Assembly (NCBI RefSeq): GCF_001190925.1
Contig: NZ_CP011072.1
Span: 2,170,001-2,234,000 of the forward strand
Reading direction: 5' to 3'
DNA length: 64,000 nucleotides
Origin: Azoarcus sp. CIB
GTDB lineage: Bacteria; Pseudomonadota; Gammaproteobacteria; Burkholderiales; Rhodocyclaceae
Made by a program: the position numbers and the translations under genes. Position 1 is the first letter of the stretch; every line of letters starts with the position of its first letter. Below are positions 1 through 64,000 of the stretch, piece by piece. The notes beneath the pieces were generated by a model, which did no database searches, was not told the origin of the DNA, and was given only the letters and a program-made list of their open reading frames with translations.

Positions 1-32
1 GGACACGACGGGATCCTCACGCACGCGCGCGT

Positions 33-1187
33 TCATTCGCCTGCAGCCCGGATCATGTTGCGGGCGATCACGAGCTGCTGGATCTGGCTCGTGCCCTCGA
101 AGATGCGGAACAGACGCACGTCGCGGTAGAAGCGCTCGATGCCGTATTCCGCAAGATAACCCGCGCCGCCGAAGATCTGCACGGCACGGTCGGCGACGCG
201 GCAGCACATTTCCGAAGCGAAGAGCTTGGCGCACGCGGCTTCCGTGCCGACGTCCAGACCGTCGTCGCGACGGCGTGCGGCATCCAGCACCATGTTGCGC
301 CCGGCATAGATCTCGGCCTTGCTGTCGGCCAGCATCGCCTGGATCAGCTGGAATTCGGCGATCTGCTTGCCGAACTGCTTGCGCTCGAGCGCATAGCGCA
401 GCGCGTCGTCGAGCATGCGCTCGGCCACACCCACGCACACCGCGGCAATGTTGATGCGCCCCTTGTCGAGCACCTTCATCGCGGTCTTGAAACCGACTTC
501 CTCGCGCCCGCCGATCAGGTTCGTTGCCGGCACGCGGCAGTCCTCGAAGATCACGTCGCAGATGTGCGCGCCCTTCTGGCCCATCTTCTTGTCGATGGGG
601 CCGAGCGACAGGCCCGGCGTGCCCTGCTCGACGATGAAGGCCGAAATTCCATGCGCCCCTTTGGCGTCCGGATTCGTGCGCGCCATCACCGTGAAGATGC
701 CGGCTTCGGGTGCGTTGGTGATGTAACGCTTCGTGCCGTTCAGCACGTAATGGTCACCGTCGCGGCGCGCGCTGGTGCGCAGGCTGCCGGCGTCGGAACC
801 GCTGTCGGGTTCGGTGAGCGCGAAGGCGCCGATGATCTCGCCGGTCGCGAGCTTGGGCAGGTAATAGCTTTTCTGCTCGGGCGTGCCGTCGATGACGATA
901 CCCTGCGCGCCGATGCCGTTGTTGGTGGCGAAGAGGGAGCGGAAACACGGCGAGGTGCGACCGATCTCGAAGGTCGCGAGGACCTCCTCTTCCATCGTCA
1001 GCCCCATGCCGCCGAATTCCTCGGGAATCGACAGCCCGAACAGGCCGAGTTCCTTCATCTCGTCAACCAGCTCCGCGGGGATCTGGTCGGTCTCGGCGAC
1101 GTGCGCCTCCTGCGGCACGAGGCGCTCGCGCACGAAGCGCGAAATCGTGTCGAGAAGAATGTTGAGTGTCTCCTGGTCGCGGATCAT
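33..1187 (-). CDS. acyl-CoA dehydrogenase of the cyclohexanecarboxylate cluster
   Basis: FAD-dependent acyl-CoA dehydrogenase of 384 residues, the normal family length. Seen: the TEPDSGSDAG flavin/substrate-loop motif in the middle domain, the C-terminal RKQFGKQIAEFQ helix, and the catalytic glutamate at about residue 364 in RIFEGTSQIQ. The start at 1187 is preferred over an in-frame ATG at 1217 because GGAGAGG lies a few bases upstream of it. It is the third gene of the leftward badH-badI series, separated from badI by 180 bp holding a palindromic repeat. Likely role (inference): the alpha,beta-dehydrogenation of cyclohexanecarboxyl-CoA or of pimeloyl-CoA-derived intermediates. Which of the two is not decidable from sequence, so no symbol is given. 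Electrons would go to ETF and then to the ETF:quinone oxidoreductase at 39334. Confidence 0.9.
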   Translation of the reverse strand: MIRDQETLNILLDTISRFVRERLVPQEAHVAETDQIPAELVDEMKELGLFGLSIPEEFGGMGLTMEEEVLATFEIGRTSPCFRSLFATNNGIGAQGIVIDGTPEQKSYYLPKLATGEIIGAFALTEPDSGSDAGSLRTSARRDGDHYVLNGTKRYITNAPEAGIFTVMARTNPDAKGAHGISAFIVEQGTPGLSLGPIDKKMGQKGAHICDVIFEDCRVPATNLIGGREEVGFKTAMKVLDKGRINIAAVCVGVAERMLDDALRYALERKQFGKQIAEFQLIQAMLADSKAEIYAGRNMVLDAARRRDDGLDVGTEAACAKLFASEMCCRVADRAVQIFGGAGYLAEYGIERFYRDVRLFRIFEGTSQIQQLVIARNMIRAAGE

Positions 1188-1250
1188 GTCGTGTTCCCTC
1201 TCCGGGTGTTGATGCAATGTTGTATAGGTGCCGATCGGGCGACGGTCGGA

Positions 1251-1348
1251 CGTAGGGCGGGAGGAGCGCAGCGCATCCCGCCAACCGATCGTCGGGATGT
1301 CGCCACGCCGCTATGGCGGGATACGCTCACGCTTCTCCCGCCCTACGG
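1251..1348. repeat. REP-like imperfect inverted repeat between badI and the acyl-CoA dehydrogenase gene
   Basis: Two arms of about 32 bases (1251-1282 and 1315-1347) are imperfect reverse complements. Each begins or ends with CGTAGGGCGGGAG and contains the ATCCCGCC core, separated by about 32 bases. The sequence resembles dispersed CGTAGGGCGG...-type extragenic palindromes of proteobacteria. It lies inside what would otherwise be one leftward transcript, so it could stabilise or attenuate the mRNA (inference). Confidence 0.65.
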
Positions 1349-1367
1349 CGGGCCGTGCAATACCGGC

Positions 1368-2150
1368 TTACTTCTGGTGCTTGCGGAACTCGGGCTTGCG
1401 CTTCTCGCGGAAGGCATTGCCGCCTTCGGCCGACTCGGCCGTCTCGTAGTAGAGCTTGAGCGCGTGCATCGCCAGGCCGCCCATGCCGCGGATCATTTCC
1501 GTATCGACGTTGAACGACTTCTTCGCCAGCGCGATTGCGGTCGGGCTCTTCTCGACGATCTCGTCGCACCACTTCTTCACTTCGGCGTCGAGCTGGTCGT
1601 GCGGCACGACGGCATTGACGAGGCCCATCGCGAGCGCTTCCTGCGCGTTGTAGCGGCGGCACAGGTACCAGATCTCGCGCGCCTTCTTCTCGCCGACCAC
1701 ACGCGCCAGCAGCGCGGTGCCGAAGCCGGGGTCGACCGAGCCGACGCGCGGACCGGCCTGGCCGAGTTGGGCCTTGTCGGAGGCGATCGCGAGGTCGCAG
1801 ATCGTCACGAGCACGTTGCCGCCGCCGATCGCAAAGCCGTTCACGCGAGCGATCACGGGCTTGGAGATGTCGCGGATGGCGCTCTGCACTTCCTCGATCG
1901 GCAGGCCGATCACGCCGCGGCCACCGTAGCCGCCGTCCTGCGTACCCTGGTCACCGCCGGTGCAGAAGGCCTTGTCGCCGGCGCCGGTCAGGACGACCAC
2001 GCCGATGCTGCGGTCGTAATCCGCATCCTTGAGCGCGTGGATCATCTCCTCGCAGGTCTGGGCGCGGAAGGCGTTGTACTGGGCGGGGCGGTTGATCGTA
2101 ACGGTCGCGATGCCGTCCTGCTTGGTGTAGAGAATGTCCTGGTATTCCAT
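1368..2150 (-). CDS. badI: 2-ketocyclohexanecarboxyl-CoA hydrolase (BadI)
   Basis: Crotonase-fold enzyme of 260 residues, the length of BadI of Rhodopseudomonas palustris. It hydrolytically opens the ring of 2-ketocyclohexanecarboxyl-CoA to give pimeloyl-CoA. Seen: the N-terminal GIATVTINRPAQYNAF core, the CTGGDQ oxyanion-hole segment, the GFAIGGGNVL helix start, and a MenB-like glycine/tyrosine-rich insertion (QDGGYGGRG) near residue 85. BadI is known to be related to the naphthoate synthase MenB, whose reaction is a ring closure. AAGGAG lies seven bases upstream of the ATG. It sits 34 bp downstream of badH in the same direction, which fits consecutive pathway steps. Confidence 0.93.
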   Translation of the reverse strand: MEYQDILYTKQDGIATVTINRPAQYNAFRAQTCEEMIHALKDADYDRSIGVVVLTGAGDKAFCTGGDQGTQDGGYGGRGVIGLPIEEVQSAIRDISKPVIARVNGFAIGGGNVLVTICDLAIASDKAQLGQAGPRVGSVDPGFGTALLARVVGEKKAREIWYLCRRYNAQEALAMGLVNAVVPHDQLDAEVKKWCDEIVEKSPTAIALAKKSFNVDTEMIRGMGGLAMHALKLYYETAESAEGGNAFREKRKPEFRKHQK

Positions 2151-2184
2151 GTTCTGCTCCTTGTCGTTGTCGTGAATTGGGTGC

Positions 2185-2952
2185 TTAACCGGCCATCGTC
2201 AGGCCGCCCGACACGCTGATCACCTGACCGGTGATGAACGCGGCGTCGTCGCTGGCGAGGAAGGTCACGGCACCAGCCAGGTCGCCCGGCTGGCCGAGAC
2301 GGCCGAAGGGCACGGCGCGGGTGAAGGCGGTACGGAGCTTCTCGCCGCGCTCGCCTTCGCCGCAGATGTCATCCAGCAGCGGGGTGTCGGTCGGGCCGGG
2401 GCACACGACGTTGATGTTGATCTGCTGACGGGCGACTTCGCGGGCCAGCGTCTTCGAGAACGAGATCAGGCCGCCCTTGCAGAACGAGTACACCGCCTCG
2501 CCGGACGAGCCGACACGGCCGGCGTCGGACGCGACGTTGATGACACGGCCGCGGCCGCGCTCGCGCATGCCCTTGACGACCGCGTGATGCATGTACAGAG
2601 CGCCGTACAGGTTGATCGCCACGATCTTGTCCCACAGCGGCTTCTCGGTATCGAGGAAGTTGCCGACCTTGTCCCAGCCGGCGTTATTCACCAGCACGTC
2701 GATCGGGCCGAGTTCAGCTTCGGCGGCCGTTACGGCCGAGATCACCGAATCCTGGCTCGTCAGATCGACCGCATAGGCACGCGCCTTGCCGCCGGCGGAC
2801 TGGATTTCCGCTACAACGGCTTCGGCCGCTTCGCGGTTGATGTCGAACACCGCGACGCTCGCACGCTCCTCGCCGAAGCGGCGGCAGATTGCGGAACCGA
2901 TGCCACCGGCACCACCCGTCACGATCACGACCTTGCCTTCAAGACCTCTCAT
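2185..2952 (-). CDS. badH: 2-hydroxycyclohexanecarboxyl-CoA dehydrogenase (BadH)
   Basis: Short-chain dehydrogenase/reductase of 255 residues. Seen: the NAD-binding TGGAGGIG motif at residues 12-19, the NNAGWD motif near 90, the catalytic YSFCK (YxxxK) near 153-157 with serines just before it, and a C-terminal SGGLTMAG. In the alicyclic pathway BadH oxidises 2-hydroxycyclohexanecarboxyl-CoA to the 2-keto thioester using NAD. The start has a strong AGGAGGA site. It is the first gene of the leftward badH-badI unit and diverges from badR across 99 bp containing two inverted repeats, so its transcription is probably controlled by BadR. Confidence 0.93.
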   Translation of the reverse strand: MRGLEGKVVIVTGGAGGIGSAICRRFGEERASVAVFDINREAAEAVVAEIQSAGGKARAYAVDLTSQDSVISAVTAAEAELGPIDVLVNNAGWDKVGNFLDTEKPLWDKIVAINLYGALYMHHAVVKGMRERGRGRVINVASDAGRVGSSGEAVYSFCKGGLISFSKTLAREVARQQININVVCPGPTDTPLLDDICGEGERGEKLRTAFTRAVPFGRLGQPGDLAGAVTFLASDDAAFITGQVISVSGGLTMAG

Positions 2953-2984
2953 TTTGCTTCCTCCTGTTGGGTAACCATCAATCA

Positions 2985-3049
2985 GGCCCGTTGCGTTCGG
3001 GCCATGCTTTGCGCTTCAATGGGCGCCGTTCGAAACCAACCCGGCGCCC
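2985..3049. promoter_or_regulatory. badH-badR divergent control region with two inverted repeats
   Basis: The 99 bp between the badH and badR starts contain GGCCCG-N7-CGGGCC (2985-3003) and GGGCGCCG-N13-CGGCGCCC (3021-3049). Both are perfect inverted repeats. They are candidate binding sites for the dimeric MarR regulator BadR. The second lies immediately before the badR start and could instead be a leader hairpin. Function is inferred from position and symmetry only. Confidence 0.45.
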
Positions 3050-3051
3050 CG

Positions 3052-3522
3052 ATGAAAGACCTTTCCGCTGCCAAGGACCTCGCCACAATGGAGATCAGCA
3101 ACCGGCTGTTCTTCCGTTTCTTCCAGGCCACTAACACGCTGCACACCAAGGGCACGCAGGCCCTCGACGAATTCGGCGTGACGACGCAGCAGTGGTCCGT
3201 GCTCGGCGCCCTGTCCCGCCCGAAGGTCAAGGAAGGCATGGGCGTCGGCGAGCTGTCGCGCTTCCTCCTCGTCAGCCGCCAGAACCTGTCCGGCATCCTC
3301 ACGCGCCTTGAGCGCGACGGCCTGATCGAGCGCGTCACCAGCACCGAAGACCGCCGCTCGCGCAAGGTGAGGCTCAGCGCAAAGGGCGAGGAACTGTGGG
3401 TCAAGCTCGCCGACCCCATCCACGCGTTCTACGACGAGGCGCTGAAGGGTTTCTCGTTCGACGACCGCCTGCAGTTCATCCATTACGTGAGCCTCTTGCA
3501 GCGAAACATGGCCAGGCTTTAG
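3052..3522 (+). CDS. badR: MarR-family regulator of the cyclohexanecarboxylate cluster (BadR)
   Basis: 156-residue winged-helix protein of the MarR family. Seen: a dimerisation helix near the N-terminus (ISNRLFFRFFQATN), the recognition region LSRFLLVSRQNLSGILTRLERDGLIER, and the wing with the usual DRRSRKVRLSAKG. It diverges from badHI and ends convergently with aliB (a 4-bp overlap of stop codons). BadR proteins control cyclohexanecarboxylate genes in Rhodopseudomonas and in Aromatoleum; the effector there is reported as a pathway CoA thioester. Alternative in-frame ATGs at 3004 and 3019 exist and no start has a good ribosome site. 3052 is chosen because the conserved part begins shortly after it. 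Confidence 0.88.
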   Translation: MKDLSAAKDLATMEISNRLFFRFFQATNTLHTKGTQALDEFGVTTQQWSVLGALSRPKVKEGMGVGELSRFLLVSRQNLSGILTRLERDGLIERVTSTEDRRSRKVRLSAKGEELWVKLADPIHAFYDEALKGFSFDDRLQFIHYVSLLQRNMARL

Positions 3523-4667
3523 ATCTCGTGCGCTGCGAGCTTTTGGCGGCCGATGATCATCTTCATGATGTTCGCGGTGCCGTCGCCGATCTGCAGACCC
3601 ATCACGTCGCGATACCGCTGACCGAAGTCGTAGTCGCTCGCATAGCCGCCGTGGCCATGCGTCAGCAGGCACTGGTGAATGATTTCGCACGCCAGCTTGG
3701 GCGCCCACCATTTGCACATCGCGGCTTCCGCCGTGTGCTCGAGGCCCTGATCCTTCAGCCACAGCGTCTTCAGGCATAGCGCGCGGCATGCCTCGTACAT
3801 CGTCTCCGCTTCGGCGAGCGGGAAAGTCACGCCCTGGAATTCGCCGATCTTCTTGCCGAAGGCCTCGCGTTCCTGCACGTAGCGCCAGGTCTCGTCGAGC
3901 GAGGCACGCACCACGCCCATGCACTGGATGCCGATGAGCGCGCGGCTGTAGTCGAAGCCCTGCATCACCTGAACGAAACCCTTGCCCTCGTCGCCGAGCA
4001 TCATTTCGGCCGGCACACGCACGTCGTCGAAGAAGATCGAGCCGCGGCCCACCGGGCGGGTGCCGATGTCGTCGAAAGCCGTGCGGGTGATGCCCGGCAG
4101 ATCCATCGGCACCAGGAAGGCGCTGATGCCGCGAGCACGATCGGCTTCGCTGCCGGTGCGGGCGAACACGACCGCCACATCCGCCTGCGTCGCCATCGAG
4201 ATCGAGGTCTTCTCGCCGTTGAGCACCCACGCGTCACCGTCACGCGTCGCCTTCAGCTTCAGGCGCGCTGCGTCGGAGCCGGCGCTGGGTTCGGTCAGCG
4301 CGATCGCGATCGACTTCTTGCCGGCGATGACCTGGCCCAGCCACTCCTTGGCGATGTCCGGCTGCGCGTAGTTCGCGACGATCTGGCCGCACAGCGAGGT
4401 GAGCAGATTCACGTAGGAGACGTTGAAGTCGCCATACGAGATCTGCTCCAGCAGCAGGCCGCTGGTCAGGCAGTCGACCCCCATGCCGCCATGCTCCTCG
4501 GGCAGCTCCGGTCCGAGGAAGCCCAGCTCGCCCATTTCGCGGATCACTTCGCGCTCGATGCGTTCGGCCTTTTCGCGTGCTTTGTAGCCGGGAGCGAGAC
4601 GCTCGCGGGAGAAACGGCTTGCGGTGTCGACGAGCGCTTGCTGCTCGGGACTGAGACTGAAATCCAT
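3519..4667 (-). CDS. aliB: cyclohexanecarboxyl-CoA dehydrogenase (AliB)
   Basis: Acyl-CoA dehydrogenase of 382 residues. It would form cyclohex-1-ene-1-carboxyl-CoA from cyclohexanecarboxyl-CoA. Seen: TEPSAGSDAA in the middle domain and REAFGKKIGEFQ in the C-terminal domain. At the place where the family has its catalytic glutamate there is aspartate 362 (LQIGDGTANIM). The first dehydrogenase of the cluster keeps glutamate, so the difference is specific. The start at 4667 has AGGAGGAG upstream and a good sigma-70 promoter, so the longer in-frame version from 4709 is rejected. It lies opposite aliA and next to badR. The assignment as AliB rests on context plus family; substrate specificity is inferred. 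Confidence 0.85.
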   Translation of the reverse strand: MDFSLSPEQQALVDTASRFSRERLAPGYKAREKAERIEREVIREMGELGFLGPELPEEHGGMGVDCLTSGLLLEQISYGDFNVSYVNLLTSLCGQIVANYAQPDIAKEWLGQVIAGKKSIAIALTEPSAGSDAARLKLKATRDGDAWVLNGEKTSISMATQADVAVVFARTGSEADRARGISAFLVPMDLPGITRTAFDDIGTRPVGRGSIFFDDVRVPAEMMLGDEGKGFVQVMQGFDYSRALIGIQCMGVVRASLDETWRYVQEREAFGKKIGEFQGVTFPLAEAETMYEACRALCLKTLWLKDQGLEHTAEAAMCKWWAPKLACEIIHQCLLTHGHGGYASDYDFGQRYRDVMGLQIGDGTANIMKMIIGRQKLAAHEI

Positions 4668-4695
4668 CGCTGCTCCTCCTGTGTAGGTTGAGCGC

Positions 4696-4725
4696 ATTCT
4701 AGGGAGCATCGAACTTATCTGTCAA
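4696..4725 (-). promoter_or_regulatory. sigma-70 promoter of aliB
   Basis: On the minus strand TTGACA (4725-4720) is followed after 18 bases by TAGAAT (4701-4696). Transcription would begin near 4689, leaving a leader of about 22 bases with AGGAGGAG before the aliB ATG. The rest of the 434-bp gap up to aliA is AT-richer than its surroundings and contains no open frame that looks coding. Confidence 0.6.
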
Positions 4726-4886
4726 TACATTGCTATTTCTTTTTTTAACCGGCCAAAACTGGGTTCATCACCAACCAACACCAAAAAGGCCCGCCGCCCT
4801 TTCTGCACAGATTTTTACAGCGAACCACAAGCCAGCACAGCCAGCCACGCATACCCGCCGTTGCGACAATCTATTGACTTACTTCT

Positions 4887-4905
4887 GCAAAGATAATAGC
4901 TTTGC
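4887..4905. promoter_or_regulatory. inverted repeat in the aliA upstream region, candidate BadR operator
   Basis: GCAAAG-ATAATAG-CTTTGC is a perfect 6-7-6 inverted repeat. Its AT-rich loop resembles a -10 element (ATAATAG), and TATTGACT lies 13-20 bases to the left. The same 6-7-6 spacing occurs in one of the two repeats between badH and badR, although the arm sequences differ. It is a plausible operator over the aliA promoter; no consensus was available to compare. Confidence 0.4.
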
Positions 4906-5101
4906 GTCGCCATCGGCGAAGGCCGGGGGCCAACATCAACGAGCGAGACGTGCCCAGGTAAACCGGGCGCAACAGGCATTGCCGAACCGCATTTCCACGC
5001 CGACGCGTCGCCGTCGTCGCTGCGACCGAAGCGCTGCCGTCTCGCAAGACGACATTCAGGGTTGTGCGGGCCACGCCCCCGCCACGAGAGGAGAGATAAC
5101 G

Positions 5102-6730
5102 ATGAATTTCGACCCGGTGCTGATCGCCGACCGCATGACTTCAATGAAGGCCGCGGGCCTGTGGCGCAACGAGACGATCGACGTGCATTTCCAGCGTGCG
5201 CTGGAGAACTGCCCCGACAAGCTGGCCGTAGTGGCATACCGCGACGGCCAAGCCGAAGCGGCCCGTCTCAGCTATCGCGAACTGGATCGACGCGTCGACC
5301 TGATCGCCCGCAATCTCGTCGCACTGGGCGTGGGCCGCAGCGACGTCGTCAGCTTCCAGCTGCCCAACCGCTGGGAATTCGTCGCGCTTTCCCTCGCCTG
5401 CGCCCGAATCGGTGCCGCTGCGAACCCCGTGATGCCGATCTTCCGTCAGCATGAACTCACCTACATGCTGAACTTCGCCGAGACCAAGGTCTTCATCGTG
5501 CCGAGCGTGTTCCGCAAGTTCGACCACGCGGCGATGGCACGCGAACTACAGCCCAAACTGCCCCATCTGAAGCAGGTCGTCGTCGTGGACGGCGACGGGG
5601 AAGACAGCTTCGACCGCGTGCTGATGCGCGACGACACGCCGCCCCTTGCCGGCCTTGGCCTCGGACCCGACGACGTGTCGCTCCTCATGTACACGTCTGG
5701 CACAACGGGCGAGCCCAAGGGCGTGATGCACACGTCCAACACGCTCTTCTCGAACCTGCATGCGTACATCGCGACGATGGAGCTGGGCTCCTCGGACGTC
5801 GTCCTCGGCGCTTCGCCGATGGCTCACCTCACCGGCTACGGCTACCTCGCGATGCTGCCGCTGATCCTGAACTCGACGACCGTGCTGCAGGAGATCTGGG
5901 ATCCCGCGCGCGCACTCGAGATCGTCCGTGACGAGGGCGTGACCTTCAGCATGGCCTCGACCGCCTTCATCTCCGACCTGTGCGCGGCGGTCGAAGCGGG
6001 CGCCCCGGTCTCGCCGCAATTCACCAAGTTCAACTGCGCCGGTGCACCCATCCCGCCGGTCGTCGTCCAGCGCGCCTGGGAGCTGATGGGGCTGCGCGTG
6101 TGCTCGGCCTGGGGCATGACCGAATGCGGCGCCGTCACGATCACCGAACCCGTCCGTGCGCTTGAGAAGTCTGGCGTCTCGGACGGCCGCGCCCTTCCGG
6201 GCATCGAGGTCCGCATCATTGACGCGAACGGCGACGAGGTACGCACCGGCGAGACGGGGGAACTGCTGATCCGCGGCTCGTCGCTGTTCGCCGGGTATCT
6301 CAAGCGTCCCCAGCTAAACAGCGTCGACGCGAACGGCTGGTTCGACACCGGTGACCTCGCCTTCCAGGACGGCGAGGGCTACATCCGCATCAACGGCCGC
6401 AGCAAGGACATCGTGATCCGCGGCGGCGAGAACATCCCGGTCATCGAGATCGAGAACCTGCTCTACCGGCACCCGTCCATCACCACGGTTGCGGTCGTCG
6501 GCTACCCGGATCGCCGTCTGGGCGAGCGCGTGTGTGCCTTCGTCTCGCTGAAACCCGGGTGCACGCTGACTTTCGAGGACCTCACGGCCTATCTCGACAA
6601 GCAGCAGGTCGCCAAGCAGTACTACCCGGAGCGCCTCGAGATCGTCGAAGACCTGCCCCGCACGCCGGCCGGCAAGCTGCAGAAATTCAAGCTGCGCGAG
6701 ACCGCCAAGTCCTTCGGCAACGACAAGTGA
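5102..6730 (+). CDS. aliA: cyclohexanecarboxylate-CoA ligase (AliA)
   Basis: AMP-forming acyl-CoA synthetase of 542 residues that starts the pathway by making cyclohexanecarboxyl-CoA from the acid, ATP and CoA in the cytoplasm. Seen: the P-loop-like MYTSGTTGEPKGVM motif near residue 200, AWGMTECG near 338, GWFDTGDLA and the hinge region near 415-420, and the C-terminal catalytic lysine in PRTPAGKLQKFK. An open frame continues upstream to 4730, but the ATG at 5102 follows GAGAGGAGAG and matches family length. badK follows after 20 bp in the same direction. Medium-chain or aromatic acids are possible alternative substrates, but the neighbourhood supports AliA. Confidence 0.9.
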   Translation: MNFDPVLIADRMTSMKAAGLWRNETIDVHFQRALENCPDKLAVVAYRDGQAEAARLSYRELDRRVDLIARNLVALGVGRSDVVSFQLPNRWEFVALSLACARIGAAANPVMPIFRQHELTYMLNFAETKVFIVPSVFRKFDHAAMARELQPKLPHLKQVVVVDGDGEDSFDRVLMRDDTPPLAGLGLGPDDVSLLMYTSGTTGEPKGVMHTSNTLFSNLHAYIATMELGSSDVVLGASPMAHLTGYGYLAMLPLILNSTTVLQEIWDPARALEIVRDEGVTFSMASTAFISDLCAAVEAGAPVSPQFTKFNCAGAPIPPVVVQRAWELMGLRVCSAWGMTECGAVTITEPVRALEKSGVSDGRALPGIEVRIIDANGDEVRTGETGELLIRGSSLFAGYLKRPQLNSVDANGWFDTGDLAFQDGEGYIRINGRSKDIVIRGGENIPVIEIENLLYRHPSITTVAVVGYPDRRLGERVCAFVSLKPGCTLTFEDLTAYLDKQQVAKQYYPERLEIVEDLPRTPAGKLQKFKLRETAKSFGNDK

Positions 6731-6750
6731 TGGCGACGGGAGACGACACG

Positions 6751-7524
6751 ATGATCTCGGTGATCCTCACTGAAACGCGCGGCAAGGTCGGCCTTATCCG
6801 CATCAACCGCCCGGAAGTCTTCAACGCGCTCAACGATGACGTGATGACCGGGATCGGCCAGGCGCTCGACCGCTTCGAAGCGGATCCCGCCATCGCTTGC
6901 GTCGTGGTGACGGGCTCCGAGAAGGCCTTCGCCGCCGGTGCGGACATCGCCGCGATGCGCACGATGGACTACATGGACGCGTACAAGTCCGACTTCATCA
7001 CGCGCAACTGGGAGCGTCTCAAGACCTTCCGCAAGCCGACCATCGCCGCCGTCTCGGGCGTCGCGCTGGGCGGCGGATGCGAGCTCGCGATGATGTGCGA
7101 CATCGTCTTCGCCGCTGAAAATGCCCGCTTCGGGCAGCCGGAGATCAAGATCGGCACGATCCCCGGTGCAGGCGGAACGCAGCGCCTGCCGCGCGCCGTG
7201 GGCAAGACCAAGGCGATGGACCTGTGCCTGACCGGTCGCCTGATGGACGCGCAGGAAGCGGAGCGCAGCGGCCTGGTCGCGCGCATCTACCCGCCCGAGA
7301 GCGTGCTCGACGAGGCGCTCGCAGCAGCCGCGAAGATCGCCGAGTTCTCGCTGCCCGTCCTCATGATGATGAAGGAAACGGTGAATCGTGCCTTCGAAGG
7401 CCCGCTCAACGAGGGCCTGCTGTTCGAGCGCCGCACGCTGCACGCGACCTTCGGGCTGGCGGACCAGAAGGAAGGGATGAGCGCCTTCGTCGACAAGCGG
7501 CCGCCCCGCTTCGCCGATCGCTGA
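6751..7524 (+). CDS. badK: cyclohex-1-ene-1-carboxyl-CoA hydratase (BadK)
   Basis: Enoyl-CoA hydratase/crotonase family, 257 residues, predicted to hydrate cyclohex-1-ene-1-carboxyl-CoA to 2-hydroxycyclohexanecarboxyl-CoA. Seen: AFAAGADIAAM (oxyanion hole), and both catalytic glutamates in GGGCELAMMCD and in GQPEIKIGTIPGAGGTQRL. It is typical of true hydratases, unlike BadI upstream. Two starts are possible: an ATG at 6730 overlapping the aliA stop by one base, and the ATG at 6751, which has GGGAG eight bases upstream and gives the usual BadK length; the latter is chosen. It forms an operon with aliA. It ends 8 bp from the convergent DUF1615 gene. Confidence 0.9.
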   Translation: MISVILTETRGKVGLIRINRPEVFNALNDDVMTGIGQALDRFEADPAIACVVVTGSEKAFAAGADIAAMRTMDYMDAYKSDFITRNWERLKTFRKPTIAAVSGVALGGGCELAMMCDIVFAAENARFGQPEIKIGTIPGAGGTQRLPRAVGKTKAMDLCLTGRLMDAQEAERSGLVARIYPPESVLDEALAAAAKIAEFSLPVLMMMKETVNRAFEGPLNEGLLFERRTLHATFGLADQKEGMSAFVDKRPPRFADR

Positions 7525-7532
7525 GCCTGTCG

Positions 7533-8825
7533 TTACAACCTGCGGCTGCCGTTGGTTTCCAGCGGCAGCTGCAGGTCCGGCACCGCGGCGGCGCGGTTCA
7601 TGCACGTGCGATAGCGCATATTTACCCGGTCCGCGAACCACCCAGTGGTGATCTTGCTCGTGATCTTCGGACTCTTCAGGCGGATCTGCGGCATCGCCTC
7701 GCGTGGCACCGTCCGCCCGGCCGCCTCATCGGCGAGCGCGAAGACGCGCTGATACAGTTTCGTCCGCCCGAAAGACTCCGCCTTCTCCTGACGCAGCGCG
7801 GCCTCGATCTCCACCTCGTTCAGACGCAGCCTGCGCGAAACCTTCAGCGCGGCCCGCTGCGTGGAACTAGCGACCTCGCTCGGACGACCATCTTCGTAGC
7901 GCAATAGGTCACCATCGGGCACCAAGGCCTGCCCCGCCAGTTTGCCCAAGGCCAGCTGGAAGGCCGCATTGCGGCTCGCGTAGTGCCCTGCGTTGAAATC
8001 CGCGAAGCGGTAGAGCGGACTGCGGTACGGCGCCGGGTAATCGAGAAGATGCGCGATGCCGAAATAGACGCCGCCGCGGCGCGAAAACACCGCCTCGCGC
8101 ACCTTGCCGTTCGTCGCACCCGAGTAGGGTTTGTCGCGCGCATGCGTCTCAGCGAACGCGACACTCACCTGCATCGGACCGCCGGTACGCACCGGGTTGT
8201 ATCCGCTCAACAACAGCTTGCCGCCGGGCACCTCGTCGATGATGTCGCCGTATAGGATGCTCATCTGGCGCTCGGTCTTCAGCGCGTTGATACGCTGGCG
8301 GTAAGTTTTCCCGTCGCGCGACGGCTGCGACAGCGCGGCATCCAGCGCCATCTTCGGAATCAGGTAGCGGTTGCGGCGTGTCTCGATCTCGCGCCATACG
8401 ATGCGCGACAGGCCCGGCACCACCGGATCTGCCTGGAAGCTCGATTCCTGCTCGATGACCGCGATCGACGCGCAGAAGTTTTCTGCGCTTGGCGCGAGGC
8501 GCAGCGCCATGAAGGCCGCAACGATGTCCGCCGCCCACTCGTCGCGCTCACGCATCACACCGGGAGGAAGCAGCGCATATACAAACCTGCGAGCGTCCTG
8601 TTCCTGCACCCGCGGCGGGAATCCCGGCACGAATCGCCCGTCTGCCGGCGCCGGCGGCATTGCGCCCTGCGGCGGTGGCGCGGACGGGAGGGCGTCGGCC
8701 GTTCGCGTTTCAACCGGCGCGGGCGCCTGGACGGCTGGCGATGGGGGAACGGCCGCGCAGCCGCCGAGAACTGCGGCGAGGAAGGAAAGGACGGGAACGA
8801 GTCGGAGAATGTGCTGCGTATTCAT
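7533..8825 (-). CDS. DUF1615-family lipoprotein
   Basis: 430-residue protein with a lipoprotein signal: a hydrophobic N-terminus followed by AVLGGC at about residues 19-24, then a proline/alanine-rich linker. The body has the features I associate with DUF1615, of unknown function. A segment near residue 130, IAVIEQESSFQADP, resembles the Glu-Ser motif of lytic transglycosylase domains, as does the later GGPMQVS. A murein-related activity is therefore possible but unproven. The start at 8825 is chosen because it places the lipobox correctly; upstream in-frame Met codons exist and no start has a good ribosome site. It is transcribed alone, convergent with badK. Confidence 0.75.
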   Translation of the reverse strand: MNTQHILRLVPVLSFLAAVLGGCAAVPPSPAVQAPAPVETRTADALPSAPPPQGAMPPAPADGRFVPGFPPRVQEQDARRFVYALLPPGVMRERDEWAADIVAAFMALRLAPSAENFCASIAVIEQESSFQADPVVPGLSRIVWREIETRRNRYLIPKMALDAALSQPSRDGKTYRQRINALKTERQMSILYGDIIDEVPGGKLLLSGYNPVRTGGPMQVSVAFAETHARDKPYSGATNGKVREAVFSRRGGVYFGIAHLLDYPAPYRSPLYRFADFNAGHYASRNAAFQLALGKLAGQALVPDGDLLRYEDGRPSEVASSTQRAALKVSRRLRLNEVEIEAALRQEKAESFGRTKLYQRVFALADEAAGRTVPREAMPQIRLKSPKITSKITTGWFADRVNMRYRTCMNRAAAVPDLQLPLETNGSRRL

Positions 8826-9158
8826 CTGGCGATACATGAGGGAAACAGGCCGCGCCATTCGGCGGATTCCGGATGCGACGGCACGCAGGGACCGCCGGCT
8901 CTCGCCGGGGCGCTCCGCGCGGAGCGCAACAGTATCAGATTGCGCACCCCGGATTCGCGCGATTTTATTCGCCTCGCACCGGTCTCCGTGGGTTGCCCCC
9001 GGCATGCGGTGGTGGGGTCGAATCTGCGCGAGCGCATCGCTGCAGCCCCATCCCGCAGCGCTGCGGCCCGCATGGGTCTAACATATCGATCTGGCCGCAG
9101 GGCGCCATCTCGATCACGCGCGGCCCTCGGTTCCTACCAACCCAACGGAGAGATGCTC
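8826..9158. other. intergenic region between divergent DUF1615 and panE genes
   Basis: The 333 bp hold no convincing frame. The only structure noted is a perfect 14-bp palindrome CCGCAGCGCTGCGG at 9053-9066. Promoters for both divergent genes should lie here, but no box pair stands out. Confidence 0.5.
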
Positions 9159-10070
9159 ATGAGGATTGCAGTGATGGGAGCCGGCGCGGTCGGCTGCTAC
9201 TACGGCGGCATGCTCGCGCGCGCCGGGCACGAGGTCGCCCTGGTCGGGCGCCCGGTGCATGTGGACGCGATGACACGCGACGGACTCCTCCTCGAGACGC
9301 GCGACTTCCGGGAGCACGTACCGGTACGGGCAAGCGCCAGCGCCTCGGCCGTCCACGGGGCGCAGCTCGTGCTGTGCTGCGTGAAATCGACCGACACCGC
9401 GAACGCGGCGACCGAAATGGCGCCGCACCTCGCCCCCGAGGCGATCGTGCTGAGCCTGCAGAACGGCGTCGACAACGCCGAACGGCTGCAGGCGCTGCTG
9501 GGCCGCGAGGTGGGCGCCGCGGTGGTCTACGTGGCGACCGAAATGGCAGGCCCCGGCCATGTCAAACACCACGGCCGCGGCGAACTCGTGATCGGCCCGT
9601 CCGACGCATCCGGGCGCCTGGTTGAGCTATTTGGTGACGCTGGCGTGCCGGTGCAGGTTTCGGACAATGTCGTCGGCGCGCTGTGGGCCAAGCTGATCCT
9701 TAACTGCGCGTACAACGCGCTGTCGGCAATCACGCAACTGCCATACGGCCGCCTCGTCGCCGGGGAAAGCATCGAGGACGTCATGCGCGACGTGGTGCAG
9801 GAATGCCTGGATCTCGCGTGGGCCGAACGCATCACGGTTCCGGGCGACAGCTGGGAAGCGGTGCAGAAGATCGCGAAGACGATGCCGACGCAGTTCTCAT
9901 CCACGGCGCAGGATCTCGGGCGCGGCAAGCGCAGCGAGATCGACCACCTTAACGGTTACGTGCTGCGGAGAGGGCAGGCGCTGGGGGTCGCGACCCCGGT
10001 CAACCGCGTGCTGTACAGCGTTGTGAAGCTGCTCGAAGAGCGGAACGCCGATAAAGCCTCCGCCGGCTGA
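9159..10070 (+). CDS. panE: 2-dehydropantoate 2-reductase (ketopantoate reductase)
   Basis: 303-residue NADPH-dependent reductase of the PanE/ApbA family, making pantoate for pantothenate and CoA synthesis. Seen: the N-terminal GAGAVGCYYGGMLARAG dinucleotide fold, CCVKSTDT and LQNGVDN in the first domain, the KLILNCAYNALSAIT helix with the catalytic lysine, and the C-terminal SSTAQDLGRGKRSEIDHLNG with the substrate-binding Ser and Glu. The ATG at 9159 has GGAG eight bases upstream, and an ATG six bases earlier is less well placed. The gene stands alone. Paralogues in this family can act on other 2-keto acids, so the substrate is moderately certain. Confidence 0.87.
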   Translation: MRIAVMGAGAVGCYYGGMLARAGHEVALVGRPVHVDAMTRDGLLLETRDFREHVPVRASASASAVHGAQLVLCCVKSTDTANAATEMAPHLAPEAIVLSLQNGVDNAERLQALLGREVGAAVVYVATEMAGPGHVKHHGRGELVIGPSDASGRLVELFGDAGVPVQVSDNVVGALWAKLILNCAYNALSAITQLPYGRLVAGESIEDVMRDVVQECLDLAWAERITVPGDSWEAVQKIAKTMPTQFSSTAQDLGRGKRSEIDHLNGYVLRRGQALGVATPVNRVLYSVVKLLEERNADKASAG

Positions 10071-10091
10071 CGAGCCCCCGGGGCCGCGCGA

Positions 10092-12128
10092 TCACCGGCC
10101 CTTGCCGCCTCCGGCGGACGGACGCCGGCGGCCGTCATCCCTGCGCGCCTTGCCGCGACCCCTGCCCCCCGAATCCCGTCGCCGGCCGTGCTGACGCGCG
10201 AGCATCTCGTCGACCGTCTCCGACATACTGCGTGCGAGCGCGACGGCCACCTCCGCGTCGGGGTAATAGTCCGACAGGCGATAGCCCAGCCACGCGTACG
10301 CAGAGTACTTCTTGCAGGTATCCTCGGCCGCCTGCAGCGCGTAGCGCCCGGTACCCACCGGCTCGATCGTGAGGTGCGACGTGCGCTCCTTCGACAATGC
10401 ACGCGCCCATTCCTGCCACGCCTGATTGAGCGATTCGACGCGCGTCGACACCGGCACGAGCGATAGCGTGAAGCGATGTTCCAGCGACAGCGGCAGCGCG
10501 TCCAGCCAGCGCGCGCGTTCGATCTGCTCGGTCATGTCGCCCGGCAGGAAAAAATCGTCGGTGAGGTCGATGTTGCGCGAGAAGAGTTCGAGCAGGCGCG
10601 CGAGCGAGCGCTCGCCGGTCGCAGCCGAAATGCTCTTCAGGTGGTGCAGCGAGGGCGTCACGTAAAAGCCCCGGCTCGACAACGGCTCGGCAGCGGTACG
10701 CATCAGGCGGCCGACGATACTGTGCGTATGGTCGTCGAAGCCGGCGACGAGGCCCGCCTCGTGCAGCCCGAAGCGCCCTGCCCGCCCGGCGATCTGGTGT
10801 GTGAGCCAGGGCGGCAGGATGTCCTCGGAGATACCGTCGAACTTCTTCGCGGTGGAGAACACGACCCGCGCCACCGGCAGGTTGAGCCCCATGCCGATCG
10901 CGTCGGTCGCGACGACGATGTCGGCCTCGCCGTCGCGGAAGCGCTGCGCCTGCGCGCGGCGCACCTCCGGCGAGAGGTTGCCGTAGATCGTCGCGACGCG
11001 GAATCCGGCCTCTGCGATGTTGGTGGCCCAGTTCAGCACGTCGCGGCGCGAGAATGCGATCACCGCGTCGCCGCGGCGCAGTTGCCCGATATTGCCCACC
11101 GCACGCGGCGCCATCTCCAGTGGCGACTTGCGTTCGAGCGTGCGCACCTCCAGCGCGCAGCCGAGACGCTCGGCGAGCGCTTCCACCGCCGGGCGCGCCG
11201 ACAGCGCGCCGAGCAGGAACACCGTCTTCGCTGCGGCTCCGCACACCGCAGCGGTCCACGCGGAGCCGCGGTCGAGATCCTCGAGCATCTGGATCTCGTC
11301 AATCACCGCGACCTCGACCGGGCGCGAAGTGTCGAGCATCTCGATGGTGCTCGCGACGTGGGTCGCGCCGGGGGTGATGCGCCGCTCCTCGCCGGTCACG
11401 AGGCTCACCGCCACGCCGCGGTCGGCGAGGCGCTCGTAGTTTTCCAGCGCCAGCAGGCGCAGCGGCGCGAGATACACACCGCTCGCCGCCTGCGCCAGCG
11501 CCTCCATCGCCTGGTGCGTCTTGCCCGAATTCGTCGGCCCGAGGATCGCGACGAAGCGGCGCCGCATCATGAACGCCGTCTCGAAGGATTCCGGATAGCG
11601 CGCCAGCTTGACCGTATCGCGCGCAGCCTCGGCCAGCGTTTCCGTCCGGCGGCGCACGGCCGCCTCGGCGAGCCGGTCCTCGACGATGCGGAAGCGCCGG
11701 CTCGCCAGCTCTTTGCCGGTTTCCAGCGCACTCAGGAAGCGCGCGCCGTCCAGCCCTTCGGCCTGTGCTCGTTTCAGCACACCGGTGACGAAGGCGCGCA
11801 CGTCGGCCTCGAACTCGGCCACCGATGCCATGTGCAGGCGTTCGCGCACCAGCCCGAGGTGCTTCTCCTCGGGCAGCTTGCGCCACTTCTGCACGCGCGC
11901 CAGCACACAGCGCTCCGGCACCAGCCGGTAGGGGTAGCGCCGTCCGCCGACCTCTACCGCGCCAGCCACCTCGATCGCGACCGCCCCCTCGTTGTGCACG
12001 AGGCGCGCGTTGAAGCTCTGCAGCCAGAGATGAAGTTCGCGCGCGACGTCGAGCAGCGCGTCGTCGCTCTCGGCATCGTCCTCCGCAGGCACGACGGCCT
12101 CCGGATCGGTGAAGAAGTTCTCTTCCAA
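10092..12128 (-). CDS. Suv3-like DEAD/H-box RNA helicase
   Basis: 678-residue superfamily 2 helicase. Seen: Walker A GPTNSGKT at about 197-204, DEIQ (Walker B) at 277-280, the motif V segment ATDAIGMGLNLP, motif VI HQIAGRAGRFG, and a basic arginine/glycine-rich tail. The GPTNSGKT/DEIQ pairing is the signature of the Suv3 (SUPV3L1) family, which in mitochondria partners with PNPase in RNA turnover. An RNA-degradation role is inferred here. The gene begins with TTG at 12128, preceded directly by an in-frame TAA, and there is no good ribosome site. The next in-frame ATG is about 100 residues in, so a TTG start, or a GTG near residue 13, is required. Confidence 0.85.
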   Translation of the reverse strand: MEENFFTDPEAVVPAEDDAESDDALLDVARELHLWLQSFNARLVHNEGAVAIEVAGAVEVGGRRYPYRLVPERCVLARVQKWRKLPEEKHLGLVRERLHMASVAEFEADVRAFVTGVLKRAQAEGLDGARFLSALETGKELASRRFRIVEDRLAEAAVRRRTETLAEAARDTVKLARYPESFETAFMMRRRFVAILGPTNSGKTHQAMEALAQAASGVYLAPLRLLALENYERLADRGVAVSLVTGEERRITPGATHVASTIEMLDTSRPVEVAVIDEIQMLEDLDRGSAWTAAVCGAAAKTVFLLGALSARPAVEALAERLGCALEVRTLERKSPLEMAPRAVGNIGQLRRGDAVIAFSRRDVLNWATNIAEAGFRVATIYGNLSPEVRRAQAQRFRDGEADIVVATDAIGMGLNLPVARVVFSTAKKFDGISEDILPPWLTHQIAGRAGRFGLHEAGLVAGFDDHTHSIVGRLMRTAAEPLSSRGFYVTPSLHHLKSISAATGERSLARLLELFSRNIDLTDDFFLPGDMTEQIERARWLDALPLSLEHRFTLSLVPVSTRVESLNQAWQEWARALSKERTSHLTIEPVGTGRYALQAAEDTCKKYSAYAWLGYRLSDYYPDAEVAVALARSMSETVDEMLARQHGRRRDSGGRGRGKARRDDGRRRPSAGGGKGR

Positions 12129-12164
12129 TTAATGCGTTCCGAACAACAAAACGTGGAGGGTCTC

Positions 12165-12272
12165 ATGCATCGCCCACATAGGGATACCCCGTCGATCGAT
12201 CACGCGCGAATCGGCACCCGCGTCCGGCAGGAAGGCATGAAAAGCCCATTCAAAAATCCCTGCACGAGATGA
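12165..12272 (+). CDS. candidate 35-residue small protein
   Basis: A short frame from ATG 12165 to TGA 12272 with a strong Shine-Dalgarno, GGAGGG, four bases before the ATG. The product is basic, with six arginines and a C-terminal run of Lys, Phe, Asn and Pro. It diverges from the helicase gene and lies 86 bp before the tautomerase gene. I do not recognise it. The ribosome site is the main support; codon choice is not decisive at this length. Confidence 0.35.
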   Translation: MHRPHRDTPSIDHARIGTRVRQEGMKSPFKNPCTR

Positions 12273-12292
12273 ATCGCATCCAATTAATTCAC

Positions 12293-12321
12293 TTTACGTG
12301 ATCTTCTCTCAGCGCTAACCT
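12293..12321 (+). promoter_or_regulatory. possible promoter of the tautomerase gene
   Basis: TTTACG (12293-12298) and TAACCT (12316-12321) are separated by 17 bases and lie 38-66 bases upstream of the tautomerase ATG. The match to sigma-70 consensus is moderate. Confidence 0.35.
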
Positions 12322-12358
12322 GCCGCCGATACCGATCCAACCCCGCCGGAAGCCCCAA

Positions 12359-12562
12359 ATGCCCTACGTAAACATCAAGATCACCCGCGAAGGCGCCACA
12401 CCCGACCAGAAGGCCGAACTGATCAGCGGCGTCACACGCTTGCTGCAGGACGTCCTCGGCAAGAATCCCCAGACCACCGTCGTGGTCATCGACGAGGTCG
12501 ACACGGACAACTGGGGAATCGGCGGCGAGACAGTGACCGTCCGCCGCAAGCGCGGGCAATAG
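12359..12562 (+). CDS. 4-oxalocrotonate tautomerase family protein
   Basis: 67-residue protein beginning Met-Pro-Tyr-Val. The proline left at the N-terminus after Met removal is the catalytic base of the 4-OT superfamily. The beta-alpha-beta pattern (NIKITREG, then the helix around KAELISGVTRLLQDVLG, then TTVVVIDEV) and the length fit a small homohexameric tautomerase. GGAAG is present about seven bases before the start. No aromatic meta-cleavage genes adjoin it, so the substrate is unknown. Confidence 0.88.
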   Translation: MPYVNIKITREGATPDQKAELISGVTRLLQDVLGKNPQTTVVVIDEVDTDNWGIGGETVTVRRKRGQ

Positions 12563-12607
12563 GACACGGTCGCCTCGCCATGTGACGCGACCGCCCGGCG
12601 CAACGAC

Positions 12608-13312
12608 TCAGCTGCGTTCGGGAAGCGGACGCATCACCAGACCGTAGCGTCCCCGCGTCACCGGCATCGCGAAATCGAAACGATCGACCAGCGCACACAA
12701 CTCCAGGTCGGCCAACGGCAGCGCCGGGTCCGTGCCAGCGACGAAGCGCCGACCGAAGTCGGAGTCGCGCACGCGCCGCGCCAGCGCTTCGCGGTCGATC
12801 GATTCATCCTGAAGGCCGGCCGCGAGGTAATCCGCGCACGCGATGTCCTCGTCGCCATCGCGATCGATCCATTCGCCGGTCGTGATCAGCGCAACCCGTT
12901 TTGGTGCAACCGCACGCAGCGCACGCAAGGTCGCGCCGGCACACACGAGGCTCGCCGCAAACAGCCGCGGTGCGCTGCGAAAGCGCAGCAACGCCTGTAC
13001 GCCCGCCGCCGTCGACAGGATCACCGGCCGTCCGGCGAGCTTCAGGTCGTGCACCCGCGAGGGCGAGTTCCCGAGGTCGAAACCGGGCATCGGGCGCCCA
13101 CCGGGCAAGGCTCCGACCGTCAGCGCATCCGGCAACCGAGCGAGCAGCAGCTCGGCCTCGGCGGCCGTCCCGACCGGATGGATCTCCGATGCGCCCGCCG
13201 CGAAGGCGTACGCGGCCGTCGAAAAGGAACGGAGCACGTCGATCGCGACGACGGCATCGAAGTCGTGGGATTCCTGCACGAGGCGGTTCAGGGCGACGCG
13301 AAAGATCTGCAT
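12608..13312 (-). CDS. ComB-like 2-phosphosulfolactate phosphatase family protein
   Basis: 234-residue protein with the ComB family fold. The segment VVAIDVLRSFSTAAYAFAAGA, the GALPGGRPMPGFDLGNSP region, and ADYLAAGL with the RFVAGTDPALPLADL region are typical. Characterised members dephosphorylate 2-phosphosulfolactate on the way to coenzyme M or sulfolactate. In betaproteobacteria the true substrate is generally unknown, and no sulfolactate genes are nearby. The start at 13312 (Met-Gln-Ile-Phe) is preferred over an in-frame extension to 13399. It is convergent with the tautomerase gene. Confidence 0.72.
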   Translation of the reverse strand: MQIFRVALNRLVQESHDFDAVVAIDVLRSFSTAAYAFAAGASEIHPVGTAAEAELLLARLPDALTVGALPGGRPMPGFDLGNSPSRVHDLKLAGRPVILSTAAGVQALLRFRSAPRLFAASLVCAGATLRALRAVAPKRVALITTGEWIDRDGDEDIACADYLAAGLQDESIDREALARRVRDSDFGRRFVAGTDPALPLADLELCALVDRFDFAMPVTRGRYGLVMRPLPERS

Positions 13313-13496
13313 CGGCCGATCATACGACAAGGGGGCACAGCACGCGTATCGGGGCTGCGTACGTCCGGCTGCGCCGTCGTCCCTGCGGTCGCCTGGCATC
13401 AGCCACGATATGCTTGAATCACGCAGCGCCCTGAACGATTGCCTGCGCGGCTGTCCAACAGGCCCCCCCTACAACTGCAATCCGGCAGCCTCACGC

Positions 13497-14657
13497 ATGA
13501 GCAAACTGACGATCCGCATCTCCGACGGCGCTGCCGACATTCCTCGCGAAGCGTGGACCGCCCTATGCGCTCCGGGACACCCCTTCCTGAACGGCGACTT
13601 CCTGCGCATCGTCGAGGAACACGGTGTCGCCGTGCCCGATGCCGGCTGGCAGCCCCTGCACCTCGTGGCGAGCGAAAACGGCAAGATCGTCGGCCTGCTC
13701 CCGCTCTACCTGAAGGGTCACTCGCACGGCGACTTCATCTATGACTGGAGCTGGAAAGCGGTGTGGGAGCGCTTCGGCCACCGCTATTACCCGCGCCTGG
13801 TGTCCGGCTTGCCCTACACGCCGGTTGCCGGGCCGCGACTCCTGATCGCGCCGGTGGCCAGCGACCGTGCAGCGGTGTGCGACGCGCTGATCACGGCCGC
13901 GCAGGGCATCGTCGCCGGCAACGGGTTTTCGACGTGGCACGTCGCGCTGGCCTCTGCCGCGGACATCGAGGCCGTCGCGGCGAGAGGTCTGCTCGTGAGC
14001 CACGACGTGCAATATCAATGGTTCGACCACGGATTCGGCGATTTCGACGGCTTCCTGCAATCCTTCGCGGCCGAAAAACGGCGGAAAGTGCGCGCCGAGC
14101 GGCGACGGGCCGCCGAATCGGGGCTACGCATCACCGTGCGGCACGGCAACGAAATCGGCAGGGACGAATGGCCCGCCCTGCACGCGATCTACAAGTCGAC
14201 TTTCGACCGCTTCGGCAATTACGCCGCCTTCAGCCCGGAATGCTTCGCCGAACTCGCGACGACGCTGGGTGATCGCATGGTCGTCTTCACGGCCAGCGAC
14301 GGCGACGAGACGGTCGCGCTGTCGCTGTGCTTTCGCAGCGACGACACTCTATTCGGCCGCTACTGGGGCGCACGACGCCAGGTCGACAGCCTGCACTTCG
14401 AACTGTGCTTCTATCGCGGCATCGACTACTGCCTGCGCCACGGCCTGACCCGCTTCGAACCGGGCGCCGGCGGCGAACACAAGATCGCCCGCGGCTTCAC
14501 GCCGCAGATCGTCCGCTCGGCGCACTGGATCCCCGATCCGGAAATACGACGCGTGATCGCACCGCATCTCGAACGCCAGAAGCTGGGCATTGCCGCCTAT
14601 CATGATGACGCAAGCAGTCATCTCCCGTTTCGCAAACCGGAAACTGGCGCCGCATGA
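13497..14657 (+). CDS. FemAB-like GNAT protein (DUF482 family)
   Basis: 386-residue protein of the DUF482/FemAB-like family, which has the N-acyltransferase fold and is annotated as peptidoglycan-related or simply unknown. Seen: the N-terminal PFLNGDFLRIVEEHG, the middle QYQWFDHGFGDFDGFLQSF followed by the basic KRRKVRAERRRA, and the conserved C-terminal FEPGAGGEHKIARGF with HWI shortly after. It overlaps the next gene by four bases (ATGA), so the two are co-translated. An in-frame extension upstream to 12843 is antisense to the ComB-like gene and is rejected. The ribosome site is weak. Confidence 0.8.
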   Translation: MSKLTIRISDGAADIPREAWTALCAPGHPFLNGDFLRIVEEHGVAVPDAGWQPLHLVASENGKIVGLLPLYLKGHSHGDFIYDWSWKAVWERFGHRYYPRLVSGLPYTPVAGPRLLIAPVASDRAAVCDALITAAQGIVAGNGFSTWHVALASAADIEAVAARGLLVSHDVQYQWFDHGFGDFDGFLQSFAAEKRRKVRAERRRAAESGLRITVRHGNEIGRDEWPALHAIYKSTFDRFGNYAAFSPECFAELATTLGDRMVVFTASDGDETVALSLCFRSDDTLFGRYWGARRQVDSLHFELCFYRGIDYCLRHGLTRFEPGAGGEHKIARGFTPQIVRSAHWIPDPEIRRVIAPHLERQKLGIAAYHDDASSHLPFRKPETGAA

Positions 14658-15298
14658 CACCGCTCGCCTTACTTGCAAGAACCGCAGCCATGACGATGGA
14701 CAAACCCCACGCGCCGGCCACCGAACGCAACCGCGAGCCCATCCTCGCCGTGCTGCGGCGGCACTTCGCTGATCGCCAGCGCGTTCTCGAGATCGGCAGC
14801 GGAACCGGCCAGCACGCCATCCACTTCGCCGCTGCCCTGCCCCACCTGATCTGGCAGACGTCCGAGCGGCCGCAGTATCTGCCCGGAATCCGCCTGTGGC
14901 TGGGTGAAGCGCAGCTGCCCAACACGCCCGAACCCTTGGCACTGGACGTCAACGTGCCTCTCGCGCTGCCCCTGCGCTACGACGCGATATTCAGCGCCAA
15001 CACCCTGCACATCATGAGCTGGCCCGAAGTCGAACGCCTCTTCGCCCTGCTCCCCGCCCTCATGACATCCGACGCGCTGTTCTGCTGCTACGGCCCCTTC
15101 AACTACGACGGCCGTTTCACCAGCGCGAGCAACGCGCAGTTCGACGCCGCCCTGAAGCAGGACGACCCGCGACGCGGCATCCGCGACATCGAGGCCGTCG
15201 ATGCCTTGGCGCACTGCGCGGGATTGACCTTGATCGAAGATGCCGAAATGCCGGCCAACAACCGCTGCATTACCTGGCGGCGTCTCGCCGACGCTTGA
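14654..15298 (+). CDS. DUF938 SAM-dependent methyltransferase
   Basis: 214-residue class I methyltransferase of the DUF938 family. Seen: motif I VLEIGSGTGQHAIHFA, the family segment IWQTSERP, the acidic LALDVN, SANTLHIMSWPEV, and CCYGPFNYDGRFTS. The substrate is unknown. The ATG at 14654 overlaps the preceding stop. ATGs at 14690 and 14696 are possible and would begin nearer the conserved MDKPHAPATERNREPIL block. A decayed copy of its middle third lies about 330 bp downstream of this gene. Confidence 0.82.
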   Translation: MTPLALLARTAAMTMDKPHAPATERNREPILAVLRRHFADRQRVLEIGSGTGQHAIHFAAALPHLIWQTSERPQYLPGIRLWLGEAQLPNTPEPLALDVNVPLALPLRYDAIFSANTLHIMSWPEVERLFALLPALMTSDALFCCYGPFNYDGRFTSASNAQFDAALKQDDPRRGIRDIEAVDALAHCAGLTLIEDAEMPANNRCITWRRLADA

Positions 15299-15395
15299 GG
15301 AAGATCGACCGGCCCTCACGACATCGCCCGACCGCGAATAAGCCTATACTGAATTCGTATCGACGCTTTCGTCGGTGCTTGCAAGGAGCAAAATC

Positions 15396-15521
15396 ATGGG
15401 CAAACAAAGGCAAGGCAATAAGGAAGAGAAGAAACAACCTCTCATGTCCGCGAAAGAAAAACGGGAAGCAAAGCACGCCAAGAAGCACGTCAACGATCAT
15501 GTGCCACTGATTCCCCATTGA
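15396..15521 (+). CDS. 41-residue lysine-rich small protein
   Basis: ATG at 15396 follows AAGGAG at ideal spacing and opens a 41-codon frame ending TGA at 15521. The product is highly charged: it starts MGKQRQGNKEEKKQ, continues through a lysine/alanine-rich helix, and ends VPLIPH. I recall small basic proteins beginning MGKQ..GNKE.KK in betaproteobacteria, but their function is unknown to me. A TATACT -10-like element lies at 15345-15350. The codon and amino-acid pattern and the ribosome site make it a credible gene. Confidence 0.65.
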   Translation: MGKQRQGNKEEKKQPLMSAKEKREAKHAKKHVNDHVPLIPH

Positions 15522-15628
15522 TCGGACGTGCGGGCAAGGCTTGCGCGTATTTCGCCTCAGTCAATGCCTGCAATCTCGTCAGGAGTTCGGTCCGATGCAA
15601 TACTTTGAATACCGGGTCCACGGCACCT

Positions 15629-15925
15629 GTCCGGAATCCGCCTGAGGCTGGATGAAGGGCGACCGCCCAACACACCCGACCCCGTCACACTGAACGTCAA
15701 CGCGCCCCCGCGCGGCCCCTGCGCCATGACGTCGTCTTCAGCACGATCGCCCCGCACGTCTCATGAGCGGGCCCGAAGTCGAACGCTTCTTCGCCCTGCT
15801 CCGCGCCCCATCACGCCTGGGGCGCTGTTCTGCTGCTGAGGCCCCTGCAATTACGCCGGCCGCTTCACCAACGCGCGCAATGCGCAGTTCGATACGGCCC
15901 TGAGGCAGCACGAGCCGGGACGCGC
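15629..15925 (+). pseudogene. degenerate fragment of a DUF938 methyltransferase gene
   Basis: This stretch aligns base for base with about 14879-15178 of the intact methyltransferase gene, at roughly 75-80% by eye. Shared blocks include CCGGAATCCGCCTG, GGCCCGAAGTCGAACGC, TCTTCGCCCTGCTCC and GCGCTGTTCTGCTGCT. Small insertions and deletions break the frame, and the TAC of the CCYG motif has become TGA. Only the middle third remains. It is an old tandem duplicate or a remnant of a related gene. Sequence on either side (15522-15628 and 15926-16102) shows nothing coding. Confidence 0.8.
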
Positions 15926-16426
15926 TGCTGCGTCCGCTCGCGAACGACATCCCGCCGGCGCACCCGCGGTCACGACGCGTGCCGCCACGTCGGAACACTG
16001 GCGCGTCGATGATGCGGCAGATTCGAACGCATTCCGTCGATGCATCCGTACTGCAAGTCAAAATTTCACAACATCTTTCGCATACGACGTTGGCAAACAC
16101 ATTTGTCATTTCCAGTCACATTGCGTAACATCCGCCGACTTGCAGCACCTCCAACAGTGACTGAATCAACAAGATAAAAAGACACCAGACGGGGGCACCT
16201 CGGGGGGAGGTTCTGTGCCGCCTCGGGACAGAATCCGATCGCTGTCAGGGTCGGAATCCTGCGGCGCACTTGGCCTTACGCCATCCGTTGCGAGCGTCCG
16301 AAGGCCCATCCCCTGAGTCTGTCCCTTAGTCCCGGCTGATCGCCGGCGCATCCGGCTGTTGCGATCGGTCGGCCCCAGTCGCGCTCACACCATTGCATCA
16401 CCAACCTTCGGAAAGGACTCGAAAGC
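15926..16426. other. non-coding leader region upstream of the RTX gene
   Basis: About 500 bp without a credible gene. It becomes AT-richer from 16046, where the promoter lies. A possible leader hairpin (GGTTCTGT at 16209-16216 against ACAGAATCC at 16228-16236, with one bulge) falls in the long untranslated region of the RTX gene. Confidence 0.5.
16103..16131 (+). promoter_or_regulatory. candidate sigma-70 promoter of the RTX gene
   Basis: TTGTCA (16103-16108) and TAACAT (16126-16131) are spaced by 17 bases inside a locally AT-rich stretch. A start near 16138 would give a leader of about 290 bases before the RTX ATG. Confidence 0.45.
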
Positions 16427-19400
16427 ATGGCCAGCAAGAACGGCACGATCGGTAACGACATCATCAACGGCACGAACGCAGCCGATACCGTGAAGGGGCT
16501 GCAAGGCAACGACACCCTGCAGGGCGGCGGCGGCAACGACGTCCTGTACGGCGACGATGTCAATTCCACCTACATCGGCAATGACTATCTCGACGGCGGC
16601 TCCGGCAACGACAAGCTCTACGGCGGCTACGGCGACGACACCCTGGTGGGGGGCACCGGCAGCGACTCGATGTACGGCGGGAATGGTAACGACACTTACT
16701 TCGTCGACTCGTCGACCGACCTGGTGTACGAGGCGACCACGGCAAACCAAGGAACCGACACGGTCATCAGCTCGGTCAGCTACAGTCTGGCAGGCAGCGT
16801 GGATCGGAAGTTCATCGAGAACCTCACCCTGACCGGCACGGCGACGAGCGGCACCGGAAACGACATCGCGAACATCCTCAAGGGGAATGACGTCGCGAAT
16901 ACCCTCAATGGCGGCCTCGGCAACGACACGCTGTATGGCGGGCTCGGCAACGACACGCTGCTCGGGGGCGGCGGCGACGACGTCCTGCAAGGCGAAAGCG
17001 GGAACGACAAGTTGGACGGCGGCGCCGGCACCGACACCGCCATCCTCACCGGGAATCGCTTCGACTACACGATCACTCAGACCGGCACGGGCGCCTACAC
17101 CATCGTCAATACGGCCGGCGGCACTGACGGCACGGATACGCTGACGGGCGTCGAACGCCTGGTGTTCGCCGACGTCGCGATGAACCTGGGCACGAACAAC
17201 CTCGCCGACGGCGAAGTCATCATCAGCGGCGAGGCCGCGCGCGGCAGCACCCTGACTGCTACCAACACCTTGTTCGACGCAGACGGCTTGGGCACCATCA
17301 GCTACCAGTGGAGCGCGGACGGCGCCGTCATCGACGGCGCGACGAGCGACACTTTCATCATCGGCCAGGCGCAGGTCGGCAAGGTCATCACGGTCACCGC
17401 CAGCTACACCGACGGTTTCGGGACGCTCGAGCAGATCTCGAGCGAAGGGACCGCCGCGGTCATCAACGTCAACAGCACTCCGACCGGCGTCGTCACCATC
17501 GACGGGCTGGCAGCGCAGAATCAGACGCTGACCGCCAACACCACCAGCCTGGCCGACGCTGACGGAGTCGGAACCCTGGGATACCAGTGGGAAGTATCGA
17601 CTGACGGCGCATCGTGGACGACCGTAACCGGCGCGACCGGGTCGAGCCTCGCCCTCACCCCCGCCAATGTCGGCCAGTACTTCCGCGTCGCGGTCAGTTA
17701 CACGGACGGCTTCGGCACGCAGGAGAGCGTGACGAGCGCGACATCCGAAATCGTCGCCAACCAACGCGGCGATGCCAACGACAACTACATCGTCGGCACG
17801 GCGGCAGCCGACCTCCTCGCCGGCGGCGCCGGCAACGACACAATCGACGGCTTGGCGAGCGCCGACACGATGCTGGGCGGCACTGGCAACGACACGTTCT
17901 ACGTGGACAATGCCGGCGACAAAGTCATCGAGTTCGCGAACGAAGGAACCGACAAGGTGGTCACGACGCTCTCGAGCTACACGCTCGGCGACAACGTCGA
18001 GAATCTCGAGCACAACAGCTGGTACGGCTCGCTCAGCGCCGTGGGCAATGCGCTCGACAACCAGATCACGATCAACGGCCCGTACGGCTACAACGACACC
18101 CTCGACGGTGGCGCCGGTGCCGACACCATGGCCGGCATCTACGGCGATGACATCTACGTCGTCGACAACGCCGGCGACGTCGTCGTCGAAGTGGCCGGAC
18201 AGGGCAACGACACCGTCGTCTCGAGCGTGAGCTACACGCTGGGGGACAACGTCGAGAACCTGACGCTCAAGGCCAGCGGCCTCACCGGCACCGGCAACGC
18301 CCTGAACAACACCTTCACGATCTTCGATGGCAGCAACCGCATTGTCGAAGCCGTCGAGGGCGGCATCGACACGGTCGTGACCGGCGTGAGCTACACGCTC
18401 GACGCCAACGTCGAAAACGCAGTGCTGACCGCGGGCGGCATCACCGTGACCGGCAACGCCGGCGACAATACCTATACGGTCAGCAACGCCGGCAACACCA
18501 TCGTCGAGGCAGCGGGCGCCGGCATCGACAAGGTGGTCACGACGCTCTCGAGCTACACGCTCGGCGACAACGTCGAGAATCTCGAGCACAACAGCTGGTA
18601 CGGCTCGCTCAGCGCCGTGGGCAATGCGCTCGACAACCAGATCACGATCAACGGCCCGTACGGCTACAACGACACCCTCGACGGTGGCGCCGGTGCCGAC
18701 ACCATGGCCGGCATCTACGGCGATGACATCTACGTCGTCGACAACGCCGGCGACGTCGTCGTCGAAGTGGCCGGACAGGGCAACGACACCGTCGTCTCGA
18801 GCGTGAGCTACACGCTGGGGGACAACGTCGAGAACCTGACGCTCAAGGCCAGCGGCCTCACCGGCACCGGCAACGCCCTGAACAACACCTTCACGATCTT
18901 CGATGGCAGCAACCGCATTGTCGAAGCCGTCGAGGGCGGCATCGACACGGTCGTGACCGGCGTGAGCTACACGCTCGACGCCAACGTCGAAAACGCAGTG
19001 CTGACCGCGGGCGGCATCACCGTGACCGGCAACGCCGGCGACAATACCTATACGGTCAGCAACGCCGGCAACACCATCGTCGAGGCAGCGGGCGCCGGCA
19101 TCGACAAGGTGGTCACGACGCTCTCGAGCTACACGCTCGGCGACAACGTCGAGAATCTCGAGCACAACAGCTGGTACGGCTCGCTCAGCGCCGTGGGCAA
19201 TGCGCTCGACAACCAGATCACGATCAACGGCCCGTACGGCTACAACGACACCCTCGACGGTGGCGCCGGTGCCGACACCATGGCCGGCATCTACGGCGAT
19301 GACATCTACGTCGTCGACAACGCCGGCGACGTCGTCGTCGAAGTGGCCGGACAGGGCAACGACACCGTCGTCTCGAGCGTGAGCTACACCCTCGGCGCGA

Positions 19401-19837
19401 ACGTCGAGAACCTGACCCTGTCGGGCTCTTCCAACCTCGCCGCCACCGGCAACGAGCTCGGCAACGTGATCAACGGCAACGCGGGCAGCAACCTGCTGAT
19501 GGGCGCGGCCGGGGCGGACGTGTTCCGATTCGACGACGCGCTCAATGGGGTGAGCAACGTGGACACGCTCGGCGACTTCATGTCGGGCGCGGACAAGATC
19601 CAGTTGGCCACGTCGGTCTTCGGTTCGCTCTCCGGCGCGAACCTCGGGCAGTCGTTCATCACCATCGACGGCGTCAGCACGACGGGTGCTGCCGATGCGA
19701 ACGACTTCCTGATCTACAACAGCAACACGGGAGGCCTGTATTACGACCAGGACGGCAGCGGCGCAGGCGCGATGGTGCAGTTCGCCACGCTGTCGGATAC
19801 CGGATCGCTGGCAGCGTCGGACTTCCTCATCAGCTAA
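16427..19837 (+). CDS. large RTX calcium-binding repeat protein with internal 192-residue repeats
   Basis: 1136 residues, acidic, without an N-terminal signal peptide. Domains in order: RTX nonapeptide repeats (GGxGxDxLx type) at about 25-100 and 150-205; two tandem Ig-like modules at about 260-445, each with a YQW motif and YTDGFGT; a further RTX stretch; two and a half copies of a 192-residue unit with [14 protein letters not shown] elements at about 509-988; and a C-terminal domain ending LAASDFLIS that resembles RTX type I secretion signals. It probably leaves the cell by a type I system and folds in external calcium, as an adhesin or surface protein (inference). GGAAAGGA precedes the ATG. 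No ABC exporter, membrane-fusion or activating acyltransferase gene is in the window. Confidence 0.88.
17951..19389 (+). repeat. 576-bp tandem repeats inside the RTX gene
   Basis: Copy 1 (17951-18526), copy 2 (18527-19102) and a partial copy 3 (19103-19389) each start at GACAAGGTGGTCACG. I found no base difference between copies 1 and 2. Copy 3 matches until the sequence changes at GAGCTACACC. The period is 192 codons, so copy number can change without a frameshift. Confidence 0.93.
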
Positions 19838-19845
19838 TTGAAAGC

Positions 19846-19880
19846 GAGGCCACTCGGGGCCGATGGCCCCGAGTGGCCTC
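19846..19880 (+). terminator. strong hairpin after the RTX gene
   Basis: A 16-bp perfect stem (19846-19861 with 19865-19880) closes a GAT loop nine bases past the RTX stop. It is not followed by a T tract, so it may act mainly as a 3' stabiliser ahead of the T-tailed hairpin downstream. Confidence 0.65.
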
Positions 19881-19896
19881 CTGATCATCATTAACC

Positions 19897-19934
19897 CAAG
19901 CGCGTCGGGGCAGCTTTCCGGCGCGCTTTTTTTT
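19897..19934 (+). terminator. rho-independent terminator of the RTX gene
   Basis: AAGCGCG (19898-19904) pairs with CGCGCTT (19922-19928), with an inner CGG/CCG pairing, and is followed by eight T residues (19927-19934). Confidence 0.75.
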
Positions 19935-20002
19935 ACTAATGGTACCGCCAGGCATTTATTGCGGGACGCCCGGTCGCCAACCGACAACGCAAACGCGGCG
20001 AT

Positions 20003-20884
20003 TCAGCTCTTGCGACTGAACCGTTCCGAATACGCCACCACCACCCCAGACGCCACGATGATCGCCATCCCGATGAGCGAAAGCCGATCCGGGAAATCAC
20101 CGAACACCAGCCACCCCAGCAGCGTGGCCCACGCCAGCTGGGCATAGGTGAAGGGACTTAATGTCGTCGCCGGCGCCGCGCGCAGCGCCATGATCATCAG
20201 CAGATGCCCGCCGGCGGCGAGCAATCCTAGGGAACCGATCAGCAGCCAGTCGCGCAGGTTCAGCGCGCCGGGGACCCAGTACTTGGGCACCAGCACGCAC
20301 ATGGTCGCGGCGCCGATGAGGGCGGTCAAGGAAAGCTGGGTCACGGAGCGGTCGACAGCGCTCAGCTTGCGCGTCAGCACCTGATAAACCGCGTAGCACA
20401 CTGCCCCGAGCAGGACGTACACCACCCCGACGTTGAAGGCGCTACTGGACGGGCGGGCGATCAGCAGCACACCCGAGAAGCCGACGATGACCGGAATCCA
20501 GCGCCAGGCGGGCATCTTCTCGCCGAGGAAACTCACCGCCAGGATCATCACGAGGAAGGGCGTGACGAACACGAGCGCAGTGACTTCGGCGAGCGGCATG
20601 TGCTGGAAGGCAGCAATGACCGCTCCGGTCGTGCCGACGAGCGTGAACCCGCGCACAAGCTGCAGGCCAGGACGGGCGCTCTTGAAAAGACTCGTGCCGT
20701 AACGCGGGAGGAACACCACCAGCGTGATCAGGAATTGCGCGAAGTAACGTCCCCAGACGACGACCGCGACGGGATGGCGCGAGGCGAGCGTCTTGGAGAC
20801 CGTGTCGAGCAGCGCGAAGAGCGCGAGCGCGCCCATCAGGTAGAGGATGCCGCGTATCGGATGGGCGGCGGCGGGGGCGTTCAT
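20003..20884 (-). CDS. DMT/EamA-family permease
   Basis: 293-residue integral membrane protein with about ten hydrophobic segments arranged as two EamA repeats. The first covers residues 10-145 (including LVRGFTLVGTTGAVIAAFQHMPLAEVTAL) and the second about 155-285 (including LSPFTYAQLAWATLLGWLVFGD). Members of the drug/metabolite transporter superfamily export or import small metabolites; no substrate can be assigned. The start at 20884 has AGGA about ten bases upstream. It is convergent with the RTX gene, with the two hairpins between them. Confidence 0.85.
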   Translation of the reverse strand: MNAPAAAHPIRGILYLMGALALFALLDTVSKTLASRHPVAVVVWGRYFAQFLITLVVFLPRYGTSLFKSARPGLQLVRGFTLVGTTGAVIAAFQHMPLAEVTALVFVTPFLVMILAVSFLGEKMPAWRWIPVIVGFSGVLLIARPSSSAFNVGVVYVLLGAVCYAVYQVLTRKLSAVDRSVTQLSLTALIGAATMCVLVPKYWVPGALNLRDWLLIGSLGLLAAGGHLLMIMALRAAPATTLSPFTYAQLAWATLLGWLVFGDFPDRLSLIGMAIIVASGVVVAYSERFSRKS

Positions 20885-21163
20885 GCGGGGTGGATCCTGT
20901 CGGGAGCCGCGGGGCGGATGGAAATCGCCGAACCGTGGGATGTTGTTATGGTTGCGGCCGGATTGTAACCGCGCGGAGCCAGCCGCCGTGTCCCTGCCGT
21001 CCCGCGCACGGATGTCCTCTGTGGGAGGGCTTCAGCCGCGAATGGGCCGCGATGGGTGTGATCCCGTCGACTCCCCGCCGCCGCGCTGATGGCCGCCACC
21101 AATAGTGCGTTCTTCTCGGTGAGCGCCGTGATCTGGATGTTGCAGCCGCAACTGGGCTGAGGC

Positions 21164-21913
21164 TCACGCGAACACATCCCACAGCAGCTTCACGCCCGAA
21201 AGCCCCAGCATCGCTGTCGCGAACACGAAGAATGCCCGCTCCGGGATGCGCTTCAGCGCCTTGAGGCCGATCCACACACCCACGGGAGCGATCGGCGCGA
21301 GCAGCAGCGACATTTTCAGCGATTCCCACGTGAACAGCCCCAGCGCCGCATAGGGCACGATCTTCACGGCGTTGACCACAGTGAAGTAGATCACCGTGGT
21401 CGCGACGAAGGTGTCCTTCGCGAGCCCGCGGTTCAGCAGATACACGAGCAGCGGCGGCGAACCGGCGTGCGCAATCGTGCTGGTGAAGCCCGACACAGCG
21501 CCCCAAAACAGCCCCGCGCCCTTCCCCGGCGGCCCCGAAAGCTTGAGCCGCGCGCGCAGCCCGAAGATCCGGTCGAGCGCGAACAGCACGGCGATCGCGC
21601 CGACGCAGCCCTTCACCGCCTTTTCCGGCATCCAGCCGAACACCACCGCCCCGACGAGCATGCCAAGCGCGGCGGCGGGCAGCAGCAGGCGGATTTCCTC
21701 GCTCGACCACCTGCGCCAGTACGCCCGGATCCCGATCCAGTCGATGAACACGAGTAATGGCAGCATCACCGCCGCGGCCTGGGCAGGCGTGATCCACAGC
21801 GCCATGAAAGGTACGGCCAGGCCACCAAAGGCGCCGCCAAGGCCGGACTTGGAGACGCCGGTGAGCAGCACGGCAAGACCGGCGACGATCCAGCCTGCGG
21901 TATCGAAATTCAT
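21164..21913 (-). CDS. TauE/SafE-family anion permease
   Basis: 249-residue membrane protein of the TauE/SafE (DUF81) family with seven to eight hydrophobic segments. Seen: the N-terminal VLLTGVSKSGLGGAFGGLAVP typical of the family, and the second-repeat GAVSGFTSTIAHAGSPP. Characterised members move sulfite, sulfoacetate or similar anions out of the cell. The start at 21913 (MNFDTAG) is chosen over an in-frame 21955. A SulP permease gene lies upstream on the same strand, which hints at sulfur anion traffic (inference). The 279 bp downstream of it hold nothing recognisable. Confidence 0.85.
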   Translation of the reverse strand: MNFDTAGWIVAGLAVLLTGVSKSGLGGAFGGLAVPFMALWITPAQAAAVMLPLLVFIDWIGIRAYWRRWSSEEIRLLLPAAALGMLVGAVVFGWMPEKAVKGCVGAIAVLFALDRIFGLRARLKLSGPPGKGAGLFWGAVSGFTSTIAHAGSPPLLVYLLNRGLAKDTFVATTVIYFTVVNAVKIVPYAALGLFTWESLKMSLLLAPIAPVGVWIGLKALKRIPERAFFVFATAMLGLSGVKLLWDVFA

Positions 21914-22020
21914 CAGGGATCCGGGGAAATGCGCAAGCCGCATCCGACCGCACACAAGCTGGCCCGATGAGGCTCGAACTGGGGAGCGGGATTTTACGCC
22001 GCCGCCCCTCGACGCGGAAC

Positions 22021-22329
22021 TTACTTTCCGGCGAGCGAACGCTGCAGTACGTTCAGCACATCCTCAAGCCCGAGCAGCATCACTGCAAGCTTGGCGACGA
22101 CCGCACCGGCCCTTTTAATCGCCACGAACTTCGCGACGATCTCCTCCGCCGCGGGCGTTTTCTGGGAGTTATGCAAGGGCGCGATCAGCTTCGTGCCAGT
22201 CTCGCGGGCGCGTTCGGCCGCGGCAGTGCACAAATTCGCTGCCGAGCTCACGCAACTACTCGGCGGCACCTGGCCCGAAGTCCGGGGCCTGCCGAAGGCC
22301 CAGACGGCCTGACCGGCCGGAACCATCAC
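22021..22329 (-). CDS. hypothetical protein, uncertain
   Basis: A 102-codon frame lying 12 bp after the SulP stop on the same strand. The C-terminal two thirds (about residues 30-102) have strong G/C third positions and an amphipathic helical pattern ending VLNVLQRSLAGK. The N-terminal 30 residues look random and there is no ribosome site, so the true start may be further in. A competing frame on the plus strand (22091-22312) has weaker codon bias. I do not recognise the product. Confidence 0.35.
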   Translation of the reverse strand: MMVPAGQAVWAFGRPRTSGQVPPSSCVSSAANLCTAAAERARETGTKLIAPLHNSQKTPAAEEIVAKFVAIKRAGAVVAKLAVMLLGLEDVLNVLQRSLAGK

Positions 22330-22341
22330 TGCCGGGAGCGC

Positions 22342-24171
22342 TCATCCGCCCCGGCTCCCTTCCTCCGCCGGCGCCCCGGGCATCCCCCGGCACTCGCGGA
22401 AGATCCGCACCCGGCAATGCGCGCATACCTTCGGGTCGAGCGCGGGGACGATGCGCGCCAGGGCTTCGGCCTTGCTCGCGAAGATGTGCCCCCCGCCACG
22501 CAGGCTGTCGTGCAGCCCGCTGCGTCGCCACGCGTCGAGCACCCGCGGTCGCGGCCGGTGGAAGTACAGTCCGCCGCCCGCCTCCGCCCGCGTGCGGAAC
22601 TCGCGCGCCCACAGCTGCTCGCCGGCGAGATCCACGAAATTCATGCTCTTGGCCATCACTAGCAGGTGCTTCTGCCCCGGATGGCGCTCGCGGAACTCCT
22701 TCAGCACATCCCCTACGTACTGCGCCGCCCCGAAGTACACGTCACCCTCCATGCGCACCAGCTTCAGCTGCGGGCACTCCGCCGCCTCGCCTGGGACGTC
22801 CTCGACGGGCGTGAAGCGCCGCTCCGGACCATGCGGCACCAATACCCGCATCACCGGCCGGGACGTGTGATGAAGGTAAAAGATCAGCGACAGCCCCACT
22901 CCGATGAGGATCGCGAACTCGATCGGGATGAGCAGCATCGCGACCCACGTCGCACCGAGGCAGACCGCCTCCTGCCGGCTGAAACCCGCGATCTCGACGA
23001 TCTTCGGCACGTTGATCAGTGACCACGCGACATACAGGAGCAATGCCGCGATCGCCGACATCGGGATGCCGGCGAGCAGATCCGCCCCGGCAAGGACCAG
23101 AAGCAGCAGGAGGAGGCTCGAAAACACCGCCGCGAGGGGCGTCCGCGCACCAGCCTCGAGGTTCGGCAGCGAGCGGTTCAACGAGCCGCAGGAGAGGTAG
23201 GACGAAAAGAAGCTGCCGGCGATGTTCGACAGCCCCTGCCCGAAGAATTCGCGATTGACGTCGATATGCTGTCCCGAGCGTTCCGCGAGCGCCTTCGCAA
23301 TCGAGATCGATTGCCCCAGCGCAACGATCGTCAGCGACAGCGCAATTCCCGACAGCTGCGCGAGCGTTGCCGGCGAAAGATCCGGCATGCTCAGGGGAGG
23401 AACCGCCGACGTCAGCGCACCGAGCCGCTCGATGCGCTGACCTGTCTGCACCTGCCAGCCCTCGCCGAGCGCATAGCCGGCCGCCAGGCCCAGCAGCATC
23501 GCCGGCCAGCGCCGACGGTAGCGGACGACGACCAGCGTCGTGGCGACGGTCACGAGCGCGACGAGCGGTTCCCCTGCGGCAAGCACGCCGCCCGATCGCG
23601 CCAGCTCCCACAGATCCAGCATCGCGCGGTAGCCGATCAGGCACGCCGCGCCCGACATGAAGCCGAGCAGCACCGACGGCGAAATGAAGTTGGCGAGTGA
23701 ACCGAGGCGAAAACGGGCGATCAGGAACTGCATCACGCCGACCATGAAGGTGGCCGTCAGCACGAGCCGCAGATAGTCCGGCGAGCCCGGCAGCGCCAGC
23801 GGCGACAGCATCGCGAAGAGCGCGAGCGAGTTGGCGTTTGTGGGGCCGGACATCACGTGGCGGCTCGAACCGAACAGTGCCGCCACGATGCACGGAACGA
23901 TCGCCGTATAGATTCCGTACTCGGGCGGCAGACCCGCTAGGCGCGCGAAGGCCACCCCTTGCGGCAGAACCAGCAGCGCACCGAGCAGCCCGGCGACCAA
24001 GTCCGCCCGCAAGCCGGCCGCAGTCAGCGTCAGCAACCAGTCACCGCCGCCGTGCGCGACCAGCGCCGGGAAAATCCGGCTCCGCAGCCTGTGCAAATCC
24101 TTTGCCCCTAGATTGTCCGTACGTCCGCGGCACGGTTCGCTTGACGACGACGCCCCCGGGCTGCGTCGCAT
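22342..24171 (-). CDS. SulP-family anion permease with STAS domain
   Basis: 609-residue SLC26/SulP transporter. Seen: the signature region ALLVLPQGVAFARLAGLPPEYGIY early in the membrane domain, MSGPTNANSLALFA, GQGLSNIAGSFFSSYLSCGSLNRS in the later core, and a C-terminal cytoplasmic STAS domain from about 470 (VRMEGDVYFGAAQYV, VMAKSMNFVDLAGEQLW). It probably imports sulfate or bicarbonate. The extreme C-terminus has an unusual CAHCRVRIFREC cluster that could bind a metal. The start is uncertain: ATG 24171 is used, but a TTG at 24096 with AGGGG eight bases upstream lies closer to the conserved region. Confidence 0.85.
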   Translation of the reverse strand: MRRSPGASSSSEPCRGRTDNLGAKDLHRLRSRIFPALVAHGGGDWLLTLTAAGLRADLVAGLLGALLVLPQGVAFARLAGLPPEYGIYTAIVPCIVAALFGSSRHVMSGPTNANSLALFAMLSPLALPGSPDYLRLVLTATFMVGVMQFLIARFRLGSLANFISPSVLLGFMSGAACLIGYRAMLDLWELARSGGVLAAGEPLVALVTVATTLVVVRYRRRWPAMLLGLAAGYALGEGWQVQTGQRIERLGALTSAVPPLSMPDLSPATLAQLSGIALSLTIVALGQSISIAKALAERSGQHIDVNREFFGQGLSNIAGSFFSSYLSCGSLNRSLPNLEAGARTPLAAVFSSLLLLLLVLAGADLLAGIPMSAIAALLLYVAWSLINVPKIVEIAGFSRQEAVCLGATWVAMLLIPIEFAILIGVGLSLIFYLHHTSRPVMRVLVPHGPERRFTPVEDVPGEAAECPQLKLVRMEGDVYFGAAQYVGDVLKEFRERHPGQKHLLVMAKSMNFVDLAGEQLWAREFRTRAEAGGGLYFHRPRPRVLDAWRRSGLHDSLRGGGHIFASKAEALARIVPALDPKVCAHCRVRIFRECRGMPGAPAEEGSRGG

Positions 24172-24226
24172 TGCGGACAATTATCACCCCGCGCACGTGT
24201 CCGCCGCATCCGCCGCGAGAAGCCGG

Positions 24227-24694
24227 CTATCTTCCCCCGCCGACGAGGCATTCCATGACCGCGTGCCACCCCGCCTCGGCCCCGGCGCCTGCCTGCGCAA
24301 ACGCGGCCTCCAGCTGGACCATCTGGGCGCCGGTGAGGCGTGCTTCCAGTGCCTCGCCCGCTGCGGTGAGCCGCAACTGACGGACGCGCCGGTCGTGCGC
24401 GGCGGTGTCCGTCGCGACCAGCCCCATCTCGACCAGTTGCCGCAATGGTGCATTCAGGGCCTGCTTGCTCACGCCCAGCACGCCCAGCAAGGCATTCACC
24501 GAAACGTGCGGATTGCGGCCGACGAAATACAGGATGCGGTGATGCACCCGTCCGAGGCCGCGCTCTTCGAGGATGCGATCCGGTGGCGCGGTGAAGGCGC
24601 GATAGCCGAAGTACAGCAGCTCGATCGCAGTGCGCAGCCTGGCTTCATCGGAAGCGGGCGCGGAGTGGTCGCAGGAGAAATTTTGGTCAACCAT
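24227..24694 (-). CDS. MarR-family transcriptional regulator
   Basis: 155-residue winged-helix regulator. Seen: the N-terminal dimerisation helix, HHRILYFVGRNPHVSVNALLGVLGVSKQALNAPLRQLVEMGLV (helices 2-4), then the wing with DRRVRQLRLTAAGEAL. It is divergent from the aminotransferase gene. One copy of the GGTCAA-N5-TTGACAT operator overlaps its own start codon and a second copy precedes the aminotransferase gene, so it probably represses both (inference). The ribosome site is weak, consistent with the operator occupying the start. Confidence 0.87.
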   Translation of the reverse strand: MVDQNFSCDHSAPASDEARLRTAIELLYFGYRAFTAPPDRILEERGLGRVHHRILYFVGRNPHVSVNALLGVLGVSKQALNAPLRQLVEMGLVATDTAAHDRRVRQLRLTAAGEALEARLTGAQMVQLEAAFAQAGAGAEAGWHAVMECLVGGGR

Positions 24695-24702
24695 ATTGAC
24701 AT
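24685..24702. promoter_or_regulatory. MarR operator copy 1 (overlaps the regulator start codon)
   Basis: GGTCAA-CCATA-TTGACAT. The GTCAA arms at 24686-24690 and TTGAC at 24696-24700 form a perfect inverted repeat. Base for base it is the same as copy 2 outside the 5-bp centre. Confidence 0.75.
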
Positions 24703-24732
24703 GCTAGAAGGCGAACCATTACCTTGTCCATA

Positions 24733-24750
24733 GGTCAAGCTTGTTGACAT
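24733..24750. promoter_or_regulatory. MarR operator copy 2 (before the aminotransferase gene)
   Basis: GGTCAA-GCTTG-TTGACAT, with the same arms, spacing and flanks as copy 1 and 48 bp from it. It ends 16 bp before the aminotransferase ATG. Confidence 0.75.
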
Positions 24751-24766
24751 TTCACCGGACGCCACG

Positions 24767-25924
24767 ATGACCGCCCAGCTATCCGCCCTCCCCACATTTT
24801 CCACCCGCACCCGCGACCTGCACGCATCGCCGATCCGCGAAATCCTCGCCGTCGTCGATCGGCCGGGCATGATCTCGTTCGCTGGCGGCCTGCCCTCCGG
24901 CGACAGTTTTCCGCGGCTGTCCCTCGACACCATGCCGCAGAATGCGCTGCAGTACGGTCCCAGCGAGGGGGAGCGCCCGCTGCGCGAATGGATCGCCGCT
25001 GACTTGCGCACGCGGGGCCTGGAGTGCACGGCCGATCAGGTCCTGATCGTCTCCGGGTCGCAGCAGGGCATCGACCTCGTCGCGAAACTGTTCATCGATC
25101 CGCAGACCCCGGTTGCAGTGGAGTCCCCGACCTACCTCGCGGCCCTGCAGGTGTTCCGCTTCTTCGGCGCACGTCTGCTCGCCTACGACGCCGAGGCACC
25201 CGATACGGCATCCTTCGTGCAAGAGAAGCCCGCGTTCGCCTACGTCATCCCCACCTTCCAGAATCCGAGCGGACGCTGCCTCGACGCCGCGCAACGCGCC
25301 GCGCTGGCCGCCAGCCTCGACGAAGCGCGGATCCCCGTGTTCGAGGATGACCCCTACCGCGACCTCGCCTACGATCCCTGCGAACGCACGCCGCTGTGCG
25401 CCGGGCTGCGGCACACGCCATGGATCTACCAGGGCTCCTTTTCCAAGAGCCTCGCTCCCGGACTGAGGCTGGGCTACCTCGTCGCCTCGCCCGAACTGCT
25501 CCCATTCCTGACGCGCCTCAAGCAGGCTGCCGATCTGCACAGCAACCGTGTCAGCCAGTGGGTGGTGCTGCAGCAGCTCAACGATCCCGCGCGCCAAGCG
25601 CGCATCGACGCCCTCGTCGCGAGCTATCGCGTCCGCCGCGATGCGTTCGAACAGGCCCTCCGCCGACATTTCGGCGACATCGCCACGTGGCGCACGCCCC
25701 CCGGCGGCCTCTTCTTCTGGCTGACCCTGAAGCAGCAGATCGACACCCGCACGCTCCTGCCGAAGGCCATCGCAGCGAACGTCGCCTTCATGCCGGGCGA
25801 GCCCTTCCTGCCATACGAGGTCGAGGCCTGCGGCCAGCTGCGGCTCAATTTCAGCCATGCAACCGCGGAGCAGGCCGATGTCGGGCTGGAGCGGCTGGCG
25901 GCACTTGTGCGAAGCGCGTCCTGA
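24767..25924 (+). CDS. PLP-dependent aminotransferase (2-aminoadipate/branched aromatic type)
   Basis: 385-residue fold-type I class I/II aminotransferase. Seen: SFAGGLPSGDSFP near the N-terminus, the SGSQQGIDLVAKL loop, IPTFQNPSGRCL, the aspartate in EDDPYRDLAYD, the PLP-binding lysine in GSFSKSLAPGLRLGY at about 225-239, and the C-terminal arginine in QLRLNFSHA. The pattern is that of the LysN/KAT-II and MocR-effector-domain group. There is no fused DNA-binding domain; a separate MarR gene sits opposite. The donor is probably an aminoadipate-like or aromatic amino acid (inference). Confidence 0.87.
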   Translation: MTAQLSALPTFSTRTRDLHASPIREILAVVDRPGMISFAGGLPSGDSFPRLSLDTMPQNALQYGPSEGERPLREWIAADLRTRGLECTADQVLIVSGSQQGIDLVAKLFIDPQTPVAVESPTYLAALQVFRFFGARLLAYDAEAPDTASFVQEKPAFAYVIPTFQNPSGRCLDAAQRAALAASLDEARIPVFEDDPYRDLAYDPCERTPLCAGLRHTPWIYQGSFSKSLAPGLRLGYLVASPELLPFLTRLKQAADLHSNRVSQWVVLQQLNDPARQARIDALVASYRVRRDAFEQALRRHFGDIATWRTPPGGLFFWLTLKQQIDTRTLLPKAIAANVAFMPGEPFLPYEVEACGQLRLNFSHATAEQADVGLERLAALVRSAS

Positions 25925-26000
25925 AGCCCGTCGCGGCCGCTCCGGACCACCGGCCGCCGACGGTCCGTTCCACCCGCCCTGTGGCATGATGGAACGGACC

Positions 26001-26969
26001 ATGACCACACCCGCCACCATCTACTACCACGCCGACTGCCTCGACGGCTTCGGCGCGGCCTACGCCGCCTGGCGCCGCCTGGGCGATGCCGCACGCTACC
26101 TGCCGGTGCACTACGGAAACGCCTGGCAGGTCGAAGACGTCGCCGGGCGCGACGTCTTCATCCTCGATTTCTCGTTTCCCCGCGCAGAACTCGAGCGCAT
26201 GGCCGCGCGGGCCCGCTCGGTCTGCCTGATCGATCACCATGCCAGCGCCCACGCGGCGTGGGCGGAGCTGCTGCACGCCGACGAAGGGAGCAGCGGCGCA
26301 CGCCATCACGATCCCGCCCGCAAGCTGACGGTGATCTTCGATCTCGAACGCTCCGGCGCCCGGCTCGCATGGGCACATTTCCACCCCGATACGGCCGTCC
26401 CAGCAGCGCTCGCACACATCGAAGACCAGGACATGTGGCGCTTCCGGCTCCCCGGCACGCGCCCCTTCTGCCGCGCACTGCGCATGCGCGACTTCGCCTT
26501 CCCGACCTGGGATCCGATCGTGCGCGCAAGCGAGGATGCGACGTCCCCCGCCCACCGTGCCCTGCTCGACGAAGGCGAAGCCGTCGACCGCTTCCTCGCC
26601 ATCGAGGTCGATCGGCTCGCGGCAAGTGCGCTGGTGATGCCCGTGGGCTTGCAGTCCACCATCGCGCCGGGCGCCGCGGTCTCCCCGCACGACGAGCGGG
26701 TCGGCGGCCTGGCAATCAACGCCAGCGCCGTATTCGCGTCCGAACTAGGCGGACGGCTCGCCGAACGCTCGCGCACCTTCGGCCTCGTCTGGCAGCTCGC
26801 CGGCGACGGCTTCGTGAAGGCATCGCTACGCGGCTGCAACGTCGTGAACGTCGCGCGCATCGCCGAACATTACGGCGGCGGCGGTCACCCCAACGCCGCC
26901 GGCTTTCGCATGCCCTTGCGCGATTTCCTCGATCAGGTGCTCTCGACAATACCGGACAAGCCACTCTGA
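26001..26969 (+). CDS. DHH-family phosphoesterase
   Basis: 322-residue protein with the DHH phosphoesterase fold. Seen: the N-terminal YYHADCLDGFGAAYAAW metal-site aspartate, DVFILDFSFP, the DHH motif in CLIDHHASA, an aspartate in IEDQDMWRF, and the C-terminal DHHA1-like GGGGHPNAAGFRM. Relatives act on oligoribonucleotides or cyclic dinucleotide products; the substrate here is unknown. Of three nearby ATGs the one at 26001 is used; GGAACGG lies just upstream. It follows the aminotransferase gene by 76 bp. Confidence 0.85.
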   Translation: MTTPATIYYHADCLDGFGAAYAAWRRLGDAARYLPVHYGNAWQVEDVAGRDVFILDFSFPRAELERMAARARSVCLIDHHASAHAAWAELLHADEGSSGARHHDPARKLTVIFDLERSGARLAWAHFHPDTAVPAALAHIEDQDMWRFRLPGTRPFCRALRMRDFAFPTWDPIVRASEDATSPAHRALLDEGEAVDRFLAIEVDRLAASALVMPVGLQSTIAPGAAVSPHDERVGGLAINASAVFASELGGRLAERSRTFGLVWQLAGDGFVKASLRGCNVVNVARIAEHYGGGGHPNAAGFRMPLRDFLDQVLSTIPDKPL

Positions 26970-26993
26970 ACACCTACGCCCGCCAAATTTGCC

Positions 26994-26999
26994 TATAAT
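26994..26999 (+). promoter_or_regulatory. -10 element of the Xre/RES operon
   Basis: A perfect TATAAT 31 bp before the preferred antitoxin start at 27030. No good -35 is seen, which fits a promoter needing or subject to regulator binding. It argues against the in-frame ATG at 27009, which would be almost leaderless. Confidence 0.6.
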
Positions 27000-27029
27000 T
27001 GAAGCCAGATGGCACCAATGGAGTTCCCC

Positions 27030-27491
27030 ATGAGTCCCCCTGTCGCGGCCCTTCCGCCCACCCCCTCGCTTTCGATCGAATCCGTGCTCGGCGGCCAGGG
27101 CGTGCTGCATGCAAGGCCGCGGACGGCGCTCGACTGGGTATCCGTCATCCGCCGCGGCATTTCCTCGGCCGCCGTCGATTCGGCGACGAAGACGCTGCAC
27201 GTCACGCAGGCCGAACTTGCCGAAGCCTTGGGCATTCCGGAGCGGACCTTGGCGCGGCGCAAGAAGGAAGGCACCCTCAACAGCGAGGAATCCGCCAAGC
27301 TGGTACGCCTCGCGCGAGTCGCCGAGCGCGCCCAGGAGGTCTTCGAGGATCCGGACCTTGCCATGCACTGGCTGAAGTCGCCCAACACGGCCCTCGGCAC
27401 TGCGGTGCCGCTGTCGCTCATGGACACGGATATCGGTGCCGAGAGCGTGCTGGACACCCTCGGCCGTATCGAGCACGGCGTATTCGCCTGA
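27030..27491 (+). CDS. Xre/MbcA/ParS-type antitoxin
   Basis: 153-residue antitoxin of the DUF2384 (MbcA/ParS/Xre) family. Seen: a helix-turn-helix region around VTQAELAEALGIPERTLARRKKEG, then the helical toxin-binding domain with LVRLARVAERAQEVFEDPDLAMHWL and the typical ALGTAVPLSLMDTDIGAESVLDTLGRIEHGVF. The C-terminus is expected to plug the active site of the RES toxin, and the N-terminal half to autorepress the operon. The ATG at 27030 has GGAG at good spacing. The stop overlaps the toxin ATG by one base (TGATG). Confidence 0.93.
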   Translation: MSPPVAALPPTPSLSIESVLGGQGVLHARPRTALDWVSVIRRGISSAAVDSATKTLHVTQAELAEALGIPERTLARRKKEGTLNSEESAKLVRLARVAERAQEVFEDPDLAMHWLKSPNTALGTAVPLSLMDTDIGAESVLDTLGRIEHGVFA

Positions 27492-27955
27492 TGCTCACGG
27501 TGTGGCGTCTGGTGACAGCGCGCTTTGCGGATTCGGCATTCTCGGGCGAAGGCGCGCGCTTGTACGGCGGACGCTGGAATCGCAAAGGCGTCCCGATGGT
27601 GTATACCGCTGCGACACAGTCCTTGGCCATGCTCGAAATGCTCGTGCAGGACGAACCCTTGCGCGCCCGCTACGTGGTCATTCCGGCAAGATTCCCGAGC
27701 GGCCTGCGCATCGACCGTATCGCCGTGGACGAGTTACCCGGCGACTGGCGCAGGCTCGCGGCGCGCGAACACCTGCAGGGTCTCGGCAGCGACTGGGCGA
27801 AGGGCAATTCCGCCGCCGTGCTCGCCGTTCCCAGTGCGGTGATCCCGTCGGAAACGAACTACCTCCTCAACCCCTTGCACCCGTCCTTTGCGAAAATCGC
27901 CATCGGCGACGCGCAGGAATTCGTCACGGACCTACGTCTCATTCGAAGTCCATAA
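27491..27955 (+). CDS. RES-domain toxin (predicted NAD-degrading)
   Basis: 154-residue RES toxin. Seen: the first active-site region GARLYGGRWNRKG with arginine, the VYTAATQSLAMLEMLV segment with tyrosine and glutamate, and the C-terminal VPSAVIPSETNYLLNP with serine and asparagine. RES toxins such as MbcT and ParT cleave or phosphorolyse NAD or modify proteins with ADP-ribose. All the named motif residues appear present, so the toxin is probably active. It is translationally coupled to the antitoxin gene. Confidence 0.93.
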   Translation: MLTVWRLVTARFADSAFSGEGARLYGGRWNRKGVPMVYTAATQSLAMLEMLVQDEPLRARYVVIPARFPSGLRIDRIAVDELPGDWRRLAAREHLQGLGSDWAKGNSAAVLAVPSAVIPSETNYLLNPLHPSFAKIAIGDAQEFVTDLRLIRSP

Positions 27956-28051
27956 TTCCGAATCGTCCGCGACGGTCGATCCAGCTCCCACCCGAAGACG
28001 ATTGCCGATCGCGGACGCTCGACAAACTACCCCGCCCCCGCACTACCTGCA

Positions 28052-28924
28052 ATGTCCACCACACCCGAAGAAGACAAGACCGGCGATGCACTGAAGGCCC
28101 AGCGTTTCCAGATGCTGGAAGACATCGCCAGCGAGATGTCGCGCAAACTGGTCTTCCCGACCTGTTTCGACGTCACCATCCGCCTGCGCGAGCTGCTCGA
28201 CGACCCGGATGCTCCGATCGAGAAGATCAGCACCGCCGTAAGTCTCGACCCCATGATCAGCAGCCGCCTGCTGAGCGTTGCCAACTCCGTGCTCAACCGC
28301 CGCGACGGCGCGCCGTGCAAGGATCTGCAATCCGCGATCATGCGCATCGGCACGAAGTCGGTACGTTCCCTCGCGCTCGGCATCGCGATGAAGCAACTTC
28401 TGCTGGCGAAGGACCTCACCGACTTTGACGGCATATCCCGACGGCTGTGGACGCATTCCGTGACCACCGCTGCCGCCTGTTCCGTTCTCGCGCGCAAGTT
28501 CGGTCGCGTAACCGCCGAGCAGGCGCTGTTCGCCGGCTTGGTGCATGACCTGGGCGCCAGCTACATGCTCTATCGCGCCTCGCAGTACGACGAATTGCGT
28601 CAACGGCCGGATACCGTCAAGCACCTTGTCTACCAGTGGCACGAGAGCATTGGCGAGTCGCTCCTCTTCGCCCTCGGCATCCCCGAAGAAATCGCCATCG
28701 CCACGCGCGACCACGATCACCCCCGCCCCATGCCCGAATATCCGCGCAACCTCACCGACATCGTCTACATCGGCAACGTCATGGCCGGCGGACATTTCGA
28801 GTGGATGAAAAAGGATTTCGACGCCGCCGCGCAGGCCCGCGCCGAGCTCGGCGAACCCTATCTACCCCTCATCGAAGACATGAAGGCGGCGACAGCGGAA
28901 CTTCACGCCGCGCTCGACAGCTGA
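28052..28924 (+). CDS. HDOD-domain signalling protein
   Basis: 290-residue protein with an HDOD domain from about residue 30 to 230. Seen: LVFPTCFDVTIRLRELLDD, SLDPMISSRLLSVANS (the hallmark DP..S..LL..ANS), AIMRIGTKSVRSLALG, and a degenerate HD region with FAGLVHDLGASYML and HESIGESLL. The HD pair is partly retained (His-Asp in VHDLG). HDOD proteins are regulatory modules of chemotaxis, c-di-GMP and stress circuits. The gene is not closely linked to a kinase or GGDEF gene here, so its input is unknown. Confidence 0.87.
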   Translation: MSTTPEEDKTGDALKAQRFQMLEDIASEMSRKLVFPTCFDVTIRLRELLDDPDAPIEKISTAVSLDPMISSRLLSVANSVLNRRDGAPCKDLQSAIMRIGTKSVRSLALGIAMKQLLLAKDLTDFDGISRRLWTHSVTTAAACSVLARKFGRVTAEQALFAGLVHDLGASYMLYRASQYDELRQRPDTVKHLVYQWHESIGESLLFALGIPEEIAIATRDHDHPRPMPEYPRNLTDIVYIGNVMAGGHFEWMKKDFDAAAQARAELGEPYLPLIEDMKAATAELHAALDS

Positions 28925-29093
28925 CGTACCCCGCAACCGGGTGCAAACGGAAACTACGGAGAGGATTCCCGCACGGATTGCCTGTAAAATTCCACTCCGA
29001 CGGAAGGCAGCCGGGGCGCTGCGCGTCGCCCCTGCGACGCCATGAACGATTCGCCTGTCCGGCTAACCATCCTGTACGGACACGGAGGCGCAC

Positions 29094-31064
29094 ATGGCGC
29101 TGGCATCACTCTCGACGCAGCAGATCATCGACCAGCTCGATTCGGGCTTCCACTGGGTCGGCAGCACCATCACCTACGCCTTCCCGGTCATCGCCGCCGA
29201 CCTGTTCTGGACCGACGAAGGCAGCTCCTTCCGGCCGCTGGACGCAACCCAGCAGGCGTACGCCGAAGTGGCGCTCGCCTCGTGGGACGAACTGATCGCC
29301 CCGTCGTTCGCGGAAGTATCGGGCTCCGCGTCCGACGTCGAATTCGGACTCACCCTCAACGCCGACTACGCCCACGCCTACTTCCCGTCCTACGGAAGCG
29401 TCTGGTTCAGGTCCGGCGACGCCTCCCTGGCCGACCCCGAGGTCGGCAGCTATGGCTACCTGACCTATGTCCATGAGGTCGGCCACGCCCTGGGTCTGGA
29501 CCACATGGGCGACTACAACGGCTACGCGCCCGAGCCGACGAGCTACCAGGACAGCACGGTCCTGTCCGTCATGTCCTACTTCGGTCCGTCCTACGGCTCA
29601 TGGTCGGCCGGAACCGGCCAGGTCGCATGGGCCGACTGGGTCGGCTCCGACGGCCGGCTCTATCAGCCCCAAACCCCCATGCTCGACGACGTACTGGCGA
29701 TCCAGAGCATATATGGCGCCGACCGTACGACCCGTCCCGGCGACACCACCTACGGCTTCGGCTCAAATGTCAGCGGCGCGATGGCGGAGATCCTCGATTT
29801 CGCGCGCAACGCCCATCCTGTCCTCATCCTCTACGACGCAGGCGGAAACGACACCCTCAACCTCAGCGGCTGGTCGTCGGGCAGCACAGTCGATATCGCG
29901 CCGGGAGCCTACAGCTCCTGCAACGACATGACCAACAACATCGCCGTCGCATACTCGACGGACATCGAGAACGTCGTCTGCGGCGACGGCTCCGATTCGA
30001 TCAGCGGCAACACCCTCGCGAACCGTCTCGACGGCGGCGGCGGCAACGACACCATCTACGGCCAAAGCGGCGACGACGAGCTCCTCGGCGGTGGCGGCAA
30101 CGACCACCTCGACGGCGGCACGGGTATCGACTGGGCCACCTTGGGCGCGGACCTCGGCAGCTACGCGATCATCTACGACGCCGCCACCGGAATCTTCACG
30201 TTCCAAAACCAGTCGACCGGGGTCGACACCATCACCGGCACCGAATACTTCCGCTTCGCCAATGACGTCACCCGAAGCGCCAACGAACTCATCGGCGGTC
30301 AGCGTGCTGCGCCCGTTGCCGGGATCACGGTCTCGGGCACCGGCCGCGCCAACGTCCTCACCGGTACCGACGCCGACGACCAGCTGTTCGGCCTCGGCGG
30401 CGCGGATTCGCTCGACGGCGGCTTCGGCCACGACCTGCTCGACGGCGGCCGGAGTGCCGACCGCCTCGCCGGCGGCAACGGCGACGACACCTATGTCGTC
30501 GACAACCGCAATGACATCGTGATCGAATCGAACGGCCTGCTCGGCGGCATCGACACGGTGCGCAGCACCGTCTCCTTTGCCCTCGGCGCCGACCTCGAAC
30601 ACCTCACCCTCACCGGCCGCGCGCGCGCGAACGGCGCCGGCAACGACGGCAACAACGTCATCGTCGGCAACGCCGGACTCAACACCCTCGACGGCCGCAG
30701 CGGCGACGACACCCTGATCGGCGCGGGGGGGCGCGACATCCTCAGCGGCGGCGCCGGCCACGACGTCTTCCGCTTCGACGCCATCTCCGATACCAGTGCG
30801 ACTGCCCGTAAAGCCGACATGATCTCGGACTTCGCGATCGGCGAAGACCTCCTCGACCTGTCCCTCATCGACGCGAACCTCCTTACCGCGGAAAACGACG
30901 CCTTCGACGCCACCTTCGTCGCCGCCGGGTCGGCCTTCTATGCACCAGGCCAGCTCCAGTTCGCCGGCGGCATCCTGTACGGCAACGTCGACGCCGACGC
31001 GAAGCCCGAGTTCGCAATCAACGTCGGACAGCTCGCCCTCTCCCACGGCGACCTGGTGCTCTAG
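29094..31064 (+). CDS. serralysin-like M10 metalloprotease with RTX repeats
   Basis: 656-residue extracellular zinc protease. Seen: the zinc site HEVGHALGLDH at residues 127-137 (HExxHxxGxxH), the Met-turn SVMSY with Met160, a short M10 C-terminal link, RTX nonapeptides at about 300-350 and 415-470 and again near 525-560, and a C-terminal RTX secretion domain (DVFRFDAISDTS, ISDFAIGEDLLDLS). There is no signal peptide, as expected for type I secretion. GGAGG precedes the ATG. No exporter or protease-inhibitor gene adjoins it. Compared with serralysin, the N-terminal region before the catalytic domain is short, so there may be no propeptide. Confidence 0.9.
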   Translation: MALASLSTQQIIDQLDSGFHWVGSTITYAFPVIAADLFWTDEGSSFRPLDATQQAYAEVALASWDELIAPSFAEVSGSASDVEFGLTLNADYAHAYFPSYGSVWFRSGDASLADPEVGSYGYLTYVHEVGHALGLDHMGDYNGYAPEPTSYQDSTVLSVMSYFGPSYGSWSAGTGQVAWADWVGSDGRLYQPQTPMLDDVLAIQSIYGADRTTRPGDTTYGFGSNVSGAMAEILDFARNAHPVLILYDAGGNDTLNLSGWSSGSTVDIAPGAYSSCNDMTNNIAVAYSTDIENVVCGDGSDSISGNTLANRLDGGGGNDTIYGQSGDDELLGGGGNDHLDGGTGIDWATLGADLGSYAIIYDAATGIFTFQNQSTGVDTITGTEYFRFANDVTRSANELIGGQRAAPVAGITVSGTGRANVLTGTDADDQLFGLGGADSLDGGFGHDLLDGGRSADRLAGGNGDDTYVVDNRNDIVIESNGLLGGIDTVRSTVSFALGADLEHLTLTGRARANGAGNDGNNVIVGNAGLNTLDGRSGDDTLIGAGGRDILSGGAGHDVFRFDAISDTSATARKADMISDFAIGEDLLDLSLIDANLLTAENDAFDATFVAAGSAFYAPGQLQFAGGILYGNVDADAKPEFAINVGQLALSHGDLVL

Positions 31065-31150
31065 GCGACCCATCGCGGCAATCCCCCCGGTCGGCTGCAC
31101 TGCAGCCGCCATCGCTTTACACACAATTACAACACGTGTGCGCTGAACGC

Positions 31151-31178
31151 TTGCCGCTGTACGCCGTCGCGTTACACT
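31151..31178 (+). promoter_or_regulatory. candidate promoter of the SIMPL-domain gene
   Basis: TTGCCG (31151-31156), a 16-base spacer and TACACT (31173-31178). A start near 31185 favours the ATG at 31207 over the one at 31189. Just upstream, 31092-31108 is a perfect 17-base palindrome (CGGCTGCA-C-TGCAGCCG) of unknown role. Confidence 0.45.
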
Positions 31179-31206
31179 GCGCGCCTTGATGCCTTCCGAA
31201 CGGAAT

Positions 31207-31923
31207 ATGCACATACCTACGGCCCTGCAACGCTGCCTGCTGATCTTGGCGCTTCCGCTGCTCGCCTCCACGGCGAGCCACGCAACCGAACCGAAAGCGG
31301 ACAGCGGGGCCACCACGGTCGAGCTGTCGGCCGACGCCCGCCGCGCGGCACCCAACGACCTCGCCATCGCAACCCTTTATTTCGAGGCGGACGACCGCAA
31401 TCCCGGCGCGCTCGCGCGCAAGGTCAACAGCGCCATTGCGGCGGCACTCGAACAGGCGCGCGCCCAGGCAACGGTGAAGGCGAAGTCTGCCGGCACGGCC
31501 ACCTTTCCGGTCTATGGCAAGGAAGGCCGGCGCATCGAAAGCTGGCGCATGCGCTCCGACATCCAGCTCGAAAGCCGGGACCTCCCCGCCCTCACCGAAC
31601 TCGTCGGCAAGCTCCAGGGAACGCTCGCACTTTCCGGCCTGACCCTGCAGCCCTCGCCCGAAACCCGCAAGAGCACCGCCGACCTCGCCGCCACCGACGC
31701 AATCCGCGCCTTTCAGGAGCGCGCCGGCGCCATCGCCGCCACGCTGAACAAGCCGTGGCGGATTCGCCATCTCTCCGTCGCCCACGGTGGCAGCCCCCGC
31801 CCCCCCTTCCCCGCGGCGCGCGCGGCGGCGGCATTCGCCGCAGAGGCCTCGCCCATGCCCGTCGAAGCCGGCGAGACCGAAATCATCGTCACCGTCAGCG
31901 GCACCATCGAACTGACGGACTAA
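31207..31923 (+). CDS. periplasmic SIMPL-domain protein (DUF541)
   Basis: 238-residue exported protein. Residues 1-26 are a signal peptide with a hydrophobic core and a Ser-His-Ala cleavage site. The rest is a SIMPL domain: TTVELSADARRAAPNDLAIATLYFEA at its start, the long helix with ARKVNSAIAAALEQARAQ, DIQLESRDLPALTELVGKLQ, and the closing strand TEIIVTVSGTIEL. SIMPL proteins are periplasmic or outer-membrane-associated and mostly uncharacterised. It is followed after 39 bp by the lysozyme inhibitor gene in the same direction. Confidence 0.82.
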   Translation: MHIPTALQRCLLILALPLLASTASHATEPKADSGATTVELSADARRAAPNDLAIATLYFEADDRNPGALARKVNSAIAAALEQARAQATVKAKSAGTATFPVYGKEGRRIESWRMRSDIQLESRDLPALTELVGKLQGTLALSGLTLQPSPETRKSTADLAATDAIRAFQERAGAIAATLNKPWRIRHLSVAHGGSPRPPFPAARAAAAFAAEASPMPVEAGETEIIVTVSGTIELTD

Positions 31924-31962
31924 CGCGGCACACACCCGCCGCACGCTTCTATAAGACACTAA

Positions 31963-32292
31963 ATGCGCCTCGATCGCCAACTGGCAGCCCTTTCCGCACT
32001 ACTCATTGGCGCGGGTTCCCTCGCCGGCACCGCCTGGACCCGCGACGGTTCGCGGGTCGTCAGCTACACCTGCCCCGGTGGAGAGCAATTCACCGTCGAG
32101 TACTTCGAAGGCCACGTGCGCCTGCGCACGGGCGCCGGCATCTTCGCCCTCACGGGCGAGAAGTCGGCCAGCGGCGAAAAGTATTCCGACGGTTATACGG
32201 TACTCTCGGCCAGCGGAGACCAGGCCGTACTCGAAAGACCGGGACTGCCCGAAAGTCAGGCCTGCAGCGCCATCCGCAAGGCCTCGCTCTGA
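31963..32292 (+). CDS. mliC: MliC-type C-type lysozyme inhibitor
   Basis: 109-residue exported protein with an N-terminal hydrophobic segment (about residues 6-22) and the MliC/YbfP-like core. Seen: VSYTCPGGEQFTVEYFEG, VRLRTG, and SGEKYSDGYTVLSASGDQAVLE, with Cys37 and a C-terminal Cys pairing as in the family (the SQAC segment). It protects peptidoglycan from host or phage C-type lysozyme. No lipobox is seen, so it is probably soluble in the periplasm rather than a lipoprotein. Confidence 0.78.
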   Translation: MRLDRQLAALSALLIGAGSLAGTAWTRDGSRVVSYTCPGGEQFTVEYFEGHVRLRTGAGIFALTGEKSASGEKYSDGYTVLSASGDQAVLERPGLPESQACSAIRKASL

Positions 32293-32382
32293 CCCCGGGG
32301 CGGAAACGTCCGCGCGTTCGGCCCCGCTGGACACCCGACGACTATTTCCCTATCGTTTGGGGATAATGTGCAGGGGAGCTCC

Positions 32383-32925
32383 ATGGTCGTCCGCAAGCTG
32401 CTTCATGCCCTGACGGCATCTGCGATCGCAGCCTTGGTCGCAGCCTGCGGCAGCGTCCCGGCCCCGCGGCCCGACGTCTCCTCCGCACCAACCGTCCCTT
32501 CCGGACGCGCAAGCGCCGACTATTTCGTCCTCGACGACCCCGAGCATTCGCGCGAGATGGTCATCTTCGCGCTGGGCCTGATCGACACCGGCTACCGCTT
32601 CGGCGGCCGCAATCCCGACGCGGGCCTCGACTGCAGCGGCATGGTTTCCTATGTCGTAGAGCAGATCTCCGGCCGCCGCCTGCCGCACAATGCCGCGCAG
32701 ATTGCCGACCGAACGCGGCCGGTCAGCCTCGCGGTGCTCCAGCCGGGCGACCTCGTATTCTTCAACACGATGAACCGACCTTACTCCCACATGGGCATCT
32801 ACATGGGCGAAGGCAAGTTCGTGCATGCGCCATCGAGCCGCGGTCGCGTGCGCGTCGAACGGCTCGACAGCCCCTATTTCCGATCCAGATTCGACGGCGC
32901 CAGGACGCTCCTGGCGGACAGTTGA
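32383..32925 (+). CDS. NlpC/P60 endopeptidase lipoprotein
   Basis: 180-residue lipoprotein with lipobox LVAACG at about residues 18-23 and an NlpC/P60 catalytic domain. Seen: the nucleophile in DCSGMVSYV, the first His in YSHMGIYMGEG, and the third residue in KFVHAPSS. Family members cut the gamma-D-Glu-diamino acid bond in peptidoglycan stem peptides. The ATG at 32383 follows AGGGGAG; a GTG at 32368 is in frame. Two more envelope genes (SIMPL, MliC) lie just upstream in the same direction. Confidence 0.88.
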   Translation: MVVRKLLHALTASAIAALVAACGSVPAPRPDVSSAPTVPSGRASADYFVLDDPEHSREMVIFALGLIDTGYRFGGRNPDAGLDCSGMVSYVVEQISGRRLPHNAAQIADRTRPVSLAVLQPGDLVFFNTMNRPYSHMGIYMGEGKFVHAPSSRGRVRVERLDSPYFRSRFDGARTLLADS

Positions 32926-33019
32926 ACAAGGCGGCCCGGGCGCCCACAACCCGGGGCGGCGCTGCACCCGCCGACGCTGACAGGAAGCATCTCATCAAAC
33001 CTTCGGCAGGAGCAGAACC

Positions 33020-33451
33020 ATGCATACACGTAAGATCAACGAGGTCATCGCCGGCCGCCCCATCCTCACGGGTCCCGCCCACCTCACTGTCAGCGACGCC
33101 GCGCGCCTCATGGCCGAAGCCAAGGTCGGATCGATCATGGTCACCGAAGGCGGCAATCTCATCGGCATCTTTACCGAACGCGACGCCCTCGTCAGAGTGC
33201 TGGCCGCAGGTCTGGATCCTCAGACGACGCCGATCGCCCGCGTGATAACCTCGCGCGTGATGACCGCAACGCCCGAGATGCCGCTCGGCCACGCATTGCA
33301 CCTGATGTTCGAAGGCGGGTTCCGCCACGTGCCCATCGTGGACAACGGTCGCCCCGTAGGAATGGTGTCGGCGCGTGATGCGCTCGGACCCGAGCTCGTG
33401 GAATTCGAGGGCGAGCTGCTGCAGCGGGAAGCGATCGCCGAAGTGCTCTGA
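33020..33451 (+). CDS. tandem CBS-domain protein
   Basis: 143 residues made of two CBS domains (residues 8-65 and 75-130). Seen: LTVSDAARLMAEAKVGSIMVTEGGNLIGIFTERD and VMTATPEMPLGHALHLMFEGGFRHVPIVDNGRPVGMVSARD. These bind adenine nucleotides or SAM and act as regulators. There is no attached catalytic domain. AGGAG precedes the ATG. It ends 30 bp from the convergent ftsB gene. Confidence 0.9.
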   Translation: MHTRKINEVIAGRPILTGPAHLTVSDAARLMAEAKVGSIMVTEGGNLIGIFTERDALVRVLAAGLDPQTTPIARVITSRVMTATPEMPLGHALHLMFEGGFRHVPIVDNGRPVGMVSARDALGPELVEFEGELLQREAIAEVL

Positions 33452-33481
33452 GCAGGCCGCACGCCCCGGAGGGAGCCGCCG

Positions 33482-33760
33482 TCAGGGCTTCTGCCGGGGG
33501 GTGTGAACGAAGACTTCGCCGGGCTTGGTCAGCCCGAGCTCGAAGCGTGCGCGTTCCTCGATCGCTTCGTTGCCGGACTTCAAATCGCGCACTTCGGCCT
33601 CCAGGCCCGCGTTGCGCTGTTCCAGTGCGCGGTTCTTCTCGCGCTGCTCCTGCAGCTGACGGTCCACGTCCCATACCCGCAGCCAGCCGCCCTTGCCCAG
33701 CCAGAGCGGGTACTGCAGGAGTGCCACCAGCAGGACGAGGATGACCAGAGGCCAGCGCAT
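33482..33760 (-). CDS. ftsB: cell division protein FtsB
   Basis: 92-residue bitopic membrane protein. Residues 4-20 are a transmembrane helix, 33-75 a coiled coil rich in Gln, Arg and Glu ([27 protein letters not shown]), and the C-terminal [16 protein letters not shown] is the FtsB/DivIC signature. FtsB joins FtsQ and FtsL at the septum. It is the last gene of the pyrG-kdsA-eno-ftsB order, although a terminator hairpin separates it from eno. Confidence 0.93.
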
Positions 33761-33789
33761 AAGGATGAAAATCTGCTCGTAATCAAAAG

Positions 33790-33816
33790 AAGGCCGGCGA
33801 ATTCATCGCCGGCCTT
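33790..33816 (-). terminator. rho-independent terminator of eno
   Basis: An 11-bp perfect stem (33790-33800 with 33806-33816) closes a five-base loop. On the minus strand it is followed by CTTTTGATT. It lies between eno and ftsB, so ftsB depends on readthrough or its own promoter. Confidence 0.75.
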
Positions 33817-33870
33817 GTGCATCGAATCAATGCGGACGGCCCTCGCGGGCCGCCGCCGACCGCGGAACGC

Positions 33871-36058
<2,188 letters not shown>

Positions 36059-36068
36059 CGCGACTCCC

Positions 36069-39165
<3,097 letters not shown>

Positions 39166-39203
39166 TCAATCGATTCCTCTGGTTTGGCTCGACAAGACAC
39201 TCT

Positions 39204-39223
39204 AACATACGGTACCGTATGTT
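39204..39223. promoter_or_regulatory. 20-bp perfect palindrome, candidate TetR-type operator
   Basis: AACATACGGT-ACCGTATGTT is a perfect palindrome in the 168-bp divergent region of the thioesterase and ETF-QO genes. A near copy (15 of 17 bases over ATACGG.ACCGTA.GTT) lies at 57508 before fadH. Symmetry, length and targets suggest a TetR-family regulator of acyl-CoA metabolism (inference). Confidence 0.75.
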
Positions 39224-39333
39224 CGATATGCACCGGTGCGACAGGTGACGTGCGCGTCCAAGGGCATGCATGTATTAAACTGCATCCCCGCGATGCACAA
39301 AACCAATATGCGCGTATTCAAATGGAGAACTGA

Positions 39334-40977
39334 ATGGAACGCGAATCGATGGAATTCGACGTCCTGATCGTCGGCGGCGGCCCCGCGGGGTTGGCTGCGG
39401 CGATCAGGCTGAAGCAACTGGCGGCCGAAAAAGGCAGCGATATATCCGTCTGCCTGATCGAGAAGGCCGCCGAAATCGGCGCGCACATTCTCTCCGGAGC
39501 CGTGATGGACCCGCGCGCGCTGAACGAGCTGATCCCCGACTGGAAGGAACAGGGCGCGCCGCTGACCACCGAGGTCACTGAAGACCGCGTGATCTTCCTC
39601 AACGAAACGGGCGGGCGCAAGGTCCCCACCGGCCTTCTGCCGGACTGTTTCCTGAACCACGGCAACTACATCGTGCGCCTGGGCAACGTCGCCAAGTGGC
39701 TCGGCGAGCAGGCCGAAGCACTGGGCGTCGAGGTCTATCCGGGTTTTGCGGGGGCCGAGATCCTGTTCGACGAGACGGGCGCTGTGAAGGGTGTGGCGAC
39801 CGGCGACATGGGCGTCACGCGCGAAGGCGAACAGGGCCCCGCCTACCAGCCGGGCATGGAACTGCACGCGAAATACACGCTGTTTGCCGAAGGCTGCCGC
39901 GGGCATCTGGGCAAGCAGCTCGAAACTAAGTTCAACCTCCGGAACGGCGTCGATCCGCAGACCTACGGCATCGGCCTGAAGGAGCTGTGGGAAGTCCCCG
40001 CCGAGCGTCATGAGCCGGGCGTGGTCGTGCACACCACCGGCTGGCCCCTGCCCTCCGACACCTACGGCGGCGGCTTCGTCTATCACCTCGAGGACAACCT
40101 CGTGGCGATCGGCTACGTCGTGGGCCTCAACTACACGAATCCGCACCTCTCGCCGTTCGAGGAGTTCCAGCGCTACAAGACGCATCCGGAGATCCGCAAG
40201 TACCTCGAAGGCGGCAAGCGTCTGGCCTACGGTGCGCGCGCGATCGCCGCCGGCGGCCTGCAGAGCCAGCCCAAGCTGGTGTTCCCGGGCGGCGCGCTCA
40301 TCGGTGACGACGCGGGCTTCCTCAACGCCGCACGCATCAAGGGCAGCCACGCCGCGATCAAGAGCGGCATGCTGGCCGCGGACGCCGCGTTCGAAGCCCT
40401 CGCGGCAGAACGCCAGCGCGACGAGCTCTCGGCCTTCCCGGAAGCTTTCAAGAACAGCTGGCTGTTTGATGAGCTGCACAAGACGCGCAACTTCAAGCCC
40501 TACATGAAGAAGGGCCTGTGGATGGGGTCGCTCCTCTTCGGCTTCGACCAGAAGGTGCTCAAAGGCAAGGCGCCGTGGACGCTGCACAACAGCTCGGACC
40601 ACGACAAGCTGAAGCTCGCGTCGGAGTGCCCGAAAATCGACTATCCGAAGCCCGACGGCGTGCTGACCTTCGACCGACTCTCCTCGGTGTTCCTGTCGAA
40701 CACCAACCACGAGGAAGATCAGCCCTGTCACCTGCAGCTGAAGGATGCTTCGGTGCCGATCGCGGTGAACCTCGCGAAGTACGACGCGCCCGAGCAGCGC
40801 TACTGCCCGGCCGGCGTATACGAGATCGTCCGCGACGAATCGGGATCGAACCCCCGCCTGCAGATCAACGCGCAGAACTGCGTGCACTGCAAGACCTGCG
40901 ACATCAAGGACCCGACGCAGAACATCAACTGGGTCGTGCCGCAGGGCGGTGAAGGACCGATCTACCAGGGGATGTAA
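39334..40977 (+). CDS. electron transfer flavoprotein:ubiquinone oxidoreductase
   Basis: 547-residue membrane-associated flavoprotein with one 4Fe-4S cluster. It passes electrons from ETF, reduced by acyl-CoA dehydrogenases, to the quinone pool. Seen: the FAD-binding [30 protein letters not shown], the conserved HTTGWPL and GGGFVYH region, GDDAGFLN (second FAD motif), and the cluster cysteines in RYCPAGVYE and [17 protein letters not shown] lies seven bases before the ATG. It would serve the AliB and other dehydrogenases encoded at the left of the window. Confidence 0.96.
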
Positions 40978-41020
40978 GCCCCAACCGGCTGCCGACCGGC
41001 GGCTGGGCCTGCTACAGGCA

Positions 41021-41044
41021 AAGGGCGGCTTCGGCCGCCCTTTT
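41021..41044 (+). terminator. rho-independent terminator after the ETF-QO gene
   Basis: AAGGGCGGC-TTCG-GCCGCCCTT, a nine-bp stem with a stable TTCG tetraloop followed by TTTT, located 43 bp after the ETF-QO stop and before the convergent thioredoxin gene. The symmetric A/T flanks allow action in both directions. Confidence 0.85.
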
Positions 41045-41063
41045 CACTGTCCGGCCAGCGGAT

Positions 41064-41537
41064 TCATGGGTTCGTCTGCAGACCGAGGGACGACCGCACC
41101 GTCGCCTCCGTGACAACGCCCGACAAGGCGGTCTTGCCGCCCTTCCCGTCGAAAAAGATCGTTCTCGGCAGCTCGCCGCGCCACTTCGGATCGAGCGCGT
41201 ACCCGAGGGCTTCGGGGGATTCCGGCCCGTAGGCGAAGCGCTGCCCGGGCACGGCAAGCAGGTCCAGCGGTTCGGCCAATCCGGCAGACTGCGGCTCCAC
41301 GGCCACCGTGACCAGCCTGAACCTGGGGTCGGTCTTGGCCATCTCGGCAAAGAGCTTGAGGTTCTTCTTGCAGTGGACACATTCCGAGGACCACAGGGCG
41401 ACGATCGTCGGCACCGCGTGGCTCGACGGAGTGACGATCCGGGCGGCGGCGGACCGGTCCAGGGCCTGGAATTCAGTCGCGCCGCAGGCAGCGGCAACGC
41501 ACCAGGACAAGCTCGCAACGATGCGTCGGATCTTCAT
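41064..41537 (-). CDS. exported thioredoxin-fold protein (CVHC active site)
   Basis: 157-residue protein with an N-terminal signal peptide (about residues 1-20) and a TlpA/thioredoxin-like fold. Seen: WSSECVHCKKNLKLFAEM with CVHC at about 53-56, the cis-proline region ELPRTIFFDGKG, and GVVTEATVRSSL. It probably reduces disulfides or cysteines of periplasmic copper-handling partners (inference). Last gene of the copper-linked operon. Its ATG overlaps the propeller gene stop by four bases (ATGA). Confidence 0.83.
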   Translation of the reverse strand: MKIRRIVASLSWCVAAACGATEFQALDRSAAARIVTPSSHAVPTIVALWSSECVHCKKNLKLFAEMAKTDPRFRLVTVAVEPQSAGLAEPLDLLAVPGQRFAYGPESPEALGYALDPKWRGELPRTIFFDGKGGKTALSGVVTEATVRSSLGLQTNP

Positions 41538-42751
41538 TCCAGCCGGTACCCCTGCATGCCTTCGTTCTCCGTCCGCCAGAATGCGAACAGCGCGTCGCCG
41601 CGACGGATCACGCGCGGCTGGTCCGATGCGCCACCGGTGGCCGCTAGTGCCCGCGCACTGAAGGTCGCGCCGCCGTCTGCCGATACCTCGGCCTGCAGGC
41701 GCGTGCGCTCACCGTCGAATTCCTTCCAGACAATGGCGACGTGCCGCCCCGCGGTCGCGATGTCCGCATGCGCCGCCCGCTCGCCGCCCAACGCGCGCTG
41801 CCCGTCCACCCGACCGTCTTTCAAGCGCCCGTAGAAGACACGCCCTTCGCCATCCTTCTCGTTGAACCACACTGCGTGACGCGTGCCGTCAGGCGCGACG
41901 GCGAGCGAGGGGCCGTGGTGCGGGCAGGCGTCGATGCGCCAGCGGTCGAAGGTGGCGCGCGCAACCTGTCCGGGCGCCCCTTCCGCGCTCAGCTTGACCA
42001 CCGCATGGTCGCGCTCGTTGGGTTCGAAGACATGGCGCCACATCAGCAGCGGGAGCCCATCCGTATCCCCGATGATCCCGATGCGACAGCATTCGCAGGA
42101 ATGGTCGGCGATCTTCTGCTCGGTGCGAAAACTGCGCCCACCGTCCTCCGAGATGGCCGCGTAGATTGCCGCGCCGCGGTAATCGCGATTCGCCGCCTGC
42201 GCGAGTTCGAGGTCGCGCTTGTCGATCCACGCCAGCACGACCTTGCCGGCGCCGGTCACGGCGAGCGACTCGAAGCGATGGGTGATCTCCTGGCGGTCGC
42301 GATGCACCGTGACGGGCGCCGTGAAGTGGCGCCGGTCATCGGCACGTGCGAAGCGGATCTCGCCGGTGAAGCGCTTCGCCAAGGGCCGGGTCCATGACAC
42401 CAGTGCCGCACCGTCGGCATCGAAGGCAAGCTTGGGTCGATTTTCGCCGTCGGCCGCGATCTGCTCCGGTTCCGCATTGACGACGACGGGCGCCTCCCAG
42501 TTGCGCCCATCGTCCGCACTGCGATGAAGGAGCACATGCTGGCCGTCCTTCGTCACGGCGTACAGCGCGCCGTCGGGTGCGAAGGCCGTGCTTGTTCCCA
42601 ACTCCGGTCGCGCCGGCTTGGCGCCGGCCGTTCCGTGCATGTGCCGAGCCGGCTGAACTTCGGCCGCGCCGGCGTTCGCGATCACGAACGCCCCCAGCAC
42701 AGCCATCATCGCCCGTCGCGTTGCGCTCAAGGGCATGGCAGCGCTCACCAT
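41534..42751 (-). CDS. exported BNR/sialidase-like beta-propeller with a CECC motif
   Basis: 405-residue exported protein. A signal region at residues 1-31 includes a weak twin-arginine pattern (ATRRAMM). The rest is a six-bladed sialidase-like propeller with Asp-box type blades (SADDGRNWEAP, SEDGGRSFRTE, SADGGATFSAR). Unusual metal-type residues are present: HMHG just after the signal, DHSCECCRIG near 215, and ACPHHGPS near 270. No sialidase catalytic arginine triad was identified, so copper or metal binding seems likelier than glycosidase activity (inference). The ATG at 42751 overlaps the receptor stop; ATG 42736 is an alternative. It is coupled to the thioredoxin gene. Confidence 0.8.
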   Translation of the reverse strand: MVSAAMPLSATRRAMMAVLGAFVIANAGAAEVQPARHMHGTAGAKPARPELGTSTAFAPDGALYAVTKDGQHVLLHRSADDGRNWEAPVVVNAEPEQIAADGENRPKLAFDADGAALVSWTRPLAKRFTGEIRFARADDRRHFTAPVTVHRDRQEITHRFESLAVTGAGKVVLAWIDKRDLELAQAANRDYRGAAIYAAISEDGGRSFRTEQKIADHSCECCRIGIIGDTDGLPLLMWRHVFEPNERDHAVVKLSAEGAPGQVARATFDRWRIDACPHHGPSLAVAPDGTRHAVWFNEKDGEGRVFYGRLKDGRVDGQRALGGERAAHADIATAGRHVAIVWKEFDGERTRLQAEVSADGGATFSARALAATGGASDQPRVIRRGDALFAFWRTENEGMQGYRLE

Positions 42752-44850
42752 TTCGCCTCCACACCTGCGATCACCGTACGCGGCAATCCCGGCGAATAGA
42801 CCGGGGTGCTCCGAGTCGACAGCTGCGCGCTTTCGGCGTAGCGCTTGTCGGTCAGATTCTGGACGCTGCCGAATAGCGACCAGGTCGGGTTGAGCGCGTA
42901 ATTCCCGCGCAGGTTGAAGAGGTTGTGGCCACCGTATTTCACCGTGTTCGCGTCGTCGAGCCAGTAGGATCCGATCCTCGACCACTCGAGCTGCGCCCGG
43001 ATCGCGGCCGTCGGCGTCCAAGTTAAGCGGGTGTTGGACATGAAGCGCGGCGCGCTGGCCTGCTCGTTGCCACCGAAATCGTCTCTTTCCGTTTCCCAAT
43101 TTTCAAATTCATGCCATGCATAAGACATCGCGACATCGAGCCTGACGGCGCGATGCAGCGGCACACCGAGCCCGAGTTCGACACCACGGTGACGCGTCTT
43201 GCCGGCATTGGTCGTGATCGTCTGCGTCGTTTCCGGATCACGCTGGCTCACGATGTCGTCGCGCTTCGTCAGGTCATAGGCGACCAGATCGTAGGACACG
43301 CCGGCAACCACGCCACGAATACCAAGCTCGAACTGTTCGGCGCGGATAGCCTCCAGTTCGACCGCGGACTGCGCGAGCGCCAGCGCCGATGCACGGCTCG
43401 TCGCCCTCGACGGACGGAAGAGCTGCGACTCCGACGGCGCGCGGAACCCCTGGTTGTATGAGGCGAACAGGTGGGTATCGCGATCGAGCGCATACGTCGC
43501 TCCGAACTTCGGCGTCACGCGACGGAAACTCACCGTGCTGTCAGCCGCTTGGCCGTAAAAGCTGGTTCCCGCCTGGACGGCCCCCGCGGCGAAGTCGTTG
43601 CGGAAGGCGTAGCGCATGTCGTCGTAACGCAGTCCTACGGTCAGGCGCAGCCTGTCGGTGGGCGAAATCTCGCCGTGCAGGTAGGGCGAGATGCCGCGAT
43701 ATTCGACGTCGTAATCGTAGATGCGCGGCCCCACGGTGTAGTCGATGAATTCCTGGCTCGCACCGCTTCCGCGCGTCGTCGCATTGATCCGGTTCTCGCG
43801 CCGCGATCCGGGGCTCATGTCGAGATCGACGCCCGCGATCAGGCGCGCACGCATGGGCGCGAAATCCTGGCGCCACTTCGCCATCAGGCCGTAGGACTGG
43901 TTCCGCGTCTCGGCAAGACTCGGGTCGAAGCGCAGCGCGAAGCTCGCCAGCAGGTCCATGCTGTTGTCGCGCACGTAGGGCGTGATCGACAGCAGCGAAT
44001 CCGCGGTCTCGTGCTCGAAACTGCTCGACAGGCGCAGCGCGCTGACCTTGCGGAAGGCGATCGGCAGGTAGTTGCGCTTCGGGTCGTGCCTGTAGTCCTC
44101 GCGCACGAGGGGTGAATTGGCGCCCGTGTCCTGATCGATCTCGGAGAAGCCGAGGACGGTCTTCAGCGAAGTGCTGTCGCCGATGAAGTGGTCCCAGCGC
44201 AGCGTGCCGCTCTTGCGGTCGTAGGCGGTATCGTCGCGCCATCCGTCGGTCGCGGAGAGATTCAGGTCGGCGCGAAAACCGCCGTTTGCGTAACCCGAGC
44301 CGCCACTCAGCAGCGCGCGCCGCCAGCCGTGTTCGCCGATCTCGACGGAGCCCCCGAGCTCGGTCTTCGGCGGGGGCACGCGCGTCAGCACGTTAACGAC
44401 GCCACCGATGGCATCCGAACCGTACAACGCCGAGGACGGGCCGCGGTTCACCTCGATGCCGCCCGCCTGCGGCACGTTGATCTCGTACAGCGCGTTGTGA
44501 TTGAAGAAGCCCGGCGAACGGGACGGAATGCCGTCTTCGAGGAACAGGTACACCGGGCTCGTCGTGAAGGGCTGACGAATCGAGGTCGTGTGCCCCTCGC
44601 CGTTGGTCACCGCGACCGCAGCGCCCGGAATCTGGTTCATGACCTGGGCTGGATGGGCCGGCTTGTCTGCCGCAAGTGCCTCCGCCTTCACCGCTCCGAC
44701 CGAAGCCGGCGTCTCGACCAGCCGTTCCTTTTCGCGCGTGCCGGTGACGGTCACCTGTTCGAGGATGGTTTCGGCCTCGGCCGCCGAAGCCCCGCCGATC
44801 GCGCAAGCGCAGGACAGCGCGACGAGGGCGCGGATTCGTTCAGCGCCCAT
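42745..44850 (-). CDS. TonB-dependent outer membrane receptor, probably for copper
   Basis: 701-residue TonB-dependent receptor. Seen: a signal peptide (residues 1-24, ASA site), the TonB-box-like TILEQVTVTGTREKE, a plug domain (MNQIPGAAV, IRQPFTTSPVYLFLEDGIP, EVNRGPSSALYGSDAIGGVVNVLTR), a long beta-barrel of about 22 strands, and NLFNLRGNYALNPTW with NLTDKRYAE near the end. The start at 44850 overlaps the PCu(A)C gene by 11 bp. The DUF2946 and PCu(A)C neighbours point to copper rather than iron as substrate (inference). Confidence 0.88.
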   Translation of the reverse strand: MGAERIRALVALSCACAIGGASAAEAETILEQVTVTGTREKERLVETPASVGAVKAEALAADKPAHPAQVMNQIPGAAVAVTNGEGHTTSIRQPFTTSPVYLFLEDGIPSRSPGFFNHNALYEINVPQAGGIEVNRGPSSALYGSDAIGGVVNVLTRVPPPKTELGGSVEIGEHGWRRALLSGGSGYANGGFRADLNLSATDGWRDDTAYDRKSGTLRWDHFIGDSTSLKTVLGFSEIDQDTGANSPLVREDYRHDPKRNYLPIAFRKVSALRLSSSFEHETADSLLSITPYVRDNSMDLLASFALRFDPSLAETRNQSYGLMAKWRQDFAPMRARLIAGVDLDMSPGSRRENRINATTRGSGASQEFIDYTVGPRIYDYDVEYRGISPYLHGEISPTDRLRLTVGLRYDDMRYAFRNDFAAGAVQAGTSFYGQAADSTVSFRRVTPKFGATYALDRDTHLFASYNQGFRAPSESQLFRPSRATSRASALALAQSAVELEAIRAEQFELGIRGVVAGVSYDLVAYDLTKRDDIVSQRDPETTQTITTNAGKTRHRGVELGLGVPLHRAVRLDVAMSYAWHEFENWETERDDFGGNEQASAPRFMSNTRLTWTPTAAIRAQLEWSRIGSYWLDDANTVKYGGHNLFNLRGNYALNPTWSLFGSVQNLTDKRYAESAQLSTRSTPVYSPGLPRTVIAGVEAKW

Positions 44851-45295
44851 GGCCGGCGCCTCCGATCGTGCCGAGCGGCCGCACCGCAGCCTTGACCTCG
44901 AGCGTCTCGCGCTTGCCGTCACGCCCTTCCACCGTCAGGGTCAGCGGCACGGTATCGCCGGGCTGCAGCGGCTGGCGCAGATCCAGCAGCATCACGTGAT
45001 GCGCCCCGGGCTTGAGTTCAACGGTCTGGCCGGCGGGAAGCGTCACCCCTGCGACAGGGCGCATCTTCATGACGTCCTTCTCCATCGCCATTTCATGGAT
45101 CTCGACGGTACCGGCGACCGGCGAGCCCGCCGCGACCAGCTTCGCATCTTGCGATGCAGTGAGCCGCATGAAGGCTCCGGTAACCTTCTGGTGCGGCACG
45201 GTCGCGCGCACCCACGGTTCCTCGACTTTGATGTCTGCCTGCGCGGGCAGCGAGAAGGCGATCACGGACAGGGCTGCTGCAATGTAATGCTTCAT
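44840..45295 (-). CDS. PCu(A)C periplasmic copper chaperone
   Basis: 151-residue exported protein: signal peptide at residues 1-20 (Ala-Gln-Ala site), then a cupredoxin-like PCu(A)C domain. Copper ligands follow the HxnM pattern: EIHEMAMEKDVMKMR and then HHVMLLDL. Such proteins bind Cu(I) in the periplasm and deliver it to oxidases or transporters. The start has AGGAG at ideal spacing, but that site (45300-45307) is exactly complementary to the end of the DUF2946 gene, which suggests it is masked unless the leader is translated. Confidence 0.92.
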   Translation of the reverse strand: MKHYIAAALSVIAFSLPAQADIKVEEPWVRATVPHQKVTGAFMRLTASQDAKLVAAGSPVAGTVEIHEMAMEKDVMKMRPVAGVTLPAGQTVELKPGAHHVMLLDLRQPLQPGDTVPLTLTVEGRDGKRETLEVKAAVRPLGTIGGAGHGR

Positions 45296-45299
45296 GTTT

Positions 45300-45507
45300 C
45301 CACTCCTGCATGGCTGGCGATCCGCCCGGCAACCGCGCGACAAACCGGCGCAGGCACGGACGAATGGGAATACGGCGAAGAACCCGGTATCGGGGTCGAA
45401 GCGCCGCAAACGTAGCTGATGAAGACCGGGATTCCGCCCCGTGGACGCCGCGCCTGTCCTCTACCGGTCAGGCGGATCGGGGCGACGGACGTTCAGGCGA
45501 GGAGTGG
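45300..45507 (-). promoter_or_regulatory. putative translational switch: leader end complementary to the PCu(A)C ribosome site
   Basis: On the mRNA (minus strand) CCACTCCT, in the last codons of the DUF2946 gene (45507-45500), is an exact reverse complement of AGGAGTGG (45307-45300), the Shine-Dalgarno region of the PCu(A)C gene. The arms are 192 bases apart. Pairing would hide the ribosome site. A ribosome stalled on the RAPP codons would cover the first arm and free it. Confidence 0.5.
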
Positions 45508-45888
45508 CGGTGCGCGCGGAGGCGACTTGATCCACGCAAACAGCGGGCGCGGGGAATGGAAGTACAGCCGGGGGAATTTGTCGCTGCCGACTTCCAGCGC
45601 AAAGGGCACCACGTACGGCGCCGGCAACGCCGGTGCCCCGCCATGCGTCGCGCAAAAGGCGCAGCGTTCCGCAGGAAAAAGGTCGGAATTGTCGCCCTTG
45701 CTGTCGCCGGTGGAATCGTCGACCGCGACCAGTTTGGTGCCGGCGACGGTACAGACCTCGACCCAGCGCGTTTCGGCGCCGGCGAGCCGCGACAGCGCAT
45801 GGCTCATTGCCGGCATGACGGCACCGAGCAGGATCGCGAACAACGCGATCCATGCCGTCAGGGTGCGGGTCGAGCGCTTGAGATGCAT
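45493..45888 (-). CDS. DUF2946 copper-responsive leader protein
   Basis: 131-residue DUF2946 protein with an N-terminal hydrophobic segment (residues 8-28, signal-like), a CAFC motif with nearby His in ERCAFCATHGG near residues 88-98, and a C-terminus KSPPRAPPLLA. DUF2946 proteins CutF of Rhodobacter and CruR of Bordetella are reported as copper-sensing upstream frames that act through their translation, using a cysteine motif and, in CutF, a proline-rich end. The RAPP motif here is of the kind found in ribosome arrest peptides. It lies 197 bp upstream of the PCu(A)C gene. An in-frame extension to 45990 is unlikely; the ribosome site is weak. Confidence 0.8.
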   Translation of the reverse strand: MHLKRSTRTLTAWIALFAILLGAVMPAMSHALSRLAGAETRWVEVCTVAGTKLVAVDDSTGDSKGDNSDLFPAERCAFCATHGGAPALPAPYVVPFALEVGSDKFPRLYFHSPRPLFAWIKSPPRAPPLLA

Positions 45889-46029
45889 GGGCGGATGGAG
45901 GCCTCGGGTCGCTGGCATTCTAGCGACGAGGCTCCCGTTTCCCTTGACTGCAGTCAAGCGGAGGAAAAAGTCGGCTGCCAACTGCTTCACGCTTCGGCAG
46001 CCCTTGGGTCGGACCTTTCGTCGGGCCGA

Positions 46030-49000
46030 TCAGCCGAGCCAGCGCCGCGCGTTGCGGAACATCCTCATCCACGGCGAATCTTCTCCAAGCGCCGTGGGAT
46101 GCCAGCTCATCTGTACGGTACGCGCGGTGCGTTCCGGGTGCGGCATCATGATCGTGAACCGGCCGTCCGCGGTCGTCACGCCGGCCAGACCGTCGGGCGA
46201 ACCGTTCGGGTTGAACGGGTAGCTCGCGGCCGGCTTGCCGTGGTTGTCGACGTAGCGCACTGCGGTGATCACGCTGCCGCGATCGGCGTCCTCCGCGAAC
46301 ACCGCCCTGCCCTCGCCGTGGCTGACCACGATGGGCATGCGGCTGCCCGCCATGCCGGCGAAGAGGATGGAGGGGCTCTCGGGAATCTCCGCCATCACGA
46401 AGCGCGCCTCGAACTGCTCGCTGCGGTTGCGATGGAAGGTCGGCCAATGGTCGGCACCCGGGATGATGGCAGCGAGGTTCGCCATCATCTGGCAGCCGTT
46501 GCACACCCCCAGCGCGAAGGTGTCGCTGCGGCCGAAGAAGGCCTCGAACTGCTCGCGCAGCGCGGCGTTGAACAGGATCGACTTGGCCCAGCCCTGACCG
46601 GCGCCGAGCACGTCGCCGTAGGAGAAGCCGCCGCAGGCAGCCAGGCCGTGGAAGTCGGACAGGTGCCGGCGGCCCGCCTGCAGGTCGGACATGTGCACGT
46701 CGAACGGCGCGAAGCCCGCGCGTTCGAACGCGGCGGCCATCTCGGCCTGCGAGTTCACGCCCTGCTCGCGCAGGACCGCGATCTTCGGACGGGCACCCGT
46801 CGCAATCATCGGGGCGACGATGTCCTCCGCCGGGTCGAAGCTCGTGACGACGCTCAGGCCGGGATTGGATACATCCGCAAGGGCTTCGAACTCCTCGCGC
46901 GCGCAGTCTGCGTCGTCGCGCAGGCGGGCGATGCGATAACTCGTTTCCGACCACGTCTGCAGCAGTTCGGCGCGCGGCGCGCTGAACACCAGCTTGGCGT
47001 TGCGCCAGAATCGGAGCTCGTCGCGTTCGTTCGGCTCGCCGAGGAAGTGGTAGGTGAGCCCCGCGTCGCGCAGCGGCGTCGTGATGCGCGCGCGGTCCTC
47101 GCGACGGATCTGGATCACCGCGCCGAGCTCCTCGGCGAACAGGCCGCCGAACAGGCGGTCGTTCAAGCGGCCCTTGATCGTGTCCGGCTTCTTGTCCAGG
47201 CCGTCGACGTCGTTCATGTACTGGTCGTAGCACACCGTATCGAGCACGACCGAAAGGCCGCACTTCGACGCAAAGGCCATCTCGCACAGCGTCGCGAACA
47301 GGCCGCCGTCGCTGCGGTCATGGTAGGCGAGCAACAGGCCGTCGCGGCGGAACTGCTGGATCAGCGCGAAGAACTTCGCCAGCTGTGCCGCGTCGACGTC
47401 CGGCGCGTGTTCGCCGACGGAACCGAACACCTGGGCCAGCGCCGAGCCCCCGAGGCGGTTACGGTCGTTGCCGAGGTCGATGAGCATGAGCTCGGTGTCC
47501 ACACCTTCCGGGAACTGCAGCTGCGGCGTGAGCGTACGGCGGATGTCCTCGACTGGCGCGAACGCGGTCACGATGAGCGACAGCGGAGCGACCACCTGGC
47601 GATCCTGCCCCGCGTCCTGCCACGCCGTCTTCATCGACAGCGAATCCTTGCCGACCGGGATCGAAAGCCCGGCCGCCTGGCAGAACTGCGACACAGCGCT
47701 GACGGTGTCGTACAGCTTCGCGTCCTCGCCGCGATGGCCCGCAGCCGCCATCCAGTTCGCGGACAGCTTCACCTTTCCAAGGTCGGCGATATCGGCCGCG
47801 GCAATGTTGGTGATTGATTCACCGACGGCCATCCGACCCGATGCACACGCATCCAGGCAGGCGACCGGGGTGCGCTCGCCCATCGCGAAGGCCTCACCCT
47901 TGTATCCGTGGAAGCTCATCGCCGTAACGGCCACGTCCGCGACCGGAATCTGCCACGGGCCGACCATCTGATCGCGCGCCGTCATGCCGCCAACCGAGCG
48001 GTCGCCGATCGTGATCAGGAAGTTCTTGCTCGCAACGGTCGGCAGGCGCAGCACACGCAGGCACGCCTCCTTCAGGTCGACGTCGGTGACGTCGAACGGC
48101 GGCACATGCACGGCACGGCGCGACACGTTGCGCGTCATCTTCGGCGGCTTGCCGAGCAGCACCTGCATTTCCATGTCGACCGGCTTGTTGTCGAAATGGC
48201 GATCGCTCACGGTGAGGTGGCCGTCCGCAGTCGCGGCGCCGAGCACCGCGAACGGGCAGCGCTCGCGTTCGCAGATGGCACGGAACTCGTCGAGGCTTTC
48301 CGGCGCGATCGCCAGGACATAACGCTCCTGCGACTCGTTGCTCCAGATCTCGCGCGGGCTCATGCCCGGCTCCTCGATGTGCACTTCGCGCAGCTCGAAG
48401 TGCGCGCCGAGACTGGCGGAGTCGGCCAACTCCGGCATCGCATTCGACAGGCCGCCCGCGCCGACGTCGTGAATCGCGAGGATCGGGTTCGCCTCGCCGC
48501 GCTGCCAGCACGCGTCGATGACTTCCTGGCAACGGCGTTCGATTTCCGGGTTGCCCCGCTGCACCGACGCGAAGTCGAGGTCGGCCGTATTGGTTCCGGT
48601 GGTCATGCTGGAGGCAGCACCGCCGCCCAGTCCGATCAGCATGCCCGGACCGCCGAGCTGGATTAGCAACGTTCCCGGCGCAAACTGCACCTTGTGCGAC
48701 TGCTCCGCCTGGATGCTGCCGAGGCCGCCGGCGATCATGATCGGCTTGTGGTATCCGCGCACCTCGCTCTGCACTTCCTGCTCGAAGGCACGGAAGTAGC
48801 CCGCAAGGTTGGGACGTCCGAACTCGTTGTTGAACGCCGCGCCGCCGATCGGACCCTCAATCATGATGTCGAGCGCCGATGCGATGCGCTCGGGCTTGCC
48901 GTAGGGCGTTTCCCACGGCTGGACGAATTCGGGAATGTTCAGGTTCGACACCGAGAAGCCGGTGAGGCCGGCCTTGGGCCGGGAGCCGCGGCCCGTCGCC

Positions 49001-49962
49001 CCTTCGTCGCGGATCTCGCCGCCCGCACCGGTCGCAGCCCCCGCGAAGGGCGAAATCGCGGTCGGATGGTTGTGCGTTTCGACCTTTGCGAGGATGTGGG
49101 TCTCTTCCTCACGGAAGCGCCATTGCCCGTCCGCACCTGCATAGAAGCGGTCGATCACGGCGCCTTCGATGACCGACGCGTTGTCCGAATACGCCACGAC
49201 GGTCCCTTCGGGATGCGCCTTGTGCGTCTCGCGGATCATGCCGAACAGGGTCTTGTCCATCGTGCGCGCGTCGATGACCCAGTCCGCGTTGAATATCTTG
49301 TGGCGGCAGTGTTCCGAGTTGGCCTGCGCGAACATCATCAGTTCAACGTCGGTCGGGTTGCGGCCCATGCGCGTGAAGTTGTCGACGAGATAGTCGATCT
49401 CGTCTTCCGACAACGCGAGCCCCAACTCGCCGTTCGCGGCGACGAGCGCGGAACGGCCGCCGCCAATGACGTCGACGGTCGTCAGCGGCTTGGGTTCGTA
49501 GTGATGGAACAGCGCTTCGGCCGCCTCGACGTTCTGCAATACCGATTCGGTCATGCGGTCGTGCAGCAGTGGGAGCACCGCGGCGAACTGCCGGTCATCG
49601 AGGCCGCCCCGCACGTCCAGCGAGTAGGCGATGCCGCGCTCGATGCGCACAACCTTGTCGAAACCGCACTGGCTGGCGATGTCGCTGGCCTTCGACGACC
49701 ACGGCGAGATCGTGCCGAGCCGCGGCATGACCACGAGCGGCGTGCCTGCCGGCGCCTGCGGCGCAGCGGGCACCGCGCCCAGCAGATCCACCAGTCGCTC
49801 GAGTTCCACGGCGCTCAACGGCTCCTTGATCTCGATGAGGTACCAATGTTCGGCTGCAAGCCCCTTCAGTTTGGGCAGCGCGTCGGCAACGGTACGCGAT
49901 AGCCGCTCCAGGCGGGAGGAAGAAAGCGCCGGAGCGCCGCGCAGCTTGAGAATTTCGGCCAT
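46030..49962 (-). CDS. purL: phosphoribosylformylglycinamidine synthase (PurL)
   Basis: 1310-residue large-type FGAM synthase of purine biosynthesis, combining the N-terminal PurS-like, central AIR-synthase-like and C-terminal glutaminase parts. Seen: [52 protein letters not shown]-equivalent [58 protein letters not shown], and in the glutaminase [12 protein letters not shown], the nucleophile in GVCNGCQMM, and MPHPERT. The start at 49962 (MAEILKL) is the family start. The gene stands alone. Confidence 0.97.
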
Positions 49963-50025
49963 TTGAGTCGGTGCGAAGGATCGGGAGGGACGCGAACGGA
50001 GTTCGTCGTGCGGGAAAAATGCGAA

Positions 50026-50031
50026 ATTATA
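50026..50031 (-). promoter_or_regulatory. -10 element upstream of purL
   Basis: A perfect TATAAT on the minus strand about 65 bp before the purL ATG. The -35 is not recognisable. In the same 211-bp divergent region TAGAAT (50143-50148) is a possible -10 for the rightward PAP2 gene. Confidence 0.5.
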
Positions 50032-50173
50032 CCCGACGGTCGCGCGCCCTCCCGCTGGTAGTTTCCCGCGCCTGCCGCCCGCGCAATGGACCGCGCGACA
50101 CGGCACGGCAGACCCGTTCAGGGTTTGCACGCGCGGATCGGGTAGAATTGCGCGTTTTGTCCGACGCAGCCTG

Positions 50174-50983
50174 ATGACCACAGCCCCCCTGTCTTCGCCC
50201 AGTCGCTCGCGCGAAAGCGCCTGCTGGATCGCGGTTCCCGCCGCAATCCTCGCGGCGTGTGCGCTGGCAACGCTGGCAAGCGGACGCAACACCGAATGGT
50301 TCCTGGGCTGGAATGCCGCCGCAGCGGCGGCGCCCGCGTTCCTGTGGGCGGGCCTGACAAACCTCGGCTCGACCTCGGGCGCATTCGCGATGCTCGCCGG
50401 CTTCCTCGCCTGGCACCCGAGATGGGCGGCATCCGCCCTGCTGGCAGTTCCCGTCGGCGCGCTCTACACGCACGGAGCCAAGGAATTCTTCGATGAAGCA
50501 CGGCCCGCGGCCGTCCTCGGCCCGGAGCATTTCAACGTGATCGGGGAAGTCCTGCGCACGGGTTCCTTCCCGTCGGGCCACTCCACGACCGCCTTCGGCT
50601 TTGCCGCGGTGGCGGCACTTTGCGCCGTGCAATCGGGCCGGCGGTCGATCGCGGTCGCCGCGCTCACCATTGCCACCGCCGTTGCATTTTCGCGCGTGGC
50701 CGTGGGCGCGCACTGGCCGCTCGACATCTTCGCCGGCGCAGCCGGCGGCTGGCTCTGCGGCGCGTTCGGGGTGTGGTGGTCGTCGCGCTGGCGCTTCTGG
50801 GAAAAGCGCACCGGCTGGCGTGTGCTCGCCGTCCTGATGGCCGCCTTCTCGATCTCGGTCTTCTTCGAGGAGCTCGGCTATCCGGAAGGACGCTGGATCC
50901 AGTACGCGCTGAGCGTCTGGGGGCTGGGCGGCGTCGCGCTCGCACTCGCACGCGCCCCCCTGCCGCAGGGGATGCGCACATGA
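50174..50983 (+). CDS. PAP2-family membrane phosphatase
   Basis: 269-residue membrane protein with six to seven hydrophobic segments and the three phosphatase motifs: KEFFDEARP (KxxxxxxRP), SFPSGHST, and [14 protein letters not shown] (SRxxxxxHxxxD). Substrates of this family include undecaprenyl pyrophosphate and lipid A phosphates. It is the first gene of a five-gene rightward run, and its stop overlaps the next start (ATGA). Confidence 0.9.
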
Positions 50984-51903
50984 AGCGGCTGCTGGCGATT
51001 GCCGCGAGCCTGGCGCTACTCGCGTGGCTGGCATGGGACGGCCGCTGGCAAGGTCTCGCCGATGCGTTCCGGCGCCTGGACCCCATCGCCCTGATGCTCG
51101 CGATCGCCGGTTTTGCGACGAGCTATGTCCTGCGCGCCGGGCGCGTTTACGACGAATTCCGTCGCGACGCGCATGGCCGTTTCGGGGCCTGCCTGCGCAT
51201 CGTCCTGATCCATAACGCGATGGTCAATGTCGTGCCGTTCCGCGGCGGCGAAGCGGCCTTCCCGGTCCTGCTCGGGCGCAACTTCGGCACGCCGCTGGCA
51301 CGCGCCGTCGCGTCGCTGTTCTGGTTTCGCCTGCAGGATGCACTCGTCGTCGCCGTGCTTGCCGTTGCCGTCTGGCCGGGCCTCCCGCTGCCTCTGCGAC
51401 TCGCCGGCATCTTCGGGCTCGTCGCCTTCGCGTGGTACCTGCCGCGCTGGGCGCGCGCACCGCACGCCTGGGCTGCACGCGGCGGCGCCGCGGCGAAGCT
51501 CGCCAAGTTGCGCGACGCCTTCGCCGACTCGACCCGCCACGCGCGCTTCGGCTGGGCATGGACGCTCGCGAACTGGTCCGTGAAGCTCGCCACCCAGGCC
51601 TGGCTCCTGTCGTCACTGCTCCCGGCCGGCGTCGCCGTCGGCGCGGCCGGCGCGCTCGGCGCGGAACTCGCCGCGATCCTCCCGGTCCAGGGTGTCGCGG
51701 GATTCGGCACCTATGAAGCGGGCGCGGCAGCGGCGATGCTGCCGCACGGCGTCCCGTTCGAAAACGGCCTTCAGGCCGCCCTCGCCCTTCACCTTTTCGT
51801 CATCGCCTGTGCGGTAGCATCCGGCGCCGTCGCGTGGCTCATGCCGGCGCCGCCCGTTGCATCCACAAGCCCAGATCACTCGCATCTTTCCGGAAAACAC
51901 TGA
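50980..51903 (+). CDS. YbhN/AglD-type flippase-like membrane protein
   Basis: 307-residue integral membrane protein of the UPF0104/LPG synthetase-like family (YbhN, AglD). Seen: FATSYVLRAGRVYDEFR early, NAMVNVVPFRGGEAAFPVLLGR (the typical NxxxP.R.GE segment), WSVKLATQAWLL, and LPVQGVAGFGTYEAGAAAAML. Relatives handle lipid-linked sugars or lysyl-lipids. It overlaps the PAP2 gene and is followed by a polyprenyl-phosphate glycosyltransferase, so transfer of a lipid-linked sugar is plausible (inference). Confidence 0.82.
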   Translation: MKRLLAIAASLALLAWLAWDGRWQGLADAFRRLDPIALMLAIAGFATSYVLRAGRVYDEFRRDAHGRFGACLRIVLIHNAMVNVVPFRGGEAAFPVLLGRNFGTPLARAVASLFWFRLQDALVVAVLAVAVWPGLPLPLRLAGIFGLVAFAWYLPRWARAPHAWAARGGAAAKLAKLRDAFADSTRHARFGWAWTLANWSVKLATQAWLLSSLLPAGVAVGAAGALGAELAAILPVQGVAGFGTYEAGAAAAMLPHGVPFENGLQAALALHLFVIACAVASGAVAWLMPAPPVASTSPDHSHLSGKH

Positions 51904-51908
51904 TCCGA

Positions 51909-52955
51909 ATGAACAAGTCGCCCTTGCCGCCGGCCGAACCGCAGATTCCCGCGGACATGCCCGAACACACGCTTTCCGTCGTCGTGCCGATGTACAACGA
52001 GGCGGAAAACGTCGAGCCGCTTCTCGAACGTATCCACCTCGCGCTGGGCCCCTATCCCTATCCGTGGGAAGTGGTGCTCGTCGACGACGGCAGCTCCGAT
52101 GCAACGCCCGCGGAGCTCGCCCGCTGCGCCGCCAAGTACGGTCCGCATGTGCGCATCGTCGAGCTGATGCGCAACTTCAAGCAGACCGCCGCGATGCAGG
52201 CAGGTCTGGATGCCGCCCGCGGCAGCGTCATCGTCACGATGGACGGCGACCTGCAGAACGACCCGATCGACATCCCGCGCATGGCCAACCGCCTGCTGAC
52301 CGAGGATCTCGACCTTGTCGCAGGCTGGCGCAAGGACCGCCAGGACGGCCTGCTGCTGCGCAAGATCCCCTCGCGCATCGCAAACCGCCTGATCGCACGC
52401 ATGACCGGCGTACACCTCAAGGACTATGGCTGCAGCCTCAAGGTCTTCCGCGCAAGCGCGATCAAGAGCGTGCGCCTGTACGGCGAAATGCACCGCTTCA
52501 TCCCCGCCTGGCTTGCGACGGTGACGACGCCGCGCCGTATCGCCCAGGAGGTGGTGACGCACCATGCGCGCGTCTTCGGACAGTCGAAGTACGGCATCTC
52601 GCGCACTTTCCGCGTGGTTCTCGATCTCGTCTTCGTGTATTTCTTCATGCGTTACCGCACCCGCCCGGGACACTTCTTCGGCGGCATCGGCATCGGCCTC
52701 GGCGCGCTGGGTGGCCTCATCCTCAGCTACCTTGTCGCCCTGAAGGTCTTCCTCGGCGAAGACGTCGGCACCCGTCCGCTGCTCTTCGGCGGGTTCTTCC
52801 TCGTCATCGCAGGCGTACAGATGGTCACCTCCGGCGTGCTCGCCGAACTGCTGACGCGCGTGTATTACGAGTCGGGCAGCTCGCGCGCATATCTCGCACG
52901 ACCGGGAAATGCGCTCGAAGACGCTGACGGATGGCACCGGAAAGGCGACCGATGA
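51909..52955 (+). CDS. GT2 polyprenyl-phosphate glycosyltransferase (DPM1/ArnC-like)
   Basis: 348-residue family 2 glycosyltransferase. Seen: LSVVVPMYNEAENVEPLLERI, VVLVDDGSSDATP, LMRNFKQTAAMQAGLDAARGSVIVTMDGDLQNDP (DxD-type metal site), and GQSKYGISRTFRVVLDL, followed by two transmembrane helices near the C-terminus (about 245-265 and 280-320). This architecture is typical of enzymes making undecaprenyl-phosphate sugar. It lies 5 bp after the YbhN-like gene and overlaps the GT83 gene start by four bases. No good ribosome site is visible. Confidence 0.9.
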   Translation: MNKSPLPPAEPQIPADMPEHTLSVVVPMYNEAENVEPLLERIHLALGPYPYPWEVVLVDDGSSDATPAELARCAAKYGPHVRIVELMRNFKQTAAMQAGLDAARGSVIVTMDGDLQNDPIDIPRMANRLLTEDLDLVAGWRKDRQDGLLLRKIPSRIANRLIARMTGVHLKDYGCSLKVFRASAIKSVRLYGEMHRFIPAWLATVTTPRRIAQEVVTHHARVFGQSKYGISRTFRVVLDLVFVYFFMRYRTRPGHFFGGIGIGLGALGGLILSYLVALKVFLGEDVGTRPLLFGGFFLVIAGVQMVTSGVLAELLTRVYYESGSSRAYLARPGNALEDADGWHRKGDR

Positions 52956-54508
52956 ACGCTCCCGCGGCTTCCCTGCCCCGGCCGCGTGCGTCGCTGGCGC
53001 TCGCGATCTTCCTGCTCCCGCTCATGGCGTTTTTCCTGCGGCTGGGCGGGGCGCCGCTGTTCGACGTCGATGAAGGGGCGTTTTCCGAAGCGACGCGCGA
53101 GATGTTCGAGCGCGGCGACTTCCTGTCGACCTACCTCAACGGCGAAAACCGCTTCGACAAGCCGATCCTCGTGTATTGGCTGCAGGCACTCGGCTACCTC
53201 CTGTTCGGCCCCACCGAATGGGGTTTCCGCCTGCCCTCGGCCGTTGCCGGCGCCCTGTGGAGCTATGCGACCTGGCATTTCGCGCGCCAGCGCTTCGGCG
53301 CGAGTACGGCACTGGCCGCACTCGCGGTCGCATCGACCGCGCTGGGGCCCTTCGCCATTGCACGCGCAGCGACGGCCGACGCGCTGCTCAATTTGCTCCT
53401 CGCCCTGGCGCTGTTCGACGCCTGGCGACACCTGGAGTCCGGCCGGCGCGCACCCCTGCTGCGGAGTTTCGTGTGGATCGCTCTGGGCGCCCTCACCAAG
53501 GGGCCGATTGCGCTGATCGTGCCGGGTACCGTCAGCCTGCTGTACTGCGCCAGCCGCGGAGAATGGAAGCGCTGGGCGCGTGCCGTGTTCGACCCGGTCG
53601 GCCTCGCCATCCTCGCCGCCATCGTCGTGCCGTGGTACGCGGCAGCGCTGGCGATACACGGGCAGGCCTTCATCGACGGCTTCATCCTGAAACACAACGT
53701 CGAGCGTTTCACCGGCACGCTGGAAGGCCACGCCGGCAGCCTCTTCTACTACGTGATTGCCGTGCCGCTGCTGCTGCTGCCGTGGACCGGCCCCCTGCTT
53801 GCCGCCGTGCGCAACGTGCGCAGCGACCTCGACACCGGCGTGCGCCGCTTCCTGTGGATATGGGCGGGTTTCGTCGTCGTCTTCTTTTCGCTCTCGGGCA
53901 CCAAGCTCCCGCACTACGTCCTGTACGGATCGACACCGCTGTTCCTGCTGATCGCCGTCCACCGCAACGAGCTGCGGCGGGCGCCCTTGCATCTGCTCGC
54001 CCCGACGCTGTTCCTGGCCCTGCTGCCCTTCCTGCCGCTGATCTTCGCCGCGCTCGCGGCGAGCGAGGCGGGCAACGCGTATTACCGCGCCCAACTCGCA
54101 CTCGCACTACCCGAGGCTACGCCCGAGTACTATCTGGTCGCAATCGGCGGCCTGCTCGCATGGATCTGGCTGGCCTTGCGCTGGAACGCCGCAGCATGGA
54201 TGAAGGTTGGCGCTGCCGCCGTCATTCAGGTCGTCGTCCTGGCTGGCGTGGTCGTTCCCTGGGCGGGCGCAGTATTGCAGGGACCCGTCAAGGAAGCGGG
54301 ACTTCTGGCTCGCAAGACGGGCGAACCCGTCGTCGCATGGCGTTACTATGCTCCGAGTTTCAGTGTCTACCGGCAGGCCGTGACGCCCGACCGCGCCCCC
54401 GCGGCGGGCGAGCTCGCGATCACGCGCACCGACCGGGTTCCGGCGAGCGGCGTCGACATCTTGTACCGCAAGGGTGGCGTCGCACTCGTCCGCAAGCTAC
54501 CCGACTGA
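52952..54508 (+). CDS. GT83/ArnT-like membrane glycosyltransferase
   Basis: 518-residue polytopic protein of the ArnT/PMT (GT83) family. Seen: PLFDVDEGAFSEATREM (the catalytic Asp/Glu loop), NGENRFDKPILVYWLQALGYLLFGPTEWGFRLPSAV, WIALGALTKGPIALIVPG, and KLPHYVLYGSTPLFLLIA. Such enzymes move a sugar from undecaprenyl phosphate to lipid A, protein or another envelope acceptor on the periplasmic side. The upstream GT2 would make the donor. The acceptor is not deducible. Confidence 0.9.
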   Translation: MNAPAASLPRPRASLALAIFLLPLMAFFLRLGGAPLFDVDEGAFSEATREMFERGDFLSTYLNGENRFDKPILVYWLQALGYLLFGPTEWGFRLPSAVAGALWSYATWHFARQRFGASTALAALAVASTALGPFAIARAATADALLNLLLALALFDAWRHLESGRRAPLLRSFVWIALGALTKGPIALIVPGTVSLLYCASRGEWKRWARAVFDPVGLAILAAIVVPWYAAALAIHGQAFIDGFILKHNVERFTGTLEGHAGSLFYYVIAVPLLLLPWTGPLLAAVRNVRSDLDTGVRRFLWIWAGFVVVFFSLSGTKLPHYVLYGSTPLFLLIAVHRNELRRAPLHLLAPTLFLALLPFLPLIFAALAASEAGNAYYRAQLALALPEATPEYYLVAIGGLLAWIWLALRWNAAAWMKVGAAAVIQVVVLAGVVVPWAGAVLQGPVKEAGLLARKTGEPVVAWRYYAPSFSVYRQAVTPDRAPAAGELAITRTDRVPASGVDILYRKGGVALVRKLPD

Positions 54509-54525
54509 GTGCCCCACTGAGACCC

Positions 54526-55359
54526 ATGATCGACCCGGCATCGACGAAGGAAGCCCTGCATGCATCACTCTCGCCCGCGACTGCGGCACCCGGCGACATT
54601 ACCCCTGCATGGCGGGAGCCGCTGCCGATGAACCGGCTGACAATCTGGATGACCGTCACAATGGCGGTTTGCGCGCTGGTGTTCACCGTATGGCCGGAGC
54701 TCGACCTCGCGGTGTCACGGGTGTTCTACGATCCCGCGCGCGGTTTTTCCGGCGACTACAATCCGCTGGTCCAGTCGCTCTATCGCGGCATCCCGCTGAT
54801 GTCGAAGGCGACGATCATCGGCCTGTTCATCGCCCTGTTCGCCTACTCGATGCAGCGCGGGGCGACCGGCCAGAAACGTCGTACCCAGGTTGCCTACCTG
54901 ATCGCCGCGCTGGTCCTGGGGCCCGGCCTCGTGATCGACGTCGCGCTCAAGGACTACTGGGGGCGCGCACGCCCCTACAAGGTGGCGGAATTCGGTGGCA
55001 CCAAGACCTTCACGCCCGCAACGCGACCGTCCGACCAGTGCGAAAACAACTGCTCGTTCGTCAGCGGGCACGCCTCGGCCGGCTACTATCTCGTGAGTCT
55101 CGGCTTCCTTGGCGGGCTCGCGGCGCGCCGACGCTGGACCTTGATCGGCTTGGTCGTCGGAACCGTCTTCGGACTGGGCAGGGTCGCCCAGGGTGGGCAT
55201 TTCCTGAGCGACATCCTGTTCAGCTTCTATGCGACGTGGTTCGCCGCATGGGCGGCGTGGATGATATTCGTGCGCCTGGGCTGGCTGCAGGACGACGCCT
55301 TGATCGTGGGCGCGGACCAGGCTGTGCCGCAGGGCGGTCGGCGCGACACCGCCGCCTGA
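54526..55359 (+). CDS. second PAP2-family phosphatase (LpxE-like)
   Basis: 277-residue membrane protein: an N-terminal extension of about 35 residues, a transmembrane segment near 40-60, then the PAP2 motifs KDYWGRARPYKV, CSFVSGHASAGYYLVS, and GLGRVAQGGHFLSDILF. The order and the large periplasmic insertion with two cysteines (CENNC) resemble LpxE-like lipid A phosphatases (inference). ATG 54526 is used; a later ATG 54628 would drop the extension. It closes the five-gene run. Confidence 0.85.
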   Translation: MIDPASTKEALHASLSPATAAPGDITPAWREPLPMNRLTIWMTVTMAVCALVFTVWPELDLAVSRVFYDPARGFSGDYNPLVQSLYRGIPLMSKATIIGLFIALFAYSMQRGATGQKRRTQVAYLIAALVLGPGLVIDVALKDYWGRARPYKVAEFGGTKTFTPATRPSDQCENNCSFVSGHASAGYYLVSLGFLGGLAARRRWTLIGLVVGTVFGLGRVAQGGHFLSDILFSFYATWFAAWAAWMIFVRLGWLQDDALIVGADQAVPQGGRRDTAA

Positions 55360-55372
55360 TCGCCTGCGGCGC

Positions 55373-55798
55373 CTAGCGCGCTGCCGATGCCGAAGTGGTC
55401 AGCTCGATGACGTTGGCGCCCGAGGCCCCATCGTCGAGTTTTTCCAGCTTGCCGTCGACGACCGCGCCGCATTCCATCTGCAGTTGGCGGTAGACGATAT
55501 TGCCGGAAATCCGGGCATTCGATTGCAGCTCGAGGAAATGCTCGACTTCGAGGTCGCCGGTGATTACACCGTTGATCACGGCGTCATAGGCGCGCACGCG
55601 CCCGCTGATCGAGCCTTTCTCGCTGAGCACGAGGAGGCTGCGCTCACCGTCCTTGTTGATGACGTTCCCCTGGATCCGGCCGTCGACCCTCAGCCCGTCG
55701 GAGAAGATCACATCCCCGACGATTTCGAGATTGTCCGCCACCAGGCTCGAAAGCTTGGTCATTTCGATCGTGCGCTTACCTTTGCGTCCGAAGAACAT
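55373..55798 (-). CDS. bactofilin
   Basis: 141-residue bactofilin, a polymer-forming cytoskeletal protein made of a beta-helix. Seen: GDVIFSDGLRVDGRIQGNVI, LLVLSEKGSISGRVRAYDAVINGVITGDLEV, and LELQSNARISGNIVYRQLQMECGAVVDGKLEKL, with disordered ends. It is downstream of the M23 peptidase and coiled-coil membrane protein genes, an arrangement used to position cell-wall remodelling in other bacteria. Confidence 0.93.
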   Translation of the reverse strand: MFFGRKGKRTIEMTKLSSLVADNLEIVGDVIFSDGLRVDGRIQGNVINKDGERSLLVLSEKGSISGRVRAYDAVINGVITGDLEVEHFLELQSNARISGNIVYRQLQMECGAVVDGKLEKLDDGASGANVIELTTSASAAR

Positions 55799-55846
55799 CT
55801 GTCCTGCCTCCCGTTTGAATTCGCACGCCTGCGCGTGCGCAGCGGA

Positions 55847-56215
55847 TCACTTCTCCGGCCTGCGCGCCCCGGCGGACTTCAGGAATGCCAGCTCGTCGCC
55901 CACCTGCTTGAGCTGTTCGTTGAGTGTTGCGACCTGACGCTCCAGCTCGCTGCGCGTCGCCAGTTCCACCTCCAGCTCGAGACGGATCTTGGCAATCTCC
56001 TTCCTGAGTTCGAGGTTTTCCGCACGCACATCGGAAAGATAGGACGCTGGCGCGAGATGATTCTCGAAGAAGCGCATTCCGGCCACCGCGAGCAACACTA
56101 CCGCAAGCACAGTCCCAAGCACGAACGCCATGCGGCCGAAACCACGACTCGCCGGGCTCAGTGCGTATTCATTGCGCGTCAGGTCGTGATTCGGCGAACG
56201 CCGCGGCTCCCTCAT
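55847..56215 (-). CDS. single-pass membrane protein with coiled coil
   Basis: 122 residues: a short cytoplasmic part, a transmembrane helix (about residues 29-48, AFVLGTVLAVVLLAVAG), then a coiled coil (about 60-112, AENLELRKEIAKIRLELEVEL and the following heptads). It probably links the bactofilin polymer to the M23 peptidase (inference). The M23 stop is 9 bp before this ATG; a GTG at 56224 is an alternative start. No named enzyme domain is present. Confidence 0.8.
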   Translation of the reverse strand: MREPRRSPNHDLTRNEYALSPASRGFGRMAFVLGTVLAVVLLAVAGMRFFENHLAPASYLSDVRAENLELRKEIAKIRLELEVELATRSELERQVATLNEQLKQVGDELAFLKSAGARRPEK

Positions 56216-56224
56216 CAGCGCCAC

Positions 56225-59584
<3,360 letters not shown>

Positions 59585-59603
59585 CACACTCGCGACCTAA
59601 ACA

Positions 59604-59629
59604 AAACGGCGGCCACGAGGCCGCCGTTT
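59604..59629. terminator. bidirectional terminator between fadH and ppsA
   Basis: AAACGGCGGCC-ACGA-GGCCGCCGTTT, an 11-bp perfect stem with A-run before and T-run after it, placed between two convergent genes. Confidence 0.88.
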
Positions 59630-59650
59630 TCGTTCCGGTAGGGCGTGGTG

Positions 59651-62017
59651 TTACTTGCCCGCGTGCTCGGAGAGCTTGAGCCAGGTATCGACGACCGTAT
59701 CGGGGTTGAGCGAGATCGTCTGGATGCCCTCGTCCATCAGCCATTCGGCAAAATCGGCGTGATCCGACGGCCCCTGGCCGCAGATACCGACGTACTTGCC
59801 GAGACGGTTGGCGGACTTGATCGCCATCGACAACAGCTGCTTGACGGCCGGATCGCGTTCGTCGAACGCATGGGCGACGAGACCCGAGTCGCGGTCGAGG
59901 CCCAGCGTGAGCTGGGTGAGGTCGTTCGAGCCGATCGAGAAGCCGTCGAAGTGCTCCAGGAAGGCATCGGCGAGCAGCGCGTTCGACGGGATCTCGCACA
60001 TCATGATGAGCTTGAGATCGTTCGTGCCACGCTTCAGGCCGTTCGCGGCGAGGAGATCGACGACGCCCTTGGCCTCCTCGACGTTGCGCACGAACGGAAT
60101 CATGATCTGCACGTTGGTCAGGCCCAGCTCGTTCCTCACCTTCTTCATCGCGACGCACTCGAGCTCGAAGCAGTCGCGGAAGCTGTGCGCGATGTAGCGC
60201 GAGGCGCCGCGGAAGCCCAGCATCGGGTTCTCTTCCTCCGGCTCGTAGATGTCGCCGCCGAGGAGCTTGCGGTACTCGTTCGACTTGAAGTCGGACATCC
60301 GCACGATGACGGGCTTCGGGTAGAAGGCCGCAGCGATCGTGGCTACGCCTTCGACCAGCTTCTCGATGAAGAACTGCTTCGGCGTCGCGTAGCCGCGCGA
60401 ACGGCGCAGGATCTCGTCGCGCAGGCTGGCGGGCAGCTGGCCGAGTTCGAGGATCGCCTTCGGGTGGATGCCGATCATGTTATTGATCACGAACTCGAGG
60501 CGCGCAAGGCCCACGCCGCCGTTCGGGATCTGCGCGAACTCGAAGGCGAGTTCCGGATTGCCGACGTTCATCATGATCTTGACCGGGATGTCGGGCAGGT
60601 TGCCCATGTCCGTGGTGATCACTTCGTAGTCGAGCTTGCCGCGATAGACGTAGCCGGTGTCGCCTTCAGCGCACGACACGGTCACCGAATCGCCTTCGTT
60701 CAGCACGTCGGTCGCGTTGCCGCAGCCGACGATCGCCGGGATGCCCAGCTCACGCGCAATGATCGCGGCGTGGCAGGTGCGCCCGCCGCGGTTCGTCACG
60801 ATCGCGCTGGCGCGCTTCATCACCGGCTCCCAGTTCGGGTCGGTCATGTCGGTGACGAGGATATCGCCAGCCTGCACGCGGCTCATCTCGGATGCGTCGG
60901 CGACGACGCGCACGGTCCCCGAGCCGATCTTCTGGCCGATCGCGCGTCCGTGCGTCAGCGCCTTGCCGTACTGCTTGAGGCGGTACTTCTCCATCACCAG
61001 GCCGTTGGACTGGCTCTTCACGGTCTCGGGACGCGCCTGCAGGATGTAGAGTTTGCCGTCCTGGCCGTCCTTGCCCCATTCGATGTCCATCGGGCGGCCG
61101 TAGTGGTTCTCGATCACGACGGCGTAGCGCGCGAGTTCGAGCACATCCTCGTTCGTCAGCGAGAACTTGACGCGGTCGGCTTCGGGCACATCGACGGTGC
61201 GCACCGACTTGCCGGCTTCCTTCTTGTCGGCGAAGACCATCTTGATCAGCTTGGAGCCGAGGTTGCGACGGATCACCGCGGGCTTGCCCAGTTCCAGGGT
61301 GGGCTTGTGCACGTAGAACTCGTCCGGGTTCACCGCGCCCTGCACGACGGTCTCACCGAGGCCATACGACGCCGTGATGAACACGACCTTGTCGAAGCCC
61401 GATTCGGTGTCGATCGTGAACATCACGCCCGAGGCACCGGTATCCGAACGCACCATGCGCTGCACGCCGGCCGACAGCGCGACGTCGGCATGGGCGAAGC
61501 CCTTGTGCACGCGGTAGGCAATGGCGCGGTCGTTGTACAGCGACGCGAACACTTCCTTCATCGCGTGCAGGATGTTTTCGTAGCCGTGGATGTTCAGGAA
61601 GGTTTCCTGCTGGCCGGCGAACGAAGCATCCGGGAGGTCCTCGGCGGTCGCCGACGAACGAACTGCGAAACTACCCTCGCCTTCGGCGGTCAGTGCGTTG
61701 TAGGCTGCCTGAATCGCTTCTTCCAGCTTGGCCGGGAAGGGGGTCTCGACAACCCACTGGCGGATCTGTGCGCCGGTCTTCGCCAGCTTTTCGACATCAT
61801 CCACATCCAGCGCATCGAGGGCCGCGCGGATCTTCTCCGCAAGCCCCTGGTGGGCGAGGAACTCGCGGAACGCGTCCGCGGTGGTGGCAAAACCGCCAGG
61901 AACCCGCACACTCGAGGGCAACTGGCTGATCATCTCGCCGAGCGAGGCGTTCTTGCCACCGACCTGCTCTACGTCCGACATGCGCAGTTCAGTGAATGGG
62001 ATGACATAACGGGACAT
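59651..62017 (-). CDS. ppsA: phosphoenolpyruvate synthase (PpsA)
   Basis: 788-residue PEP synthase (pyruvate, water dikinase), needed for growth on acids that enter metabolism below pyruvate. Seen: [36 protein letters not shown] (ATP-grasp), the phosphohistidine loop [41 protein letters not shown], and the C-terminal CGQGPSD with the catalytic cysteine. GGAAGG lies seven bases before the ATG at 62017. Divergent from its regulator ppsR. Confidence 0.97.
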
Positions 62018-62126
62018 GAATGGCCTTCCGGTTTCGTTGGGGAGAAAGCAAAATGTGATTTTAGCGAAATTTGCTGCTTTGCCGCACGGCAGGTTTTCCC
62101 CTATATCACGATCTTCGGCCACAGTC

Positions 62127-62960
62127 ATGAGCGAAAACCCCACCCGGACCGTATTCTTCATCTCCGACGGCACTGGCATCACGGCCGAAACCCTGGGCCA
62201 CAGCCTGCTCGCGCAGTTTCCGGATGCGAACCTGCGCCAGGTCCGCATACCGTTCGTGGACGATCTCGACAAGGCGCTCGACGCCGCCCGCCAGATCCGC
62301 GAGGCGCGCGCGGCCGACGGCGTGCGCCCGATCGTCTTCAGCACCCTGGTCAATCCGCAGCCCGAGAGCGGCTTGCTCGACGCCGATGCACTTTTCGTAG
62401 ACCTGTTCGACCAGTTCATCGTGCCGCTCGAAGCCGAACTCGGCCAGCGCTCGACCCACACGGTCGGGCGCTTTCACGGCATTGCCGAGAGTCAGGACTA
62501 CAAGGCGCGCATCGAGGCGATCAATTTCGCGATGGCGCACGACGACGGCATCTCGTCGGACGGCGAACTCGCGGACGCGGACGTGATCCTTGTCGGCGTA
62601 TCGCGCTCGGGGAAGACGCCGACCAGCCTCTATCTGGCGATGCAGTTCGGCGTGAAGGCCGCGAACTACCCCCTCATCCCCGAGGACTTCGAGCGCAACA
62701 AGCTGCCCGGCGAACTGCACCGTTACCGCGGCAAGCTTTTCGGGCTCACGATCGCGGCGGAACGCCTGTCGCAGATCCGCCAGGAGCGCCGCCCGAACAG
62801 CCGTTACGCGGCGATCGAGAATTGCCGCTTCGAGATCGAGGCCGCGCAGAAGTTGATGCGCCGCGAGAACATCCCGTGGCTGGACTCGACGACGAAATCG
62901 ATCGAGGAGATTTCGGCTACCATCCTCCAGGCCGTGAGGCTCAACAAGCCTGCGTATTGA
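62127..62960 (+). CDS. ppsR: PEP synthase regulatory kinase/phosphorylase (PpsR)
   Basis: 277-residue DUF299 protein that inactivates PEP synthase by ADP-dependent phosphorylation and reactivates it by phosphorolysis. Seen: [23 protein letters not shown] at the N-terminus, the P-loop [15 protein letters not shown] at about 155, [17 protein letters not shown], and the C-terminal [14 protein letters not shown]. The start at 62127 (MSENPTRT) follows family practice. The 109-bp gap to ppsA must hold both promoters; none is clear. Confidence 0.95.
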
Positions 62961-62999
62961 GTTGCGCAGGCGCTGCAACATCCCCAAACAGGAATTTCC

Positions 63000-64000
63000 A
63001 TGAAGAGACCCCGTCAAAAACGCCGCGGTGGTTTGGGCCGCGACGCCGAAAACCTGATCTGGCTCGCAACGGGCCTGGCCGAGTCCGGCAGCCGTGCCGA
63101 GGACCGTTACTGGGATCGGCTGCTGTGCGATAGCCTGGACCGCATCCTCGAGGAAAGCGGCGAGGACACCCTGAACGCCGCGCTCGACCATCTCTACGCC
63201 GCCGATGCGCGCGCGTACGACGAACTCGCGGACTACATCGAGTCGCGCGCGGAGAGCGCGTCCGGCGTATCCCAGGAGCACGACATCCTGCTCATCGCCG
63301 CGCCGGTGCTGGCGTGGTCGCGCTACCGCATTCCGTCGACCACCATTACCGCCGCGGTACTGGCGAACCTGCGGGTGCATCTGCAGGCGCACGTGCTCGC
63401 CGACAAGGTGAAACTGGCGTTGGCCGATTTCCTCTTCAGCCCCGACCAACTGCCCCAGGGTTACTGCGCGACCGCCGCCTTCGCTGCCGAGCTCGGGCGT
63501 GCCGCCGTCGCCGGGAAGGACCTGCGCATCGACACCGAAGGCATGCCCGAAACGGCGCAATTCCTGTCCGACACCCGCTATCTGCTCGCGGCAATCGCAG
63601 TGCCGAAAGGCGAAGCGCTATTCGCTTGGCAGCAAGCCGACCGCACGCGCGAACAATGCGTGGCGCAGTGGCGCATGCAGGGCGGCGCATGCCTGACCCC
63701 GCTACTGCCGGGCTGTGCAATGGAAGTCGTGCTGCCGGAAGCGTATTTTGCCGCCAGCCGCCAGGCCGACAAGGACAGCCGCCCGTACGCGATCCGCGCA
63801 TCCGTGGCCTTCCTCGGCGCAGAACTGGATACGCCCGCAGCGAACGTCCGCGCGGTCATCGCGCCCTTCTACGACCGCGAACTCGAGGAATACCGCGTCG
63901 GACTGACGATGCACGGCAAGGAAGAGGTCGTTCATGGCGTCGTCTGGCCGCTGTTGGGAGCGGAAGATGAAACGACCGACTCGCATGCCGAGATCGAGGC
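63000..64000 (+). CDS. DUF2863-family protein, cut by the window end
   Basis: The frame opens at ATG 63000, 39 bp after ppsR, with CAGGAA a few bases upstream, and continues for 333 codons without a stop to the window edge. The N-terminus is basic (MKRPRQKRRGGLGRDAE), followed by AENLIWLATGLAESGSRAEDRYW, DILLIAAPVLAWSRYRIPS and RPYAIRASVAFLG, typical of the betaproteobacterial DUF2863 family of unknown function. Codon use matches the neighbours. Cytoplasmic; no signal or membrane segment seen. Confidence 0.82.
   Translation, partial: MKRPRQKRRGGLGRDAENLIWLATGLAESGSRAEDRYWDRLLCDSLDRILEESGEDTLNAALDHLYAADARAYDELADYIESRAESASGVSQEHDILLIAAPVLAWSRYRIPSTTITAAVLANLRVHLQAHVLADKVKLALADFLFSPDQLPQGYCATAAFAAELGRAAVAGKDLRIDTEGMPETAQFLSDTRYLLAAIAVPKGEALFAWQQADRTREQCVAQWRMQGGACLTPLLPGCAMEVVLPEAYFAASRQADKDSRPYAIRASVAFLGAELDTPAANVRAVIAPFYDRELEEYRVGLTMHGKEEVVHGVVWPLLGAEDETTDSHAEIE

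Follow-up and report, generated by a model that had tools for sequence, protein, structure and literature searches.

Complementarity between the tail of a predicted copper-sensing arrest leader and the downstream Shine–Dalgarno sequence in Azoarcus sp. CIB

A DUF2946 leader and its operon

We analysed a 64-kb stretch of the genome of Azoarcus sp. CIB, a relative of Aromatoleum, which we refer to as the window. On its minus strand lies an operon whose first gene is a leader open reading frame (ORF) of 131 amino acids (45493–45888) that resembles CruR and CutF. Checked against the sequence, this ORF runs from an ATG at 45888 to a TGA at 45493, and it matches the DUF2946 profile PF11162 with an E value of 1.8e-21 and 77.5 bits (gathering cut-off, 23.7). 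The leader lies downstream of purL, and a terminator-like hairpin after the end of purL (45983–45969) is the probable purL terminator. Behind a gap of 197 nt (45296–45492) follows the gene for a PCu(A)C periplasmic copper chaperone (44840–45295; PF04314, E=1.1e-38), which is preceded by the sequence GCAGGAGTGGAAACATG. Its end is overlapped by the start of a gene for a TonB-dependent receptor (42745–44850; PF00593, E=1.8e-46, and PF07715). The nearest solved chains to this receptor were those of PqqU/YncD (E=1.2e-19), and the match to CrtA of Bordetella pertussis (9rvq; 6.5e-19) was limited to two partial stretches. We considered the receptor as a full-length relative of CrtA and rejected this assignment, given that partial match and the slightly better one of PqqU/YncD over the full length.

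The operon seems to continue past the receptor into a BNR/sialidase-like exported protein encoded in the same direction (41534–42760, start approximate; weak Pfam BNR matches) and a small exported ORF that overlaps the preceding stop codon (41064–41537). The BNR-like protein contains a CECC motif. The small ORF was recognized from its reading frame and a CVHC motif; it had no NCBIfam match and is probably thioredoxin-like. Both proteins are possibly metal- or thiol-related. No known RNA family was recognized; the one match, to Magnesium-II, scored below threshold and lay on the opposite strand.

An earlier note made from the letters of this DNA had read the leader as a DUF2946 frame with a CAFC motif and the C terminus RAPPLLA. 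This description was confirmed by the PF11162 match and by the spacing of the two motifs, which are 49 residues apart, as is fixed in the family (49 or 50 residues in 161 of 196 members). CAFC (Cys76 and Cys79; 45652–45663), with ATH directly after it, represents the CxxC copper-binding motif of the family, and both of its cysteines were invariant in 12 aligned relatives. A third cysteine, in the context E[VLI]C, was likewise invariant in these leaders; here it is Cys46 (EVC; codon at 45751–45753), which may be a copper ligand. The RAPP arrest motif (45505–45516) was also invariant in the 12 relatives and is followed by three residues, LLA, and the stop codon. By the toeprint of CruR (PMC12992588), its first proline (Pro1; codon at 45510–45508) would occupy the P site and its second (Pro2; 45507–45505) the A site. 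A hydrophobic stretch, RTLTAWIALFAILLGAVMPAMSHA, is visible at the N terminus. The leader shares 83–94% identity with loci of A. tolulyticum, A. evansii, A. toluclasticum and others, and all 17 genomes of the genus that we examined contained a DUF2946 match. Judged by its sequence, the leader is a copper uORF of the CruR/CutF type, a known kind of protein, for which copper sensing and arrest are predicted.

Upstream of the leader we found an FNR/Anr-type box, TTGAC-TGCA-GTCAA (45943–45958, minus strand), which is the sole match to TTGAYNNNNRTCAA in the window (0.06 expected). The box was present in 13 of 13 loci checked in the genus, two of which carry TTGACTGCAATCAA. A −10-like hexamer, TAGAAT (45917–45922), recognized from sequence and conservation, lies 28 nt after the centre of the box, a spacing that suggests a class II activator position at about −40.5. 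A scan for sigma-70 consensus promoters found none, and that it missed TAGAAT is as expected for an activator-type promoter. The box is a probable transcriptional input, and the operon may be turned on when oxygen is low, with copper trimming its expression; control by both would make sense for a chaperone whose clients are respiratory copper enzymes.

Two complementary arms

The codons from the second RAPP proline onward had been proposed to be exactly complementary to the Shine–Dalgarno sequence (SD) of the next gene, 192 nt away, and we found this to be correct. The anti-SD arm, CCACTCCT (45507–45500), comprises the Pro2 codon CCA, the Leu codon CTC and the first two bases of the second Leu codon CTC, and is the exact reverse complement of AGGAGTGG (45307–45300), which consists of the PCu(A)C SD and three bases. 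The intergenic gap forms the loop between the arms. CCACTCCT occurs three times on both strands of the 64-kb window (1.25 expected), and two of these occurrences are the arms. For the peptide PPLLA encoded with local codon usage, the probability of this exact 8-mer is P=0.0074, owing to the rarity of CCA, which makes up only 3% of Pro codons in the genes of the window. When we instead counted, for this single locus, all synonymous versions with a duplex energy at least as good, the result was not significant (P=0.17). The synonymous-codon argument is therefore modest in a single locus, and we placed the weight on comparative data.

Eight loci form the clade of the window. All eight use CCA for Pro2, and the Pro1 codon varies among them; GGAGTGGAAACATG is identical across the clade and AGGAGTGG is present in every member. 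The arms are almost invariant, with one C-to-U change that gives a G–U pair, so this clade offers conservation rather than compensation. A consensus fold of the eight members paired the tail with the SD at probabilities of 0.98–1.0. Folds of single sequences varied with the amount of 5′ sequence included: for locus L001 the pairing probability was ~0.95 but dropped to 0.06 with one choice of upstream sequence, and it was low again with the longest, and for L006 and L009 it was near zero with more upstream sequence. Single-sequence folding was too context-dependent to serve as proof of the helix, and we discarded it for this purpose.

The leading edge of a ribosome lies about 15 nt downstream. 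Masking the footprint of the stalled ribosome in silico increased SD accessibility across the family more than control masks did (p=0.0014); the mean effect was small (0.32 to 0.41, with controls at 0.35), and in the sequence context used L001 showed none.

Conservation and covariation across the family

We gathered DUF2946 loci from the genus, the family and the order, and retained leaders that end in R[AG]PP and at most 9 further residues and have a CxxC upstream. The first downstream gene was identified by mutual similarity among loci. Start codons were picked by codon type, SD strength and a signal-like N terminus, and never by complementarity to the leader. We then computed RNA duplex energies between a window of the leader and the SD region (−19 to −3) for the true pairs and for pairs permuted between loci, using 94 representative DUF2946 loci with less than 62% protein identity. 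For the leader window from +0 to +24 relative to Pro1, the energy was −10.81 kcal/mol in true pairs and −8.39 kcal/mol in permuted pairs (z=−10.6; 0 of 2,000 permutations). Windows further upstream in the leader gave z values of +0.4 to −3.4, and those from +12 onward gave −1.4 to +1.2. A 9-nt scan placed the peak of the signal at starts of +5 to +9, which correspond to the post-RAPP codons through the stop. Counted from the first proline of RAPP, the effect was confined to +5 to +18 nt, the stretch that an arrested ribosome would occupy. Perfect tail–SD helices of 7 bp or more were present in 18% of the true pairs, compared with 3% after permutation, and the 21-nt tail matched the SD region perfectly over 8 bp or more in 13.8% and 1.2%, respectively. 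The pairing often takes in the stop codon of the leader.

The signal persisted when partners were permuted within the class of downstream gene (z=−8.5) or within GC quintiles (z=−8.6), which rules out an artefact of either kind. It was also retained when the window's genus was left out (z=−9.3) and after dereplication at 42% identity (z=−7.2), and was present both in PCu(A)C-first loci alone (p=0.0044) and in TonB-first loci (z=−7.3). An independent set of 12 representatives from two other genera, fetched once the hypothesis was fixed and analysed with the preset window, gave p=0.0012, with one of six control windows at p=0.01, so that this set is imperfectly clean. Ordinary adjacent gene pairs (n=122, from 40 stretches of 20 kb in 11 genomes, the window's own and ten relatives) showed no effect (z=+0.4), and on this ground we rejected a general tendency to complementarity around stop codons. 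Among the family representatives, about half showed no unusual pairing of tail and SD. On these sequence comparisons, the predicted anti-SD pairing holds up as a conserved feature of the DUF2946 leader family.

The earlier note had made its proposal depend on the two arms being conserved or covarying in relatives, and both were observed. We aligned 19 sequences that share one register, 9 of which come from one genus, so that counts in this alignment are not independent events. In this alignment 89.5% of cells were paired, compared with 28–45% for slid partners, and all variable pairs had changes on both sides (6 of 6). The covariation score was 0.383 against 0.156 in shuffled alignments (0 of 500 shuffles). 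Within one genus (L250–L264) a U–A pair is replaced by C–G, with the U–G intermediate present. The compensatory changes come from these relatives and not from the clade of the window. A sister clade (L013–L017) has a different tail, and its pairing is moderate and non-specific.

A proposed copper switch and its alternatives

CruR (BP2923) of B. pertussis is the DUF2946 uORF of cruR-bfrG/crtA-bp2921. There, relief of arrest by copper triggers Rho-dependent termination (PMC9426467), and toeprinting showed that the ribosome arrests with the two prolines of RAPP in its P and A sites (PMC12992588). The leader described here shares with CruR the DUF2946 domain, a CxxC ~49 residues before a C-terminal RAPP, three residues after RAPP, a long gap and downstream genes of the copper-uptake type. 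The readout proposed for CruR is Rho-dependent termination, however, and the term Shine–Dalgarno is absent from the text of that paper (PMC9426467). CutF of Rhodobacter capsulatus (cutFOG) is also a DUF2946 protein, and there the SD of the next gene is masked by an anti-SD stem-loop that is opened by translation of the leader (PMC9973294, PMC8456105). In that system, by contrast, copper activates, the motif is CxxxC, the proline-rich end is different, the gap is 40 bp and the stem-loop is described as intergenic. CutF was presented as one case, and its authors note that other CutF-like proteins may work differently (PMC9973294, PMC8456105). We rejected assignment of the leader to the CutF type proper, as it combines CxxC, a 197-nt gap and PCu(A)C, whereas CutF combines CxxxC, a short gap and a multicopper oxidase.

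Beyond DUF2946, the arrested ribosome disrupts an SD-sequestering stem-loop in SecM, VemP, MifM and the Alteromonas uDF leader (PMC10987492), but these are unrelated proteins that sense protein export or insertion and not metal. For the RAPP-type leaders ApdA and ApdP an SD-masking hairpin was looked for and not found (PMC7897499). RAPP/RGPP uORFs before PCu(A)C, TonB and YcnI genes, which are of the same leader and downstream class, have been listed by motif enrichment (PMC12992588); that survey did not settle whether, or by what means, arrest acts on the genes downstream, reports no anti-SD and does not contain the term Shine–Dalgarno. The order of PCu(A)C followed by TonB, which the earlier note had thought might be a new arrangement, has already been reported behind DUF2946/RAPP uORFs (PMC9426467, PMC12992588, PMC12914433), and PCu(A)C was the first gene in 29 of the 94 representatives. 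Our search of the main texts of freely accessible journal articles turned up no description of an anti-SD located family-wide in the codons after RAPP. The protein family and the gene arrangement are known, and the question put to the test here was that of the anti-SD.

We favour, with a probability of about 0.72, a CruR-type copper-sensing arrest leader that uses unmasking of the SD as its readout. The post-RAPP codons would be dual-coded, finishing the leader and serving as the anti-SD for the next gene. At low copper, the ribosome would arrest on the RAPP prolines, with CCG in the P site and CCA in the A site, and its footprint would extend to about +15 nt of the mRNA; it would thereby occupy CCACTCCT and leave the PCu(A)C SD open, and the genes for copper acquisition and assembly (PCu(A)C and the TonB receptor) would be translated. 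Binding of copper to the nascent CxxC, perhaps with Cys46, would relieve the arrest, and the ribosome would terminate and leave. The tail could then pair with the SD 192 nt downstream and translation would fall, after which Rho may end the untranslated transcript. Arrest, copper dependence and polarity in Azoarcus sp. CIB are what we infer from the published relatives, and the polarity (low copper, on) would follow from the CruR precedent and the nature of the downstream genes.

A covarying anti-SD within the arrest footprint would be a specific answer to how RAPP arrest regulates the downstream gene, and would account for the small number and the variability of the residues that follow RAPP. 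It would also link two DUF2946 mechanisms that are thought to differ, those of CruR and CutF, and predict, genome by genome, whether a given leader acts on translation or on Rho. It is reasonably likely that, across DUF2946 leaders, the variable codons from RAPP to the stop form a dual-coded anti-SD that the arrested ribosome would cover. Metal-sensing arrest peptides would then have a general readout by SD unmasking, which would unify CruR-like sensing with the CutF stem-loop, with a separate Rho readout in lineages that lack an SD.

The leader could instead work solely as demonstrated for cruR-bfrG of B. pertussis, where the gap is a similar 162 nt (PMC9426467): RAPP arrest would shield a rut site, release by copper would lead to Rho termination in the 197-nt gap, and the complementarity would be secondary. 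The gap at the window locus is indeed long and GC-rich, but a pure Rho readout leaves a position-specific, covarying anti-SD unexplained, and we regard this alternative as unlikely. Two Achromobacter cruR-crtA loci (L275 and L276; transporter 81–82% identical to B. pertussis CrtA) stood in for B. pertussis in our comparison. They had no SD-like sequence before crtA and no specific helix between tail and SD; both features are present in the window and in many other lineages. These SD-less loci fit the Rho mode of CruR, which suggests two readouts in one family, and SD masking and Rho termination probably coexist among DUF2946 leaders.

Identical helix anatomy, including the frequent involvement of the leader stop codon, would also serve plain translational coupling, in which the helix ties PCu(A)C translation to any ribosome that finishes the leader, with no regulated arrest. 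We consider this improbable: the helix lies exactly behind a known arrest motif that did not vary among the 12 aligned relatives and that stands a fixed 49–50 residues from the metal site, RAPP mutants of CruR abolish downstream expression (PMC9426467), and the ordinary gene pairs lack the feature. A reversed polarity, with copper promoting arrest and turning the operon on, has a precedent in R. capsulatus CutF, whose SD-masking stem-loop acts in this way on a multicopper oxidase (PMC9973294). It is very improbable here, as the downstream copper chaperone and TonB receptor form an acquisition and assembly set and the motif is RAPP as in CruR, where copper relieves arrest. That the 8-bp match arose by chance from Leu-Leu codons and a G-rich SD would agree with the energy-based value of P=0.17 but is scarcely credible against a rare CCA fixed in eight of eight clade members and the family-wide matched-pair statistics.

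Leaders of other forms were also encountered. The genome of the window contains a second DUF2946 gene, L002 (G000:C1:209977-210288), which together with L018 and L020–L023 is a different leader subtype: here RAPP is followed by a conserved extension of ~14 residues (ending ATAPGIG), and an exported protein of 321 amino acids is encoded 81 nt downstream. In DUF2946 leaders of one genus (L211–L217, L219–L221, L224 and L233), HPLDPP replaces RAPP near the C terminus and is possibly a variant arrest motif.
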